This document shows, piece by piece, positions 1 to 64,000 of a stretch of DNA of 64,000 nt. The stretch spans positions 1,302,001-1,366,000 of the forward strand of contig NZ_JAVDVK010000001.1 of NCBI RefSeq assembly GCF_031456835.1, written 5' to 3'. Positions within the stretch are counted from its first letter, which is position 1; each line of letters starts with the position of its first letter. The notes under the pieces were generated by a model. It was not told the origin of the DNA, did not search any database, and saw nothing but the letters and a program-made list of their open reading frames with translations. The position numbers and the translations under genes were made by a program. The DNA comes from Leifsonia shinshuensis (GTDB lineage Bacteria; Actinomycetota; Actinomycetes; Actinomycetales; Microbacteriaceae).

Positions 1-130
1 AATGGGTCAGGTCGAAGATGTGCAGGCCGACCGCGACGATCGTCATCTGCGACCCGATGCCCGAGATCGCCCCGCCGATCCACAGCCGGGCGAAAGCCGG
101 CGACTCGCGCAGCGGCGACAGGTCGACCAT
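1..130 (-). CDS. MFS transporter, EntS-like (3' part lies beyond the window)
   Basis: Only the N-terminus is in the window; the gene runs off base 1. From the ATG at 130 it reads MVDLSPLRESPAFARLW, then IGGAISGIGSQMTIVAVGL, the cytoplasmic lead-in and first helix of the MFS_3/EntS exporter group. The frame stays open upstream to about 250 and encodes a Pro/Ala/Asp-rich stretch with repeated DPLAPADPLAP, so translation may begin further up, for example at a TTG at 217. It would then nearly abut the stop of the gene ending at 250. Substrate cannot be told. Family call is fairly secure, start is not. Confidence 0.6.
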   Translation of the reverse strand, partial: MVDLSPLRESPAFARLWIGGAISGIGSQMTIVAVGLHIFDLTH

Positions 131-249
131 GTGCCGCCGACGCGCGGGCGGCGCCTCGAGCGGGTCGCGCTGCGCGCTCGGGTCGGCGTCCGGCGCCAGC
201 GGGTCGGCCGGCGCCAAGGGGTCGGCGGTACGGTCCGCCGGGTCCCCGC

Positions 250-693
250 TCAGAACCGCGGCTGCTTGCTGAGGCGGACGGCCGCGGTGGAGAGCACCAC
301 GCCCGCCAGCATGATCGTCACCGTGATCGCCTGGAGCAGCACCTGGAAGAAGGGGGTGAACGGCGTGACCGAGACCCAGAGCCAGAGGATGGCGCCGATC
401 AGCGTGATCACGTAGCTGAACGTGCGGCGGGCGTAGAGCGCGTTGAGCGACACCACGGTGGCCGCGACGGTCACCTGGAAGAACGGGAGGAACGAGTCGG
501 CGTTGCCGGTCCACGTCGCGACCAGGCTCCAGATGCCGACCACCAGCGACACCAGCACCACGAGGGTGGCGAGGAGGTTGCCGAGCGCGGTCGGCAGGGT
601 GGTGCTGAGGCTGCGGACGAGCGTGCCCTGCTCGTCGCTTCCGACGACCTCGCGCTGGTGCTCGTTGGGCTGGGAGATGACGTGCGTGCTCAC
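250..693 (-). CDS. Four-helix membrane protein of unknown function
   Basis: 147 residues. I do not recognise the family. After a polar N-terminus (THVISQPNEHQREVVGSDEQ) there are four hydrophobic stretches, roughly residues 34-57, 64-86, 90-113 and 115-138, separated by short loops with Arg-rich ends. I chose the GTG at 693 because a TAGGAT -10 element ends 7 bases upstream, which suggests a leaderless mRNA; the longer frame upstream is Arg/Pro-rich and not protein-like. It lies just upstream of the MFS gene on the same strand and diverges from the PAP2-kinase gene. Confidence 0.6.
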   Translation of the reverse strand: MSTHVISQPNEHQREVVGSDEQGTLVRSLSTTLPTALGNLLATLVVLVSLVVGIWSLVATWTGNADSFLPFFQVTVAATVVSLNALYARRTFSYVITLIGAILWLWVSVTPFTPFFQVLLQAITVTIMLAGVVLSTAAVRLSKQPRF

Positions 694-700
694 GCCGTCG

Positions 701-742
701 ATCCTAGCGCAGCGGAGGCGCCCCGGACCCGCGGCGTAGATT
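701..742. promoter_or_regulatory. Divergent promoter pair, both probably leaderless
   Basis: The 56-base gap between the two start codons holds a minus-strand TAGGAT at 701-706, 7 bases before the GTG at 693, and a plus-strand TAGATT at 737-742, 7 bases before the ATG at 750. Neither start has a Shine-Dalgarno sequence. The spacing fits leaderless transcripts, which are common in actinobacteria. No convincing -35 elements are visible. Inference from motif spacing only. Confidence 0.4.
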
Positions 743-749
743 GGGCGGC

Positions 750-2300
750 ATGGCCGCATCCCGTCGCCGAGCACGCTCTCGGATCCCGCTCCCCGCCCGC
801 ATCCGGCGCCTGGATGCGCAGGTCGCCGCACGGGTGAACGAACGCACGACGGGCCCCGCGGTCGACGGCTTCTGGCGGGGGCTGACCCGCGCGGCCAACC
901 ACGGGAAGCTGTGGTTCGCGGTCGCCGCGGTGCTCGTCGCGCTGGGCCGTCCGCGTGCCGCAGCGCGCGGGCTGGCGTCCCTGGGGCTCGCCAGCCTCGT
1001 CGCGAACCTGGTCGGCAAGCGGCTGGTCGGAGGCGAACGCCCGGCGCTCACGTCCATCCCGGTGTCACGCCGCCTGCAGCGGACGCCGACCTCGCCGTCC
1101 TTCCCGTCGGGTCACACCGCGAGCGCCGCCGCCTTCGCCACCGGGGTCGCACTGGAGTGGCCTGCCGCGGGCGCCGCCCTGGCGCCGCTGGCGGCCGGGG
1201 TCGGCTACTCGCGCCTGCACACCGGCGCGCACTGGCTGTCGGATGTCGCGGGCGGCGCGGCCATCGGCGCGGGCGCGGCGCTCGCTCTCAAGGCCGCCGT
1301 GCCGGCGCTCAAGCGCACGGTCCCCCGCGATCCGCCCACCGCGCGGATGGTCGACCTCCCGGCCACCGACACCGGCGAGGGCGTGTTCGTCGTGGTCAAC
1401 CCGGGCTCCGGGCGCGGCCTCGGCCGGCCGGAGGCCGGTCCGCTGCTGCGCGAGAAGCTGCCGCAGGCGCGCATCCACGAGCTTCAGGACGGCGACGACA
1501 TCGCCGAGCTGATCGGCCGCGAGCTCCGCTCCGAGCGGCCGCCCACGGTGCTCGGCGCCTACGGCGGGGACGGGACGGTCTCCGCCGTCGCGCAGCAGGC
1601 GCTGGCGGAGGACCTCCCGCTGGTCGTCTTCCCGGGCGGGACGTTCAACCACTTCGCCAAGGCGGCCCTGCTCGACAGCGTCGACGCGACCCTCTCCGCC
1701 CTCGCGGCAGGACACGGCCGGGAGGTCGACGTCGCCGACCTGCAGTTCGGCGACGGGCACGAGGTCACGGTGCTGAACACCGCCTCCGTCGGCCTCTACC
1801 CGTCGTTCGTCGAGGAGCGCGAGAAGCACGAGAAGCGGCTCGGCAAGCCGATCGCGGCACTGCTGGCGGCGATCCGCGTGATCCGCCGCGGCGACCCGCT
1901 GCAGGTGCGGATCGACGGGGAGCGTCGCGCGGTGTGGTCGGTGTTCGTCGGCGTGGACCGCTACTACCCGGTCGCCGTCGCCCCCATCGAGCGGCGCAGG
2001 CTCGACGACCACCTGCTCGACGTGCGCATCCTGTTCGCCGGCGGCCGTCCGCGCACCCGCGGCGCCGTCGCGCTCGCCTTCGGCGGACGGGCCGACGCGC
2101 TGGTCGCGCGCCTGCCGTTCCTGCAGGGTCCGCCCGCGCTCGACGCGCGGACGGTCGAGGAGATCACCATCGAGGCCGACGGGGACGACCCCGGCTACGC
2201 GCACGACGGCGAGGCGTCGACCGAGACGCCGGGCGAGCCTAAGCGACTGAGGCTCCGGATGCGCGCCTCCGCTCTGCGGGTCTACTCGCCTCCGGCGTGA
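750..2300 (+). CDS. PAP2 phosphatase / diacylglycerol kinase-like fusion protein
   Basis: 516 residues in two domains. Residues about 40-185 are a membrane PAP2 (type 2 phosphatidic acid phosphatase) domain with all three motifs: K-x6-RP at 90-98, PSGH at 119-122, and SR-x5-H-x3-D at 154-165. Residues about 205-510 are a diacylglycerol kinase/sphingosine kinase catalytic domain, with VVNPGSGRG, GGDGTVSAVAQQ and PGGTFNHFAK. By family, one half removes phosphate from a lipid phosphate and the other adds it, so the protein probably acts in membrane lipid or undecaprenyl phosphate turnover; the substrate is not known. The ATG at 750 is chosen over a TTG at 741 because of the -10 spacing. It converges on the citrate synthase gene 13 bases away. 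Confidence 0.85.
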   Translation: MAASRRRARSRIPLPARIRRLDAQVAARVNERTTGPAVDGFWRGLTRAANHGKLWFAVAAVLVALGRPRAAARGLASLGLASLVANLVGKRLVGGERPALTSIPVSRRLQRTPTSPSFPSGHTASAAAFATGVALEWPAAGAALAPLAAGVGYSRLHTGAHWLSDVAGGAAIGAGAALALKAAVPALKRTVPRDPPTARMVDLPATDTGEGVFVVVNPGSGRGLGRPEAGPLLREKLPQARIHELQDGDDIAELIGRELRSERPPTVLGAYGGDGTVSAVAQQALAEDLPLVVFPGGTFNHFAKAALLDSVDATLSALAAGHGREVDVADLQFGDGHEVTVLNTASVGLYPSFVEEREKHEKRLGKPIAALLAAIRVIRRGDPLQVRIDGERRAVWSVFVGVDRYYPVAVAPIERRRLDDHLLDVRILFAGGRPRTRGAVALAFGGRADALVARLPFLQGPPALDARTVEEITIEADGDDPGYAHDGEASTETPGEPKRLRLRMRASALRVYSPPA

Positions 2301-2313
2301 GGCCGGGCCACCG

Positions 2314-3477
2314 TCAGGACGCGGCCGGCACCCGCGCGGGCAGCGGCTGCGGCGCAGCCGGACCCGTGTAGCGCGACGACGGCCGGAGGATCTTGCCGTC
2401 GGCAGCCTGCTCCAGGATGTGCGCGGTCCAGCCGACGACGCGCGCGGCGGCGAACGTCGGGGTGAACATCGACCGGGGCACACCGCACAGCTCCATCACC
2501 ACCCCGGCGTAGAACTCGACGTTGGTGTGCAGCTCGCGTCCCGGTTTCAGCTCGGCCAGCAGCTGCTGCACCCGCCGCTCCACCTGGACGGCGAACGCCA
2601 CCCGGGGACCGCCGAAGCCCTCGGCGAACTCGCGGAGCATGCGCGATCGCGGGTCCTCCGTGCGGTACACGGCGTGGCCGAACCCCATGACGCGTCCGCC
2701 CTCGGCGAGGGTGCGGCGCACCCACTCGTCGGTGCGGTCGGGCGTGCCGATCTCGTCGAGGGTGTCGAGCGCGCGGCTCGGGGCGCCGCCGTGCAGCGGA
2801 CCGCCGAGCGCCCCCAGCGCCCCGCCGACGGCCGACGTCAGGTCGGCGCCGGTGGACGCGATCACCCGTGCCGTGAAGGTGGAGGCGTTGAAGCCGTGGT
2901 CGATCGCGGCGGTCATGTAGGCGCTGAGGGCGCGCTCCTCCTGGGCGGTCGGGATGCGCCCGGTCACCAGGTGCAGGTAGCCGGCGACGTGACCCAGGTC
3001 GTCCCTCGGCGGCAGCGGTTCGCGTCCGTCGGCGAGCGCGTGGAGGGTCGCGAGCAGCACCGGCGTCACCGCGGCGACCCGGATGGCGTCCTCCAGCCGC
3101 GCATCCGGCGTCTCGTCGTAGAGCGGCCGAACGCGATCCGCGGCGGCCACCGCCGTCAGCGCCATGCGCAGGCCGGCCAGCGCGTCGCCGCCGGCCGTGA
3201 GGCGGGCGATCGCGGGCAGCAGCGGGCGCACCTCGTCCGGGATGCGGCGTGCGGTGACGATCCGGGCGCGGAAGTCGTCCAGCTCGGAGGCCGTCGGCAG
3301 CTCGCCGAACAGGAGCAGGTACCACGCCTCCTCGAAGGTGCGCTCGCGCGCCAGATCCACCGCCGAGTACTGCCGGTAGTGGTAGAAGCCTTCGTGCCCG
3401 CGCACGTCACCGAGAGCGGTCCGCGCCGCGACCACGTTGGTGAGGCCGCGGGGGACGTCGATGAGTGTGTCGTCCAT
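2314..3477 (-). CDS. Citrate synthase/2-methylcitrate synthase family enzyme
   Basis: 387 residues, the usual length for bacterial type I-like citrate synthases. Catalytic landmarks are present: DHGFNAST, GGPLHGGAPSRAL (catalytic His), GFGHAVYRTEDPRSR (second catalytic His) and NVEFYAG, where Glu replaces the classical Asp, as I recall is common in this actinobacterial subgroup. It should condense acetyl-CoA or propionyl-CoA with oxaloacetate. The true housekeeping enzyme is probably the gltA-like gene at 60977-62305, so this is a second, separately controlled enzyme. Start at the ATG at 3477; a longer upstream frame would run through the divergent gene. It shares a 60-base promoter region with the HTH-citrate synthase fusion. 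Confidence 0.88.
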   Translation of the reverse strand: MDDTLIDVPRGLTNVVAARTALGDVRGHEGFYHYRQYSAVDLARERTFEEAWYLLLFGELPTASELDDFRARIVTARRIPDEVRPLLPAIARLTAGGDALAGLRMALTAVAAADRVRPLYDETPDARLEDAIRVAAVTPVLLATLHALADGREPLPPRDDLGHVAGYLHLVTGRIPTAQEERALSAYMTAAIDHGFNASTFTARVIASTGADLTSAVGGALGALGGPLHGGAPSRALDTLDEIGTPDRTDEWVRRTLAEGGRVMGFGHAVYRTEDPRSRMLREFAEGFGGPRVAFAVQVERRVQQLLAELKPGRELHTNVEFYAGVVMELCGVPRSMFTPTFAAARVVGWTAHILEQAADGKILRPSSRYTGPAAPQPLPARVPAAS

Positions 3478-3482
3478 CCTGT

Positions 3483-3496
3483 CCATACCGGTATGG
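3483..3496. promoter_or_regulatory. Perfect 14-bp palindrome, candidate operator
   Basis: CCATACCGGTATGG is a perfect palindrome starting 6 bases upstream of the citrate synthase start at 3477, in the divergent promoter region. An inverted repeat of this kind is a plausible dimeric repressor site. The protein that binds it is not known; the DNA-binding domain of the neighbouring fusion protein is the obvious candidate. Confidence 0.45.
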
Positions 3497-3523
3497 TGAA
3501 CTGGATCGAATCGCTCGTCAACG

Positions 3524-3536
3524 TTGATCGGATCAA
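3524..3536. promoter_or_regulatory. Palindrome TTGATC-G-GATCAA, candidate operator
   Basis: A perfect 6+1+6 palindrome that ends 1 base before the preferred ATG (3538) of the HTH-citrate synthase fusion. With the palindrome at 3483-3496 it fills much of the divergent promoter region. If the fusion protein starts at 3538 the site would cover its transcription start, which suits autoregulation. If translation starts at the alternative ATG at 3493, the palindrome is inside the coding sequence. Confidence 0.4.
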
Positions 3537-3537
3537 T

Positions 3538-4770
3538 ATGGATGCGCTCCCCCGCCTCACCGCCGACCAGACGGCCGAGCGTCTCGGCGTGAAGCTCGAG
3601 ACCCTCTACGCCTACGTCGCGCGCGGTCGGCTGTCGCGCGAGCGGACCGCGGACGGCTCGACCTTCGATCCGCTCGAGGTGGAGCGGTTCGCGGCCTCGC
3701 GCCAACGGCGTCCAGGCGCCGCCGCCCGCTCGGAGGGCTCGCCCCTGATGGTGATCGAGACCGGGTTCGCGCTCATCGACGACGGAGAGCTGTCGTACCG
3801 CGGACGGCCGGTCGACGAGCTGGCGACCGAGCCGTTCGAGACCGTGGCGCACTGGGCGCTCACCGGCGAGTGGGACCCCGAGGCGAGGCTGGCGCCGGCC
3901 GCAGACCTGGAGCCCGCTCGCGCGGCCGGCGCGGCCCTCCCCGCGGCCGCGGGAGACCGGGACCGTCAGCTGGTGGCGGTCACCGCCCTCGCTGCCGCGG
4001 ACCCGCTGCGCGCCTCCCTCGACCCGTCCGTGGTCGCGACCGCCGGGGAGCGGCTGGTCGCGGGGATGGTGGAGGTGCTGCCGCTGCGTTCGCCGGGCGC
4101 GGGACCGGGCACGGACGCGGCCTCGCTCGCATCCCGGGGTTCGCTCGCGGAGCGGCTGTTCGCCCGATTGGCGCCCACCCCGCCGGACGATGCCGATCTG
4201 GCGCTGCTCAACGCCGCCGTCGTGCTGCTCCTCGACCACGACATCGCCGTCTCGACGCTGGCCGCCCGCGCTGCGGCGTCGGCCCGCGCGACGCCCTACG
4301 GCGTCGTCGTCGCGGGACTGGGCGCCCTCGACTCGCCCCTGCACGGCAACGCCAGCCGCGCCGCCCACCGGCTGCTGGCCCGGGTGGCCGCCGGGGAGGA
4401 CCCCGCCCGCGTCGTATCGGACTCCGTCCTCACCACGCACGGACCCGTGCCCGGATTCGGGCAGCCGCTCTACCCCGCGGGCGATCCGCGGGCGCGCATC
4501 CTCCTCCGGATGCTCGCCGAGAGCGGGCGGCACGCGGAGGTGGTCGACGCGGTGGACTCCGTGGCCGGCGTCATGCGCGACCGCACGGGCGCGCATCCGA
4601 ACGTCGACCTCGCACTCGGCGCCGTCACTCTCGCGTGCGGGATGGCGGACGACGCCGGGGAGGTCGTGTTCGCCACCGCGCGCACGGTCGGCTGGCTGGT
4701 GCACGCCCTCGACGAGTACGGCAGGGCGCCGCTGCGGCTGCGGCCGGTGGGGCGCTACACGGGGCCGTGA
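3538..4770 (+). CDS. Excisionase/MerR-type DNA-binding domain fused to a degenerate citrate synthase
   Basis: 410 residues. Residues about 4-58 form a small winged-helix of the excisionase/MerR type (LPRLTADQTAERLGVKLETL, then a wing with FDPLEVERF). The rest is citrate-synthase fold from VIETGFALIDDGELSYRGRP to TVGWLVHALDEYGRAPLRLR. SPLHGNASRAAHR keeps the first catalytic His and NVDLALG keeps the Asp, but the GFGH element reads GFGQPLYP: the second catalytic His is Gln and the following Arg is Pro. The protein is therefore probably not a normal synthase and may be a metabolite-sensing regulator of the divergent citrate synthase. An in-frame ATG at 3493 is an alternative start, but 3538 fits the domain edge. 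Function is inference. Confidence 0.8.
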   Translation: MDALPRLTADQTAERLGVKLETLYAYVARGRLSRERTADGSTFDPLEVERFAASRQRRPGAAARSEGSPLMVIETGFALIDDGELSYRGRPVDELATEPFETVAHWALTGEWDPEARLAPAADLEPARAAGAALPAAAGDRDRQLVAVTALAAADPLRASLDPSVVATAGERLVAGMVEVLPLRSPGAGPGTDAASLASRGSLAERLFARLAPTPPDDADLALLNAAVVLLLDHDIAVSTLAARAAASARATPYGVVVAGLGALDSPLHGNASRAAHRLLARVAAGEDPARVVSDSVLTTHGPVPGFGQPLYPAGDPRARILLRMLAESGRHAEVVDAVDSVAGVMRDRTGAHPNVDLALGAVTLACGMADDAGEVVFATARTVGWLVHALDEYGRAPLRLRPVGRYTGP

Positions 4771-4795
4771 GCCGGGCCGACGAGCGGGGCGCCGC

Positions 4796-5455
4796 TCAGC
4801 GCCGCAGCGCCTTCCGCGCCAGCCAGTTGCCGAGGAACTGCGCGGCCTGCACCAGCACGACGATCGTGATCACGGCGATCCACGTCACCGCCCAGTTGTA
4901 GCGCTGGTACCCGTACGAGATCGCGAAGTCGCCCAGGCCGCCGCCGCCGATGCTTCCCGCGATGGCCGACAGGTCGACGATCGCGACGAAGATGAAGGTG
5001 TAGCCCAGGATGAGCGGACCGAGCGCCTCCGGGATCAGCAGCGTCGTGATGATCCGCCACGGGCTCGAACCCATCGCCCGCGCCGCCTCGATCACGCCCG
5101 GCTCGATGGTCACCAGGTTCTGCTCCACGATGCGGGAGATGCCGAAGGTGGCGGCGATCGTCATCGGGAAGATGGCCGCCGGCGTGCCGAGGAACGTCCC
5201 GAGCACCAGCTGCGTCAGCGGCGCGATCGCGGTCATGAAGATGATGAACGGGATGGGCCGGATGAAGTTGACCAGCACGTTGAGCACGGTGGACAGTGTC
5301 CGGTTCTCCAGCAGGCCGCCGCGGCGGGTGGTGTAGAGCAGGACGCCGAGCGCCAGGCCCAGGATGCCGCCGAGCACGAGCGTCGCCACGACCATCCACA
5401 GCGTCTGCCCGATGGACTGCAGGTACACGGGCCACAGGGTCGACCAGTCGGTCAT
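4796..5455 (-). CDS. metI: Methionine ABC transporter permease MetI
   Basis: 219 residues with about five membrane helices. The ABC permease EAA loop is visible as EAARAMGSSPWRIITTLLIPEA near residues 120-140, where the ATPase docks. It forms the membrane channel of the MetNIQ importer for methionine, often the D-isomer as well. Its ATG overlaps the metN stop by 4 bases, giving translational coupling, and it is last in metQ-metN-metI. It converges on the fusion gene that ends 25 bases away. Confidence 0.92.
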   Translation of the reverse strand: MTDWSTLWPVYLQSIGQTLWMVVATLVLGGILGLALGVLLYTTRRGGLLENRTLSTVLNVLVNFIRPIPFIIFMTAIAPLTQLVLGTFLGTPAAIFPMTIAATFGISRIVEQNLVTIEPGVIEAARAMGSSPWRIITTLLIPEALGPLILGYTFIFVAIVDLSAIAGSIGGGGLGDFAISYGYQRYNWAVTWIAVITIVVLVQAAQFLGNWLARKALRR

Positions 5456-6516
5456 GCGGCCACCTCCTCGACCTCGGTGACGGTGCGGAGGTCGGCGATC
5501 AGCGCATCCACGTCGGCGGGCTCACCGAGCAACTCCAGGGTCAGGCTGCCGAACGAGCGGCCCTGCAGCGCGGAGATGCCGCCGTAGACGATCTCGAAGC
5601 GGACGTTGTGGCGGCCCACCGCGTCCGACAGCACCGAGCCCAGGCGGCCGTCGTCGTGGATGCGGGCCGACACGATCCGCCCGCTGTGCTTGCCGCGGAG
5701 CCGCTCGATGTCGGACTCCCCCGGCTGGTTGCGCAGCACCGTGCCGACGAACCGCTGCGCCGTCGGGGTGCGCGGCGCCGAGAACACTTCGAACACGCTC
5801 CCTGTCTCGATCACCCGGCCGGCGTCGAGCACGGCGACGCGATCGGCGATGGAGCGGACGACCTCCATCTCGTGCGTGATGACCACGATGGTGACGCCCA
5901 GCTCCTGGTTCACGCGCTTCAGCAGGGCGAGGACGTCGGAGGTGGTCTCCGGGTCGAGCGCGCTCGTCGCCTCGTCGGCGAGCAGGATGTCGGGGTTGGT
6001 CGCGAGCGCGCGGGCGATGCCCACCCGCTGCTTCTGGCCGCCCGAGAGCTGGTCGGGGTAGCTCCACGCCTTATCGGTGAGACCGACGAAGGCCAGCAGC
6101 TCGGCGACACGCTTCTTGCGGTCGTCGGCCGGCCATCCCGCCACCTTGAGCGGGTACGCGACGTTCCCGAACACCGTGCGCGAGCGGAACAGGTTGAACT
6201 GCTGGAAGATCATCCCGATCCCCGCCCGCACCCGGCGGAGCTCGCGCTCCTTCAAGGTCGTGAGGTCGCGTCCGTCCACGATCACGGAGCCGGCGGTCGG
6301 ATGCTCGAGCGCGTTGATGAGCCGCACGAGGGTGCTCTTGCCCGCGCCCGAGTAGCCGATGATGCCGAAGATCTCGCCGCGGCCGATGGTCAGATCGAGC
6401 CGGTCGACCGCCGGGACCGCGGCGTCACCCGAGCCGAAGCTCTTGGTGACGCCGCGGAACTCGATGATCGGCGCATCGGTGTCGCGACCGGTCCGGTCAG
6501 TCGTGCGGTCTGCCAC
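5452..6516 (-). CDS. metN: Methionine ABC transporter ATP-binding protein MetN
   Basis: 354 residues. The ATPase domain (about 10-250) has Walker A GYSGAGKST, the signature LSGGQKQR, and Walker B ILLADEAT. The C-terminal ~85 residues (LRGKHSGRIVSARIHDDGRL onward) match the NIL domain, which in MetN binds methionine and inhibits transport when internal methionine is high. The start is GTG (VADRTTD) and shares one base with the metQ stop, so the three genes form one tightly coupled operon. Confidence 0.93.
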   Translation of the reverse strand: MADRTTDRTGRDTDAPIIEFRGVTKSFGSGDAAVPAVDRLDLTIGRGEIFGIIGYSGAGKSTLVRLINALEHPTAGSVIVDGRDLTTLKERELRRVRAGIGMIFQQFNLFRSRTVFGNVAYPLKVAGWPADDRKKRVAELLAFVGLTDKAWSYPDQLSGGQKQRVGIARALATNPDILLADEATSALDPETTSDVLALLKRVNQELGVTIVVITHEMEVVRSIADRVAVLDAGRVIETGSVFEVFSAPRTPTAQRFVGTVLRNQPGESDIERLRGKHSGRIVSARIHDDGRLGSVLSDAVGRHNVRFEIVYGGISALQGRSFGSLTLELLGEPADVDALIADLRTVTEVEEVAA

Positions 6517-7463
6517 TACTGGGCCGCCTGGATGGTCTTCTTCAGCTTGTCCAGGATGCCGATCAGGTCGGACGACGAACGGTCGACGATCACGGCCGTG
6601 TTCTTCGACTCCGCGAGCACCGCATCCGTGACGGCCTTGGTGTGGTAGAGCTCGGCGACCTTCTGGTACGTCTTGTTGTCCTTGTCCTTGGCGCGGGCGA
6701 CGAAGGCGTTGATGTACGGCTCGGCGGTCGACGACTTCGGGTCGTCCTGGAACAGCGCCGACTTCGGGTCGATGCCCGCGGTGAGCGCGAAGTTGTTGTT
6801 GATGATGGCGCCGTCGGCGGAGCTCAGCGCGGGAGCCGTCTGGGCGGCATCCACCGGGATGACCGTCACCTTGGACGCGGAGGCGTCGATGTCAGCCGGG
6901 GTCGCCAGGGTGCTGCCGCCGTTCTTGAGCTTCAGCAGTCCCGCCTTCTGCAGCACCAGCAGGGCGCGCGCCTGATTGGTGGCGTCGTTCGGGATGGCGA
7001 TCGTCCCGCCCTGCGGGATGTCCTTCAGGCTCTTGTGCTTGATCGAGTACAGCGGAAGCGGGACGACCAGCGTCGCGCCGATCGGCACGAGGTCCTGCTT
7101 GGCCTGCACGTCGTAGTTCGCCAGGAACTGGAGGTGCTGGAACAGGTTCAGGTCGAGCTGGCCGTCGGCGAGCGCCGGGTTGGCCTGGGTGTAGTCGCGG
7201 AAGTTGACGGTCTGGATGTCGATGCCCTCCTTCGCCGCCTCCTTCTTGAGCACGCCCCAGTACGGCGACGACGCCTCGGTCGTGCCGATCTTGACGGTGA
7301 CGGTCTTGGCCGTCGCGGCTCCGGAGCCGGTCAGGTTCACGACCACCAGCACGACGGCGACGATGACGGCCACGACGGCGATGCCGATGCCGACGAACCA
7401 GCCGGTGCGGGAGCGCTTCGGCTTCTCCGGCAGCGCGGGGGTGGACGGGGTGGCGTCGGACAT
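6516..7463 (-). CDS. metQ: Methionine ABC transporter substrate-binding protein MetQ, membrane-anchored
   Basis: 315 residues of the NlpA/MetQ family: VKIGTTEASSPYWGVLKKEA, then DLNLFQHLQFLANY and IAIPNDATNQARALLVLQKA. It captures methionine outside the membrane for MetNI. The N-terminus is odd. A Pro/Lys-rich cytoplasmic segment is followed by a long helix (GWFVGIGIAVVAVIVAVV) with no lipobox Cys, so it seems anchored by an uncleaved helix and not by a lipid. The ATG at 7463 is preceded by GAGAGG at a usable distance. First gene of the operon. Confidence 0.9.
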   Translation of the reverse strand: MSDATPSTPALPEKPKRSRTGWFVGIGIAVVAVIVAVVLVVVNLTGSGAATAKTVTVKIGTTEASSPYWGVLKKEAAKEGIDIQTVNFRDYTQANPALADGQLDLNLFQHLQFLANYDVQAKQDLVPIGATLVVPLPLYSIKHKSLKDIPQGGTIAIPNDATNQARALLVLQKAGLLKLKNGGSTLATPADIDASASKVTVIPVDAAQTAPALSSADGAIINNNFALTAGIDPKSALFQDDPKSSTAEPYINAFVARAKDKDNKTYQKVAELYHTKAVTDAVLAESKNTAVIVDRSSSDLIGILDKLKKTIQAAQ

Positions 7464-7686
7464 GGCTGTGCCTCTCGTGAAGGTGGTGGTGGGGTGGGCC
7501 GGCACTGTCGGCGGCCACAACGAGCCTCCCCCGAGCGGCCCAGCGGGTCAAAACGTCTTGCGAAATGTGACGCCTCGCGTTCACCCGGCCGCTCTTACGA
7601 CGGGACGGGGCCGCGCGTAGTGTGAAGCTCGTCGGCGTGCGGGACGCACGGCGACGCATCGAGCGTGACGGAACGACGGGAGAAGC
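7464..7686. other. Divergent intergenic region between metQ and the repeat-peptide gene
   Basis: 223 bases. I looked for an S-box, SAM-II-like element or cobalamin aptamer for metQ and saw none. A minus-strand TTGACC near 7545-7550 could be a -35 for metQ, but no good -10 follows at 17 bases. Upstream of the peptide gene lies the sequence GAGCGTGACGGAACGACGGG; the purine-rich GGGAGAAGC next to ATG 7687 serves as its ribosome-binding site. Nothing else is evident. Confidence 0.3.
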
Positions 7687-7953
7687 ATGAGCGACATCAA
7701 CGACGACGACATCAGCACCGACGCGGTCGGCGGCGGCGAGGGCCCCGCGGACGGCGGAGCGAACCCGGGCGGCCACGACGGCGGAGCCGACGGCTCGGCC
7801 GGCGGCACCGGCGAGGGCCCCGCGGACGGCGGCGCCAACCCCGGAGGCCACGACGGCGGAGCGGACGGCTCGGCCGGTTCGGGCGGCGAGGGGCCGGCCG
7901 ATGGCGGCGCCAATGCGGGCGGGCACGACGGCGGAGCCGACGGGTCCGCTTGA
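7687..7953 (+). CDS. Gly/Asp-rich three-repeat small protein, candidate modified-peptide precursor
   Basis: 88 residues. A short acidic leader (MSDINDDDISTDAVGG) is followed by three copies of a 22-residue unit with a period of exactly 25 residues. Each begins GEGPADGGAN and ends HDGGADGSA, with 3-residue linkers GGT and GSG; copy three has Ala for Pro and ends at the C-terminus. There is no Cys, no aromatic residue after the leader and no hydrophobic core, so it should be unfolded unless modified. Its stop overlaps the start of the JmjC/cupin gene (TGATGA), coupling translation. I do not recognise a family. The architecture resembles a multi-core ribosomal peptide precursor or a small secreted repeat protein; the former is inference. 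Confidence 0.75.
   Translation: MSDINDDDISTDAVGGGEGPADGGANPGGHDGGADGSAGGTGEGPADGGANPGGHDGGADGSAGSGGEGPADGGANAGGHDGGADGSA
7735..7950 (+). repeat. Three 75-nt in-frame tandem repeats
   Basis: The coding repeats of the small protein are also clear at DNA level, e.g. GGAGGCCACGACGGCGGAGC and variants recur every 75 bases. Synonymous differences between copies (gaacccgggcggccacgac versus caaccccggaggccacgac) show that the copies are not recent identical duplications: the protein sequence has been kept while the codons drifted. Confidence 0.8.
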
Positions 7954-9359
7954 TGACGACGGATGGGCGCGGGCCGGGCGACCGGCCCGCGCTTTCGCGT
8001 TGCGTGCCGGTCGATCGCGAGCGTTTCGCCGCGGAGTACTGGGGACGGCGCCCGGTGTTCACGCGCGCGGCGGACCTGCCCCGCGACTTCTCGGACCTGT
8101 TCAGCACGGATGCGGTGGATGAGCTGGTCTCGTCCCGCGCGCTGCGGACGCCGTTCGTGCGCATGGCGAAGGAGGGCGACGTGCTGCCGCCGTCCCGGTT
8201 CACCGGCCCCGGCGGCTTCGGCGCCGAGGTGGGCGACCAGCTCGACTCGGCGAAGGTGCTGGCCGAGTTCGCGGACGGCGCCACCCTCGTGCTCCAAGGG
8301 CTGCACCGCACCTGGCCCGCGATCGCGGAGTTCTCCCGGCGCCTGGCGGCGGAGCTCGGGCATCCCGCGCAGGTGAACGCGTACATCACGCCGGCGTCCT
8401 CGCGCGGCTTCGACCCGCACTACGACGTGCACGACGTGTTCGTGCTGCAGATCGCGGGCGAGAAGCACTGGCGCATCCACGAGCCGGTGCACCCGGACCC
8501 GCTGCGCGACCAGCCGTGGAGCGACCACCGGCAGGAGGTCGCGGCGCGCGCCCAGGAGACGCCCGCGATCGACGAGACCTTCCGGCCCGGCGACGCGCTG
8601 TACCTGCCGCGGGGCTGGATCCACTCGGCGGAGGCGCTCGGCGGCGTCTCCGTGCACCTGACGATCGGCGTCGCGGCGTACACGCGGCACGACGTCGTGC
8701 GGGAGGCGGTGGCCCGGGCCGCGGACACGAGCGCGCTGCGGGCGTCCCTGCCTCTGGGGTTCGATCCGTCGGACGCGGAGGCGGTGGCCGCGGTGGTCGG
8801 CGAGACGGTCGACGCCCTGGTGGAGGCGCTGGCGGATCCGGCAGCCCGTGCGGACGTCGCGGCCGCGGTCGCCGACCGCCTGCGGCGCCGCCGGCGCGCG
8901 GACTCGCCTCCGGCGCCCGTCCGTCCGCTCGCGACCATCGCGACCGCGGAGACGATCGGGCCGTCGACGCTGGTGCGCGCACGTCCGGGGCTCGACGCGG
9001 ACGTGACCGTGGAGGTCGAGACGGTGACGGTGCGGCTCCCGACGAAGAAGATCGCGCTGCCGATCGCCGCGCGGGAGGCCGTGGAGCGGCTGCTCGACGG
9101 CCGGCCGGTGGCGGTCGGAGAGTTGCCGCTGGACGAGCGGTCGGCCGTCGTGGTGGCGCGGCGGCTGCTGCGGGAGGGGGTCGTCGTGGGGGCTCTGAGC
9201 GCTGGCGGTGTCGGCGCTGCCGACGCCGGTGCGGGCGGTGCCGACGCCGGTGACCTCGGTGCCGAGTTCGCGGACGTGGACCCGGCCGACGAGGCGGGCG
9301 TCTCGTCGGACGGCGAGCGCAGCGCGACCGCCGACTTCGGAACCGCGACCGCCACGTGA
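7953..9359 (+). CDS. JmjC/cupin_4 family Fe(II)/2-oxoglutarate-type oxygenase
   Basis: 468 residues. The domain at about 20-245 is a cupin_4/ribosomal-oxygenase-like JmjC fold with the iron triad visible: H156-x-D158 in DPHYDVHDVFVLQ and distal H224 in LPRGWIHSAEA. K171 in GEKHWRIH is well placed to hold 2-oxoglutarate. Known relatives hydroxylate Arg or His on ribosomal proteins; JmjC enzymes also hydroxylate Asp or Asn in peptides. A helical winged-helix-like region follows, then a low-complexity Ala/Gly/Asp tail (about 415-468). Both neighbours overlap it (ATG in TGATGA; next gene in GTGA), so the three products are probably made in fixed ratio. The upstream repeat peptide, rich in Asp, Asn and His, is the natural candidate substrate; this is inference. 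Confidence 0.85.
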   Translation: MTTDGRGPGDRPALSRCVPVDRERFAAEYWGRRPVFTRAADLPRDFSDLFSTDAVDELVSSRALRTPFVRMAKEGDVLPPSRFTGPGGFGAEVGDQLDSAKVLAEFADGATLVLQGLHRTWPAIAEFSRRLAAELGHPAQVNAYITPASSRGFDPHYDVHDVFVLQIAGEKHWRIHEPVHPDPLRDQPWSDHRQEVAARAQETPAIDETFRPGDALYLPRGWIHSAEALGGVSVHLTIGVAAYTRHDVVREAVARAADTSALRASLPLGFDPSDAEAVAAVVGETVDALVEALADPAARADVAAAVADRLRRRRRADSPPAPVRPLATIATAETIGPSTLVRARPGLDADVTVEVETVTVRLPTKKIALPIAAREAVERLLDGRPVAVGELPLDERSAVVVARRLLREGVVVGALSAGGVGAADAGAGGADAGDLGAEFADVDPADEAGVSSDGERSATADFGTATAT

Positions 9360-10255
9360 CGGACACCGTCCCGGGCTGGCTGCCGTGCAGCGACCGGGCC
9401 ATCGGGCGGGGTGACCCGCTGCCGGGCACGGCCGGTCTCGGCGAGCGCTGGCTGCTCGTCGAGATCGAGAGCGGCTGGGGACGCCACGCGTTCTTCGACT
9501 CCGACCTGGACCCGGCCCTCGGCGCCGCGATCGTCTCGCGCGCCGAGGAGGCCGGGATGCGCCCCCTCGCGATCCGGCGTACCCGGCTGCGCGCTCCGCA
9601 ACGCCGGGACCAGTCGTCGTGGCGCTGGGCGCTGGTCGACTGCCGTCCGGGTCGCGAGTCCATCCGCTGGGGTCGCGTTGACGACCCCGCCGAGCTGCTG
9701 ACGCTCCCGCTCGACGGCAGCGCCGGCGAGCCGAGCGACGCGCCGATCTACGCCGTCTGCACCCACGCCCGCCACGACCAGTGCTGCGCCGTGCGCGGCC
9801 GCCCAGTGGTGGAGGCGCTGGCCGCCACCCATCCGGAGCTGACGTGGGAGTGCTCGCACCTCGGTGGCGACCGGTTCGCCGCGACGATGATCGCCTTCCC
9901 GCACGGCCTCCTCTACGGCCGGGTGCTCGCGGAGGACGTCGAGACGGTGGTGGAGCGGCACGCGGAGGGACGGGTGGTCCCGGGCCTGCTGCGCGGACGC
10001 ACCGCCCTGACGACGGTCGCCCAGGCGGCGGAGGCGTTCGCCCGCACCGCGACCGGCGACGATCGGATCGACGCCTTCCGCGTGCTCGACGAGCATCCGC
10101 ATCCGCACGGCTGGCGCGTCGACCTCCGCCACGGCGACGAGACGCTCACCGTGGAGGTGGGCGAACGCCTGTCGGAGCCGCTGCTGAGCACCTGCGCCGC
10201 GACGATCGCCCACCCGGTGCGCGAGTTCGTGCCCGTGTCGGTGGACCCGGCCTGA
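9356..10255 (+). CDS. Sucrase/ferredoxin-like (thioredoxin-like [2Fe-2S]) protein
   Basis: 299 residues of the Suc_Fer-like family, whose fold is a thioredoxin-like ferredoxin. Candidate ligands are C11, C135, C143-C144 in VCTHARHDQCC, and C166-x-H168 in WECSHLGGDRF, which matches the family's CSHxGGxxFA signature. It begins with GTG overlapping the oxygenase stop by 4 bases. A ferredoxin-like partner next to an Fe(II) oxygenase suggests that it supplies electrons or keeps the iron reduced, but JmjC enzymes do not normally need one, so the pairing is notable. The name sucrase is historical. Confidence 0.82.
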   Translation: MTDTVPGWLPCSDRAIGRGDPLPGTAGLGERWLLVEIESGWGRHAFFDSDLDPALGAAIVSRAEEAGMRPLAIRRTRLRAPQRRDQSSWRWALVDCRPGRESIRWGRVDDPAELLTLPLDGSAGEPSDAPIYAVCTHARHDQCCAVRGRPVVEALAATHPELTWECSHLGGDRFAATMIAFPHGLLYGRVLAEDVETVVERHAEGRVVPGLLRGRTALTTVAQAAEAFARTATGDDRIDAFRVLDEHPHPHGWRVDLRHGDETLTVEVGERLSEPLLSTCAATIAHPVREFVPVSVDPA

Positions 10256-10267
10256 CAGCGCCGGGCG

Positions 10268-10690
10268 TCAGGCGTTCTGCGTCGCGGGTGCCGACTGCAG
10301 GATGCGCACCATGTTGCCGGACGGGTCGCGGAAAGCGCAGTCGCGCGGCCCCCACGGCTGGTCGATCGGCTCCTGGAGCACTTCCGCGCCGGCCGCGCGG
10401 ACGCGTTCGAACGCGGTGTCGAGGTCGTCGGTGCGGAACACGATCGGGCTCATCGAGCCTTTGACGACGAGCTCCTGGAGGGCGTCGCCGTCGGCCTGGG
10501 AGCGGCCGGCGTGCGGATCGCTGAGCACGACGGCGGCGCCGTCGTCTCCGGCGACGCCGAGGGTGATCCAGCGGTGCTCGCCGGAGCGGACATCCTGGAT
10601 GACGTCGAGCCCGAGGGCGTCGCGGTAGAACGCGAGCGACTCCTCGGGGTCGAGGACGGTGATCTGCGAGTACTGGAGTGAAACGGTCAT
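10268..10690 (-). CDS. VOC (glyoxalase/bleomycin-resistance fold) family protein
   Basis: 140 residues: SLQYSQITVLDPEESLAFYR at the start and REPSGN-like FRDPSGNMVRILQ at the end, typical of a two-module VOC protein. Members use a metal centre for isomerase, dioxygenase or drug-binding reactions; the substrate cannot be read here. It follows the AraC gene on the same strand by 110 bases. VOC genes are often targets of a neighbouring AraC-like activator. Confidence 0.8.
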   Translation of the reverse strand: MTVSLQYSQITVLDPEESLAFYRDALGLDVIQDVRSGEHRWITLGVAGDDGAAVVLSDPHAGRSQADGDALQELVVKGSMSPIVFRTDDLDTAFERVRAAGAEVLQEPIDQPWGPRDCAFRDPSGNMVRILQSAPATQNA

Positions 10691-10800
10691 GAGTCGACTC
10701 TAGGAACGGCGGCCCGGCGTCGCTTCTCCAAAACTGCTTTCTGTGGAGAAGTCGGTGCACGTGCCGGTTGTGCGCACTTTCGGCACCGGCCGCCGACGTC

Positions 10801-11205
10801 TCAGGCGCGCGACCGGACGGGACGGGTGCGCTGCTTGGCGATGCAGTCCGGCATCGCGCGGACGGCCGCGTGCTCGCGCCTGCGGTACTGCGTCGGCGTC
10901 ATCCCGACCACCTCGGTGAACTTCGAACTGAACGAGCCGAGCGAGGTACAGCCGACCGTCATGCACGCGTCGGTGACGCTCATGCCGCCGCGGAGCAGCG
11001 CCATCGCCCGTTCGATGCGCCGCGTCATGAGGTAGCTGTAGGGCGTCTCGCCGTAGGCGGCGCGGAACTGCCGCGAGAAGTGCGCCGGCGACATGAACGC
11101 GCGCGCCGCCATCGTCGGGACGTCGAGCGGCTTGGCGTAGTCGCGATCGATCAGGTCCCGTGCGCGGCGCAGGTGCGCGAGCGTCTGCAGCTCCTCCGGT
11201 GACAC
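10801..11205 (-). CDS. Short AraC-family transcriptional regulator
   Basis: 134 residues. It contains essentially only the two helix-turn-helix motifs of AraC proteins: LDVPTMAARAFMSPAHFSRQF and VTDACMTVGCTSLGSFSSKF followed by VVGMTPTQYRRRE. The usual N-terminal sensor domain is absent, as in the MarA/SoxS-type stand-alone activators. Start GTG at 11205, with GGAG-rich sequence after it and not before, so the start is moderately sure. It probably activates the downstream VOC gene. Confidence 0.82.
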   Translation of the reverse strand: MSPEELQTLAHLRRARDLIDRDYAKPLDVPTMAARAFMSPAHFSRQFRAAYGETPYSYLMTRRIERAMALLRGGMSVTDACMTVGCTSLGSFSSKFTEVVGMTPTQYRRREHAAVRAMPDCIAKQRTRPVRSRA

Positions 11206-11237
11206 GCGTCGAGCGTAACACCGGCCCCCAGCGCGGC

Positions 11238-11301
11238 GGCAGGCCCGTCCACGAGGCCGGAACCCAGGCGGGTGGCGGGGCCGTCCGCCAGGCCGGACCC
11301 C
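11238..11301. repeat. Imperfect 28-nt direct repeat in a gap
   Basis: Two 28-base copies at 11238-11265 and 11274-11301 (cores CCGTCC..AGGCCGGA) differ at about five positions. They fill the 114-base gap between the AraC start and the nuclease-helicase stop. No coding role is apparent. Confidence 0.5.
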
Positions 11302-11319
11302 GGCAACGGCGAGCCAGCG

Positions 11320-14300
11320 TCAGGACCCGACCGGCAGGCTGGCGGTCTCGTCCGCGCCCTCCACCAGCCGGATGAACGCGCTCAGCTCGCCCACTCCCGC
11401 CGGCGTCGTCGGGAGGAACTCCGTCAGCTCCGGCGAGTGGACCAGGTAGGCCGCCCACTTGGCGCGCGAGATCGCGACGTTGAGCCGGTTCTTCATCAGC
11501 AGGAACGACATCCCGCGCGGGACGTCGACGGCCGACGACGCGGCCAGGCTGACGATCGCGACGGCGGCCTCCTGGCCCTGGAACTTGTCCACCGTGCCGA
11601 CCCGGACCCCGCGGTGCCCGGCGGCGTCGAGCAGAGCGCGCACTTCGGCCAGCTGCGCGTTGTACGGGGTGACCACGATGATGTCGTCCTCCCCCAGCGG
11701 CGAGTCGTCACGACCGGCGGCGGGGTCGTTCCACGACCGGCCGAGGAGATCGTCGACGAGCTCCACCACGGAACGGGCCTCTTCCGGCGACGCGGTCGAG
11801 TTTCCGACATGCAGCACGGGCACGGGGTGGAGGCCCGGCATGACGCCGCCCAGCTCGCGCTCGGCCGCGCACTCGTGCGCACGGAGCTTGCCTTCGTACG
11901 ACAGCCGCGAGACGGCCGCGGCCAGGTCCGGGTGCATCCGCCGCGTCTCGGCGAGGAAGTAGCCGAGCTCCGGCGGGAGCACGTCGTGCCCGTCGCTCAC
12001 CCAGCCGAGCGCCGACCCGTCCACCGGTTCGGGATGCCGCCCCTGGCTCACCTGCGGCAGCTGCTGGGGGTCTCCGAGCAACAGCAGGTTCTTCGCGGCG
12101 ACCCCGATCGCGATCGTCGACGCGAGCGAGAACTGGCCCGCCTCGTCCACCACGAGCAGGTCGAGGCTGCCGCGCGGGACGCGCGCGGCGTTCGCGAAGT
12201 CCCACGCCGTGCCGCCGAGCACGAAGCCGCGCTCTTCGTTGGCACCGGCGAACTCGAGGTGTCCGTTCGTCGGGAGCGCCGTGAACCGGTGGACCGTTTC
12301 GGCGGCCTCGCCCGGCTCGTCGGAGGGAGCGCCGGCGCCCGCACCCGAGCTCGCGCTCGGCGTCTTGCCGACCATCGTGGCGTCGAGCCCCGCATCCACC
12401 ACGCGGTCGAGCAGGTTCTCGACGACCGCGTGCGACTGGGCGACGACCCCGACGCGCCACCCGTGGTCGGCGACCAGCCGGGCGATGACGTGGGCGCCCA
12501 GGTGGGACTTGCCCGTCCCGGGCGGCCCCTGGACCGCCAGATACGAGCGGTCGAGGTCGAGGAGACTCGCCACGACGGCGTCGATCCGTCCGTCGCCGTC
12601 GCCGCCGAGGGCGGTCGGGTCGGGCACGAGCGCACCGGAGCGCGTTCGCGGCGGCGTCCGGCGCAGCAGGTCGACGGTCGCATCCACCGGCCACGTCTCG
12701 TGGTGGCGGGCGATCAGCAGTGCGGTCCCCCACTCGCGGATGGCCTCGGCGAGACGCCGGGAGTCGGGCGGTGCCGCCGGCGTCAGGGCGCCCGGCAGAT
12801 CGCGGTACGGCGGAACCTCCGGCGGCAGGGTCTCGCGCACCACGACCGACCCGTCGTCGAGCGCCTCGATGACGGCGACCGTGCGCGCTGCGCGCGCACC
12901 CGGCTGCGCCCGCGGCTGCCGGAACGGGCCGGGGTACTCGTACAGCAGGTACGGCCCTGTCCGCTCGCTGACACGCACGGAGCTGCCTGCTCCCCACTGC
13001 CCGGTGAGCAGCAGTTCGCGACGCTCGACCCGCTGACCCTCGTCGAGATACCAGTCACGCAGCACGACGGCGGTCTCCACCGCCAGCACGTCGCGCGTCT
13101 CGGCCCACTCCTCGATCGGCTGGATCAGCCGGGCGAAGTGCGACTGCCAGAAGCTCTTCTGCTCCCGCCGGTGGAAGTCGATCGCGGCCGCGGCGAGCGC
13201 CATCGCCTGCCGGTCGCCCGATCGGTGCGGGTCGAGGGGGTCACCGGCGAAGGCGAGGAGGCCCGCGCGCAGCGGTGACTCGTCCGGCGACAGCTCGGCC
13301 TCCTCCGCCGGAGCGGCGCCGATGGGGATGCCGTTCTCGGCCGCGCGGGCGAGCAGCCAGTCGCGCAGCCGCAGGGTCGAGACGCAGTCGTACCGGTTGT
13401 ACTCCCCGAGTGCATCGAGCAGCGGCTGGGCCTCGTCGAGCCGGCCGAGAGCGATGAGATCGCGGGCGTTGGCGTACTCGGTGATCGAGTCTGCGCCGTT
13501 CGTCACCTCGCTCTGCCGGAGTTCGTCGCCCATGTAGAGCGGCTCCAGCTTCTTGATGGAGTACGACCGCGACCCGACGCGGACGGCCTTGCGCACCAGC
13601 GGGTAGAGGTCGACCAGCACGTTCTCGCGCAGCAGCGCGTCGACCTCCTCCTCGCCGACCCCGTGCCGAGCGGCGAGCGCGAGCAGGTGCGTCTGCTCGT
13701 ACGCCGCGTAGTGGTAGATGTGCATGCGCGGGAACCGCTCCCGCCGCTCCCGCACGAACGCCAGGAACGCCTCGAGCGCCACCCGCTCCGCCGCGAAGTC
13801 GTGCGCCCAGAAGGCGGTGAACTCCTCCTCCTGGTCGACCATCCCGAACAGGTAGTCGAGGTTCCAGCGCTCCCCCGCGCCCTCGGTGTAGAGCGGGTCG
13901 CCCTCGAAGTCGAAGAACAGGTCGCCCGGGTCGGGCTCCGGGAGCACCGCGAGCACCGGCGCGTTGAACACGCGCACGGGCGGCGGACTGTCGGGCACCG
14001 CCTGCAGCTGCAGTCGCGCCTGCTCGCGCAGTCCGTCGAGCGTCCCATCCGGGATGCCGTCGACCGGTTCGGTCGACGCGGCGAGAGCGTCGATGGTGGC
14101 GATGCCGGAGGCCAGCAGGTGCTCGCGCTGCGTCACGCGCATCCCCGCCACGAGGAGCACGTCACGCGTGGCCTGCACCTCGGCGTCGCAGGTGTCGCAT
14201 CGCCCGTCGACCGTGAAGCGCGGGTCGCCCCACGCGACCGGACCGTCGTCGGCGACGTGCTGCTCGATGATGGACAGCAGCCGTGCCCGCCGCTTGCGGT

Positions 14301-14862
14301 AGACCGGCTCGATGTCGTGGAGCGCGTGCTCGCTCACCGACCCGTCGCCGAGCAGCAGCTCGACGGTCTCGTCGACATCCACCCCCATCCGGCGCAGCTG
14401 GTCGGCATAGGCGGCGAGCTGCAGCAGGGCGGTCACGCGCGCGCTGCGGGCGAGCTTGGAATCCTGGACCCGGTAGCGCCCGTCGGGGAGCCGGACCACG
14501 AAGTCGGCGAATCCCACGAAACCACCGTCGAAGAACGTCGCCTGGAACACGACGTCAGCACCGGACGCGAATGCGGCCGCCGTCTGCCTGACCGCCTCGG
14601 CCAGCGAGTCCGCCGTCAGCTGGGCCGGCCGCTCGATCTCGGCGACGCCGCTGCCGAACCGCTCCCGGTACCGCTCGAGGATGCGGTGCTCGTGCTCGTC
14701 GCCCATCCGGGACGACCGCACGTACATCGGGTCTTCGATCTCCTCGGTCTTCTCGAGGCGGCCGAGCTTCACGTCGAGCGCGCGCAGGAAGGCGAACTCG
14801 CATTTCGAGGCCTCGGTGAGGTCGCTGGCGCTGGTGACGATCACTCCGTCGAGCAGGAACAC
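11320..14862 (-). CDS. TM0106-type RecB-like nuclease / SF1 helicase
   Basis: 1180 residues. An N-terminal RecB/Cas4-like nuclease (about 1-260) starts VFLLDGVIVTSASDLTEASK and has GFADFVVR plus QDSKLAR, the D...DxK nuclease residues; KCEF and CDTC could bind iron-sulfur. The middle (about 300-480) has a DEDD-like start FFDFEGDP (RNase H-like/YprB type). The C-terminal half is a superfamily 1 DNA2/NAM7-type helicase with Walker A GPPGTGKS (near 780), DEAGQFS and VAISRAKW. The whole matches the TM0106-family putative nucleases of actinobacteria, probably in DNA repair or end processing. The GTG at 14862 has GGGAGG 6 bases upstream. Confidence 0.85.
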   Translation of the reverse strand: MFLLDGVIVTSASDLTEASKCEFAFLRALDVKLGRLEKTEEIEDPMYVRSSRMGDEHEHRILERYRERFGSGVAEIERPAQLTADSLAEAVRQTAAAFASGADVVFQATFFDGGFVGFADFVVRLPDGRYRVQDSKLARSARVTALLQLAAYADQLRRMGVDVDETVELLLGDGSVSEHALHDIEPVYRKRRARLLSIIEQHVADDGPVAWGDPRFTVDGRCDTCDAEVQATRDVLLVAGMRVTQREHLLASGIATIDALAASTEPVDGIPDGTLDGLREQARLQLQAVPDSPPPVRVFNAPVLAVLPEPDPGDLFFDFEGDPLYTEGAGERWNLDYLFGMVDQEEEFTAFWAHDFAAERVALEAFLAFVRERRERFPRMHIYHYAAYEQTHLLALAARHGVGEEEVDALLRENVLVDLYPLVRKAVRVGSRSYSIKKLEPLYMGDELRQSEVTNGADSITEYANARDLIALGRLDEAQPLLDALGEYNRYDCVSTLRLRDWLLARAAENGIPIGAAPAEEAELSPDESPLRAGLLAFAGDPLDPHRSGDRQAMALAAAAIDFHRREQKSFWQSHFARLIQPIEEWAETRDVLAVETAVVLRDWYLDEGQRVERRELLLTGQWGAGSSVRVSERTGPYLLYEYPGPFRQPRAQPGARAARTVAVIEALDDGSVVVRETLPPEVPPYRDLPGALTPAAPPDSRRLAEAIREWGTALLIARHHETWPVDATVDLLRRTPPRTRSGALVPDPTALGGDGDGRIDAVVASLLDLDRSYLAVQGPPGTGKSHLGAHVIARLVADHGWRVGVVAQSHAVVENLLDRVVDAGLDATMVGKTPSASSGAGAGAPSDEPGEAAETVHRFTALPTNGHLEFAGANEERGFVLGGTAWDFANAARVPRGSLDLLVVDEAGQFSLASTIAIGVAAKNLLLLGDPQQLPQVSQGRHPEPVDGSALGWVSDGHDVLPPELGYFLAETRRMHPDLAAAVSRLSYEGKLRAHECAAERELGGVMPGLHPVPVLHVGNSTASPEEARSVVELVDDLLGRSWNDPAAGRDDSPLGEDDIIVVTPYNAQLAEVRALLDAAGHRGVRVGTVDKFQGQEAAVAIVSLAASSAVDVPRGMSFLLMKNRLNVAISRAKWAAYLVHSPELTEFLPTTPAGVGELSAFIRLVEGADETASLPVGS

Positions 14863-15023
14863 GGCGGCCTCCCTTCTCGCATCAGCCGACCGGGGTCGAC
14901 CCGGTACTCCGAGAGTATCGGCGACCACCGACAGCAGGTGGCCGTCCACAGGATCGGTCCGGCCTCACCCGCGCGTCCCCGCCTGTGGAGGGATTCGCAC
15001 GGGAAGATCCGCACCGTTCGCCG

Positions 15024-15590
15024 TCAGTGCCCCTTGGCCGCCGCCTTCGCCGCCCGCTTGTGCTCCCGCACGCGCGTGAGGGAGTCGGCGTCGACGATGT
15101 CGGCCACGGAGCGGTAGCCGGGCGTTCCGTAATCGCCGGCCGCCTGCTCCCATCCCGGAGCCTGGAGCCCCTTCTGCTTGCCGAGCAGGGCGACGAAGAT
15201 CTTCGCCTTCTGCTCGCCGAATCCCGGGAGTGCCTTCAGCCGGCGAAGCACCTCGGCGCCGTCCGGATCGCCCTGCGTCCAGATCGCCGCGGTGTCGCCT
15301 CCCCAGTCGGAGACGATCGCCGCCGCGAGCGCCTGCACCCGGCCGGCCATGGACCCCGGGAAGCGGTGGACGGCGGGGCTCTGCTTCATCACCTCGGCGA
15401 GCTTGTCCGGGTCCATGCCGGCGACCGTGGCGGGGTCGAGAGCGCCCAGCCGGTCGCGCAGCTTCGCCGGACCGGCGAATGCGGTCTCCATCGGCACCTG
15501 CTGGTCGAGCAGCATCCCGGTCAGCAGAGCGAACGGAGACTCGTCGAGCAGGGCGTCGGCCTCGGCGTCGCCGGTGATGTTCAGTGCCAT
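15024..15590 (-). CDS. HhH-GPD-type base-excision DNA repair family protein
   Basis: 188 residues. It has the helix-hairpin-helix LKALPGFGEQKAKIFVALLG and an N-terminal ALLTGMLLDQQVPMETAF segment resembling the substrate-binding helix of HhH-GPD glycosylases, but is shorter than MutY or Nth and has no four-Cys iron-sulfur motif. The C-terminal tail is basic (RVREHKRAAKAAAKGH). Probably binds DNA; glycosylase activity is unproven for this group. ATG at 15590. Confidence 0.82.
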   Translation of the reverse strand: MALNITGDAEADALLDESPFALLTGMLLDQQVPMETAFAGPAKLRDRLGALDPATVAGMDPDKLAEVMKQSPAVHRFPGSMAGRVQALAAAIVSDWGGDTAAIWTQGDPDGAEVLRRLKALPGFGEQKAKIFVALLGKQKGLQAPGWEQAAGDYGTPGYRSVADIVDADSLTRVREHKRAAKAAAKGH

Positions 15591-15594
15591 GGCC

Positions 15595-15813
15595 TCAGCC
15601 TGCCACCAGCAGCAGGACGCCCGCCACTGCGGACAGCACCGCCAGCAGCACGGCGACGCCGAGCAGCACGCCGTGCACGACGAGGAACGGCGTCGCGCGC
15701 CCCGCCGCGTCCCGGGCGCGTGCGTCCTTGCGGACCCGCGCGAAGAACCGCGGCCAGGCGAAGACGTTGAACAGCGCATTGAGGAACAGCACGATGGCGG
15801 CGAAAACGGTCAT
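15595..15813 (-). CDS. SCO4848-family small membrane protein
   Basis: 72 residues with two hydrophobic helices (VFAAIVLFLNALFNVFAWPR and FLVVHGVLLGVAVLLAVLSA) joined by a basic loop RVRKDARARDAAG. It matches the actinobacterial SCO4848-type membrane protein, function unknown. Four bases separate its stop from the HhH-GPD start, so the two are likely cotranscribed. Confidence 0.8.
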   Translation of the reverse strand: MTVFAAIVLFLNALFNVFAWPRFFARVRKDARARDAAGRATPFLVVHGVLLGVAVLLAVLSAVAGVLLLVAG

Positions 15814-15837
15814 GATGCGTCCAGCCTAAGCCGGGGC

Positions 15838-16785
15838 TCAGCCGCCGGACGCGACGAGCTGCACCCGCAGCGAGTCGACGCGGGTGGCGATCACGTCGTC
15901 CGCCGCCCAGCGCTGCGCCAGGCGCGCCAGGATGGCGTCCAGCTCCTCGCGCGTGAGGCCCGCCGCGAGGGCCAGCCGGACCACGAGCTCCTCCCCGGCG
16001 AGCCGGCTCTGCGGGTCGCCGGACACGAGTTCGACGTCATGCACGCCGAGCTCCGAACCGATGGATGCGCGGAACGCCGCCTCGACCTCGGGATCGCGGT
16101 CGCTCGGCAGCCACCGGGTGCCCTGCGCGACGGCCCACACCGCCGGGCGCCGGAGCACGAACTCGGTCTCCGACGTCGGATCGAGCACGATCAGCTCGGT
16201 CCCCTCGGCCGCGGCCGCCAGGGCGGCGCGCCGGCCCTCGACCGGCACGGGCCGGGCCGACGGGTTCCAGGTCTGCAGCGCCGTCACCGACGAGAAGACG
16301 GGCTGCACCGTGCGCCCGTCGGGACCCGCCACGGTCACGATCGAGAGCTCCTGCGACTTGTCGACGAGCAGACCTGCGGCGTTCTCCTCGTGCTCGCCGA
16401 GCTCGGCCATCAGCGGGATCAGCAGCCGGGACTCGCGCAGCGCATCCACGACCGCCTCGGCGCCGGCGTCCCCCGCCCGGAAGGCCACCAGGGCGCCCAG
16501 CAGGGCCGGAGGCGCCGTGCCGTCGTCGTCGCCGAACGGGTTGTCATCGAAGGAGCGGCCCTCCCACGGCTGACCCGCCGAATCGGCGAGGGAGGCGGCG
16601 AAGCCGGCGAGACGCGCGGCCCCGGTCTCGCTGGGGCGTGCGGCGGTCGGCCCCGCGGCGGTCGGCCCCGCGGCGGTCGGCCCCGCGTCCGTGGCCTGCT
16701 CCGCGCGCTCGCGGGCAGCGTCCCCGTCGCCCGCCGAGCGGCCCGACGGATCGGCCTGGTCGCCGCGGTCAGCGTCCCGCGACAT
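15838..16785 (-). CDS. SseB-family protein
   Basis: 315 residues. An N-terminal low-complexity tract of about 60 residues includes [15 protein letters not shown]. It is followed by SseB-like sequence: [41 protein letters not shown] and [24 protein letters not shown]. SseB-domain proteins are of uncertain function. Its start lies inside the 3' end of priA (17-base overlap), making it the last gene of the his operon segment. Confidence 0.82.
16640..16685 (-). repeat. Three tandem 15-nt repeats inside the SseB gene
   Basis: The unit GCGGTCGGCCCCGCG repeats three times head to tail and encodes the TAAGP motif. In-frame minisatellite; copy number may vary between strains. Approximate ends. Confidence 0.6.
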
Positions 16786-17515
16786 CCAGCGCCTCGGGCA
16801 GGGTGAACGCGCCCGCGTAGAGCGCCTTGCCGACGATCGCGCCCTCGAGCCCGAGCGGCACCAACTCGCGGAGCGCCGCGATGTCGTCGAGGTTCGAGAT
16901 GCCGCCGGAGGCGACGACCGGACGCTCGGTGCGGTCGAGCACCTCACGCAGCAGGTCGAGGTTCGGGCCGCGCAGCGTGCCGTCCTTGGTGACGTCGGTC
17001 ACGACGTAGCGGGCGCAGCCGGCGTCTTCGAGGCGTGCGAGCACCTCCCAGAGGTCGCCGCCCTCGCGCGTCCAGCCGCGCGCTGCCAGGGTTGTGCCGC
17101 GCACATCCAGGCCGACGGCGATGGCCTCGCCGTAGGTGCTGATGGCGCTGGCGGCCCACTCCGGGTTCTCCAGCGCCGCCGTGCCGAGGTTGACCCGCGT
17201 CGCGCCCGCTTCGAGCGCCTGCTCGAGCGACGCATCGTCGCGGATGCCGCCGGAGAGCTCGATGCTGACGCCGTGCACCTGGTGGATGACGCGCTTCAGC
17301 AGCGACCGGTTCTCACCGCGGCCGAACGCCGCGTCGAGGTCGACGAGGTGGATCCACTCCGCACCCGCGTCCGCCCACTCGGCGGCCGCGTCGACCGGGT
17401 CGCCGTAGCTGGTCTCACTACCCGCCTCGCCCTGGGTGAGCCGGACGGCCTTGCCGTCGGCGACATCCACCGCGGGGAGCAGGACGAGCCGGGGCGTGCT
17501 GATGAAGTCGGTCAT
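16769..17515 (-). CDS. priA: Bifunctional HisA/TrpF phosphoribosyl isomerase
   Basis: 248 residues, (beta/alpha)8 barrel. [20 protein letters not shown] near the N-terminus, [27 protein letters not shown] and [13 protein letters not shown] are typical of HisA/PriA. In actinobacteria without a separate trpF this enzyme serves both histidine (ProFAR isomerisation) and tryptophan (PRA isomerisation) synthesis. It sits 70 bases after hisH. ATG at 17515. Confidence 0.9.
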
Positions 17516-17585
17516 GTGGTTCCTCGTGTCGGTCCGGCGCTGCGGACGGGATGGGGCGGTGGGATGCTGCGGGCAGCCGCCGCGG

Positions 17586-18227
17586 TCAGAGCGAGCGGAC
17601 CCAGTTGCGCAGCAGCTGCAGCCCGGCCTGCCCGGACTTCTCCGGGTGGAACTGCGTGGCGCTCAGCGGTCCGTTCTCGACGGCGGCGACGAACGGCGTG
17701 CCGTGGTCGGCCCACGTCACCACAGGTGACGGGAACGGCGGTTCGGGGGCGAGCGTCCAGTCCTGCACTGCGTAGGAGTGGACGAAGTAGAACCGCTCGT
17801 CCTGGAGGCCGGCGAACAGCGTGGAGTCCTCGGGGGCGCGGACCGTGTTCCAGCCCATGTGCGGCACCACGTCGGCACGCAGGAGGTCGACCGTGCCCGG
17901 CCACTCCCCCAGCCCCTCGGTCTCGATGCCGTGCTCGACTCCGCGGTCGAACATGACCTGCATCCCGACGCAGATGCCGAGCACCGGCCGCCCTCCGGCG
18001 AGGCGCCGGTCGACGACCTCGTCCCCGTGCGAGGCGCGCAGCGCCTCGGCGACGGCGGTGAACGCACCGACACCGGGGACCAGCAGGCCGTCGGCCTCCT
18101 GCGCGCGGCGGCGGTTGCCGGTCAGCTCCACGTCGGCGCCTGCGGCTTCGAGCGCCTTGACGGCCGAGTGGACGTTGCCCGACCCGTAGTCGAAGACGAC
18201 GACCTTCGGAGCGCGCCCGTCGGTCAC
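17586..18227 (-). CDS. hisH: Imidazole glycerol phosphate synthase, glutamine amidotransferase subunit
   Basis: 213 residues, class I glutaminase: nucleophile Cys in [10 protein letters not shown] and His-x-Glu in [10 protein letters not shown] complete the triad. Works with HisF (not in this window) to make IGP and AICAR using glutamine. GTG start overlaps the hisB stop by 4 bases. Confidence 0.93.
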
Positions 18228-18826
18228 AGCGCGCCCTTCGTCGAGGGGATGCCGCTGATCAGCGGGTCGAGCGCCTTCGCCTGGCGGAACGCACGGGCGA
18301 ACGCCTTGAACTCGGCCTCCGCGATGTGGTGCGGGTCGCGGCCGCCGATCACGGTGATGTGCGTGGTGAGCGCGGCGTTGAACGAGATCGCCTCGAAGAC
18401 GTGACGGACCATCGACCCGGTGAAGTGCCCGCCGATCAGGTGCAGCTCGAAGCCGGCGGGCTCGCCGCTGTGCACGAGGTAGGGGCGGCCCGAGATGTCG
18501 ACGACCGCCTGCACGAGCGCTTCGTCCAACGGAACGAGCGCGTCGCCGTAGCGGGAGATGCCCGACTTGTCGCCCAGGGCCTGCCGGATGGCCTGCCCGA
18601 GCACGATGCCGACGTCCTCCACCGTGTGGTGCACGTCGATGTCGGTGTCGCCGGTCGCGCGGATGCGCAGATCGGTGAGCGAGTGCTTGGCGAACGCGGT
18701 CAGCAGGTGGTCGTAGAACGGGACGCTCGTCTGGATGTCGGAGGTGCCGGTGCCGTCGAGGTCGAGGCTCAGCTCGATGCTCGACTCGCTCGTCTCCCGC
18801 GTGACCGTGGCGGCGCGATTCGTCAT
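18224..18826 (-). CDS. hisB: Imidazoleglycerol-phosphate dehydratase
   Basis: 200 residues, a monofunctional dehydratase (no phosphatase domain). Both metal-binding repeats are seen: HHTVEDVGI and HHIAEAEFK. The [15 protein letters not shown] element is typical. It catalyses IGP to imidazole acetol phosphate. Overlaps hisC by 4 bases. Confidence 0.94.
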
Positions 18827-19968
18827 AGGTCCGAGTCTACCGGGGCGCCCTGCGACCGCTCCGGCGCCTCATCCTCCGCCGCGGCGGCGCCCGGACGCCC
18901 GAGCGCGGCCAGCGCCTCGAGGAACGCGGTGGTCTCGGCTTCCGTCCCGGCGGTGACCCGCAGGTGGTGCGGGATGCCGACATCCCGGATCAGGATGCCG
19001 CGCTCGGCCAGCGCCTCGAAAGTCGCCTGCGGGTCGCTCATACCCCCGAACAGCACGAAGTTGCTGCCCGAGCGGTGCGGCGTGTAGCCGAGGCGGCGCA
19101 GCTCGGAGACGAGCCGGTCGCGCTGTGTGCGGATCTCGCCGACGGTGGCCAGCATCTCGTCCGCGTGGGCGAGCGCGCCGAGCGCCGCCGCCTGCGTGAG
19201 TGCGGACAGGTGGTACGGGAGGCGGACCAGCCGCAGCGCGTCGACCACGGCCGGGTCGGCGGCGAGATAGCCGACGCGGGCGCCCGCGAACGCGAACGCC
19301 TTGCTCATGGTCCGCGAGATCAGGAGGCGCGGTCGGCCCGGCAGCAGGGTGAGCGCGGACGGCACGCCGTCGGGCAGGAACTCGGCGTAGGCCTCGTCGA
19401 CGACGACGATGCCGCGGGCGGCGGCGTACGCCGCCTCGATCGTCTCGATGCCGAGCGGCGTGCCGGTCGGGTTGTTCGGCGAGCAGAGGATCACGATGTC
19501 CGGGTCGAGGTCGCGGATCTGCGACGCGGCCGTCTCCGGTGTGAGCTCGTAGTCCGCGTCGCGGGTGCCCGCCAGGTACTCGGTGCCGGTCCCGGCCGCG
19601 AGCAGCGGGTACATCGAGTAGGTCGGGGCGAAGCCGAGCAGCGTGCGCCCCGGACCGCCGAACGCCTGAAGGATGTGCTGCAGCACCTCGTTCGAGCCGT
19701 TGGCCGCCCAGATCTGCTCCGGCGTGAGGTCGTGCCCGAGGTAGCGGGCGAACGCCTCGCGGAGCTCGGTGAACTCCCGATCCGGGTACCGGTTGACTCC
19801 GCCGACGGCGGCCGCGACGCGAGCGACGATGTCCGAGGCGACGTCCTCGGGCACCGGATGCGTGTTCTCATTCACATTGAGCGCGACGGGAACCGGACGC
19901 TGAGGCGCGCCGTACGGCGAACGACCACGGAGGTCGTCGCGGATCGGCAGCTCGGAGAGAGAAGTCAC
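18823..19968 (-). CDS. hisC: Histidinol-phosphate aminotransferase
   Basis: 381 residues, class I/II PLP aminotransferase. The PLP Lys lies in [17 protein letters not shown], and [10 protein letters not shown] is the cofactor loop. It makes histidinol phosphate from imidazole acetol phosphate. GTG at 19968 with a TACGAT -10 at 19975-19980, 6 bases upstream: probably leaderless and the head of hisC-hisB-hisH-priA-sseB. hisD and hisF are not here. Confidence 0.92.
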
Positions 19969-20029
19969 CGTTCAATCGTAGCCAGGGCGATGGATGCGCT
20001 ACGCCCGATGACGGGCCGCTCGCGCGCGC

Positions 20030-20410
20030 TCAGTGCGCGTACTTCGCCGGGATCGCGAGCTGCTGGCCGGGCGACACCACCGCGGACTCGAGGCCGTTGA
20101 GCGAGACGAGGTCGGCGATCACGTCGCGCGGATCCGCGTTCGGGGCCACGCGCTCGGCGACCGACCAGAGCGAGTCGCCGGACTCGACCGTCACGTACTG
20201 GAAGCTGACGTGGGTCTGCTCGCCGTTCGCGACCGCTCCGCCGCCGTTGAGGGCGAAGACCAGTGCGCCGATGACGAGGGGAAGGGCGACGAGTGCGGAC
20301 AGGACCGCGCGGCCGCGACGGGTGAGGCGCAGTCGGACGCGGGCGCCCTCGGGCAGGGGCGGGACCGCACGCAGGGCGGGAACCGACTCGCTCATCAGTA
20401 CTGCACTCAT
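20030..20410 (-). CDS. LysM-domain membrane protein, DivS/ChiZ-like SOS cell-division inhibitor candidate
   Basis: 126 residues. A basic cytoplasmic N-terminus and one helix (about 37-53, [17 protein letters not shown]) lead to a C-terminal LysM domain ([19 protein letters not shown] to [12 protein letters not shown]). It is divergent from lexA. In Corynebacterium (divS) and Mycobacterium (Rv2719c/ChiZ) the lexA neighbour with this layout is an SOS-induced division inhibitor, comparable to Bacillus YneA. An SOS-like box lies at 20451-20466, 40 bases upstream. Role inferred from context. Confidence 0.75.
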
Positions 20411-20450
20411 GGCCGTGACCTCCTCAGACTCGCGGGTGCGAAGCTGTGTT

Positions 20451-20466
20451 CCGAATGTATCTTCGA
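20451..20466 (-). promoter_or_regulatory. Probable LexA box (SOS box) upstream of the LysM gene
   Basis: CCGAATGTATCTTCGA compared with the actinobacterial consensus TCGAAC-N4-GTTCGA matches 9 of 12 conserved positions. It is close in sequence to the recA site at 33464-33479 and lies 40 bases upstream of the start at 20410. Confidence 0.55.
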
Positions 20467-20526
20467 ATGTCTGAATCCGCAAGGCGCCCTCGGACGAGGA
20501 ATTCAGGGACGAAGTTCGCGACACAC

Positions 20527-20542
20527 TCGAACACATGTTTGT
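20527..20542 (+). promoter_or_regulatory. LexA box in the lexA promoter
   Basis: TCGAACACATGTTTGT matches the actinobacterial SOS box TCGAAC-N4-GTTCGA, with deviations only in the right half. It is 115 bases before the lexA GTG and supports autorepression of lexA. The divergent region 20411-20656 holds both SOS boxes and no gene. Confidence 0.75.
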
Positions 20543-20656
20543 CTTCCCCTTCCGACGCGGATACAGTTTCGACTGTCTGAGGACATCAGATCAGGGACCA
20601 CCGACATTCGTACCGGGAGCACCCCCGGACGACGCCGACGCCAGGAGAGGACGCCC

Positions 20657-21334
20657 GTGTCGAACGAGAACCAGGCCCGCGGGGGCACCCGCCGCCGGAA
20701 GAACCTCAGCGACAAGCAGCTCGCGATCCTCGACGTGATCCAGCGCTCGGTGAGCCAGCGGGGCTATCCGCCGAGCATGCGCGAGATCGGCGACGCGGTC
20801 GGCCTCTCCTCCCTCTCCTCGGTCACCCACCAGCTGAACCAGCTGGAGCTGAGCGGCTACCTGCGTCGCGACCCGAACCGTCCGCGCGCGCTCGAGATCC
20901 TCATCGACCTGCCGTCGTCGGGCCCGACCCCGGACTACGAGAACCAGACGCCCGTCGGCGACGCCGCCATGGTGCCGCTCGTCGGCCGCATCGCCGCCGG
21001 CATCCCGATCACCGCGGAGCAGCAGGTCGACGAGGTGTTCCCGCTCCCCCGCCAGCTGGTCGGCAACGGCGAGCTGTTCATGCTGAAGGTCGTCGGCGAG
21101 TCCATGATCGACGCGGCCATCTGCGACGGCGACTGGGTCGTGGTCCGCGCGCAGAACACGGCGGAGAACGGCGACATCGTTGCGGCGATGCTCGACGAGG
21201 AGGCCACGGTGAAGGTCTTCCGCCAGCGCGACGGCCACACCTGGCTGCTGCCCCGCAACTCCAACTTCGAGCCGATCCTGGGCGACTTCGCCACCGTCCT
21301 CGGCAAGGTCGTCGCGGTCCTCCGCGCGGTCTGA
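20657..21334 (+). CDS. lexA: LexA repressor
   Basis: 225 residues. The N-terminal winged helix reads [20 protein letters not shown], with [12 protein letters not shown] as recognition helix. The C-terminal S24 peptidase domain has the Ala-Gly cleavage site in GRIAAGIPI, the Ser nucleophile in GESMIDAAI and Lys in EATVKVF. It represses SOS genes and self-cleaves with RecA filaments. GTG at 20657 with AGGAGAGG upstream; the upstream open frame is not protein-like. Confidence 0.96.
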
Positions 21335-21341
21335 CGAGGAG

Positions 21342-21698
21342 TCAGGCCCAGCCGAGTTCGCGAAGCCGGTCGTCCGACAGCCCGAAGTAGTGCCCGATCT
21401 CGTGCACCAGGGTGACGCGGACGCGCGCCCGCAACTCCTCGACGCTCGAGCTCGACGCCTCGAGGTTGTTGCGGAACAGCGTGATCCGGTCCGGCAGCTC
21501 CCCGAACCCGTAGACGGACCGCCGCGTCAGCGGCCGCCCGCTGTACAGCCCGAACAGCCGCGGGCGCGCGCTCGGCGGCTGGTCCTCGATCAGGATGGCG
21601 ACGTTCTCCAACGGCCCCACCATGTCGTCCGGCAGCTCGTCGAAGATCTCGCCGACCATCCGCTCGAACTCGTCGTCCGCGATCCTCATCGCCGGCAC
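21342..21698 (-). CDS. Small zincin-like metallopeptidase family protein
   Basis: 118 residues with HEIGHYFGLSD near the C-terminus, the HExxHxxGxxD zinc signature of the zincin_1 (PF06262-like) family of small bacterial proteins. Substrates are unknown. Start is the GTG at 21698 or the ATG three codons later (MRIADDEFERMV), which matches how most relatives begin. Its stop is 7 bases from the lexA stop on the opposite strand. Confidence 0.82.
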   Translation of the reverse strand: MPAMRIADDEFERMVGEIFDELPDDMVGPLENVAILIEDQPPSARPRLFGLYSGRPLTRRSVYGFGELPDRITLFRNNLEASSSSVEELRARVRVTLVHEIGHYFGLSDDRLRELGWA

Positions 21699-21762
21699 CG
21701 CCGCACCATGCGCCCATCCTCACACGCCGGGTGGCCGAAACAGGCGATGCCGGAAACGGCGC

Positions 21763-21795
21763 CGGCCCCGGTTCGCTGTGCGCGTACCGGGGCCG
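21763..21795 (-). terminator. Candidate terminator after metE
   Basis: CGGCCCCGGT at 21763-21772 pairs with ACCGGGGCCG at 21786-21795, a 10-bp stem with a 13-base loop, 28 bases downstream of the metE stop. Only a short T run follows on the minus strand (CGTTTCC), so termination strength is doubtful. Confidence 0.45.
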
Positions 21796-21822
21796 ACGGC
21801 CGTTCTGCTGATGACGGGAACG

Positions 21823-24171
21823 TCAGGCGGTGACCGCCGCCCGCTCCCGCACTCCGCGCGTGGCCTCGATGATGTTCCGCAGCGACGCGACCGTCTCGTC
21901 GTAGCCGCGGGTCTTCAGCCCGCAGTCCGGGTTCACCCAGAGCTGACGCCCGGGGATCGCGCTCAGCGCCGTCTCCAGCAGCTCGGTGACCTCGGTGACC
22001 GACGGAACGCGCGGCGAGTGGATGTCGTACACGCCCGGCCCGATGCCGTGCTCGAACCCGGACCGCTGGATGTCGTGCACGACCTCCATGCGGCTCCGCG
22101 CGGCCTCGATGCTGGTGACGTCGGCATCCAGGTTGCGGATCGCGTCGATCACCACGCCGAACTCCGAGTAGCAGAGGTGCGTGTGGATCTGCGTGCGGTC
22201 GGCGACGCCGGAGGTCGCCAGCCGGAACGAGCCGACCGACCACTCCAGGTACTCGTCCTGCGCCGACTTCTTCAGCGGCAGCAGCTCGCGCAGGGCGGGC
22301 TCGTCGACCTGCACGACGCGGATGCCCGCGGCCTCGAGGTCGGCGATCTCGTCGCGGAGCGCGAGCGCGACCTGACGGGCGGTCTCGCCCAGCGGCTGGT
22401 CGTCGCGCACGAACGACCAGGCGAGGATGGTGACCGGCCCGGTCAGCATCCCCTTGACCGGCTTCTCGGTGAGGCTCTGCGTGTACGCCGACCAGTCGAC
22501 CGTGATCGGCGCCGGACGCGACACGTCGCCCCAGAGGATCGACGGGCGCGTGCAGCGCGAGCCGTACGACTGCACCCAGCCGTTCTGCGTCACCGCGAAG
22601 CCGTCCAGGTTCTCGGCGAAGTACTGCACCATGTCGTTGCGCTCGGGCTCGCCGTGCACGATGACGTCGATGCCGATCTCCTCCTGCAGGTCGACGACCC
22701 GCTTGATCTCGTCGCGCATCCGGCCCAGGTACTCGGCCTCGGTGATGAGGCCCTTCGCCAGCTGGGCGCGCGACCGGCGGATGTCCGCGGTCTGCGGGAA
22801 CGAGCCGATCGTGGTGGTCGGGAGGAACGGCAGGCCGAGCGCCTCGTCCTGCGCCGCCTGGCGGGCGGTGTAGTCGCCGCGACGGAAGTCGGCGCGGGTG
22901 AGGGCGGCCTCGCGCTCCCGCACGGCGGGGACGCGCACGCCGGGCGCCGACGCGCGGTCGGCGAGGGCCGCGGTCGCAGCGGTGAGCTCGTCCTGGATGG
23001 CCTCGTGACCGTCGACGAGTCCGCGGGCGAGCACCGCCACCTGGGCGACCTTCTGGTCGGCGAACGCGAGCCACGTCTTGAGTCGCGCATCCAGGTCCGG
23101 CTCGTCGTCCACGTCGTGCGGGACGTGCAGCAGCGAGGTGGAGGTCGAGACCGCGACGTCGGGGCTCAGCGACAGCAGCTCGGTCAGTTTGCCGAAGGCC
23201 GCCTCGAGGTCGCCGCGCCAGATGTTGTGGCCGTCGATCACGCCGCCGACCAGGGTCTTGCCCGCGAGGGCGGAGGCCGTGGCCGCGTCGAGACCGGTGG
23301 GGATGCTCCCCCGCACCAGGTCGAGGGAGATCGCCTCGACCGGGCTGGCCGCGAGCGGCGCGAGGGCGTCGTCCAGGCTGCCGTAGGGCGCCGCGACGAA
23401 GATCGCGGGCCGCTCCGCCGCCGAGCCGAGGTCGGCGTAGGTGGTGCTCACGGCGGCGAGCACCACATCCCGCGGCTCGTCGATGCTCTCGCTCACCAGG
23501 GCCGGCTCGTCCAGTTGCACCCACGGCGCGCCGGCGGCCGCCAGACGGGCGAGCAGCTCGCGGTAGACCGGCAGGAGGTCGGCCAGGCGCGAGAGCGGGC
23601 GGAAGCCCTCCGGGGCGTCGTCGCTCGGCTTGCTGAGCAGCAGGAAGGTGACCGGTCCGACGACGACCGGGCGGGTCACGAAGCCCGCCTCACGCGCCTC
23701 CTCGAACTCGCGGACGACGCGGTCGGAGGCCAGGCGGAAGTCCGTCTCCGGGCCGATCTCGGGCACCAGGTAGTGGTAGTTCGAGTCGAACCACTTCGTC
23801 ATCTCCAGCGGCGGGTTCTCCCCCTCGCCGCGGGCGATCGTGAAGTAGCCGGCCAGGTCGACGGAGCCGTCCGCGCCCGCCAGCCCGGCGAACCGCCCGG
23901 GCAGCGCGCCGACAGTGACCGCCGCATCCAGCACCTGGTCGTAGTAGCTGAAGCTCTCCGGGATGGACGCGTCGGTGCGGCCGAGGCCGAGCGACGCGAG
24001 ACGCTCGCGGGTCGCGGAGCGGAGGCCGGCAGCGGTCTGCTCCAGCTCGTCGGCGGTGATGCTGCCCGCCCAGAACGCCTCGACGGCCTTCTTCAGCTCG
24101 CGGCGGCGGCCGATGCGCGGGTAGCCGATGATCGTGCCCGCCGGGAAGGCGGCGCGGGTGGTGTCGGTCAT
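21823..24171 (-). CDS. metE: Cobalamin-independent methionine synthase
   Basis: 782 residues, full length for MetE with two barrels. Zinc ligands in the C-terminal half are visible as [10 protein letters not shown] and [10 protein letters not shown]. It transfers methyl from methyltetrahydropteroyl-triglutamate to homocysteine. Its ATG overlaps the metF stop by 4 bases, so enzyme and methyl donor supply are made together. No cobalamin riboswitch is seen upstream of metF. Confidence 0.96.
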
Positions 24172-25148
24172 GCTGGTTCCTTTTCGGTGGCCGATTTCTC
24201 GGGGGTGGGGCGTGCAGGGCGGTCCGCGTCAGCGAGCGCGCCGATCCGGTCCAGCACGGACAGGACCGCCTCGTGCTGGTTGAACGTGTACAGGTGGAGG
24301 CCGGGGGCGCCGCCGTCGAGCAGGCGCTGCGCCAGCCGGGCCGCCCAGGCGATGCCGATCTCACGGCGGCCCTCGTCGGTGGGCTCGACCTCCAGCTCGA
24401 TCGCGAGGTCGCTGGGGAGGTCCTCGCCGCTGAGCTCGAGCATCCGCTTCAGCCGCGCGGGGCTCGTGACGGGCATGATCCCGGGCAGGATGGGGAAAGT
24501 CACACCGGCCTCGGCGGCGCGCTGCGTGAAGTGGAAGTAGTCCTCGGCGTGGAAGAACAGCTGCGTGATCCCGAGGTTCGCGCCCGCCGCCTGCTTCGCC
24601 AGCAGGGCGTCGATGTCCTGCGACACGGATCGTGACGACGGATGCCCGTTCGGGAACGCGGCGACGGCGATCTGCACGTGCTCGCGGTGCTCCAGCACGG
24701 CCCGGGCGTGCAGACCGGGCACCGGAAGCTCGCCGTACGGCACGCGCTCGGCCTGAACACGGTGGATGAGCTGCACCAGCTCCGCGGTCGTGCGGATGTC
24801 GCCGATCGGGTCCTCGCCCTCGGGCAGCCCGACGGGCGGGTCGCCGCGGACGGCCAGGAACCGGCGCACGCCCGCGTCGAGGAACTCGCGGATCAGACGG
24901 TTGACCTCCTCCGTGGAGGAGCCGACGCAGGTGAGGTGCGCCATCGGGCTCACGTCGGTGTGCTCCAGGATGTAGCGGAGCACCTCCAGTGACGCCGTGC
25001 GCGACGAGCCGCCGGCCCCGAACGTCACCGAGATGAAGTCGGGCCGCACTGCCGCGAGGCGGTCGATGGTGGCCGGCAGCGCAGCGGCGGCGCGCTCGTT
25101 GCGGGGAGGGTACAGCTCGAAGGAGTACCGGGCCTCGGTACAGCTCAT
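24168..25148 (-). CDS. metF: 5,10-methylenetetrahydrofolate reductase
   Basis: 326 residues. [20 protein letters not shown] at the start carries the active-site Glu of [18 protein letters not shown] and ALRGDPP-like [13 protein letters not shown] follow. FAD enzyme that makes methyl-THF for MetE. ATG at 25148 has GAGGAG 6 bases upstream. A 22-nt palindrome lies 41 bases upstream. Confidence 0.93.
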
Positions 25149-25188
25149 GGGCTCCTCGAATGGTCGGACAGCGGCACGGGACGACCCG

Positions 25189-25210
25189 CGCACTGTGTAA
25201 GCACAGTGCG
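25189..25210. promoter_or_regulatory. Palindrome with 9-bp arms upstream of metF
   Basis: Arms CGCACTGTG and CACAGTGCG flank TAAG. The symmetry is perfect and lies 41-62 bases before the metF start. It could be an operator for a methionine-pathway repressor or a hairpin in the 5' leader. The remaining 240-base gap (25149-25388) holds the hflX terminator candidate and a minus-strand TAGATT that may be the metF -10. Confidence 0.5.
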
Positions 25211-25298
25211 GGATCGCACGGGCGGGTGCCGGGCTCGGCTGTCGCACCACGTCAGCGGTCGCCCGCTGCGGTTGTCTGGAAATCTAGCAACGCGAAAG

Positions 25299-25349
25299 GC
25301 CGGACGGAATCGTCCGTGTCATGGTTCGACACATCGATCCCGTCCGGCC
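25299..25349 (-). terminator. Candidate terminator after hflX
   Basis: On the minus strand GGCCGGACGG (25349-25340) pairs with CCGTCCGGCC (25308-25299), followed by TTTCG. An alternative inner hairpin CGGACG-ATTC-CGTCCG uses the same 3' arm. It lies 40 bases downstream of hflX. Only three T residues follow. Confidence 0.45.
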
Positions 25350-25388
25350 TCGTCCGCTGCGGTCTCCCGCCGCGTCGCCGTCCGGCGG

Positions 25389-26936
25389 CTACGCCGTCGC
25401 GCTGTCGGTCTTCGTCACCTCGAACGGCTCGAACGCCGCGTGGTACTCCGGCATGATCCGTGCGGTCACGCGGGTGCCCTCCTCCACGTACTCGGTGGAG
25501 ATGACCCGGCCGCGCTCGTGCAGGGCCGAGATCAGGTCGCCGCGGTCGTACGGGACCACCAGCTCCACCTCGAGGGACGGGTCGGGCAGCAGCCGCGCGA
25601 TGGCGGCGAGCACCTCGTCGATGCCCTCGCCCGTGCGGGCGGAGGCGAAGATGGCGCCCGGCTCGAGGCCACGCAGCACCAGCCGGTCGTCCGCCGAGAT
25701 CAGGTCGGCCTTGTTGAAGACCACGATCTCGGGGATGCCGCGCGCGCCCACCTCGCCGATGACGTCGCGCACCGTCGCCAGCTGCGACGCCGGGTCCGGG
25801 TGCGAGCCGTCGACCACATGCAGGATGACGTCGGAGTCGGCGACCTCCTCCAGGGTCGAGCGGAACGCCTCCACCAGCTGGTGCGGCAGGTTGCGCACGA
25901 AGCCGACGGTGTCCGCCAGCGTGTACAGGCGGCCGTCGGCGGTCACCGAGCGGCGCACCGTCGCATCCAGCGTCGCGAACAGCGCGTTCTCGACCAGCAC
26001 GCCGGCCTTCGTCACGCGGTTCAGCAGGCTGGACTTGCCGGCGTTGGTGTAGCCGGCGATCGCGACGGACGGCACGGAGTGCCGGGTGCGGTTGGCGCGC
26101 TTCGCCTCGCGGGCCGGCTTGAAGCCGGCGATCTGCTTGCGCAGACGGGCCATGCGCGAGTGGATGCGGCGACGGTCCAGCTCGATCTTCGTCTCACCGG
26201 GACCGCGCGAGCCCATTCCGGCTCCCGCGCCACCCACCTGGCCACCGGCCTGGCGGGACATCGACTCACCCCAGCCGCGCAGACGCGGCAGCAGGTACTC
26301 GAGCTGCGCGAGCTCGACCTGTGCCTTGCCCTCGCGGCTCTTGGCGTGCTGGCTGAAGATGTCGAGGATCACGGCCGTGCGGTCGATCACCTTCACCTTC
26401 ACCACGTCCTCCAGCGCACGGCGCTGGCTCGGCGCGAGCTCGGTGTCGGCCACCACGGTGTCGGCGCCGAGAGCGGCCACGATTCCGGCAAGCTCTTCCG
26501 CCTTGCCGCGGCCGAGGTAGGTGCTCGCGTCCGGGTGCGGACGGCGCTGCAGCATCCCGTCGAGAACCACGGCCCCGGCCGTCTCAGCCAGTGCCGCGAG
26601 CTCGCGCATCGAGTTCTCGGCGTCCTGCAGGGAGCCCTGCGAGTACACGCCGATCAGCACGACGTTCTCGAGGCGCAGCTGCCGGTACTCGACCTCGGTG
26701 ACGTCCTGCAGCTCGGTCGAGAGACCGGAGACGCGGCGCAGCGCCGCGCGCTCCTCACGGTCGAACTGCTCGCCGTCGTGGAAGCCGCCCTCGTCGGCGT
26801 CGCTCTGCAGCGCCTGGGCGCGCGAGGACGTCGCGCCGCCGAAAAGCGTGACGGATGCGCGGCTCTGCTCGGTCGCGAGCACGCGTGCGACCACGTCGTC
26901 GGCGTCGTGTTCGCGGATATCGGTGTTATCAGTCAT
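25389..26936 (-). CDS. hflX: GTPase HflX
   Basis: 515 residues. The N-terminal HflX domain contains DGMLQRRPHPDASTYLGRGK, then comes a coiled segment, then the G domain with G1 GYTNAGKSS, G3 DTVGFVRNLP and G4 NKADLI. It binds ribosomes and can split stalled or hibernating ones. Monocistronic here, divergent from the methyltransferase gene. Conserved neighbour of recA-region genes in actinobacteria. Confidence 0.93.
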   Translation of the reverse strand: MTDNTDIREHDADDVVARVLATEQSRASVTLFGGATSSRAQALQSDADEGGFHDGEQFDREERAALRRVSGLSTELQDVTEVEYRQLRLENVVLIGVYSQGSLQDAENSMRELAALAETAGAVVLDGMLQRRPHPDASTYLGRGKAEELAGIVAALGADTVVADTELAPSQRRALEDVVKVKVIDRTAVILDIFSQHAKSREGKAQVELAQLEYLLPRLRGWGESMSRQAGGQVGGAGAGMGSRGPGETKIELDRRRIHSRMARLRKQIAGFKPAREAKRANRTRHSVPSVAIAGYTNAGKSSLLNRVTKAGVLVENALFATLDATVRRSVTADGRLYTLADTVGFVRNLPHQLVEAFRSTLEEVADSDVILHVVDGSHPDPASQLATVRDVIGEVGARGIPEIVVFNKADLISADDRLVLRGLEPGAIFASARTGEGIDEVLAAIARLLPDPSLEVELVVPYDRGDLISALHERGRVISTEYVEEGTRVTARIMPEYHAAFEPFEVTKTDSATA

Positions 26937-27001
26937 TCAGTTCCCCTGATCCGGGTCAACCCTAGTTCGTCTTGTACTTCTGTGTCCTGTACGGTCTGCT
27001 T

Positions 27002-27613
27002 ATGGCCAGCGGAGATCACTACTTTTCCCCGGCGCCGGAGAGCGAGCTGAACCTGCGGCCGCTCACCGCACGCCTGGCCGGACAGACGTACGAGCTGGTG
27101 ACGGCCAACGGGATCTTCAGCCCCGAGCGCGTGGACACGGGTACGCGAGTGCTGCTGGACCATGTGCCCTCACCACCGCCCGGAGGTCAGCTTCTCGACC
27201 TCGGCTGTGGCTGGGGGCCGCTGGCTCTCACACTTGCTCTCGAATCCCCTCATGCGACGGTCTGGGCCGTCGACGTCAACAACCGAGCGCTGGATGTGGT
27301 GCGCAGGAATGCGCAGAAGCTCGGCCTCACCAATGTAAACCCGGTGACGCCGGAAAATCTTCCCGATGACGTCCGATTCACCACGATCTGGTCGAATCCG
27401 CCGATCCGCGTGGGCAAGAACGAGCTGCACAACATCCTGGAGCGCTGGCTGCCCCGCCTCGAGCCCGGCTCGGACGCGTGGCTGGTCGTCCAGCGCAACC
27501 TCGGCAGCGACTCGCTGCACCGCTGGATGCAGACGACCTTCCCGGACCTGACGATCACCCGCGCCGCCACCGCCAAGGGCTTCCGCGTGCTGCGCGCCCG
27601 CGCGCACTCCTGA
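27002..27613 (+). CDS. Class I SAM-dependent methyltransferase, RsmC/MTS-like
   Basis: 203 residues. LLDLGCGWGPLALTLA is the SAM-binding loop and WSNPPIRVG is the NPPY-type catalytic motif of N-methyltransferases acting on exocyclic amines, as in RsmC/RlmG (16S/23S rRNA guanine N2). It corresponds to the single MTS domain. ATG at 27002; no clear Shine-Dalgarno. Ends 35 bases before a very long hairpin. Confidence 0.85.
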   Translation: MASGDHYFSPAPESELNLRPLTARLAGQTYELVTANGIFSPERVDTGTRVLLDHVPSPPPGGQLLDLGCGWGPLALTLALESPHATVWAVDVNNRALDVVRRNAQKLGLTNVNPVTPENLPDDVRFTTIWSNPPIRVGKNELHNILERWLPRLEPGSDAWLVVQRNLGSDSLHRWMQTTFPDLTITRAATAKGFRVLRARAHS

Positions 27614-27647
27614 CCCGCGCCGTCCTCGCTCCCTCGGTTCCGTCCCT

Positions 27648-27713
27648 CCGTCGAGTACACGAAAAGTGCACGCTTCGACGGCGCGTCGCGTGCACTTTTC
27701 GTGTACTCGACGG
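27648..27713. terminator. Very long perfect inverted repeat between convergent genes
   Basis: Arms of 26 bases (27648-27673 and 27688-27713) are perfect reverse complements around a 14-base loop. The arm core is GTACACGAAAAGTGCAC, so each arm also contains A- or T-runs that would serve as U-tracts in either direction. It fills the gap between the methyltransferase and dapF and is probably a bidirectional terminator. The perfection and length exceed an ordinary terminator. Confidence 0.75.
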
Positions 27714-27724
27714 CGGGGGGTAGG

Positions 27725-28603
27725 TCAGGCGAGGTCGAGGGTGCCGGTGAAGACGAGCTCGGCGGGGCCGGAGAGGCCGACGTGCTCGCCGTCCTCGGTC
27801 GGGAACATGCGGACGCCCACGGTGCCGCCGGGCACATCCACGCGCCACTGGTTCGGGGCGCCCTCGCCGGCCCAGTAGCGGACCGCGAGGGCCGCGGCCG
27901 CAGCACCCGTGCCGCAGGAGAGCGTCTCGCCGCTGCCGCGCTCGTGCACGCGCATCCGGATGCGGCCGACGCCGTCCACGACGAGCGGGTCGTGCGGCAC
28001 GACGAACTCGACGTTCGCGCCGTGCTCCGGCGCGGGCTCGAGGTGCGGGATGTACGACAGGTCGGCGGCGTCGAGCTCGGAGTCGTCCGCGACGGCGACA
28101 ACGACGTGCGGGTTGCCCATGTCGATGCCCAGCCCCGGGCGTGCGACGGGAAGCTCCTTCGCCCGGACGAGCGGCTCGCCGCCGGCGAGGTCCCAGCGGC
28201 CGAGGTCCACCTGGAAGCCGTTGGTGCTGCGCTGCACGTCGCGCACGCCGGACCGCGTGCCGACGGAGAGCGTGCCGCCCTCGGGAAGCTCGGCGAGGCC
28301 GGTCTCGAGCAGGTAGCGGACGTACACGCGGATGCCGTTGCCGCACATCTCGGCGAGCGAGCCGTCCGCGTTGTAGTAGTCCATGAACCAGGTGGCGTCG
28401 GCGTCCTCCGCCAGGGCGGCGGCACCGTCGGCGACGTGCTCGGACCGCACCGCGCGGATCACCCCGTCGGCACCGACACCGAAGTGCCGGTCGCAGATCT
28501 CGGCGATCTGCGCGGGAGTGAGCGGCAGGCGCCCGTCCGGGTCGGAGTACAGCACGAAGTCGTTGCCGGTGCCCTGACCCTTGGTGAAGTGGATGGTCGC
28601 CAT
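27725..28603 (-). CDS. dapF: Diaminopimelate epimerase
   Basis: 292 residues. Both catalytic Cys are seen in EMCGNGIR and LSCGTGAAA. Converts LL-DAP to meso-DAP for peptidoglycan and lysine. Start at the ATG at 28603 ([16 protein letters not shown]). It follows miaA after 10 bases. dapA, dapB and dapC are elsewhere in this window. Confidence 0.95.
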
Positions 28604-28613
28604 GCGCACCAGC

Positions 28614-29564
28614 CTAGCGATCGGCGGCAGGGCGGCTCGCCGCATCCACCAGCGCGAGCGCGGTCTCGACCAGCCGCGGGTCGTCGTAGTCGAGCCAGTG
28701 GATGCCCGGGTAGCGCTTGAACCAGCTGACCTGTCTCCGCGCGTAGCGGCGCGTCAGCTGCTGGGTCTGCGCGATGGCGTCGTCGCGCTCGAGCTCGCCC
28801 CGCAGTTCCGCCAGGGCCTGGGCGTAACCGATGGCGCGCCGGGCGGTCACGCCGCGGTCGAGTCCCCGCGGTATGAGGTTGGTGACCTCTCCGAGCAGGC
28901 CGGCGTCCCACATCCCCTGGACGCGGGCGTCGAGGCGGGTGACGAGTTCGTCGCGTGGCGCCGCGAGCCCGATCACGACGGTCGGCTCGTGCCACGGGCG
29001 CGGCTCCTCGGGCAGAGCGCCGCTGACCGACGTTCCGGTGAGCTGCGCAACTTCGAGGGCGCGCACGATCCGGCGGCCGTTCCGGGACCCGATCCGCCGG
29101 GCCGCGTCGGGGTCGAGTTCCGCCAGCCGCTGGAACAGCATCCCGGGTCCATGCTCGGCGAGCTCCGCCTCCAGCTGCGCCCGCAGCTCCGGGTCGGTGC
29201 CCGGGAACTGCAGGTCGAAGATCACGCTGGAGACATAGAGCCCGGATCCGCCCACCAGCAGCGGCACGGCGCCCCGATCGAGGATGTCGGAGATCGTCGC
29301 GCGGGCCTCGGGCTGGTAGCGCGCCACGGTGGCCTCGTCGGTCACGTCGAGCACGTCGAAGAGGTGGTGCGGGATGCCGCCCCACTCCGTCTGCGGCAGC
29401 TTCGCCGTGCCGATGTCCATCCCTCGGTACAGCTGCATGGCGTCCGCGTTGACCACCTCAGCGGCGCGCCCGTGTTCCTTGAGCGCCCGGGCGAGGGCGA
29501 GCGAGAGGTCGGTCTTGCCGGTGCCGGTGGGTCCGACGATCGCGACCAGCGGGACGGACTGCAC
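28614..29564 (-). CDS. miaA: tRNA dimethylallyltransferase
   Basis: 316 residues. P-loop [10 protein letters not shown] near the start, then [17 protein letters not shown] and GGSGLYVSS, all typical of MiaA. Adds the dimethylallyl group to A37 of tRNAs reading UNN codons; MiaB then thiomethylates it. I chose the GTG at 29564 just before [10 protein letters not shown]; the start lies 23 bases after the miaB stop. Confidence 0.93.
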
Positions 29565-29587
29565 CGGATCGGCTGGCGGTGCCGCGC

Positions 29588-31231
29588 TCAGCGCTGCCCG
29601 TCCGTCGGGTCGTAGATCGGCATCGTTCCGACGCCGGGCGACGTGAGCGGCTCGCGGGTGCGCGGCGTGAGGGTGAGCGGCGCCGGGAGCCCGACGCGCA
29701 GCTCGGGCAGCCCGAGAGACACACGACCGCCGGATGCTGCCCCGGCCGATCCGTGCGACGGGACGGCGCAGGATTCGGCTTCGGCGCGGTCCCACGCCTC
29801 GCCCGCACGCGTGCGGCGGATGCGGAGCGGCGCTCCGTCGGACGAGTCCGCGATCAGGTAGTGCGGCGCAGCCTGCGTCACGCGCACGGTGACCACATCG
29901 CCGGGACGCGGCACGTCCGATCCGGCCGGCGCCTCGAAGTGGACGAGCCGGCTGTCGCGCGCCCGGCCGCTGAGGCGGTGGGTGTCGGCGTCTTTGCGTC
30001 CCTCGCCGTTGGCGACGAGCAGTTCGACCTCGCGGCCGATCAGCGCCTGGTTCTCTTCGAGGGAGATGCGCTCCTGCAGGGCGATCAGCCGGTCGTAGCG
30101 GTCCTGGACGATCTCCTTCGGCACCTGGTCCGCCATCGTCGCGGCCGGGGTGCCGGGGCGGATCGAGTACTGGAAGGTGAAGGCGGAGGCGAAGCGCGCG
30201 GCCTCGACGACGCGGAGCGTCTCCTGGAAGTCCTCCTCGGTCTCGCCGGGGAAGCCGACGATGATGTCGGTGCTGATGGCGGCGTCCGGCAGCTTGGCGC
30301 GCACGCGGTCGAGGATGCCGAGGAACTTCTCGGAGCGGTACGAGCGGCGCATCGAGCGGAGGATGCGGTCGGAGCCCGACTGCAGCGGCATGTGCAGCTG
30401 CGGCATGACGTTCGGGGTCTCCGCCATGGCGTCGATGACGTCGTCGGTGAAGGCCGCCGGGTGCGGACTGGTGAAGCGGATGCGCTCCAGGCCCTCGATC
30501 TGACCGGCGGCGCGGAGCAGCTTGCTGAACGCCTGACGGTCGCCGAACTCCACGCCATAGGAGTTGACGTTCTGCCCGAGCAGCGTCACCTCGATGGCGC
30601 CGTCGTCGACGAGCGCCTGGATCTCGGCGAGGATGTCGCCCGGGCGGCGGTCCTTCTCCTTGCCGCGCAGCGACGGGACGATGCAGAACGTACACGTGTT
30701 GTTGCACCCGACGGAGATCGAGACCCATCCGGAGTAGGAGGAGTCGCGCTTGGTCGGCAGGGTGGACGGGAACGTCTCGAGCGATTCGAGGATCTCGATC
30801 TCCGCGGCGTCGTTGTGCCGGGCGCGCTCAAGGAGGCTGGGCAGCGAGCCCATGTTGTGGGTGCCGAAGACGACGTCGACCCAGGGCGCCTTCTCGAGGA
30901 TGACGTTCTTGTCCTTCTGGGCGAGGCACCCGCCGACGGCGATCTGCATCCCCTCGTGCCGCCGCTTCACGTTGGCGAGGTGGCCGAGGTTGCCGTAGAG
31001 CTTGTTGTCGGCGTTCTCGCGGACGGCGCACGTGTTGATGACCACGATGTCGGCCTCGTCGCCGTTCGCGGGGACGTAGCCGGCCGCTTCGAGGGACCCG
31101 CTGAGCCGCTCGGAGTCGTGCACGTTCATCTGGCAGCCGAACGTGCGCACCTCGTACGTGCGCGCTCGGCCGTCGGGCCGGACCGCCGCCTCGGAGGGCT
31201 CGATGACGCTGCGCTGTTCGACGATGCTCAT
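29588..31231 (-). CDS. miaB: tRNA-2-methylthio-N6-dimethylallyladenosine synthase
   Basis: 547 residues. The UPF0004 domain has [20 protein letters not shown] and GGCLAQ; the radical SAM Cys motif is [11 protein letters not shown] (CxxxCxxC); a TRAM domain follows ([20 protein letters not shown] to [16 protein letters not shown]). About 70-80 extra C-terminal residues, Pro/Gly/Ala-rich, go beyond the usual end of MiaB. ATG at 31231. Confidence 0.94.
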
Positions 31232-31352
31232 GATGGCGACCAGTCTACGTTTTCGAGGTCGCGCGCGACGACATGATCGGCGCCTACGTGGCGCACCCGC
31301 CCGGCTGTGCCTGACAGGATGCACCCGGCCGGATGCGCCCCGCCGGCGGCGG

Positions 31353-32231
31353 CTACTGGAAGCGCACGCCCGATCCCCCACGCGACCGTCGCCCCGCGAA
31401 GGCGGCGTCCATGGCCTGTCGAACCACGTCGGAGGCGTAGCCCTTGCGCGCGAGGAACCCGTGCAGCCGCCGCCGCGCCGTCTCGTCGTCATACGAGGAG
31501 AGCTGCCCGATGCGCTTGATCGCGAGTTCCGTCGCCCGCTCGAGTTCGTCATCCTGGCCAATGTCGGCCAGCGCCGCCTCGATGAGCTCGGGATCGATGT
31601 GCCGGCGCTTCAGCTCCTGCTCGATCGCCGTCCGGCCCAGCCCCTTACGGCTGTGTTGCGTGAAGGCGAGCGAGACGGCGAGGGATGCGTCGTCGATCAC
31701 GCCCATCGCCTCCAGCCGGTCGAGTTCGGGACCGTACACCTCGGGCGCGATCTCGCGCCGGGTGAGCACCTGCTCGAGCTCCCAGCGCGACATGCCGCGC
31801 CGAGCCAGCTGCCGGATGGCGAGACCCGTCGTCTTGCGGGTCTGACGCTCCGTCTCCTCGTCGATCTCCTCGACCACGGGCGCGGGCGCCTGCGGCTCCG
31901 CGCCCCACGTGTTGTTCCACCCTCCGGCTCCGGCGCCGCTCGGCTCGCGGGAGCCGCTGGAACCGCCGTTCGCCGGCGTCGGAAACTCCACCGGCTCGGC
32001 GACCGGCGAATCCCCGCGAGCACGGGCACTCCTCCGCGACGGGTGGTCATCACCCGAACGCCGCCGTGAGGAGTCCGCGCCGGCGCTCGGGCGACGCAGC
32101 GGGGTGACCGGAGCCAGACGCTCCGTCTCCTCAGCTGCGTCACCCGCGCCGGCCGCCCCCTCGCGGGACGATCCGTGCGCCAAGTCTTCGCCTGTTCCGC
32201 CGTCGGGCGACGACGGGAATCTCACGACCAC
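31353..32231 (-). CDS. recX: RecX regulatory protein with a long N-terminal extension
   Basis: 292 residues. The conserved helical RecX part occupies about 135-290 ([20 protein letters not shown] to [15 protein letters not shown]). Before it lies a disordered Ser/Arg/Gly/Pro-rich region of about 130 residues that typical RecX proteins lack. RecX modulates RecA filaments. GTG at 32231, 31 bases after the recA stop. Confidence 0.9.
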
Positions 32232-32262
32232 GCGAGGCTCCTCCGGGAGGTGTCGGGCACCG

Positions 32263-33336
<1,074 letters not shown>

Positions 33337-33450
33337 TTGCGGTTCTCCTTCGTGGGCTTCGCTACGGTTCGACTCTAGGAGTGACGTCCGACACTGAAGC
33401 GAGGGACGCGCGATCTGTGGACAACCGGTTTTCGACTGCCGTTGTGAAGA

Positions 33451-33479
33451 AGTGTAGCCAGTTCCGAACATATCTTCGA
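33451..33479 (-). promoter_or_regulatory. recA promoter with LexA box
   Basis: On the minus strand TCGAAGATATGTTCGG (33464-33479) is a near-consensus SOS box (TCGAAC-N4-GTTCGA). TACACT (33451-33456) is a plausible -10, 17 bases from TCGAAG, so LexA would cover the -35. The start codon is 115 bases downstream. No gene between 33337 and 33510. Confidence 0.7.
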
Positions 33480-33510
33480 GAGAGCGGAACCGGCGTGTCG
33501 CAGGCCGGGA

Positions 33511-33735
33511 TCAGCGCTTGGGCGCGGGCTTCCCGGCGCCGTACCAGCGCGACTGGGGTACGCCGGTCTCTTTGCACAGCGCGATCCAGACCTCCCGCGG
33601 GGACAGTCCCGCGGCGATGGCCTCGTTGGCCGTGCGACCCCCGAGCTCGCCGAGTACGAGGTCGGTCAGCAGCGTCTGACCGTAGGAGCTGCCGAACTCG
33701 TCCGAGACGGCGCGCTGGAACTCACTGAGCTTCAT
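33511..33735 (-). CDS. DUF3046 family protein
   Basis: 74 residues: MKLSEFQRAVSDEFGSSYGQ, RTANEAIAAGLSPREVW, KETGVPQSRWYGAG. It matches the DUF3046 family found beside recA in actinobacteria. Function unknown. ATG at 33735, stop 175 bases before the recA start. Confidence 0.88.
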   Translation of the reverse strand: MKLSEFQRAVSDEFGSSYGQTLLTDLVLGELGGRTANEAIAAGLSPREVWIALCKETGVPQSRWYGAGKPAPKR

Positions 33736-33776
33736 GGGTCCTTACTTCGGGTAAGAAGACGAAGGGGGAAAACGAA

Positions 33777-33803
33777 GGACGCCCCGCGCTGGGCGGGGCG
33801 TCC
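33777..33803 (-). terminator. Strong rho-independent terminator after clgR
   Basis: GGACGCCCCGC (33777-33787) and GCGGGGCGTCC (33793-33803) form an 11-bp perfect stem with a 5-base loop, starting 16 bases after the clgR stop. On the minus strand it is followed by TTCGTTTTCCC. Confidence 0.8.
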
Positions 33804-33819
33804 TCGAGTCTGTTCGGAA

Positions 33820-34131
33820 TCAGCGGGCGACCAGGTCCGTGTCCATCGCCTGGACGAACTCGTCCGGAACCGTGTCCGGGATCACCGGCTCGAGGCCCTC
33901 GAGAACCGCGATGCGGTCCCCGACCTCGCGCATGATGACCGAGACCGGCGTCTCCAGCGCGTCTGCGACGGAGGCGAGGATCTCACTCGACGCCTCCTTC
34001 TGTCCGCGCTCGACCTCGCTGAGGTATCCGAGCGCGACGCTCGCCTTGCTCGCGACCTGACGGAGCGTACGACCCTTTTGCAGGCGGAAGTCCCTGAGCA
34101 CGTCGCCGATTTCCTGACGTACAAGAATCAT
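33820..34131 (-). CDS. clgR: ClgR-type XRE-family transcriptional regulator
   Basis: 103 residues. HTH_3 domain: LRDFRLQKGRTLRQVASKAS and VALGYLSEVERGQKEASSEI, matching ClgR, which activates clp protease genes and recX or DNA-repair genes in actinobacteria. The C-terminal segment (IPDTVPDEFVQAMDTDLVAR) ends in a hydrophobic-Ala-Arg tail; ClgR proteins are themselves ClpP substrates. ATG at 34131. Confidence 0.88.
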   Translation of the reverse strand: MILVRQEIGDVLRDFRLQKGRTLRQVASKASVALGYLSEVERGQKEASSEILASVADALETPVSVIMREVGDRIAVLEGLEPVIPDTVPDEFVQAMDTDLVAR

Positions 34132-34262
34132 TCGGAGCCTCCCTCTCTATCCCTGCCGACGTATCGATGGGATACGAATGTACCGCATCCCTGAGCTTCA
34201 CGATATCGAGGGCTACTGGGCTTTTCTTGTGAATGCAGCAGGTGTAACGAGACCGAAACACC

Positions 34263-34284
34263 GCGTATTCCCGCGGTAATACGC
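34263..34284. promoter_or_regulatory. Palindrome between pncC and clgR
   Basis: GCGTATT and AATACGC flank CCCGCGGT, whose CCGCGG is itself symmetric, so the 22 bases are almost fully palindromic. It lies 6 bases after the pncC stop and 132 bases before the clgR start. Either a weak terminator for pgsA-pncC or an upstream binding site for clgR, which is often autoregulated. No U-tract follows. Confidence 0.4.
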
Positions 34285-34289
34285 CATCT

Positions 34290-34799
34290 TCAACCAGCCG
34301 TTATGCCGAGCTCGTCCGCGAGCGCCGCGACCGCGTCCCGAACGGTCCGGCGGCGGATGGCGTCGCGGTCCCCCGAGAGCTCGAGCGCCACCGCGCGCGT
34401 CCCGGTCGACGACGAGACGCCGACGAACACAGTCCCGACCGGCCGCCCGCCCTGCGGGTCCGGGCCGGCCACGCCCGTCGTCGAGACGCCGAGGTCGGCG
34501 GGACGACCGCCGACGGCCAGCCGCCCCCGCACCCCGGCCGCCAGCTGGCGCGCCACCTCCGGGTGCACCGGGCCCTCCGCATCGAGCAGGGCACCGTCCA
34601 CCCCCAGCAGCGTGTGCTTCAGCTCGGTCGCGTAGACCACCGCTCCCCCGAGCACCACGGCGGACGCACCGGGCACGCTGGTGAGCTCCGCCGTCAGCAG
34701 CCCCCCGGTCAGCGACTCCGCCACCGCCACGCTCAGCCCGCGGTCGATGAGGGCGCGGACGACGGCGACCGTGGACGCGGTGCCGTCAGGCGAGGGCAC
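34290..34799 (-). CDS. pncC: CinA-family nicotinamide-nucleotide amidase
   Basis: 169 residues, the amidase domain alone. VAVAESLTGGLLTAELT, GGAVVYATELKHTLLGV and GVAGPDPQGG are diagnostic. Deamidates NMN in pyridine nucleotide salvage. Start overlaps the end of pgsA by 14 bases. Confidence 0.92.
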   Translation of the reverse strand: MPSPDGTASTVAVVRALIDRGLSVAVAESLTGGLLTAELTSVPGASAVVLGGAVVYATELKHTLLGVDGALLDAEGPVHPEVARQLAAGVRGRLAVGGRPADLGVSTTGVAGPDPQGGRPVGTVFVGVSSSTGTRAVALELSGDRDAIRRRTVRDAVAALADELGITAG

Positions 34800-35409
34800 G
34801 CTTCGCCCTCCGGCCCTTCCACGCCTGCCAGAGGTAGTCGAATCCGGTCCAGACGGTAAGGATGACAGCGGCCGTCATGAGGACACCGTCAACCCAGTAG
34901 ATCCAGTCGCCGAAGACCGTCCAGAGCGGCACCAGCGCGAACGAGATCGCCACGGACTGCACGATGGTCTTGATCTTGCCTCCGCGGGAGGCGGCGATGA
35001 CGCCCTGACGGATGACGACGAACCGGTAGATCGTGATGCCGACCTCGCGCACCAGGATGACGACCGTCACCCACCACGGCAGCTCGCCGAGGATCGACAG
35101 GGCGATGAGGGCGCCGCCGGTCAGCACCTTGTCGGCGATGGGGTCGAGCAGCTTGCCGAGGTCGGTCACCAGCCCGTTGCGCCGCGCGAGCGCACCGTCC
35201 ACGCCGTCCGTGGCGATCGCGACGATGAAGAGCACGGCGGCGGCCCACCGCAGCCAGCCGTCCTGCCCGTCGTCCGCCAGCAGCATCCACACGAAGAGGG
35301 GGGCGAGCAGGATGCGCACCACCGTGATCGCGTTGGGCAGGTTCCAGTTGCTCACGCGCGGGGATCCGCCGTCCGCCGCTGCGGGCGGGGGCGTTTCGGG
35401 CACCGACAT
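34786..35409 (-). CDS. pgsA: CDP-diacylglycerol-glycerol-3-phosphate 3-phosphatidyltransferase
   Basis: 207 residues, multi-helix membrane protein. DGVDGALARRNGLVTDLGKL followed by LDPIADK is the CDP-alcohol phosphatidyltransferase signature. Makes phosphatidylglycerol phosphate. ATG at 35409, 5 bases after ftsK, so cotranscribed with it. Confidence 0.92.
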   Translation of the reverse strand: MSVPETPPPAAADGGSPRVSNWNLPNAITVVRILLAPLFVWMLLADDGQDGWLRWAAAVLFIVAIATDGVDGALARRNGLVTDLGKLLDPIADKVLTGGALIALSILGELPWWVTVVILVREVGITIYRFVVIRQGVIAASRGGKIKTIVQSVAISFALVPLWTVFGDWIYWVDGVLMTAAVILTVWTGFDYLWQAWKGRRAKRALA

Positions 35410-35414
35410 GCGGT

Positions 35415-38294
35415 CTACTCCCTGTCGGTCAGCTGCCAGGCGTCCTCGTCGGAGTCGCCCTCGACCTCAGGATAGCCCGCGGTCATCTCCGCCACAGGAT
35501 CGACTCCGTAGCGGTCGTGGTCGTCGTCCTCGTAGCCGGAGGCGGGGCCCGGCACCGCGCCGACGGCTCCGCCGGCGACAGCTCCGCCCGCGACCGACGA
35601 AGCGGCCGCAGAAGCGCTGGACGTGGCACCCGACGGAGCAGCGGACGCCTGCGCCGGCGGCTCCTCGCCGCGCAGCCGGGCGAGCACCTGCGGCAGCTGC
35701 TCGGCGGTCACCAGCACATCCCGGGCCTTCGACCCCTCGGACGGGCCCACGATCTCCCGCGACTCGAGCAGGTCCATCAGGCGGCCCGCCTTGGCGAAGC
35801 CGACGCGGAGCTTGCGCTGCAGCATGGACGTGGACCCGAACTGCGACGACACGACGAGCTCTGCCGCGGCGAGCAGCAGCTCCAGGTCGTCGCCGATGTC
35901 GGAGTCGATCTGCTTCTTCTCCGCTCCGGCGGTGACGTCCTGCCGGTACTCGGGCCGGGCCTGGCGGGTGACGTGCTCGACGACCTTCTGGATCTCCTCC
36001 TCGTTCACCCACGCGCCCTGCACGCGCACGGCCTTGGAGGCGCCCATCGGGAGGAACAGGGCGTCACCCTGCCCGATCAGCTTGTCGGCGCCGGGCTGGT
36101 CGAGGATGACCCGCGAGTCGGTGACGCTCGTAACGGCGAACGCAAGGCGCGAAGGCACGTTGGCCTTGATGAGGCCGGTGACGACGTCGACCGACGGCCG
36201 CTGCGTCGCGAGCACGAGGTGGATGCCGGATGCGCGTGCGAGCTGCGTGATGCGCACGATCGAGTCCTCGACGTCGCGCGGGGCGACCATCATCAGGTCG
36301 GCGAGCTCGTCCACCACGACCAGCAGGTACGGGTAGGGCTTTAGCTTCCGCTCGCTGCCGGCCGGGAGGACGATCTCGTCGTTGACGACGGCGCGGTTGA
36401 AGTCGTCGATGTGGCGGAAGCCGAAGCTCGCCAGGTCGTCGTACCTCATGTCCATCTCCTTCACGACCCACTGCAAGGCCTCCGCGGCCTTCTTCGGGTT
36501 CGTGATGATGGGGGTGATCAGGTGCGGGACGCCGCCGTAGATCGTCAGCTCCACGCGCTTCGGGTCGATGAGCACCATCCGCACCTCGGACGGCTTCGCC
36601 CGCATGAGGACGCTCGTGATCATCGAGTTCACGAAGCTGGACTTTCCGGAGCCGGTCGAGCCGGCCACCAGGAGGTGCGGCATCTTGGCGAGGTTGGCGA
36701 CGACGTAGCCGCCACCGACGTCTTTGCCGACGCCGATGGTCATCGGGTGGACGCTCTTGGTGGCCGCCGGCGAGCGGAGCACGTCGCCGAGGGAGACGAT
36801 CTCGCGATCCGTGTTCGGGATCTCGACGCCGATGGCGCTCTTGCCCGGGATGGGCGACAGGATGCGGACTTCGTTGCTCGCGACCGCGTACGACAGGTTC
36901 TTGCTGAGCGCCGTCACGCGCTCGACCTTCACGCCCGGTCCGAGCTCGATCTCGTACTGGGTCACTGTCGGGCCGCGCGAGTAGCCCGTCACCTTCGCAT
37001 CCACACCGAACTGGGTGAGCACCTCGGTGATGGCGGCGACGATCTCGTCGTTGGCGCCCGAGCGGGTCTTCGCGGGGGTTCCCGCCGACAGCATGGATGC
37101 GGACGGCAGGTTGTAGGGCGCGGCGGGCTGCGGAAGGGCCGGGGCCGCCGCCTCCTCGTCGAAATCGTCGGCGCCGGCCTGGAAGCCGGGCAGCACCGCA
37201 CCGGCGCCGGGGACGCCCGGCGAGGGCAGCGGTGCGACGGCGGTCGGCGGCTGCTCCCCGGTGAAGCGCTGCAGCGCATCCTCGGCGTGGGCGAGCTCGC
37301 TGAGCACCTCGGTGTTGTAGTGGTCGCTCGACGGGTCGGGCTCGAGGGGCGTGGCGAACTCGCCCTTGCCGCGCTGCGGCGTGCCGAACACGTCGGTGAG
37401 GCCGTCGGCCGCGGGGTCGAACTCCGGGTCCTCTTCGCGCTGGGACTTGTTGCGCCGCCACCAGGGCAGATTCCCCTGGGCCTCCGGCTCGTCGTCATCG
37501 AGGCCGTCGAGCTCCACCTGCTTGGAGGTGTTCTCCTTGGCGGCTGCCTTGGCCTCCTGGCGCTCCTCCTCCGTCGGCAGCTGCGCGCCGAAGAGATAGG
37601 CGTACAGCTCCCGGATGCGGGCGGGGAGCTTGTTCGGCGGGGTCTTCGTGATGATGAACAGGCTCAGGATGAGGAGCAGGATCACCACGGCGCCCGCGCC
37701 GTACGGCGTGATCACCAGCGAGAGCGGCGCGGCGATGAGCCACCCCAGCACGCCGCCCGCTTGTGCGAGGGCCGCCATCCCGTCACTCGGCGACGGATGC
37801 GGACTGAACAGGTGGCACAGCCCGGAGACCATGAGCAGCAGGATGCTGAGGCCGATGCCGATGCGCGTGTTGTCGTGGACCGAGCTGGGATGGCGGAAGA
37901 GCCAGGCGGCGAACAGCACCATCACGACGGGCAGCGCGAACGCCACCCGGCCGAACAGGCCGCCGAAGGTCCAGGCGTCGAGCGTGCGGGCGACCTGGTC
38001 GTTGATGAGGAACCACTCGACGACCGCACCGGCGATCGCGAGCAGGACCAGGAAGAACGGGAAGCCGTCGCGCCGCTCCTCCTTGCTCAGCTTCTCGGGA
38101 CCGAGGGCGCGGAAGGCGGCGCCGGTCAGGTGGGCGAGCCCCATCCAGGCGCGGATGAGCGGGCTCGGACCGGCGTCGGCCGCCGGGTACGCGACCGTCT
38201 TCTGCTGCGCGGTCTTCGACGCCGGCTTGCGCGCGGTCGATCCGCCGCGGCCGGAGTTCCGGGCGCGGGAACTCGACTTGGTGCTCGTGGCCAT
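35415..38294 (-). CDS. ftsK: DNA translocase FtsK
   Basis: 959 residues. Four N-terminal membrane helices (about 50-210), an acidic/Pro-rich linker, then the motor with Walker [11 protein letters not shown] and ALIDPK-like [19 protein letters not shown]. The C-terminal winged-helix gamma domain ([20 protein letters not shown] to [17 protein letters not shown]) reads orienting DNA sequences. A Ser/Ala/Gly tail of about 75 residues follows. Moves DNA through the septum. Start ATG at 38294. Confidence 0.95.
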
Positions 38295-38363
38295 GGGCTC
38301 AACGGTACGTCGTGCCCCTGTCATCGCGCGGATCCCGCGCCTGCATGTGGAAAATCCGCTCCG

Positions 38364-38855
38364 TCAGCGGACTGTGCGCACCATCGTGTCGGAGCGCTCC
38401 CCCGCGGCCACCGTCACGAACCCCTCGCTGACGTAGAGCCGCTGCGCGAAGTTCTCGCGCTCGACGCTCAGGCTCAGCCGGGCATGACCGCGGGCGGCCG
38501 CCTCCCGGGAGAGCTCGCGGAGCAGCGCCCGCCCGACGCCCTGCGCGCGCCACGGCGGGTAGACGCCCAGGGTCAGCTCGGGCACCCCGGGCGCCACGAA
38601 TCCGTAGCCCGGCCGGTCGGCGGGGAACAGCCGCGCCCAGCACGCACCGACCGCCACTCCCCGGGCGTCCTCGGCCACACAGCCGAAGTCGCCGGGACGC
38701 TGCCAGCCGGCGATGTAGTGCAGGACGGTCGGGTCCTCCATCACCGTGACCCGCGTGCGGGAGCGCACCGGGTTCCAGTTGGCGGCCTCGACCAGCATGT
38801 CCGCCAGCACGCGGGCATCCTGGCCGACGGCCGGGCGGATGCGGAACGCGTTCAT
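38364..38855 (-). CDS. GNAT-family N-acetyltransferase
   Basis: 163 residues. The acetyl-CoA loop is seen as PPWRAQGVGRALLRELSREA (R/QxxGxG/A), preceded by PELTLGVYP. Substrate unknown. Lies alone between ftsK and the RNase J gene. Confidence 0.83.
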   Translation of the reverse strand: MNAFRIRPAVGQDARVLADMLVEAANWNPVRSRTRVTVMEDPTVLHYIAGWQRPGDFGCVAEDARGVAVGACWARLFPADRPGYGFVAPGVPELTLGVYPPWRAQGVGRALLRELSREAAARGHARLSLSVERENFAQRLYVSEGFVTVAAGERSDTMVRTVR

Positions 38856-38920
38856 GCACGAACGCTACGCGCCTCCGTGTTTCCGGCGGGTTACGTCCGG
38901 CCGGACGCCCGCAGCGCCCG

Positions 38921-40597
38921 CTACGCCTCGATGACGAGCGGCACGATCATCGGACGGCGGCGGTAGCTGGTGTTCACCCAGCGGCCGACGGTGCGGCGCA
39001 CGACCTGTGACAGCGCGTGCGAGTCGCGGACGCCGTTGTGCGCGGCCTCCGCGAGCGCGGCGGCGATCTTCGGCTTGACGTCGTCGAACACCGCGTCGTC
39101 CTCCGCGAAGCCGCGCGCGTGCACCTCGGGCCCGGTGACGATGCGCCCGGAGGCCGCCTCGACGACGACGATGATGGAGATGAAGCCCTCTTCGCCGAGG
39201 ATCCGGCGGTCCTTGAGGTCGGCGTCCGTGATCTCGCCGACGCTGGAGCCGTCGACGTAGACGAAGCCGAGGTCGAGCTGGCCGACCACGCGGGCGACGC
39301 CGTCGCGGAGGTCGACGACCGAGCCGTCCTCGGCGAGGATCGTGTTCTCCTCCGGCACGCCGGTGTCCATGGCGAGCCGGGCGTTGGCGACCAGATGACG
39401 GTACTCGCCGTGCACCGGCATCACGTTGCGCGGCTTCAGGATGTTGTAGCAGTAGAGCAGCTCGCCCGCGGCCGCGTGGCCGGAGACGTGCACCTTGGCG
39501 TTGCCCTTGTGCACCACGTTGGCGCCGAGCTTGGTCAGGCCGTCGATGACGCGGTACACCGCGTTCTCGTTGCCCGGGATCAGGCTGGAGGCGAGGATGA
39601 CGGTGTCGCCGTGGCCGACCTCGATCTGGTGGTCGAGGTTCGCCATGCGCGCCAGGACGGCCATCGGCTCGCCCTGCGAGCCCGTCGACATGTAGACGAT
39701 CTCGTCGTCCGGGAGGTCGGCCGCCTTCTTGTAGTCGATCAGGACGCCCTCCGGCACCTTGAGGTACCCGAGCTCGGCGGCGATCGTCATGTTGCGCACC
39801 ATGGAGCGGCCGAGGAGTGCCACCCGGCGGCCGTTCGCGGCGGCGGCGTCGAGCACCTGCTGCACGCGGTGCACGTGGCTGGAGAAGCTCGCGACGATCA
39901 CCCGGCGCGGGGCGCGGGCGATGACCGTGTCGAGCACCGGGCCGATCGAGCGCTCCAGCGGGGTGAACCCCGGAACGTCGGCGTTGGTCGAGTCGGCGAG
40001 GAAGAGGTCGACGCCCTTCTCCCCCAGCCGGGCGAACGCACGGAGGTCGGTGAGCCGGTCGTCGAGCGGCAGCTGGTCCATCTTGAAGTCGCCGGTGTGC
40101 AGCACGACGCCCGCGGGCGTGGTGATGGCGACCGCGAGCGCGTCGGGGATGGAGTGGTTGACCGCGACGAACTCGAGCGAGAACGGGCCGAGCTGCTCGA
40201 CCTGTCCCTCCTTCACCGTGAAGGTGTACGGCTGGATGCGGTGCTCCTTGAGCTTCGCCTCCACGAGCGCGAGGGTCAGGCCGGAGCCGATCAGGGGGAT
40301 GTCGCGCCGGAGCTTCAGCAGGTAGGGAACGGCGCCGATGTGGTCCTCGTGCCCGTGGGTGAGCACGACGCCCACCACGTCGTCGAGCCGGTCGCGGACC
40401 GGGGCGAAGTCGGGGAGGATCAGGTCGACCCCGGGCTGGTCCTGCTCGGGGAACAGCACGCCGCAGTCGACGATGAGCAGCTTGCCCTCGTATTCGAAGA
40501 CGGTCATGTTGCGGCCGATCTCGCCGAGACCGCCCGTCGGGATGATGCGGAGCGTTCCTGGCTCGAGCGCGGGCGGCTCGGCGACGGGATTGGGCAT
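38921..40597 (-). CDS. rnj: Ribonuclease J
   Basis: 558 residues. Metallo-beta-lactamase/beta-CASP nuclease: THGHEDHIGAVPYLL (HxHxDH), HTGDFKMDQLP, and SGHAAAGELLYCYNILKPR in the beta-CASP part. 5'-exo and endoribonuclease in mRNA decay and rRNA maturation. Same strand and close after dapA, a common actinobacterial pair. Confidence 0.95.
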   Translation of the reverse strand: MPNPVAEPPALEPGTLRIIPTGGLGEIGRNMTVFEYEGKLLIVDCGVLFPEQDQPGVDLILPDFAPVRDRLDDVVGVVLTHGHEDHIGAVPYLLKLRRDIPLIGSGLTLALVEAKLKEHRIQPYTFTVKEGQVEQLGPFSLEFVAVNHSIPDALAVAITTPAGVVLHTGDFKMDQLPLDDRLTDLRAFARLGEKGVDLFLADSTNADVPGFTPLERSIGPVLDTVIARAPRRVIVASFSSHVHRVQQVLDAAAANGRRVALLGRSMVRNMTIAAELGYLKVPEGVLIDYKKAADLPDDEIVYMSTGSQGEPMAVLARMANLDHQIEVGHGDTVILASSLIPGNENAVYRVIDGLTKLGANVVHKGNAKVHVSGHAAAGELLYCYNILKPRNVMPVHGEYRHLVANARLAMDTGVPEENTILAEDGSVVDLRDGVARVVGQLDLGFVYVDGSSVGEITDADLKDRRILGEEGFISIIVVVEAASGRIVTGPEVHARGFAEDDAVFDDVKPKIAAALAEAAHNGVRDSHALSQVVRRTVGRWVNTSYRRRPMIVPLVIEA

Positions 40598-40679
40598 GTG
40601 CCCTCCTCTTTCTGTGTTTCTGCGTGTGGGTGCGGGGCTTCGTGCTCCCGCGAATGTCTTCAGCCGCCCGCGGCGGCGG

Positions 40680-41657
40680 TCAGCGAGTGGTCCCGGCGAT
40701 CTTCGGGAGCGCGCCGCCCGCGGCCGCGTTGCGGTCGGGACGGAAGTTCGAGAAGTCGACGCCGGGGATGTCCTTCACCAGGTCGAGCTCGTCCTCGATC
40801 TGGGCGGCCTCCCACTCCTCCGGGCCCACGAGCGGCAGTCGCACGCGCGGGCTGGAGATGCGGCCGAGGCCGTGGAGGATGTACTTGGCCGCGACGGTGC
40901 CCGGCACGTGGGTCATGACCGCGCGCACCAGCGGTTCGAGCTTCTTGTGGGCGGCGGTCGCGGTGGCGAGGTCGCCGGCGTTGACCGCGTCGACGATCTG
41001 CCGGTACGGAGTCGCCGCGATGTTTGCGGTGACCCCGATCAGGCCGCTCGCGCCGATCGACAGGTGCGGCAGCACGTTGGCGTCGTCGCCCGAGAAGTAC
41101 ATCAGGTCGGTCTGGTTGAGCACGCGGCTGACCTCGCTGAAGTCGCCCTTCGCGTCTTTGATGGCCAGGACATTGGGGTGCTTGGCGATGCGGAGGATGG
41201 TCTCGTAGCGGATCGGCACGCCCGTGCGGCCAGGGATGTCGTAGAGGATCACCGGCAGGTCGGTCGCGTCGGCGATCATCCGGAAGTGGGTCAGGATGCC
41301 CGCCTGCGTCGGCTTGTTGTAGTACGGGGTGACGACCATGACGCCGTCCGCCCCGGCCTTCTCGCTCTGCTGGTAGAGCTGGATGGCGTGCGCCGTCTCG
41401 TTGGAGCCGCCGCCGGTGATGATCTTGGCGCGCCCGTCGGCCACCGACTTGCCGACCTCGACCAGCCGCAGCTTCTCCGGGTCGGTCAGCGTCGACGTCT
41501 CGCCGGTGGTGCCCGTGACGACGATGCCGTCGGCGCCCGCCTGGATGACGTCGTCGATGTGCTTCTCGACCGCGGCCCAGTCCACTTCGCCGTCGGCGGT
41601 GAACGGTGTGACCAGGGCGACGAGCACCTGGCCGAACGGGTTCGCGGGGGATGACAT
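40680..41657 (-). CDS. dapA: 4-hydroxy-tetrahydrodipicolinate synthase
   Basis: 325 residues. VTGTTGETSTLTDPEK, YDIPGRTGVPI (Tyr) and LAIKDAKGDF (Schiff-base Lys) identify DapA. First step of the DAP/lysine branch: pyruvate plus aspartate semialdehyde. ATG at 41657; dapB lies 2 kb away with unrelated genes between. Confidence 0.94.
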   Translation of the reverse strand: MSSPANPFGQVLVALVTPFTADGEVDWAAVEKHIDDVIQAGADGIVVTGTTGETSTLTDPEKLRLVEVGKSVADGRAKIITGGGSNETAHAIQLYQQSEKAGADGVMVVTPYYNKPTQAGILTHFRMIADATDLPVILYDIPGRTGVPIRYETILRIAKHPNVLAIKDAKGDFSEVSRVLNQTDLMYFSGDDANVLPHLSIGASGLIGVTANIAATPYRQIVDAVNAGDLATATAAHKKLEPLVRAVMTHVPGTVAAKYILHGLGRISSPRVRLPLVGPEEWEAAQIEDELDLVKDIPGVDFSNFRPDRNAAAGGALPKIAGTTR

Positions 41658-41835
41658 GGCACCAGGCTATCGGTTCGCCGTCGCGGGGCGACACTTCCGC
41701 CATGTCTGTGGAAAGAGGGCGTAACTGCGTACCTGTGGGGAATCCGGCCAGCACGGGGTGACGGTGTCGGGGCCCGTCAGTAGTGTGGGTCGCGCCCGGC
41801 CGCACACGGCGGCCCGGCGTCTCGAGGAGGTCTCC

Positions 41836-42261
41836 ATGGCAGTCACCAGCGAATCCACCACCGTCTGGAACGGCGATCTGACGAGCGGATCGGGCACGGT
41901 CACCCTCGACTCGTCCCACGCCGCCGAGCTGGCCGTCAACTGGAAGGCGCGTTCGCAGGGCGGCGCCGAGGTCACCACCCCCGAAGAGCTTCTGGGAGCC
42001 GCGCACGCAGCCTGCTTCTCCATGGCGTTCTCCAACGTGCTGGCGCAGTTCGGCAACGCGCCGGAGAGCATCCGGACGAGCGCCGCCGTCACCTTCGACC
42101 CGGCCCAGGGCATCACCGGCAGCCACCTGCGGGTCACGGCCACCGTGCCCGGCCTCTCGGAGGACGACTTCCAGCGGCTGGCCGACGAGGCCAAGAGCAC
42201 CTGCCCGGTCTCGCGCGCCCTGGTCGGCATCCCGATCACCCTCGACGCGACGCTCGCCTGA
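41836..42261 (+). CDS. OsmC-family peroxiredoxin-like protein
   Basis: 141 residues. The two redox Cys are in AAHAACFSMAFS and KSTCPVSRAL, as in OsmC/Ohr hydroperoxide reductases; the LTSGSGTVTLDSSHA start fits OsmC more than Ohr. ATG at 41836 with GAGGAGG upstream. Thirteen bases separate it from the next gene. Confidence 0.87.
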   Translation: MAVTSESTTVWNGDLTSGSGTVTLDSSHAAELAVNWKARSQGGAEVTTPEELLGAAHAACFSMAFSNVLAQFGNAPESIRTSAAVTFDPAQGITGSHLRVTATVPGLSEDDFQRLADEAKSTCPVSRALVGIPITLDATLA

Positions 42262-42274
42262 TCGCCGCCCGGCC

Positions 42275-43171
42275 ATGAAGGTGCTGCTCGCCGGCGCGTC
42301 CGGCATGATCGGCGGCGAGCTGCGCGCGCAGCTCGCCGAGGCGGGTCACGAGGCGCGGCGGCTCGTCCGCCGCGAGCCGTCCGCCCCCGACGAGTTCCGC
42401 TGGGACCCGGCGGCCCGGACCGTCGACAGCGCCCTCTTCGACTGGGCGGACGGTGTGATCAACCTGTCGGGGGCCTCGCTGCAGCACCTGCCGTGGACGC
42501 GCGCGACCAAGCGCCGCATCCTCTCCTCCCGCCTGCAGGCGACCGGCACCCTCGCCGACGGGATGCGCCGCGCCGACAGCCCGCCCGCCGTCTTCGTCAG
42601 CGGTTCGGCGGTCGGCTACTACGGTGACCGGCCGGGCCAGGAGCTCACCGAGGCCGCAGGCAAGGGCCGTGGCTTCCTGTCCGACGTCGTGGACGCGTGG
42701 GAGGCGGCGGCCCGGCTCGCGCCCTCCGCGACGCGCGTCGCGCTCGCCCGGACCGGCGTCGTCGTCGGACGCGGCGGGGCGATGAAGCCGCTCCTCCCGA
42801 TCGCGAAGGCGGGGCTGGCCGGTCCGCTGGGGAGCGGCCGTCAGCACTGGCCCTGGGTCAGCCTGCACGACGAGGCCGCGGCCATCGTGCACCTGCTCGG
42901 CTCCGCGCTCGAGGGGCCGGTCAACATCGCCGGACCGACACCGGCGACGGCCGGCGAGCTGGTCCGAGCGCTGGCGGAAGCGGTCCGGCGGCCGTACTTC
43001 GTCCCCGTGCCGCGGTTCGCGATCGAGCTCGCCCTGCAAGACGCCGGCAGGGAGCTGCTGCTCGCCGACCAGCTGGTCGTGCCCCGCAAGCTGCTCGACG
43101 ACGGCTTCGTCTTCCGCGACGAGACCGTTCAGGATGCGATGGACCGGCTCGTGGAGGTGCGCGCGGCCTAG
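42275..43171 (+). CDS. TIGR01777-type SDR family (epimerase) protein
   Basis: 298 residues. Rossmann start VLLAGASGMIGGELRAQL, SGSAVGYYGDRPG, and a C-terminal DUF1731-like part VPRFAIELALQDAGRELLLA. Function unproven; often called cell-division inhibitor SulA-like by old annotation. Its TAG and the TAG of the opposite gene share the four bases CTAG at 43168-43171. Confidence 0.87.
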   Translation: MKVLLAGASGMIGGELRAQLAEAGHEARRLVRREPSAPDEFRWDPAARTVDSALFDWADGVINLSGASLQHLPWTRATKRRILSSRLQATGTLADGMRRADSPPAVFVSGSAVGYYGDRPGQELTEAAGKGRGFLSDVVDAWEAAARLAPSATRVALARTGVVVGRGGAMKPLLPIAKAGLAGPLGSGRQHWPWVSLHDEAAAIVHLLGSALEGPVNIAGPTPATAGELVRALAEAVRRPYFVPVPRFAIELALQDAGRELLLADQLVVPRKLLDDGFVFRDETVQDAMDRLVEVRAA

Positions 43172-43623
43172 CGCGCCGCCTTCGCCTCCGCGCGCTCCAG
43201 CCGGATGGCCTGGCGCAGCGCCTCGCGAGCTCGTCGCCGGTCCCCCGAGGCGTCGTAGGCGAGCCCCAGCCGGAACCAGGCACGCCAGCTCTCGGGCGCA
43301 GCCTCCACCTCGGCGCGGTACTGCGGGAACTGCTCGTCCGCCGCATCCCGCAACGGCCGGCCGCTCGCCCGCGTCGGCAGGTCCTCGACCGGCAGACCGC
43401 CCTCGGCGTCGAGCCGCTTCACCAGCTGCTCGGTGCGCATCCCGAACAGCAGCTCCCGGCCGATCGCCCACGCGGCGATCACCGGCAGCACGAACAGCGC
43501 GATCCCCATCGCGACGCCGACCGGCTCCCCGGTCGCGATCAGCAGCACGGCGCGCTGGGTCACCAGCACCAGGTACACCAGGAGCAGCAGCGCCATCAGC
43601 AGCGCGGCGAGGCGGTTCCTCAT
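43168..43623 (-). CDS. Small membrane protein with a TPR-like tail, coupled to dapB
   Basis: 151 residues. Two helices (about 4-28 and 36-56) and then a soluble part ending in one TPR-like hairpin (PESWRAWFRLGLAYDASGDR, REALRQAIRLE). I do not know the family's function. Its ATG overlaps the dapB stop by 4 bases, so it is translated with dapB, and its stop overlaps the SDR stop. Confidence 0.75.
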   Translation of the reverse strand: MRNRLAALLMALLLLVYLVLVTQRAVLLIATGEPVGVAMGIALFVLPVIAAWAIGRELLFGMRTEQLVKRLDAEGGLPVEDLPTRASGRPLRDAADEQFPQYRAEVEAAPESWRAWFRLGLAYDASGDRRRAREALRQAIRLERAEAKAAR

Positions 43624-44426
43624 CGCGTGGGGTCGGTGCCGTCGTCGCCGGCGTCGCGCACGGTCGGGCGCGGGGGCTCGCCGCTCGGCTCGGCGATACC
43701 GAGGTCGATGAGCTTGTCGAGGCCGACCGTCACCCCGGTCGCGGTCGCCGCGGCACGCAGCGCGAGCAGGATGCCGCGCTCGTACGCCTCGCCGCCGGTG
43801 GCGTCGTGGCGGATGGTCAGCTGCTCCCCCGGACCGCCGAAGATCACCTGCTGCTGGGCGCCCGCGCCGCGCATCCGGAGACTGTGGATGGGCACGCTGG
43901 CCACTTGCTGGCCGCGGGCCCGCTGGTCCGAGTGCGGCGCCTCCACCGGCCCCTTCGCGGCGCGGGCTGCTCCGATGAGCTCGGCCGTGCGGACCGCGGT
44001 GCCCGAGGGCGAGTCGACCTTGCCGGCGCCGTGCATCTCCACGATCTCGATCGAGTCGAAGAACCGCGCGGCAACGGTCGCGAACGCCGTTCCCAGAGCG
44101 GATCCCAGCGAGAAGTTCGGGATGACGACCGCGCCCCGGCCCTCGTGCTGGGCGACGCGGCGCTCCAGGTCGAGGATGCGGTCCGCCGACCAGCCGGAGG
44201 TGCCGACCAGGACGTTGAGCCCGTGGTCGACGGCGAAGGCGACGATGCCCGGGCTCACCTGCGGCAGGGTCATGTCGACCAGCACGTCGGCGCCGAGCAT
44301 GTCGTCGAGGGGTGAGCGGGAGTCGAGCCGGGCCACCAGCTCCAGGTCGTCGGCCTGCTCGATCAGGCGCACCGCCACGCTTCCCAGTTTTCCAGTCGCT
44401 CCGGCGACGGCCACGCGAATGCTCAC
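43620..44426 (-). CDS. dapB: 4-hydroxy-tetrahydrodipicolinate reductase
   Basis: 268 residues. VAVAGATGKLGSV binds NAD(P)H; EMHGAGKVDSPSGTA carries the catalytic His and Lys. Second step of the DAP branch. Start GTG or ATG-type at 44426; followed directly by the small membrane gene. Confidence 0.94.
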   Translation of the reverse strand: MSIRVAVAGATGKLGSVAVRLIEQADDLELVARLDSRSPLDDMLGADVLVDMTLPQVSPGIVAFAVDHGLNVLVGTSGWSADRILDLERRVAQHEGRGAVVIPNFSLGSALGTAFATVAARFFDSIEIVEMHGAGKVDSPSGTAVRTAELIGAARAAKGPVEAPHSDQRARGQQVASVPIHSLRMRGAGAQQQVIFGGPGEQLTIRHDATGGEAYERGILLALRAAATATGVTVGLDKLIDLGIAEPSGEPPRPTVRDAGDDGTDPTR

Positions 44427-44480
44427 GTCCCCCAGCCTACCGTCGGGGCTGCGCCTTCACGCCGTGACCGGTGGGGCGGC

Positions 44481-44486
44481 TATACC
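44481..44486 (+). promoter_or_regulatory. -10 element for a leaderless GNAT gene
   Basis: TATACC ends 8 bases before the ATG at 44495, with no room for a ribosome-binding site, so the mRNA should begin at or next to the start codon. No clear -35. Confidence 0.5.
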
Positions 44487-44494
44487 CTGGGTCG

Positions 44495-44989
44495 ATGGTG
44501 TCTTTCGCAGACGTCGCCGTCACCGACGCGACCGCCCACCGGATGCTCTCCGACTACTTCGCCGAGCGCGCCGAGACCTTCCCCTCAGTGCAGGGCGCGT
44601 ACCGCACGGCCTTCCCCGACCCGGGCCAGTTCGTGGCGCCGAACGGGGTGTTCCTGCTGGCGTACGACGAGGGCGTGGAGGTCGGCTGCGGCGGCGTCCG
44701 CGAGTTGCGCGTGCCGCTCGCGGAGACCGAGGACGCCGCGCCGATCGTCCGCTACGAGATCAAGCACCTGTGGGTCGCGCCCGCCCGTCGCGGCAACGGC
44801 TACGGCCGGGCGATCCTCTCCGAGCTGGAGCAGCGGGCGCGCGGCTTCGGCGCGACCGAGGTCGTGCTCGACACCAACTCGAGCCTGGAGGCGGCCGGCG
44901 GCCTCTACCGGTCCCACGGTTATGAGAGCATCCAGCCCTACAACGACAATCCGAACGCGACCGACTGGTTCCGCAAGCGGCTCGCGTAG
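44495..44989 (+). CDS. GNAT-family N-acetyltransferase
   Basis: 164 residues. VAPARRGNGYGRAILSELEQ is the acetyl-CoA loop and YRSHGYESIQPYNDNP the C-terminal strand; the pattern IKHLWVAPA before it is typical. Substrate unknown. Divergent from dapB. Confidence 0.85.
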   Translation: MVSFADVAVTDATAHRMLSDYFAERAETFPSVQGAYRTAFPDPGQFVAPNGVFLLAYDEGVEVGCGGVRELRVPLAETEDAAPIVRYEIKHLWVAPARRGNGYGRAILSELEQRARGFGATEVVLDTNSSLEAAGGLYRSHGYESIQPYNDNPNATDWFRKRLA

Positions 44990-45010
44990 CGCCGCGCGGC
45001 CATTCCGGGC

Positions 45011-45613
45011 CTAGACCGGCTGGAGCTCCGGCAGTCCGGTGCGCAGCTCGACGGGCAGGTGCCCGAGGTCGTTGTGCACGACGAGCACCGGGGGCTTCGC
45101 CGAGCGCACGCGGATGATCGTGAGACCGCAATTGGCCTGATTGAGACCCAGCCAGCGCCAGTCCGGGGCGTCGAAGACGTGCCGAACGAACCATCCGATC
45201 ACGAAGTTGTGCGTCACCAGCAGGTCGTGCCGGTCGCCCATCGCCGGGGTGAGGAACTCGTGGACGGCGTCGTCCATCTGCGCCCGCCCGGCCTCGATCT
45301 CGGCCTCGGTGACCGGACCGAAGAACGACTCGAACGCCTTCGGCATGTCCGGCGTCGGCCCCGACGGGATGCAGTCGAACAGCAGGCTGGACGGCTGCGG
45401 CTCGAGCGCGGGCATCCGCTCCGCCATGATCGCGGCCGTCTCGGCCGCGCGGTTCAGCGGCGAGTGGTACATCGAGGTGAACGGGATGCCGCTGAGCCGC
45501 TCGGCGATGAGCTGCGCCTGGCGCTTGCCGCGCGGCGAGAGCGGGCCGTCCGGCAGGCCGTGCTCGGCATCCTGCTGCTCGCCGTGGCGCACGAGGTAGA
45601 GGTAGTGGGGCAC
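45011..45613 (-). CDS. Histidine phosphatase family protein
   Basis: 200 residues. LVRHGEQQDAEHG has the RHG nucleophile His, HSPLNRAAETAAIM the second Arg, and LVTHNFVIGWFVRH the second His. Phosphatase or mutase; substrate unknown. 39 bases after the M16 peptidase gene on the same strand. Confidence 0.88.
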   Translation of the reverse strand: MPHYLYLVRHGEQQDAEHGLPDGPLSPRGKRQAQLIAERLSGIPFTSMYHSPLNRAAETAAIMAERMPALEPQPSSLLFDCIPSGPTPDMPKAFESFFGPVTEAEIEAGRAQMDDAVHEFLTPAMGDRHDLLVTHNFVIGWFVRHVFDAPDWRWLGLNQANCGLTIIRVRSAKPPVLVVHNDLGHLPVELRTGLPELQPV

Positions 45614-45652
45614 GGATGGGACCTTTCGGAAGACGGAACAGAAGGGGGCGGC

Positions 45653-47011
45653 TCAGGGAGCGAGACCGGCGAACACGTCGTCGGTCACGCTCCCGACCGC
45701 GGCGACGGAGACCGGCCGTCCCGCCAGGTCGGCGGCGAGGTCGCGCACATCGTCGGCGGTGACGAGGTGCAGGCGGCGGAGGCTCTCATCCAGGTCGGCG
45801 AACTCGCCCAGGGTGATCTCGGCCCGGCCGAGCCGGGACATGCGGGTGTCGGAGTCCTCCAGCGCGAGCGCGGCGCCCCCGGACAGCTGGCCGACCGCGC
45901 GGCGCAGCTCGTCGGGCGTCACACCGTCGGAGGCGAGGCGGCGAAGTTCGTCGAGCATCAGCTCGGTGACCTGGCGCGCCTTCGCGGGGGCGCATCCGGC
46001 ATACAGGCCGAAGACGCCGGCGTCGGAGTAGGAGCCGGAGAACGAGTAGACGGCGTAGGCGAGGCCGCGACGCTCGCGCACCTCCTGGAACAGCCGGCTC
46101 GACATCCCGCCGCCCAGCACCGAGTTGAGCACGCTCATCGTGGTGCGGCGCTCGTCGGTCGCGATGATGCCGGGCATCCCGACGAAGAGGTTGGCCTGCT
46201 CGGTCGGACGCTGCACGGTCACGATCGCGCTGCCGCGCGTGATCTCGGCGGCGCCGCCTGCGCGGCGGTCCACCGGCTGCGCGGCGAGGTCGAGATCCCA
46301 GCCGGCGGAGACGAGGGCCTTCTCGACACCCGCGACCAGGAGGTCGTGGTCGACGGCTCCCGCGGCGGTGACCACCAGATCCTGAGGCCGGTAGTTGGCG
46401 CGGTAGTGCTCCCAGACCCCGTCGCGCGTCGCGGCGTGGATGGTGTCGGGGCGGCCGCCGATCGGCCGGCCGAGGGGATGCGCTCCGAGCACGGCCTGGA
46501 ACATCCGCTCGTTCGCGACGTCGCCCGGGTCGTCCTCCGCCATCGAGAGCTCTTCGAGGATAACGCCGCGCTCGTTCTCGAACTCAGCCGGGTCGAGCAC
46601 CGACGAGGTCAGCATGTCGCCGATGACCTCGACGGCCATGGCGAGGTCGCGGTCCTGCACCTTGGCGTAGTAGCAGGTGTACTCCTTGGCCGTCATCGCG
46701 TTGTGCTCCCCGCCGACCGAGTCGAACGAGACCGCGATGTCGAGCGCCGTGCGCGTGCGCGTGCCCTTGAAGAGCAGGTGCTCGAGGAAGTGGGTGGAGC
46801 CGAGGGATCCGGGATGCCCCGGCGTGCCGTCGGTCTCGTCGCGGGAGCCCACGGCGACCCAGTAGCCGAGGGTCGCGGAGCGGGCGCCGGGCACCTGCTC
46901 GCTGAGGATGCGGACGCCGCTCGGCAGGATGGTCCGGCGGACGAGAGCCTCGCCGGATGCGGCGAACGTCAGGTCGGCCACACCGAGGGGAAGGTCGACT
47001 GCGCTGTTCAT
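45653..47011 (-). CDS. M16-family zinc metallopeptidase
   Basis: 452 residues. Inverted zinc motif HFLEH in GSTHFLEHLLFKGT, with the second-shell Glu in NERGVILEEL. Half-size pitrilysin/processing-peptidase type, single copy. ATG at 47011 preceded by GGAGGGG; a GTG three codons up is possible. Often located next to polynucleotide phosphorylase and dapB in actinobacteria. Confidence 0.9.
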   Translation of the reverse strand: MNSAVDLPLGVADLTFAASGEALVRRTILPSGVRILSEQVPGARSATLGYWVAVGSRDETDGTPGHPGSLGSTHFLEHLLFKGTRTRTALDIAVSFDSVGGEHNAMTAKEYTCYYAKVQDRDLAMAVEVIGDMLTSSVLDPAEFENERGVILEELSMAEDDPGDVANERMFQAVLGAHPLGRPIGGRPDTIHAATRDGVWEHYRANYRPQDLVVTAAGAVDHDLLVAGVEKALVSAGWDLDLAAQPVDRRAGGAAEITRGSAIVTVQRPTEQANLFVGMPGIIATDERRTTMSVLNSVLGGGMSSRLFQEVRERRGLAYAVYSFSGSYSDAGVFGLYAGCAPAKARQVTELMLDELRRLASDGVTPDELRRAVGQLSGGAALALEDSDTRMSRLGRAEITLGEFADLDESLRRLHLVTADDVRDLAADLAGRPVSVAAVGSVTDDVFAGLAP

Positions 47012-47066
47012 CCCCTCCACCCTACGCCAGCGGGCCGCCGGGCCCCGCCTGAGAAAAAGAGGACAA

Positions 47067-47127
47067 ACAGACTCTTCTGTCTACTGTATACTCGGATCAC
47101 ACGCAGCCCGGAGGCGCTATCGCCTCC
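47067..47127 (+). promoter_or_regulatory. Promoter, operator-like palindrome and leader hairpin of the TetR gene
   Basis: ACAGA-CTCT-TCTGT (47067-47080) is an inverted repeat 7 bases upstream of a TATACT -10 (47087-47092). Downstream, GGAGGCG-CTAT-CGCCTCC (47110-47127) is a perfect 7-bp-arm hairpin in the leader, ending 8 bases before the AGAAGGA ribosome-binding site. The first suits repressor binding, the second might affect translation. Confidence 0.5.
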
Positions 47128-47149
47128 CCCAGCAGAAGGAGTCGTCCGG

Positions 47150-47734
47150 ATGGTCGTAAGTGCCCGAGCGACCATCCGGCCGCCCGCGCCGTCGAAGGTC
47201 AAGATCCTCGCGACGGCCGACGAGCTCTTCTACCAGGAGGGCATCCACACGGTCGGCGTCGACCGCATCATCGCGGGAGCCCGCGTCACCAAGGCCACCT
47301 TCTACAAGCACTACCGCTCGAAGGACCTGCTCATCATCGCCTACGTCGAGGGCCGCGACCGTCAGGTGCGCGAGTGGTTCGCCGAGGCGGAGACGAAGTA
47401 CCAGGACCCGCGCGACATCGCCCGCGCCCTGGTGGATGCGATCAACGACGAGGCGGTCCGCCCCGGCTTCCACGGCGACCCCTTCATCAACGCCGCCGCC
47501 CAGTTCTCCGACGAGACCGACCCGGTGCGCGTCGCCGTCACGGCCCACCGCGACTGGTACGCCGACCGCATCGAGGAACTGTTCCGCCAGATCGGGCACC
47601 CCCGCCCGGGCGACGCGGCCGACGACCTCATCCTCGCCCGCGACGGCGCCCTCGCCGGCGGCTACGTCGGCGACCCCATCGCGGCGGGCGCCGCCCTGCA
47701 CCGCGCGCTCGACCGCATCCTCGGCGAGGCGTAG
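47150..47734 (+). CDS. TetR-family transcriptional regulator
   Basis: 194 residues. HTH: KILATADELFYQEGIHTVGV and VTKATFYKHYRSKDLLI. The ligand domain is short and has no diagnostic motif. ATG at 47150 with AGAAGGA 7 bases upstream. No obvious target gene next to it; the promoter palindrome suggests autorepression. It faces the M16 peptidase gene divergently. Confidence 0.88.
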   Translation: MVVSARATIRPPAPSKVKILATADELFYQEGIHTVGVDRIIAGARVTKATFYKHYRSKDLLIIAYVEGRDRQVREWFAEAETKYQDPRDIARALVDAINDEAVRPGFHGDPFINAAAQFSDETDPVRVAVTAHRDWYADRIEELFRQIGHPRPGDAADDLILARDGALAGGYVGDPIAAGAALHRALDRILGEA

Positions 47735-48111
47735 GGCCCGCGGCGCTGCCGCCGCTGCCCGCCGCCCGCCGCCCGCGCTGCTGACTGCGGTGCTGCGTCA
47801 CGTCTGCGCGCCGTCGCGCGGCCGCACACGTGACGTACGGGCGCCCACGCTGCCAGAGCGTCCGCCGCTCCTCCGCAGCGCGAACGAGGGGTCGCAACAC
47901 GCCGTTACGGCCGCCGCATAACGGCGTGTTGAGCCCCGCGATCGCGGGATGCGCCGCGAGACGGCGGACCGGGATGCGCGGCGCGGCGCGACTGCGGCGT
48001 CGCGGAACGTGTGCGGCGCGGCGCGCGGGCGCAGACGTTACGGACGGGCGCAGACGCGCCAGCGGCGGCGCGGGCGCGGCGAGGGCGCGGCGGGGCGCGG
48101 CGCCGGGCGCG
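47735..48111. other. Gene-free GC-rich region with a hairpin and an imperfect inverted repeat
   Basis: 377 bases between convergent TetR and aldo/keto reductase genes. No convincing coding frame. It contains the perfect hairpin at 47895-47931. Flanking it, sequence around 47795-47850 (ACGTCTGCGC..CCGCACACGT) resembles the reverse complement of 48008-48055 (ACGTGTGCGG..GCGCAGACGT), so a loose larger inverted repeat may surround the hairpin. Confidence 0.5.
47895..47931. terminator. Perfect 13-bp inverted repeat between convergent genes
   Basis: CAACACGCCGTTA (47895-47907) and TAACGGCGTGTTG (47919-47931) pair around 11 bases; GGGG at 47888-47891 and CCCC at 47934-47937 can extend the stem past a small internal loop. 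It lies 160 bases after TetR and 180 after the reductase, so it may be an intergenic palindromic element rather than a plain terminator. There is no U-tract on either side. Confidence 0.55.
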
Positions 48112-49431
48112 CTACTCGGAGACGCGGTCGAGGTCGAGCATCTGGGAGCGGGTGAGGCGGATGCCGGCGGCGGCCATCAGGGCGTCCACCTGGTCGGGGC
48201 GGCTGGCGCTCGCGACGGGGGCGACGATGGTGCGCTTGGCGAGCAGCCAGGCGAGCGCGATGCTCGCGGGGGCGACGCGGTGCTCGGCGGCGATGCGGTC
48301 GAGCACGGCCAGGACGCGCTGGCCGCGACGGTTCACGTAGGCGGACGCACGGACGCTCCGGGCGCCGGCCGTCAGGTCGCTCTTTGTGCGGTACTTGCCG
48401 GTCAGGAAGCCGTTCGCCAGCGCGTAGTACGGCATCACGGCGAGACCCTGGGCGGCGGCGACGATCCGCGGCGCGCTCTCGAACTCGGTGCGGTGCATCA
48501 GGTTGTACTGGTTCTGGATGGCGACGAACTTCGGCAGACCGGCGGACGCCAGGATGCGAGCCTCGATCAGGCGGTCCGCGCTGAAGTTCGAGGCGGCCAG
48601 GTAGCGCACCTTGCCGCTCTCGATCAGCCACTCGGCCGTCGCGAGGCTGTCCTCCAGCGGCGTCTCGGGGTCGTCGTCGTGGAAGTACAGCAGGTCGATG
48701 TGGTCCGTCTTCAGCCGTTCGAGCGACGCCTCCACGGCGCGGACGATGCTGACGGAGCCGAGGCCGGGGTTCTCCTGGTGGCGTCCGACCTTCGTGGCGA
48801 CGACGACGCGGTCGCGGTTGCCGCGCTCGCGCATCCACGAACCGATCAGCAGCTCGCTGCGGCCCCCGACGTAGCTGTCGGCGGTGTCGATGAAGTCACC
48901 GCCGAGCTCGGCGAAGCGGTCGAGGATGGCGAACGAGGTGTCGCCGTCGGCTGTCCAGCCGAAGACGCTCGCGCCCAGCGACAGCGGGTACACGGCCATG
49001 TCGCTCTCGCCGATGCGGCGCTTGGCGATGATGGACAGCGGGCCGGTGCTCTCGATCGCCGGGTCGACGTCGATCACGCCGGTCGGCGGTTCGGCCGTGC
49101 CGGAGCGGGCCAGCTCGCGCCGCGAGGGCGCCGCCGGGGCCTTCCGGCGGGCGACCGTCCGAGTCGGTGCGGACGCGGCGGCGGAACCGGCCGCGGCGAC
49201 ATCGGTAGCGGCAGCCGCGGCAGCCGCGGCAGCCGCGGCAGCGGAATCGGCCACGACGCCATCGACAACAGACGCGGCCGAAGGCGCGGAGGCAACAGAC
49301 GCAGCGTCGACCGCCGACGCGTCGGCATCAGCGGATGCGGACACGGCGGCCGCCGCAGCCGCAGCCCGCCGGCTCTCCGAACTCCGCAACCCGACCGACT
49401 CGAGCAGGCGCAGGGGAAGCAGCTGTGGCAT
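48112..49431 (-). CDS. Aldo/keto reductase with an Ala-rich N-terminal extension
   Basis: 439 residues. The reductase part (about 125-439) has YPLSLGASVFGW, GDFIDTADSYVGGRSELLIGSW (Asp/Tyr), ATKVGRH (Lys) and LLYFHDDDPETP, matching the AKR11/YghZ-like NADPH oxidoreductases. The first ~125 residues are low complexity: a run of 12 Ala, then basic SRRELARSGTAEPP. ATG at 49431 has GGAGGGGGAG upstream; a start at the internal ATG 48999 would give a plain reductase. Which start is used is uncertain. Confidence 0.8.
   Translation of the reverse strand: MPQLLPLRLLESVGLRSSESRRAAAAAAAVSASADADASAVDAASVASAPSAASVVDGVVADSAAAAAAAAAAAATDVAAAGSAAASAPTRTVARRKAPAAPSRRELARSGTAEPPTGVIDVDPAIESTGPLSIIAKRRIGESDMAVYPLSLGASVFGWTADGDTSFAILDRFAELGGDFIDTADSYVGGRSELLIGSWMRERGNRDRVVVATKVGRHQENPGLGSVSIVRAVEASLERLKTDHIDLLYFHDDDPETPLEDSLATAEWLIESGKVRYLAASNFSADRLIEARILASAGLPKFVAIQNQYNLMHRTEFESAPRIVAAAQGLAVMPYYALANGFLTGKYRTKSDLTAGARSVRASAYVNRRGQRVLAVLDRIAAEHRVAPASIALAWLLAKRTIVAPVASASRPDQVDALMAAAGIRLTRSQMLDLDRVSE
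49200..49250 (-). repeat. Short tandem repeat GCAGCCGCG inside the reductase gene
   Basis: About four head-to-tail copies of a 9-mer encode the Ala run in the N-terminal extension. In-frame, so copy-number change would lengthen or shorten the Ala tract by three residues. Ends approximate. Confidence 0.55.
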
Positions 49432-49478
49432 CTCTCCCCCTCCCCGACGTACCCGTCTCGCCTCGTCCTCAGTGCTCA

Positions 49479-49494
49479 CTCGAATCGATTCGAG
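49479..49494. promoter_or_regulatory. Perfect 16-bp palindrome upstream of the reductase
   Basis: CTCGAATCGATTCGAG is perfectly symmetric and lies 48 bases before the ATG at 49431. It is a plausible operator for an unknown regulator. If the longer reading frame from 49518 were used, it would be within coding sequence, which I consider less likely. Confidence 0.45.
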
Positions 49495-49595
49495 ACCGTT
49501 CGATTCCCTAGTGAACACTTGCAGATTACGTCATGCCACCGACGTGGGAAGGACGAAACGGGTGAACCTCGGAGGAAACCTTGGTCACAGTTTCA

Positions 49596-50468
49596 TCACG
49601 AACGGCGGAGCACCGCCCGGGCGTGCGCGAGCACCGGTCCGTCGACCATCCGGCCGTCGTACCGGAACACTCCCCGGCCCGCTTCTTCGGCCGCCGCGAG
49701 CAGCGCGCGGGCGGCCTCCACCTCGTCCGGATCGGGCCGGTACGCGGCGCGGATCGTCTCCACCTGACCGGGGTGGATGCACGCGGTCGCCGCGAATCCG
49801 ACGGCCACCGCATCCTCCGCCTCGGCCGCGAGACCGGCCAGGTCGGCGATGTCGAGATGGACCGTGTCGACGGCGTGGATGCCGGCGGCGGCCGCCGCGA
49901 GCAGCACCGACGACCGCGCGTGGCGGGCGACATCGCGGTACGTCCCGTCCGCGTGCCTGCTGGAGGTTCCGCCGAGCGAGGCGACGAGGTCCTCCGCGCC
50001 CCACATCAGTGCAAGAACGGACCGCTGCCGAGCGAGCGTGGGTGCCGCGAGCACTCCGGCGGCCGTCTCGCACAGCGCGATGACGTCGTAGCGGTCGAGG
50101 GCCGCGAGGTCGGCGGCCGATTCGGCCTTCGGGAGCATGACGGCGCGGTAGGGGGTGGCTGCCAGTGCCGAGAGGTCGGCGGCGTGGTCGTCGCTGCTCG
50201 CGGGATTGACACGGACGATCACCCGCGACGGGTCGAGGTCCGACGCGACCAGCGCCTCCCGGGCGTCCGCGCGCCGGACGGGATCGACGGCGTCCTCGAG
50301 GTCGAGGATCACCGCATCCGCGCGCTCCAGCGCCTTGGCGTACCGCTCGGGCCGGTCGGCCGGGCAGAACAGCAGCGCCGGCCCCCACGGGAACGGCCGC
50401 GCCGCGCCCGGCCCATCCGCGCCCGGCACGCCCCTGCCCGCGACGAACGCAGCCCCCTCCCCCGTCAC
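49596..50468 (-). CDS. HpcH/HpaI aldolase (CitE-like) lyase, leucine pathway
   Basis: 290 residues. LLFCPADRPERYAKALERAD, VILDLEDAV, ALCETAAGVLAAP and MWGAEDLVASLGG define the CitE-like family. In the comparable M. tuberculosis region the CitE-like protein (Rv2498c) cleaves (R)-3-hydroxy-3-methylglutaryl-CoA to acetyl-CoA and acetoacetate. The GTG start overlaps the MaoC gene by 4 bases. It is the last gene of the operon. Confidence 0.85.
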   Translation of the reverse strand: MTGEGAAFVAGRGVPGADGPGAARPFPWGPALLFCPADRPERYAKALERADAVILDLEDAVDPVRRADAREALVASDLDPSRVIVRVNPASSDDHAADLSALAATPYRAVMLPKAESAADLAALDRYDVIALCETAAGVLAAPTLARQRSVLALMWGAEDLVASLGGTSSRHADGTYRDVARHARSSVLLAAAAAGIHAVDTVHLDIADLAGLAAEAEDAVAVGFAATACIHPGQVETIRAAYRPDPDEVEAARALLAAAEEAGRGVFRYDGRMVDGPVLAHARAVLRRS

Positions 50469-51006
50469 AGGATCCCGTCCGGCTCCGCCGCGCCCGGGTC
50501 GAGGGCGTCCGCGTCGCGCGCCGGGTCCGACGGCACCGACGCCGCATCCCGGCACCACACCATGACCTGGCGGGTCGCCGTCGCGACGATCACCCCGTCC
50601 TGGTTGCGCCCGGTGTGCTCCAGCGTCACGATGCCCTGGCCGGGGCGGGATGCGGACAGCCGCTTGGCCAGCACGACCGTCTCCGAGTACAGCGTGTCGC
50701 CGTGGTGCAGCGGATGCGGGAAGCTCACCTCGCTGAAGCCGAGATTCGCGACGATCGTGCCCTGCGTGAGCTGCGTCACCGAGGCGCCGACGATCGTCGC
50801 CAGCGTGAACATGGAGTTGACCAGCCGCTCCCCGAACGGCTGGCGGGCCGACCAGGCGGCGTCCAGGTGCAGCGCCTGCGTGTTCATCGTCAGGGTGGTG
50901 AAGAGGACGTTGTCGGCCTCCGTCACCGTGCGGCCCGGCCGGTGCAGGTAACGCGTGTCCGGCTCGAACTCCTCGTAGTAGAGCCCGCGCTGCTCGATCT
51001 CGCGCA

Positions 51007-51007
<1 letters not shown>
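50465..51007 (-). CDS. MaoC-family dehydratase/hydratase
   Basis: 180 residues. Hot-dog fold with TVTEADNVLFTTLTMNTQAL followed by His-Leu-Asp, the N..H active-site region, and HPLHHGDTLYSETVVL. Probably hydrates 3-methylglutaconyl-CoA in leucine breakdown, as its neighbours suggest. The last codons overlap the next gene. Start shares a base with the scoB stop. Confidence 0.85.
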
Positions 51008-51650
<643 letters not shown>

Positions 51651-51654
<4 letters not shown>

Positions 51655-52412
51655 CGTGCGCTCCCTCCGGCGACGGTGCGCCGCTCGATCCGCTTCTCCA
51701 CGTCGGGCGCGTGGACGACGCGCTGCACGAAGATGCCCGGGCAGTGCACCTGGCCGGGGTCGAGCTCGCCCGGCTCGACCAGCTCCTCCACCTCGGCGAT
51801 GGTGATGCGGCCGGCCATCGCGGCCAGCGGGTTGAAGTTCATGGCCGCGGCGTGGAAGACGAGGTTGCCGTGCCGGTCGCCTTTCGCCGCGTGCACCAGC
51901 GCGAACTCCGGCCGGAGCGAGTGCTCGAGCACGTACTCGGCTTCGTCGAAGGTGCGCACCTCCTTGGGCTCGCTGGCGACCGCCACCGACCCGTCCGGCG
52001 CATAGCGGCGCGGCAGGCCGCCGACGGCGATCTGCGTTCCGACGCCCGCCGGTGTGTAGAAGGCCGGGATGCCGGCGCCCCCCGCGCGGAGCTTCTCGGC
52101 GAGCGTGCCCTGCGGAGTGAGCTCCACCTCCAGCTCGCCGGAGAGGAACTGCCGGGCGAACTCCTTGTTCTCGCCGACGTACGAGCTGATCATCTTGCGG
52201 ATGCGGTGCTCGGCGAGCAGCAGCCCGAGACCCCAGTCGTCCACACCGCAGTTGTTGCTCACGACCTCCAGGTCGGTCGTCCCCGACTCCAGCAGCGCCT
52301 GGATGAGCGCGCTCGGGATGCCGCACAGCCCGAATCCGCCGACGGCCAGGGTGCTGCCGTCCGGGATGTCGGCGACCGCCTCCGCGGCCGTCGCCACCGT
52401 CTTGTCGATCAT
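51651..52412 (-). CDS. scoA: 3-oxoacid CoA-transferase subunit A
   Basis: 253 residues. [17 protein letters not shown] is the A-subunit CoA loop; [14 protein letters not shown] and [16 protein letters not shown] follow. Consumes the acetoacetate produced by the CitE-like lyase at the end of the operon. Follows the acyl-CoA dehydrogenase by 70 bases. Confidence 0.93.
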
Positions 52413-52482
52413 CCGTCCTCCTCCTCGTCGAGGTCGCGCGGCCCGCGGGCGGAGGTCCGCCTGCGGGCCGCGCCGGTCCAGG

Positions 52483-53688
52483 CTAGGCGCTGAAGCCCAG
52501 CGCGCGCGAGATCACCAGCATCTGCACTTCGCTCGTGCCCTCGCCGATCTCCAGGATCTTCGAGTCGCGGTAGTGCCGCGCCACCGGGTTCTCGTTCATG
52601 AACCCGTAGCCGCCGAAGATCTGGGTCGCGTCGCGGGCGTTGTCCATGGCCGCCTCGCTGCCGACCAGCTTGGCGATGGAGGCCTCCATCTTGAACGGCC
52701 GGCCGGCCATCAGCTTGAAGGCCGCGTCGTAGTAGGCGAGGCGGGCGGTGTGGACGCGGGCCTGCATACGCGCGATCTTGAAGGCGATGTGCTGGTTGGA
52801 GCCGATCGGCCGGCCGAAGACATTGCGGCTCTTGGCGTAGCGGATGGCCTCCTCCAGGCAGCCCTGCGCCGCACCCGTGCAGAGGGCGGCGAACGCGACA
52901 CGGCCCTCGTCGAGGGTCTGGACGAAGTTGGCGTAGCCGCGACCGCGCTCCCCCAGCAGGTTCTTCGCGGGGACGTGCACGTCGGTGAGCGTCAGCGGGT
53001 GCGTGTCGGAGGTGTGCCAGCCGACCTTGTCGTAGACGGGCTCGGCGACGAAGCCGGGCGTCCCGGACGGGACGATGATCGCGGAGAGCTCCTTCTTGAT
53101 CGACCCGTCGGCACGGCGCTCCTCGCCGGTCACGGCGGTGATCGTGACCAGCCGCGTGATCTCGGAGCCGGAGTTGGTGATGAACTGCTTGGTGCCGTTG
53201 ATCACCCATTCGCCGTCGCGCAACACCGCCGTCGTCTTGGTGCCGGACGCATCCGACCCCGCCTCGGCCTCCGTGAGCCCGAAGCCGGCGAGCGCCTCCC
53301 CCTTCGCGAGCATGGGCAGCCACTGCTGCTTCTGCTCCTCGGAGCCGCTGCGGAAGATCGGCATCGCGCCGAGGCCGACGCCGGCCTCCAGGGTGACGCC
53401 GATGGACTGGTCGACGCGGCCGAGCTGCTCGACCGCGAGGCACAGCGACAGGTAGTCCTTGCCCTGTCCGCCGTACTCGACCGGGAAGGGGAGGCCGAAC
53501 AGGCCCATCCGGCCCATCTCGGCGATGATGTCGTACGGCAGGCTGCGCTTGGTGTCGTACTCGTACGCGGCGGGGGCGACGACGGTGTCCGCGAAGTCGC
53601 GCACCTCGTCCCGCAGGCGGCGCTGCTCGTCGGTGAGCTCGAAGCCGGCCACTTCGGTGTCGGCCGGGCGGTCCATCTGCATGGTCAT
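52483..53688 (-). CDS. Acyl-CoA dehydrogenase, probably isovaleryl/branched-chain type
   Basis: 401 residues. Flavoprotein with FGLTEAEAGSDASG (FAD loop), DEGRVAFAALCTGAAQG, QIFGGYGFMNENPVARHYRD and ILEIGEGTSEVQ with the usual Glu. By position between the carboxylase and CoA-transferase genes it should oxidise isovaleryl-CoA to 3-methylcrotonyl-CoA. Substrate is inferred from context only. Confidence 0.88.
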   Translation of the reverse strand: MTMQMDRPADTEVAGFELTDEQRRLRDEVRDFADTVVAPAAYEYDTKRSLPYDIIAEMGRMGLFGLPFPVEYGGQGKDYLSLCLAVEQLGRVDQSIGVTLEAGVGLGAMPIFRSGSEEQKQQWLPMLAKGEALAGFGLTEAEAGSDASGTKTTAVLRDGEWVINGTKQFITNSGSEITRLVTITAVTGEERRADGSIKKELSAIIVPSGTPGFVAEPVYDKVGWHTSDTHPLTLTDVHVPAKNLLGERGRGYANFVQTLDEGRVAFAALCTGAAQGCLEEAIRYAKSRNVFGRPIGSNQHIAFKIARMQARVHTARLAYYDAAFKLMAGRPFKMEASIAKLVGSEAAMDNARDATQIFGGYGFMNENPVARHYRDSKILEIGEGTSEVQMLVISRALGFSA

Positions 53689-53723
53689 CGGATTCCTGTC
53701 TCTTCCTGTGGCTCTCGTGGGGC

Positions 53724-55858
<2,135 letters not shown>

Positions 55859-55862
<4 letters not shown>

Positions 55863-57466
55863 ATCCGGAAGAGGCCGAAGGCCGTGTCGGGGAGCGGCGA
55901 GCGCGCGATCACGTCGAGGGCGAGCCCGAGCACCGTGCGGGTGTCGGCCGGGTCGATCACGCCGTCGTCCCAGAGCCGGGCGGTGGAGTAGTACGGGTTG
56001 CCCTGCTCCTCGTACTGGGCGGCGATCGGGGCTCGGAACTCGGCTTCGTCCTCGGCGGACCAGTCCTCGCCCCGCGCCTCCAGCTGGTCGCGCTTGACCG
56101 TGGCCAGCACGCTCGACGCCTGCTGGCCTCCCATCACCGAGATGCGCGCGGCGGGCCACATCCACAGGAATCGCGGTGAGTACGCGCGGCCGCACATCGA
56201 GTAGTTGCCCGCCCCGAACGAGCCGCCGATCACGACGGTCAGCTTGGGGACGCGGGTGGTGGCGACCGCGGTGACCATCTTGGCGCCGTTCTTGGCGATG
56301 CCACCGGCCTCGTAGTCGCGGCCGACCATGAAGCCGTTGATGTTCTGCAGGAAGAGTAGCGGGATGCCGCGCTGGTCGCACAGCTCGATGAAGTGCGCGC
56401 CCTTCAGGGCCGATTCGCTGAACAGCACGCCGTTGTTGGCGACGATGCCGACCGGGTGGCCGTGGATGCGCGCGAACCCGGTGACGAGCGTCGTGCCGTA
56501 ATCGGGCTTGAACTCCTCGAACCCGCTGCCGTCGACGATCCGCGCGATCACCTCGTGCACGTCGTAGGGCGCCTGCACGTCGACCGGGACGACGCCGTAC
56601 AGCTCGTCCGGGTCGGCGGCGGGCGCGGTCGCGGGCAGCACCTGCCAGGCCGGCTCAGCGGGCGGCGGGAGCGTCGCGACGATGTCGCGGACGATGGCGA
56701 GCGCGTGCTCGTCGTCCTCGGCCAGGTGGTCGACCACGCCGGAGGTCCGCGCGTGCAGGTCGCCCCCGCCCAGCTCCTCGGCGGTGACGATCTCGCCGAT
56801 GGCCGCCTTCACGAGCGGCGGCCCGCCGAGGAAGATCGTGCCCTGGTTGCGGACGATCACCGTCTCGTCGCTCATCGCGGGCACGTAGGCGCCTCCCGCG
56901 GTGCAGGAGCCGAGCACGGCGGCGATCTGCGGGATCTTCGCGGCGGACAGCCGCGCCTGGTTGTAGAAGATGCGGCCGAAGTGGTCGCGGTCCGGGAACA
57001 CCTCGTCCTGCATCGGCAGGAAGGCGCCGCCGGAGTCGACCAGGTAGATGCAGGGCAGCCGGTTCTCGAGCGCGACCTCCTGCGCCCGCAGGTGCTTCTT
57101 CACGGTCATCGGGTAGTACGTGCCGCCCTTGACCGTGGCGTCGTTGCACACGATCATCACGTGGCGGCCGGCGACGAGGCCGATCCCGGCGATCACGCCG
57201 GCGGCGGGGCTCTCGTCGCCGTACATCCCGGTCGCGGCCAGCGGCGCCAGCTCGAGGAACGGACTCCCCTCGTCGAGCAGCGCGTCGATGCGGTCGCGGG
57301 GCAGGAGCTTGCCGCGTGCGACGTGGCGTTCGCGGGCGCGCTCCGGGCCGCCCGCCGCGGCGACCTGCAGCCGCCGCCGGAGGTCGGCGACGAGCTCGCG
57401 CTGGTCGACGTCGTTCTGCTCGAACCGGGCGTCCGTGGCGGACGCCTCGCTGGTCAGGGTCGGCAT
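55859..57466 (-). CDS. mccB: 3-methylcrotonyl-CoA (acyl-CoA) carboxyltransferase, beta subunit
   Basis: 535 residues. Crotonase-fold carboxyltransferase: [49 protein letters not shown] and [15 protein letters not shown] are typical of the MCC beta subunit. ATG at 57466 with GGAG 6 bases upstream; earlier in-frame starts (57484, 57505) overlap an operator and lack a ribosome-binding site. First gene of the operon. Confidence 0.9.
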
Positions 57467-57493
57467 ACTGCTCCGTGTCGTCATCGACAGTCG

Positions 57494-57536
57494 GTTAGTG
57501 GTCACTAACTCGGTTTTAGGTTAGTGTTCATTAACC
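57494..57536. promoter_or_regulatory. Two TetR-type operators in the divergent promoter of the leucine operon
   Basis: GTTAGTG-GT-CACTAAC (57494-57509, perfect 7-bp arms) and GGTTAGTG-TT-CATTAACC (57519-57536, one arm mismatch) are spaced 26 bases centre to centre, between mccB and the divergent TetR gene. This is the normal geometry for a regulator controlling itself and the operon. Confidence 0.75.
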
Positions 57537-57583
57537 GAAAAGTCCAGCACCGCCTCCCGGGCGGCCCGACCCCATCGAGGACG

Positions 57584-58207
57584 ATGACCCAGACCGAACC
57601 CGCCGAGCCCCTCGAGCGGCCGACGCAGCGCAGCCAGGCCAAGGCCGACCGGCGCGCCGCGCTGCTCGAGGCAGCGGCGACGCTGTTCGCCGAGCGCGGG
57701 TTCAACGGCGTCTCGATCGAAGACCTCGGCTCGGCCGTCGGGGTCAGCGGGCCCGCGGTCTACCGCCACTTCTCGTCCAAGCAGGCGGTGCTCGAAGCGC
57801 TCCTCGTCGGAGTCAGCGAGCGGCTGCTCTCCGGCGGCGAGGACGTCTCGGGCGCCGACCCGGACGCCGAGGCGGCCCTCCGCGCGCTGATCGGCTTCCA
57901 CATCGACTTCGCCCTCGGCGAGCCGGACACGATCCGCGTGCAGGACCGCGACCTCGACGCCCTGCCCGACTCGGCGCGACGCCAGGTCCGCCGGCTGCAG
58001 CGCCGCTACGTCGAGGTGTGGATGCGCGTGCTCGGCCAGCTGCACCCCGCCCTCGCCGACGACGAGCTGCGCGTGCGCGTGCAGGGCACCTTCGGCCTCC
58101 TGAACTCGACTCCGCACACCGCGCGCGTCGGCTCCGCCCACGTCGCGCCCGACGCCGTCCGCCCGGTGCTCGAGCGGATGGCCTGGGCCGCCCTCACCTC
58201 GGAGTGA
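57584..58207 (+). CDS. TetR-family regulator of the leucine-degradation operon
   Basis: 207 residues. HTH: AAATLFAERGFNGVSIEDLG and VSGPAVYRHFSSKQAVLEAL. Comparable to the TetR gene at the edge of the M. tuberculosis leucine cluster. It probably binds an acyl-CoA intermediate. ATG at 57584 has CGAGG upstream. It diverges from mccB, with the operators between. Confidence 0.88.
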   Translation: MTQTEPAEPLERPTQRSQAKADRRAALLEAAATLFAERGFNGVSIEDLGSAVGVSGPAVYRHFSSKQAVLEALLVGVSERLLSGGEDVSGADPDAEAALRALIGFHIDFALGEPDTIRVQDRDLDALPDSARRQVRRLQRRYVEVWMRVLGQLHPALADDELRVRVQGTFGLLNSTPHTARVGSAHVAPDAVRPVLERMAWAALTSE

Positions 58208-58219
58208 CCGCAGGGCCGA

Positions 58220-58272
58220 CATTCGGCACGAATCCTCACTCCCGGCGCCGCAAGCCGGCATTCGGCACGAAT
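58220..58272. repeat. Direct repeat CATTCGGCACGAAT between convergent genes
   Basis: Two exact 14-base copies at 58220-58233 and 58259-58272 with a 25-base spacer. Each copy is itself an inverted repeat (ATTCG-GCA-CGAAT). They lie between the TetR stop and the penicillin-acylase stop. Confidence 0.6.
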
Positions 58273-58291
58273 GGTCGCGGCGCGGCGCCGC

Positions 58292-60904
58292 TCAGCGCCC
58301 GGGGCGCAGCGTCAGCGTCTGGTCGGCCGCCTTCGTCACCGCGGCGGGCGTGAACGGCCACGGCCGTGTGCGGCCGGTCGCCCAGAGGTCCGTCTGGTCG
58401 GTGTAGTGCGCGTCGAACGCGTGCCCGGAGGCGCCGGTCAGGTTGATCCACGTGCTCCGGTCGAAGTCGGCGAGGTCCACCACCATGCGCATCGACGGCA
58501 CCCGCTCGACGGCGAAGCCGGCCGTCGCGTCCCAGCCGGTCGCATCCACCACGCTCGAGCCCCCGCCGACATGCCACGGGCCCCGGTTGAACAGCCACTC
58601 GATCGGAGCGATCCCCGACTCGCCGAAGCTGGCGTTCGTCAAGGTCAGCGTGTGGAGGCTGTCCCAGCGCCAGCCCGCCGGGTCGCCGCCCAGCAGGCGG
58701 CGCGTCTCACCCCAGGCCTTCCCCGCGGCGTAGGCGATCATCGAGTCGCGGTCGGTGGTGCCGAGGTCGGAGTCCGCCCACCACGACGAGTCCGGCTGCG
58801 AGAGCAGCGACTCCACCACGGCGAACCAGCGGTCGCCTCCGGTCGGCGCCGTGGCCGCCGGGATCTTGCGCGCGAATGCGTCGTGCAGCAGCTCCTTCCA
58901 GAAGACCGCGAAGTAGGTGGCCGCGGCGCTGCTGCCCCGGTCGCGGTAGTCCCAGCCGTCGAGCAGCCGGGCGGCCTGCTGCAGGTCGGTGGACGCGTCC
59001 GGCTTCGCCGCGACCGCCCGCAGCACCGGCACGAGGTTCGCGGCGTTCGCGTCGTACGTGTCGGCCTGGATCGCCGACATGTCCGCGCCGGTGACCTCCC
59101 GGCCGCCCGCGAGCAGCCCCGCCAGGCGCACCTCGATCTGGTTCGCGCGGTAGCCGTGGTCCCAGTCCGCCGTGATCAGCACCGGGAAACCGGGGCCGAC
59201 GGCCGCGTTGTTGGCGGTGACGATGTAGCCGGAGGGCGGGTCGAACACCGACGGCAGCTGATCGAACGGGATGGTGCCCGTCCAGCCGTAGCGGCTCGTC
59301 CATCCCGGCTCCGGCATCGTGCCGTCGCCCGCGGCGCGGACGGGGATGAGGCCGGGCGCCTGGTAGCCGATGTGCCCGTCCACGTCGGCGTAGACGAGGT
59401 TCTGCGACGGCACCTGGAACTGCTGGGCGGCGGCGCGGAAGGCGGTCCAGTCTCGGGCGGTGTCGAACGCGAAGATGGCGTTGGCCGTGGTTCCCGGCGT
59501 GAGCGCCGTCCACGCCAGCGAGAGCTGGTACTTCGGGGCAGGCACGCCGAGCTTCCCGGCCTGGTCCTTCGCGATGACGGCGTAGGCGTCGCCGATGTCG
59601 GTGACGATCGGTCCGTGCCGCGTCGACCGTACGGTGATGACGACATCCTTCCCGCCCGCGACCCGGATGCGTTCGGTGCGCTTCTCCAGCGGCACCTGCG
59701 CGCCGTCGTACTCGTACGTGTCGCCCGTGACCTTCTCGACGAACAGGTCTGCGACATCCGGGCCCAGGTTGGTGAACCCCCACGCGATGCGGTCGTTGTG
59801 GCCGATGATGACGCCGGGGAAACCGGAGAAGCTGAAGCCGGCGACGTCGAACGGGCACTCCGGTCCGACCGTCGCGCAGTGCAGGCCCATCTGGTACCAG
59901 ACCGACGGCAGGGCGGCGCCGAGGTGCGGGTCGTTGGCGAGCAGCGGCTTGCCGCTCGCGGTGTGCGCGCCGGCGACCACCCACGAGTTCGAGCCGATGT
60001 CGTCGCCCGCCGGTCCCATCAGCTGCGGAAGCGCGTCCACGCTCTCGGCCACCTGCGCCAGCTGGGCGGCGTACGACGCGGGGTCCGCCGTCGCGTCCGG
60101 CCCGGACGGCGGCGACGCCGACGCATCCGACGCGATCGCATCCGGCGACCTCTCCGGCGTGACCGTGCGGGGGTTCCCGCCGCCCTGGTCGGTGATCGTC
60201 GGGTGGCTGCTGTACGGGTAGCCGGGGTGGAGCTCGGCGATCTGCTCGGGCTTCAGCTTCGTCGCGAGCAGCGCCCGGTCGATCTCGTCCTCGAGGTTCG
60301 ACCGCAGGTCCCAGGCCATCGCCTTGAGCCAGGCGACGGAGTCCGCCGGCGTCCAGGGCGCAGGACGGTACGACGGGTTCTGCAGCCCGAGCACCGCGTA
60401 CTCGAGCGACAGTTCGGCGCCCGAGTGCCGCTTCAGGTACGCGTTCACCCCGTCCGCGTAGTCCTGGTAATAGCGCAGCGAGGTCGGGTCGAGCAGCTTC
60501 ACCTCCTGCTCGGCGACGCGCCGCCAGCCGAGCGTGCGGATGAACGTGTCCGTCGGCACCTGGCTCGCGCCGAACAGCTCGGAGAGCCGGCCGGCCGTGA
60601 CGTGGCGCCGGAAGTCCATCTCCCAGAAGCGGTCCTGCGCGTGCACGTAGCCCTGCGCGCGGAACAGATCGTCGGCGGTGGATGCGGTGAGCTGCGGCAC
60701 CCCGGCGCTGTCGCGCGTCACCGTCACCGGCTTCGTGAGACCCGGCACATCCACCGACCCGGAGGTCTGCGGGAAGGAGCGCGTGACCGTCCAGACGCCC
60801 ACGCCGCCCGCGACGACGAGGATGACGAGCAGCACCGCGAGCACGACGCCCACCGCTCGCAGAACCCGATGGTGCCGTCTCAGCCGAGGGGTGTCGTCGC
60901 CCAC
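58292..60904 (-). CDS. Penicillin acylase family (Ntn) hydrolase
   Basis: 870 residues. An N-terminal helix (about 15-38, VLRAVGVVLAVLLVILVVAG) anchors it outside the membrane. The nucleophile Ser follows Gly in DIGSNSWVVAG, where precursors are cut into alpha and beta chains. HLGAALPSVWYQMGLHC and GFSFSGFPGVIIGHNDRIAWGFTN are typical. Substrates in this family include beta-lactams, acylated lactones and other amides; not readable here. GTG at 60904. Confidence 0.87.
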   Translation of the reverse strand: MGDDTPRLRRHHRVLRAVGVVLAVLLVILVVAGGVGVWTVTRSFPQTSGSVDVPGLTKPVTVTRDSAGVPQLTASTADDLFRAQGYVHAQDRFWEMDFRRHVTAGRLSELFGASQVPTDTFIRTLGWRRVAEQEVKLLDPTSLRYYQDYADGVNAYLKRHSGAELSLEYAVLGLQNPSYRPAPWTPADSVAWLKAMAWDLRSNLEDEIDRALLATKLKPEQIAELHPGYPYSSHPTITDQGGGNPRTVTPERSPDAIASDASASPPSGPDATADPASYAAQLAQVAESVDALPQLMGPAGDDIGSNSWVVAGAHTASGKPLLANDPHLGAALPSVWYQMGLHCATVGPECPFDVAGFSFSGFPGVIIGHNDRIAWGFTNLGPDVADLFVEKVTGDTYEYDGAQVPLEKRTERIRVAGGKDVVITVRSTRHGPIVTDIGDAYAVIAKDQAGKLGVPAPKYQLSLAWTALTPGTTANAIFAFDTARDWTAFRAAAQQFQVPSQNLVYADVDGHIGYQAPGLIPVRAAGDGTMPEPGWTSRYGWTGTIPFDQLPSVFDPPSGYIVTANNAAVGPGFPVLITADWDHGYRANQIEVRLAGLLAGGREVTGADMSAIQADTYDANAANLVPVLRAVAAKPDASTDLQQAARLLDGWDYRDRGSSAAATYFAVFWKELLHDAFARKIPAATAPTGGDRWFAVVESLLSQPDSSWWADSDLGTTDRDSMIAYAAGKAWGETRRLLGGDPAGWRWDSLHTLTLTNASFGESGIAPIEWLFNRGPWHVGGGSSVVDATGWDATAGFAVERVPSMRMVVDLADFDRSTWINLTGASGHAFDAHYTDQTDLWATGRTRPWPFTPAAVTKAADQTLTLRPGR

Positions 60905-60976
60905 ATCGCTCCTTCGTCGGGCTGCGCCGTCACTCAGGAGCGTAGCGCGCCGACCGGTCGATCTCCGACCCGGGGA

Positions 60977-62305
60977 TCAGCGGTCGAGCGTGCGCTCCGG
61001 CGAACCGACGTAGAGCTGCTGCGGGCGGCCGATCTTCGTCTGCGGGTCGAGGTTCATCTCGCGCCAGTGGGCGATCCAGCCCGGGAGGCGGCCGATGGCG
61101 AACAGGACCGTGAACATCCGGGTCGGGAAGCCCATGGCCTTGTAGATGACGCCCGTGTAGAAGTCGACGTTCGGATACAGCTTGCGGTCGATGAAGTACT
61201 GGTCCGCGAGCGCGACCTCTTCGAGCTCCTTGGCGATGTCGAGCAGCGGGTCGTGCACGCCGAGCGCCTCGAGCACCTCGTCGGCGGACTGCTTCACGAG
61301 CTTGGCGCGCGGGTCGAAGTTCTTGTAGACGCGGTGACCGAAGCCCATCAGCTTGACGCCGGACTCCTTGTTCTTGACCCGCTCCACGAACTTCTGGACG
61401 CTCTCGCCCGAGTCGCGGATGCCCGCGAGCATCTGCAGCACCGCCTCGTTGGCGCCGCCGTGCAGCGGGCCGTAGAGGGCGTTGATGCCGGCCGAGACGG
61501 ACGCGAACAGGTTCGCCTGGGTGGAGCCGACCAGCCGCACCGTCGAGGTGGAGGCGTTCTGCTCGTGGTCCTCGTGCAGGATGAGCAGGCGCTCCAGGGC
61601 GCGGGACAGCACCGGGTTGACCTCGTACGGCTCGGCGAGGGTGCCGAAGTTGAGGCGCAGGAAGTTGTCGACGAAACTCAGCGAGTTGTCCGGGTAGAGG
61701 AACGCCTGGCCGAGGCTCTTCTTGTGCGCGTACGCGGCGATCACCGGCAGCTTGGCGAGGAGCCGGATGGTCGACAGCTCCACCTGCTCCGGGTCGCTGA
61801 CGCTGAGCGAGTCCTGGTAGAAGGTCGACAGGGCCGACACCGCGCTCGAGAGCACCGACATCGGGTGCGCGTCGTGCGGCAGGGCGTCGAAGAAACGGCG
61901 CAGGTCCTCGTGGAGGAGCGTGTGACGGCGGATGCGCTCGTCGAAGTCGGCCAGCTCGGTCTCCGACGGCAGCTCGCCGTGGATCAGCAGCCACGCCACC
62001 TCGAGGAAGGTCGACTTCTCGGCCAGCTGCTCGATCGGGTAGCCGCGGTAGCGCAGGATGCCCTGCTCGCCGTCGATGTAGGTGATCGACGAGCGGGTGG
62101 CCGCCGTGTTGACGAAGCCGTAGTCGAGGCTGGTGAGCCCGGTCTGCTTGGTCAGCGACGAGAAGTCGATGCTCGACGCGCCGTCGACGCTCGGCCGGAT
62201 GGGGAACTCGGCCGTGCCGCCCGGGTAGCTGAGCGACGCGGTCGCCAGCTCGGTCTCGGCCGCCGCTCTCTCGGTGCCGGTGCTCTCGGTGCCGAGTCCG
62301 CTCAC
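60977..62305 (-). CDS. gltA: Citrate synthase
   Basis: 442 residues, hexameric type II length. GPLHGGANEAVLQML (His), MGFGHRVYKNFDPR (His) and NVDFYTGVIYKAMGFPTRMF (Asp) are all intact, unlike the fusion protein at 3538. Housekeeping TCA enzyme. GTG at 62305 has GGAGG upstream. Confidence 0.95.
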   Translation of the reverse strand: MSGLGTESTGTERAAAETELATASLSYPGGTAEFPIRPSVDGASSIDFSSLTKQTGLTSLDYGFVNTAATRSSITYIDGEQGILRYRGYPIEQLAEKSTFLEVAWLLIHGELPSETELADFDERIRRHTLLHEDLRRFFDALPHDAHPMSVLSSAVSALSTFYQDSLSVSDPEQVELSTIRLLAKLPVIAAYAHKKSLGQAFLYPDNSLSFVDNFLRLNFGTLAEPYEVNPVLSRALERLLILHEDHEQNASTSTVRLVGSTQANLFASVSAGINALYGPLHGGANEAVLQMLAGIRDSGESVQKFVERVKNKESGVKLMGFGHRVYKNFDPRAKLVKQSADEVLEALGVHDPLLDIAKELEEVALADQYFIDRKLYPNVDFYTGVIYKAMGFPTRMFTVLFAIGRLPGWIAHWREMNLDPQTKIGRPQQLYVGSPERTLDR

Positions 62306-62462
62306 AACGCCTCCTGGTGGGATATCGCCTCATGGCTGGTGATTCGTGCGCGCGCCGGGTGTGGCAGCGCTGCGACAGAGCCGTCCGCTAGTCGGGCCTG
62401 CCGATACAGCCTAACGAACGCGGGCGACAACTGTGGCATCGGGCAAAGGCCCGCGGATGCCG

Positions 62463-63581
62463 TTAGAGGGAGTCTCCAAAGCCGCGCAGCCGGTCTGCGG
62501 CCGCCGCGATCCGCTCGTCGGTCGCCGTCAGCGACAGCCGGACGTGCTGCGGGTAGAAGTCGCCGTAGAAGTGGCCGGGCCCGGCGAGGATGCCGCGGTC
62601 GGCGAGCCGTCCGATGCTGTCCCAGGCGTCGCGTCCCTCCGTCGCCCACAGGTAGAGGCCGCCCTCGCTGCGGTCGACGCGGAACCCGGCGGCCTCGAGC
62701 GCCGGCTTGAGCGCCTCGCGGCGGGCCCGGTACCGGGCCTTCTGCGCCTCCACGTGCTCCTCGTCGCCGAGGGCCGTGACCATCGCCGCCTGCAGCGGCG
62801 CCGGGAGCATGAGCCCCGCATGCTTCCGCACGTTCACCAGCCGTTCGATGATCTGCCGGCAGCCGGCCACGAAGGCGGCGCGATACCCGGCGAGGTTCGA
62901 CTGCTTGCTGAGCGAGTAGACCGCGAGCACGTTCCGCCGGTCCTGGCCGATCACCCGCGGGTCGAGGATGCTCGGCACGCGCTCCGCATCCCACGGCGCC
63001 TCCCAGCCGAGCTCGGCGTAGCACTCGTCGCTGGCGATGTAGGCGCCCAGCTCGCGGGCGCGGGCGACGGCCGCGCGCAGCTCGTGCACGGTCAGGATGC
63101 GGCCGTCCGGGTTGCCCGGGGAGTTCAGCCAGACGAGCTTCGTGCCCTCCGGCCACTCGGCCGGGTCGTCGCTCGCCAGCGCCGTCGCGCCCGCGATCGC
63201 GGCGCCGATGGCGTAGGTCGGGTACGCGGCGCGCGGGTGCACGACGGTGTCGCCCTCCCCAAGCCCGAGCATGAAGGGCAGCAGGGCCACCAGCTCCTTG
63301 GAGCCGATGGTCGGCAGGACGTTCTCGACGGTCAGGCCGCGCACGCCGCGGCGGCGCTGGAACCAGTCCACGATCGCCTCGCGGAGCGCCGGCGTGCCGA
63401 CGGTCTGCGGGTACGCGTGCGCGTCCGTGGCCGCGGCCAGCGCCTCCCGGATCAGGTCGGGCGTCGGATCGACCGGCGAGCCGATGGACAGATCGACGAC
63501 GCCGTCTGCGTGCGACCTCGCCCGCTCGGCGTACGGCGCCATGAGATCCCAGGGGTAGTCCGGGAGCTCCTGGAGCGGCAT
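62463..63581 (-). CDS. dapC: Succinyldiaminopimelate aminotransferase
   Basis: 372 residues. Class I aminotransferase with YSLSKQSNLAGYRAAFVAG (PLP Lys) and LNSPGNPDGRILT. The actinobacterial DapC is usually found next to a 7Fe ferredoxin, as here: one base separates its ATG from the fdxA stop. Fits the DAP pathway. Confidence 0.9.
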   Translation of the reverse strand: MPLQELPDYPWDLMAPYAERARSHADGVVDLSIGSPVDPTPDLIREALAAATDAHAYPQTVGTPALREAIVDWFQRRRGVRGLTVENVLPTIGSKELVALLPFMLGLGEGDTVVHPRAAYPTYAIGAAIAGATALASDDPAEWPEGTKLVWLNSPGNPDGRILTVHELRAAVARARELGAYIASDECYAELGWEAPWDAERVPSILDPRVIGQDRRNVLAVYSLSKQSNLAGYRAAFVAGCRQIIERLVNVRKHAGLMLPAPLQAAMVTALGDEEHVEAQKARYRARREALKPALEAAGFRVDRSEGGLYLWATEGRDAWDSIGRLADRGILAGPGHFYGDFYPQHVRLSLTATDERIAAAADRLRGFGDSL

Positions 63582-63582
63582 T

Positions 63583-63903
63583 TCAGTGTGCCTGCGGGGG
63601 CAGCGCGGCGATGACCGGGTGGTCCTTCTGGATCACGCCGATCTTCGAGGCGCCGCCGGGCGAGCCGATGTCGTCGAAGAACTCGACGTTCGCCTTGTAG
63701 TAGTCCTTCCACTCCTCGGGCAGGTCGTCCTCGTAGTAGATGGCCTCGACCGGGCAGACGGGCTCGCAGGCCCCGCAGTCGACGCACTCGTCCGGGTGGA
63801 TGTAGAGCGACCGTTCGCCCTCGTAGATGCAGTCGACCGGGCATTCGTCGATACAGGCCCTGTCTTTCACATCGACGCACGGGAGAGCGATGACATAGGT
63901 CAC
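63583..63903 (-). CDS. fdxA: 7Fe ferredoxin
   Basis: 106 residues. C-x7-C-x3-CP (CVDVKDRACIDECPVDC) and CVDCGACEPVCPVEA supply ligands for a [3Fe-4S] and a [4Fe-4S] cluster. The C-terminal extension (DYYKANVEFFDDIGSPGGAS) is typical of actinobacterial FdxA. GTG at 63903. Confidence 0.94.
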   Translation of the reverse strand: MTYVIALPCVDVKDRACIDECPVDCIYEGERSLYIHPDECVDCGACEPVCPVEAIYYEDDLPEEWKDYYKANVEFFDDIGSPGGASKIGVIQKDHPVIAALPPQAH

Positions 63904-63943
63904 AGTGGTTCGGATCCCTTCACGAGAGCTACCCTGCTAGCTT

Positions 63944-64000
63944 ATGCCGTCGCGCGCGAAGCGGCGTCCGTCGGGCGGTGTCCGCGCACGTCCGGCCAGG
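63944..64000 (+). CDS. Start of a gene running out of the window
   Basis: ATG at 63944 opens a basic sequence MPSRAKRRPSGGVRARPAR with no stop before the end. A TACCCT -10 at 63930-63935 ends 8 bases upstream, which fits a leaderless start. Nineteen codons are too few to name a family. Divergent from fdxA. Confidence 0.35.
   Translation, partial: MPSRAKRRPSGGVRARPAR

Follow-up and report, generated by a model that had tools for sequence, protein, structure and literature searches.

The JmjC oxygenase fold is known mainly through ribosome hydroxylation, and several ribosomal peptides offer points of comparison for the locus described here. Methanobactin and the MNIO-made bufferins are small, enzyme-modified peptides with a metal role, their ligands being Cys derived or thioamides. 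The lanthipeptide enzymes CinX and DurX are Asp beta-hydroxylases, yielding in a ribosomal peptide the same product residue that we propose below. JmjC/cupin enzymes that hydroxylate RiPP precursors, at ornithine, are represented by BipG, BpmG, and PbsQ (PMC12257519 and PMC12707348). No description of the cassette presented here was found in the open-access literature (PMC), where most subscription papers are absent. Judged from its sequences, the cassette appears to represent a family of enzyme-modified peptides that has not been described before, in which short Asp-Gly repeat peptides are encoded beside their own NO66-like oxygenase in many actinobacteria.

A three-gene cassette in Leifsonia shinshuensis

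The window, meaning the whole stretch of 64,000 nt that was analysed, comes from Leifsonia shinshuensis (GCF_031456835.1, NZ_JAVDVK010000001.1, 1,302,001-1,366,000, forward). The cassette occupies positions 7687-10255 of its + strand and encodes, in order, a repeat peptide, a JmjC oxygenase of the NO66 type, and a Suc_Fer protein. Its features are as follows:

7678..7685, +, probable ribosome-binding site GGGAGAAG of the peptide gene (by eye, from sequence only)
7687..7953, +, peptide gene with precursor-like repeats, 88 aa, stop included (sequence, repeat analysis)
7687..7734, +, acidic, leader-like N-terminal part with a D-D-D-I-x-T motif common to most relatives
7735..7800, +, peptide repeat 1, 22 aa
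7810..7875, +, peptide repeat 2, 22 aa
7885..7950, +, peptide repeat 3, 22 aa
7953..9359, +, predicted NO66-like JmjC_2 oxygenase, 468 aa (Pfam, profile, structure comparison)
8418-8420, 8424-8426, and 8622-8624, +, predicted Fe ligands H156, D158, and H224 of the oxygenase
9356..10255, +, Suc_Fer protein, 299 aa (PF06999)

The peptide gene runs from an ATG at 7687 to a TGA at 7951-7953, a stop that shares 1 base with the oxygenase ATG at 7953 (TTGATGA), and the GTG start of the Suc_Fer gene at 9356 creates a 4-nt overlap with the oxygenase stop. The initial annotation had described these genes as one coupled set containing an oxygenase with an intact H-x-D...H triad; both observations hold, and the set proves to be more than a local oddity.

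The 88-aa peptide (7.4 kDa, calculated pI ∼4.05) opens with the acidic stretch MSDINDDDIST, followed by three copies of GEGPADGGAN(P/A)GGHDGGADGSA, a 22-aa unit whose starts are spaced 25 rather than 22 residues apart. Tandem Repeats Finder reports a period of 75 bp, 2.9 copies, and a score of 297. Pairwise, the repeats differ at 5, 12, and 13 bases, with 5, 11, and 12 of these differences falling at third-codon positions (28/30, from three pairs that are not independent), and among 14 Microbacteriaceae peptide genes, mismatches amount to 12.3, 10.9, and 38.8% at codon positions 1, 2, and 3. This third-codon bias indicates selection on the encoded protein. At E values up to 10, the window peptide has no match among the Pfam and NCBIfam models, and nine peptides compared with NCBIfam likewise gave none.

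The oxygenase matches PF08007 (E = 4.5e-28) and has NO66 both as its best sequence-profile match (E = 1.8e-32) and as the best structural match of its model (Foldseek E = 6e-23, TM ∼0.6; model pLDDT, 73.7). H156, D158, and H224 are invariant in 23/23 aligned relatives, and K171 aligns with a Lys of NO66. By profile and model, then, the enzyme is a JmjC_2, NO66-like oxygenase in fold, domain layout, and Fe triad alike.

Pairing of the peptide and oxygenase genes across Actinomycetes

A peptide profile searched against 394 Actinomycetes genomes matched at 60 places in 54 genomes, every one of them (60/60) no more than 700 bp away from a gene for a family oxygenase, and all 54 genomes fall within the 63 that carry a full-length oxygenase at the strict cut-off of 1e-100 or better. 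These genome counts are lower bounds, since only some candidates were scored per genome (4 in the oxygenase search, 6 in the Suc_Fer search, and up to 13 in the peptide search). The distribution is patchy, with any cassette match in 22/199 Microbacteriaceae genomes. One genome with a cassette oxygenase looks mycolate making, with a mycolic acid synthase in the neighbourhood.

A second, rule-based search (loci L002 to L174) scored upstream ORFs for Asp plus small or polar residues; for 122 of the 128 distinct, de-duplicated family oxygenases, it called a peptide in the DNA upstream, at a 229-bit cut-off chosen after the scores had been seen, and the same rule on the antisense strand returned 0/128. 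The third-codon pattern and this antisense count together rule out a chance low-complexity ORF. One of the 122 (L003) was matched through a wrong ORF 245 nt upstream, leaving 121 called through the right one, although the true L003 peptide is present. As for the misses, L041, L042, and L046 do have peptides, the oxygenase start having been placed too early by the script; L172 and L174 are preceded by just 19 and 79 nt of sequence; and L135 reached the cut-off solely through two summed domain hits and is not a true family member. Of 18 lower-scoring JmjC_2 loci, 17 have no upstream peptide that passes the rule, and the other (L173) is a distant member with both peptide and Suc_Fer. A simpler counting rule, Asp density alone (≥20% in 40 aa), was discarded: on loci not de-duplicated, at a 200-bit cut-off, it called 122/158 members and also 4/15 nonmembers.

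The enzyme-peptide link proposed in the initial annotation is thus strongly supported. The outcome named there as refuting it, oxygenase/ferredoxin pairs mostly lacking a peptide, did not appear, since peptide and oxygenase form a fixed pair.

Clustering of neighbouring genes at 84 loci (flanks up to ∼6 kb) found just two genes to be widely shared across families, those for the oxygenase (82 loci) and for Suc_Fer (59 loci); the low-complexity peptide clustered in just 8 of the 84. The other clusters among the 40 largest are shadow ORFs, lineage-specific genes, or of a general ABC ATPase type, and no protease or exporter gene among them is common across families, which is unusual for a secreted RiPP. 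PADLOC gave no match, and the 145 plasmid records with weak matches include none covering >80% of the query.

The third protein was initially described as ferredoxin-like and proposed to keep iron reduced. The description stands for part of the protein: it matches PF06999 (E = 6.7e-20), and residues ∼128-215 of its model resemble thioredoxin-like [2Fe-2S] ferredoxins (VIA-align rows mainly residues 128-299), with C135, H140, C143, C144, C166, and H168 conserved. The idea that the cassette needs it is weakened. Suc_Fer adjoins the oxygenase at 111/128 loci, and the best 57 Suc_Fer matches of the genome search all adjoin a family oxygenase, yet it was not found beside 17/128 (among them L135, not a true member, and some loci that end soon after the oxygenase) and had no match in 4/13 genomes (for two of the four, 150/176 and 150/194 candidates were scored). 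Suc_Fer thus appears dispensable to the cassette. The protein shares the PF06999 domain and the thioredoxin-like [2Fe-2S] fold with the Suc_Fer family, to which yeast Apd1 and Aim32 belong. Apd1 uses two-His ligation through an H-x3-H motif; an Apd1-type bis-His assignment was rejected here, the second His being replaced by Asp or Cys in 110/110 oxygenase-adjacent copies, which read GGD (98) or GGC (12), with GGH in 6/10 other fetched copies.

Candidate target residue and alternative readings

We consider it probable, at roughly 60%, that this is a RiPP-like cassette in which the peptide is the substrate of the oxygenase, its Asp residues are hydroxylated, the product probably binds metal, and Suc_Fer is accessory. 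The peptide would be made as a dedicated substrate of the coupled oxygenase, which, having the NO66/MINA53/YcfD fold, would use Fe(II) and 2-oxoglutarate to hydroxylate the repeat Asp residues one after another, most likely to beta-hydroxy-Asp (+16 Da each). The product would be a strongly acidic Asp-Gly chain hydroxylated at many positions and probably binding a metal ion, with the [2Fe-2S] protein as an accessory electron carrier, helpful but not always needed.

Our best inference from the sequences is that Asp hydroxylation is the modification at the oxygenase. In the tails of 123 peptides (untrimmed ORFs), Asp, Gly, and Ala are each present in 122, the 123rd, without Asp, being the wrongly picked ORF at L003. 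Ser occurs in 116, Thr in 82, His in 74, and Asn in 46. Asn or His, listed in the initial annotation among the residues that such enzymes hydroxylate, can be set aside as the common target, since 47 tails contain neither. Counting against Asp, Ser is nearly as constant, and the known targets are His or Arg for NO66, MINA53, and YcfD and Orn for BipG. Asp as a target would to our knowledge be without precedent in this fold.

The peptides are mostly 60-130 aa long, with long versions in Geodermatophilus, and their core types largely track the oxygenase tree. Trimmed cores contain 36% Gly, 20% Asp, and 19% Ala, with hydrophobic residues almost absent and practically no Cys; in the Microbacteriaceae repeat unit, Asp is only ∼16%. 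Asp is followed by Gly 1,151 times in the trimmed peptides and by Ala, the second commonest follower, 173 times. Cores are of several kinds, and a strict pattern, which overlooks some genuine cases as well, finds a DDDxT-like start in 84/123 peptides (a count of 64/122 in the trimmed set is too low, since some peptides there are cut at an inner Met, as in DDDMTT), and the f26 genomes, among others, have acidic starts of other sequence. Two family oxygenases (L102 and L105) have a nonrepetitive peptide and no adjoining Suc_Fer.

The constancy of Gly, Ala, and nearly of Ser, and the frequent Asp-Gly step, would also suit a peptide substrate subject to other chemistry, such as desaturation, oxidation of Gly, Ala, or Ser residues, or an Asp-Gly change to isoaspartate or succinimide, and 2-oxoglutarate enzymes are chemically versatile. 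We regard this as unlikely: the closest enzymes of known structure are side-chain hydroxylases, and a methyltransferase, which serves succinimide formation in other systems, is absent from the widely conserved neighbour set.

A role as iron carrier or ribosomal siderophore is quite improbable; in that case, beta-hydroxy-Asp would bind Fe(III) and the [2Fe-2S] protein would free Fe(II) in the manner of FhuF. The idea draws on the JmjC_2 family f24, where 6/6 loci have a short peptide before the enzyme, ending GTDSSSDFI or GTDGSSDFI, 5/6 encode a FhuF-like protein within 4 kb (Pfam FhuF_C checked for L127 only), and L127 and L131 encode a siderophore-interacting protein (Pfam) and a look-alike (by eye), respectively. 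However, the distance between the f24 enzyme and the FhuF-like gene is 0.14 to 3.9 kb, so that the latter may be a mere neighbour, and the best f24 iron boxes (3-4 mismatches, 5/6 loci) sit directly upstream of the FhuF-like gene (L120, L122, L125, and L131) or the SIP gene (L127), with none as good in the 700 bp before the enzyme. Across 124 upstream stretches, 6 of them from f24, searched with a DtxR/IdeR consensus, window-type peptides had no such box (best, 7/19 mismatches, no better than in shuffled DNA), on which ground a DtxR/IdeR-regulated siderophore system was rejected. Exporter and receptor are both absent from the window cassette.

The match in fold and domain layout to ribosomal oxygenases would also fit an enzyme whose substrate, like that of NO66 and YcfD, is a ribosomal protein, with the peptide a partner only (inhibitor, chaperone, or translational coupler), and the start/stop overlap would couple translation. 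We find this very doubtful: a coupler requires no protein-level conservation, but here the frame of the peptide is under constraint; the kinds of core go largely with the enzyme tree; and the patchy occurrence in Microbacteriaceae would be odd for a ribosome factor. A role for the peptide as a hydrophilin-like, disordered protectant or as a structural protein merely tuned by hydroxylation is scarcely probable, for despite the core composition and the long versions in Geodermatophilus, a desiccation-tolerant genus, such a role requires neither short length nor a dedicated enzyme.

Comparison with described systems

Hydroxylation of a dedicated peptide, the reading we prefer, would give a large bacterial branch of the JmjC oxygenases a probable biological substrate, encoded by a widespread peptide gene family that has no Pfam or NCBIfam model. 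What bacterial NO66-like enzymes modify can now be tested directly, by means of one co-expression followed by one mass spectrum, and if the product binds metal, it would represent a new ribosomal route to hydroxyaspartate chelators. More tentatively, and with the odds against it, the cassettes may constitute a new RiPP class across the phylum Actinomycetota, in which a NO66-type oxygenase makes a poly-beta-hydroxyaspartate chain able to hold or buffer a metal, and the bound metal is reduced by a Suc_Fer protein that has a ligand set of its own. Such a class would parallel hydroxyaspartate siderophores or copper bufferins, made ribosomally.

Unlike methanobactin and the bufferins, window-type peptides have cores practically without Cys. 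CinX and DurX, likened here by description, presumably belong to another enzyme family than the window oxygenase, and the conserved set of the window cassette is without lanthionine genes. The NO66, MINA53, and YcfD ribosomal oxygenases share with the window enzyme the fold, full-length layout, Fe triad, and aligned Lys but, by their PDB titles, modify ribosomal proteins at His or Arg, whereas the window cassette has a dedicated peptide gene overlapping the enzyme gene. The biphenomycin-type enzymes BipG, BpmG, and PbsQ are alike in that a JmjC/cupin enzyme is encoded with the ribosomal precursor that it hydroxylates. Each is reported as one among several enzymes of a larger cluster, with a single ornithine target, whereas the window cassette, set apart by description rather than by sequence, has a NO66-type oxygenase as its sole conserved enzyme besides Suc_Fer and a peptide of Asp-rich repeats.

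The cassette and the pairing of peptide with oxygenase

Within the window the cassette comprises three overlapping genes.

Genes of the window cassette
7687-7953, repeat peptide gene, overlapping the oxygenase gene by 1 nt
7953-9359, NO66-like oxygenase gene, overlapping the Suc_Fer gene by 4 nt
9356-10255, Suc_Fer gene (PF06999, [2Fe-2S] ferredoxin-like protein)

These coordinates bear out the overlapping gene order of the initial annotation, which had also described three 22-residue repeats; the units are indeed of 22 aa, but their period is 25 aa. The 3.79-Mb host genome holds one oxygenase match and one Suc_Fer match. The flanking genes (Pfam: met-type ABC transporter, glyoxalase, and AraC-type) group in neighbourhood clustering with Leifsonia-type loci only, the general ABC ATPase type excepted, and are thus not part of the system. 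Named relatives come, in order, from Leifsonia, Subtercola, Agromyces, a Microbacteriaceae MAG, Geodermatophilus, and Blastococcus.

The peptide is whole in 21 of 23 named loci and a contig-start fragment in the other two (L033 and L040). Oxygenase matches occur in 22 of 199 Microbacteriaceae genomes, among which L022 and L023 (28 to 30% identity) have neither peptide nor Suc_Fer. Of 394 Actinomycetes genomes, 115 yield an oxygenase match with an E-value of at most 1e-30, and in 63 of these the match is full length with an E-value of at most 1e-100. The initial annotation had proposed searching with a peptide profile, and in these 394 genomes homologues adjoin a family oxygenase at every one of 60 places (54 genomes); nine genomes with a full-length oxygenase and no profile match carry more divergent peptides, identified by eye.

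A peptide rule (Asp plus small or polar residues upstream of the oxygenase) was passed at 122 of the 128 distinct oxygenases of at least 229 bits among loci L002 to L174, and at 0 of 128 in an antisense control. One hit, L003, is a wrong ORF, and a real peptide exists there. The misses comprise three oxygenases whose start was placed too early, at which peptides are nonetheless present (L041, L042, and L046), two at contig edges (L172 and L174), and L135, not a family member. Of 18 lower-scoring JmjC_2 genes serving as a control, only L173 passed; it is a distant family member, since peptide and Suc_Fer are both there.

In a sample of 296 genomes from other Actinomycetota classes, 13 had matches at 1e-55 or better. 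By-eye inspection of 15 loci, 14 from these genomes plus L171 from the class itself, found an Asp-rich peptide in 12; L172 is truncated by the end of its contig, L174 gave no clear call, and L167 has its own repeat type. The L167 peptide has long repeats of the kind SADGTDQGVxGGTYGPRDA, unlike those elsewhere, and adjoins a family oxygenase, with no Suc_Fer within the available stretch. Family f11 looks mycobacterial, since in G313 a mycolic acid synthase gene neighbours the cassette and L153, another f11 stretch, has cutinase-like and MmpL-like genes by eye.

Peptide selection, probable target residue, and oxygenase

Compared in pairs, the window repeats differ by 5 bases (all at third codon positions), 12 (11 at third positions), and 13 (12 at third positions), and 14 Microbacteriaceae peptide genes show 12.3, 10.9, and 38.8% mismatch at codon positions 1, 2, and 3. 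This third-position excess shows that selection acts on the peptide as a protein.

Asp, Gly, and Ala each occur in 122 of 123 peptide tails, the sole exception being the wrong ORF of L003, followed by Ser (116), Thr (82), Pro (81), Glu (77), His (74), and Asn (46); 47 tails have neither His nor Asn, and Cys, Phe, Tyr, and Trp are each confined to between one and three tails. Aligning 12 rows shows that the core residues conserved without exception are Asp, Gly, and Ala, within the motifs ADxGA and DGGAD; Asn, Pro, and His are not among them. Judged by constancy alone, Ser may be an alternative target of the oxygenase; tail constancy together with the invariant motif positions makes Asp the best candidate.

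The best PDB relatives of the oxygenase are, in order, human NO66, MINA53, a Rhodothermus YcfD-like protein, YxbC, and YcfD. All 23 aligned oxygenases keep the Fe triad and K171 unchanged, and K171 aligns with a Lys of NO66 that has a role in 2-oxoglutarate binding. Residues 416 to 468 form a low-confidence, Asp/Gly/Ala-rich tail in the predicted structure; the end of the gene (9206-9359), which encodes tail sequence, contains a 21-bp tandem repeat (9206-9265), and the tail's composition is similar to that of the peptide. A role as self-substrate or tether is conceivable. In G466 (L109) the oxygenase match is split over two overlapping frames, owing either to a frameshift or to an error in sequencing; peptide and Suc_Fer adjoin it. 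In L126 and L133 the cassette is accompanied on the same strand by an additional Suc_Fer gene of the generic, GGH-motif kind, which starts ∼2.2 to 2.4 kb before the oxygenase end.

An oxygenase tree was built from 80 of 146 distinct sequences (one in three of the DGGA-type rows, together with all remaining rows that reach 300 aa), with peptide types labelled by a simple pattern that assigned two DxD-like peptides, L106 and L117, to DGGA. A supported group of 34 holds the DGGA-type rows and two non-repetitive ones (L102 and L105), and a second group of 25 holds most DxDGTD-type rows; L106, L108, and L110 fall outside both, L110 close to two non-members. In L102 and L105 (family f4, genus g89) a non-repetitive acidic peptide ending DDPELxGADLxEDQxxGxGPTxEPGA precedes the family oxygenase; no Suc_Fer lies beside it, and each genome has a distant generic one.

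Parallel pairs and comparison with known systems

Short peptides also precede several lower-scoring JmjC_2 genes, with endings TDTND in L135, SDGND in L136, and a DSDGSDG stretch in L137. Six f24 loci (L116, L120, L122, L125, L127, and L131) constitute a second candidate peptide/JmjC system: a conserved short peptide ending GTDSSSDFI or GTDGSSDFI (endings like GGDSDGTDSSSDFI) lies upstream of a JmjC_2 gene. An S9-type peptidase gene is upstream in all six, an FhuF-like gene lies within 4 kb in five (Pfam on L127 only), and a siderophore-interacting protein (SIP) gene is present in L127 and probably in L131. We give a siderophore link low weight, because the iron boxes precede FhuF-like or SIP genes and the search found none before the peptide. 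In L113 (3468-3836, + strand) a peptide with a Cys-rich end, ..CDPDPSDDCWIVCNPNYCY, lanthipeptide-like in look, stands before another JmjC_2 gene; it had no match in an NCBIfam search.

The safest statement from these sequences is that of a peptide-plus-oxygenase cassette of the RiPP kind, with the repeated Asp as the probable site. No description of the NO66-type pairing, the Asp repeats, the Suc_Fer partner, or the spread was found in searches of the open PMC library, which lacks most subscription papers. The kind of system is already known, since there are precedents for RiPP precursors hydroxylated by JmjC and cupin enzymes (PMC12257519, PMC12707348).
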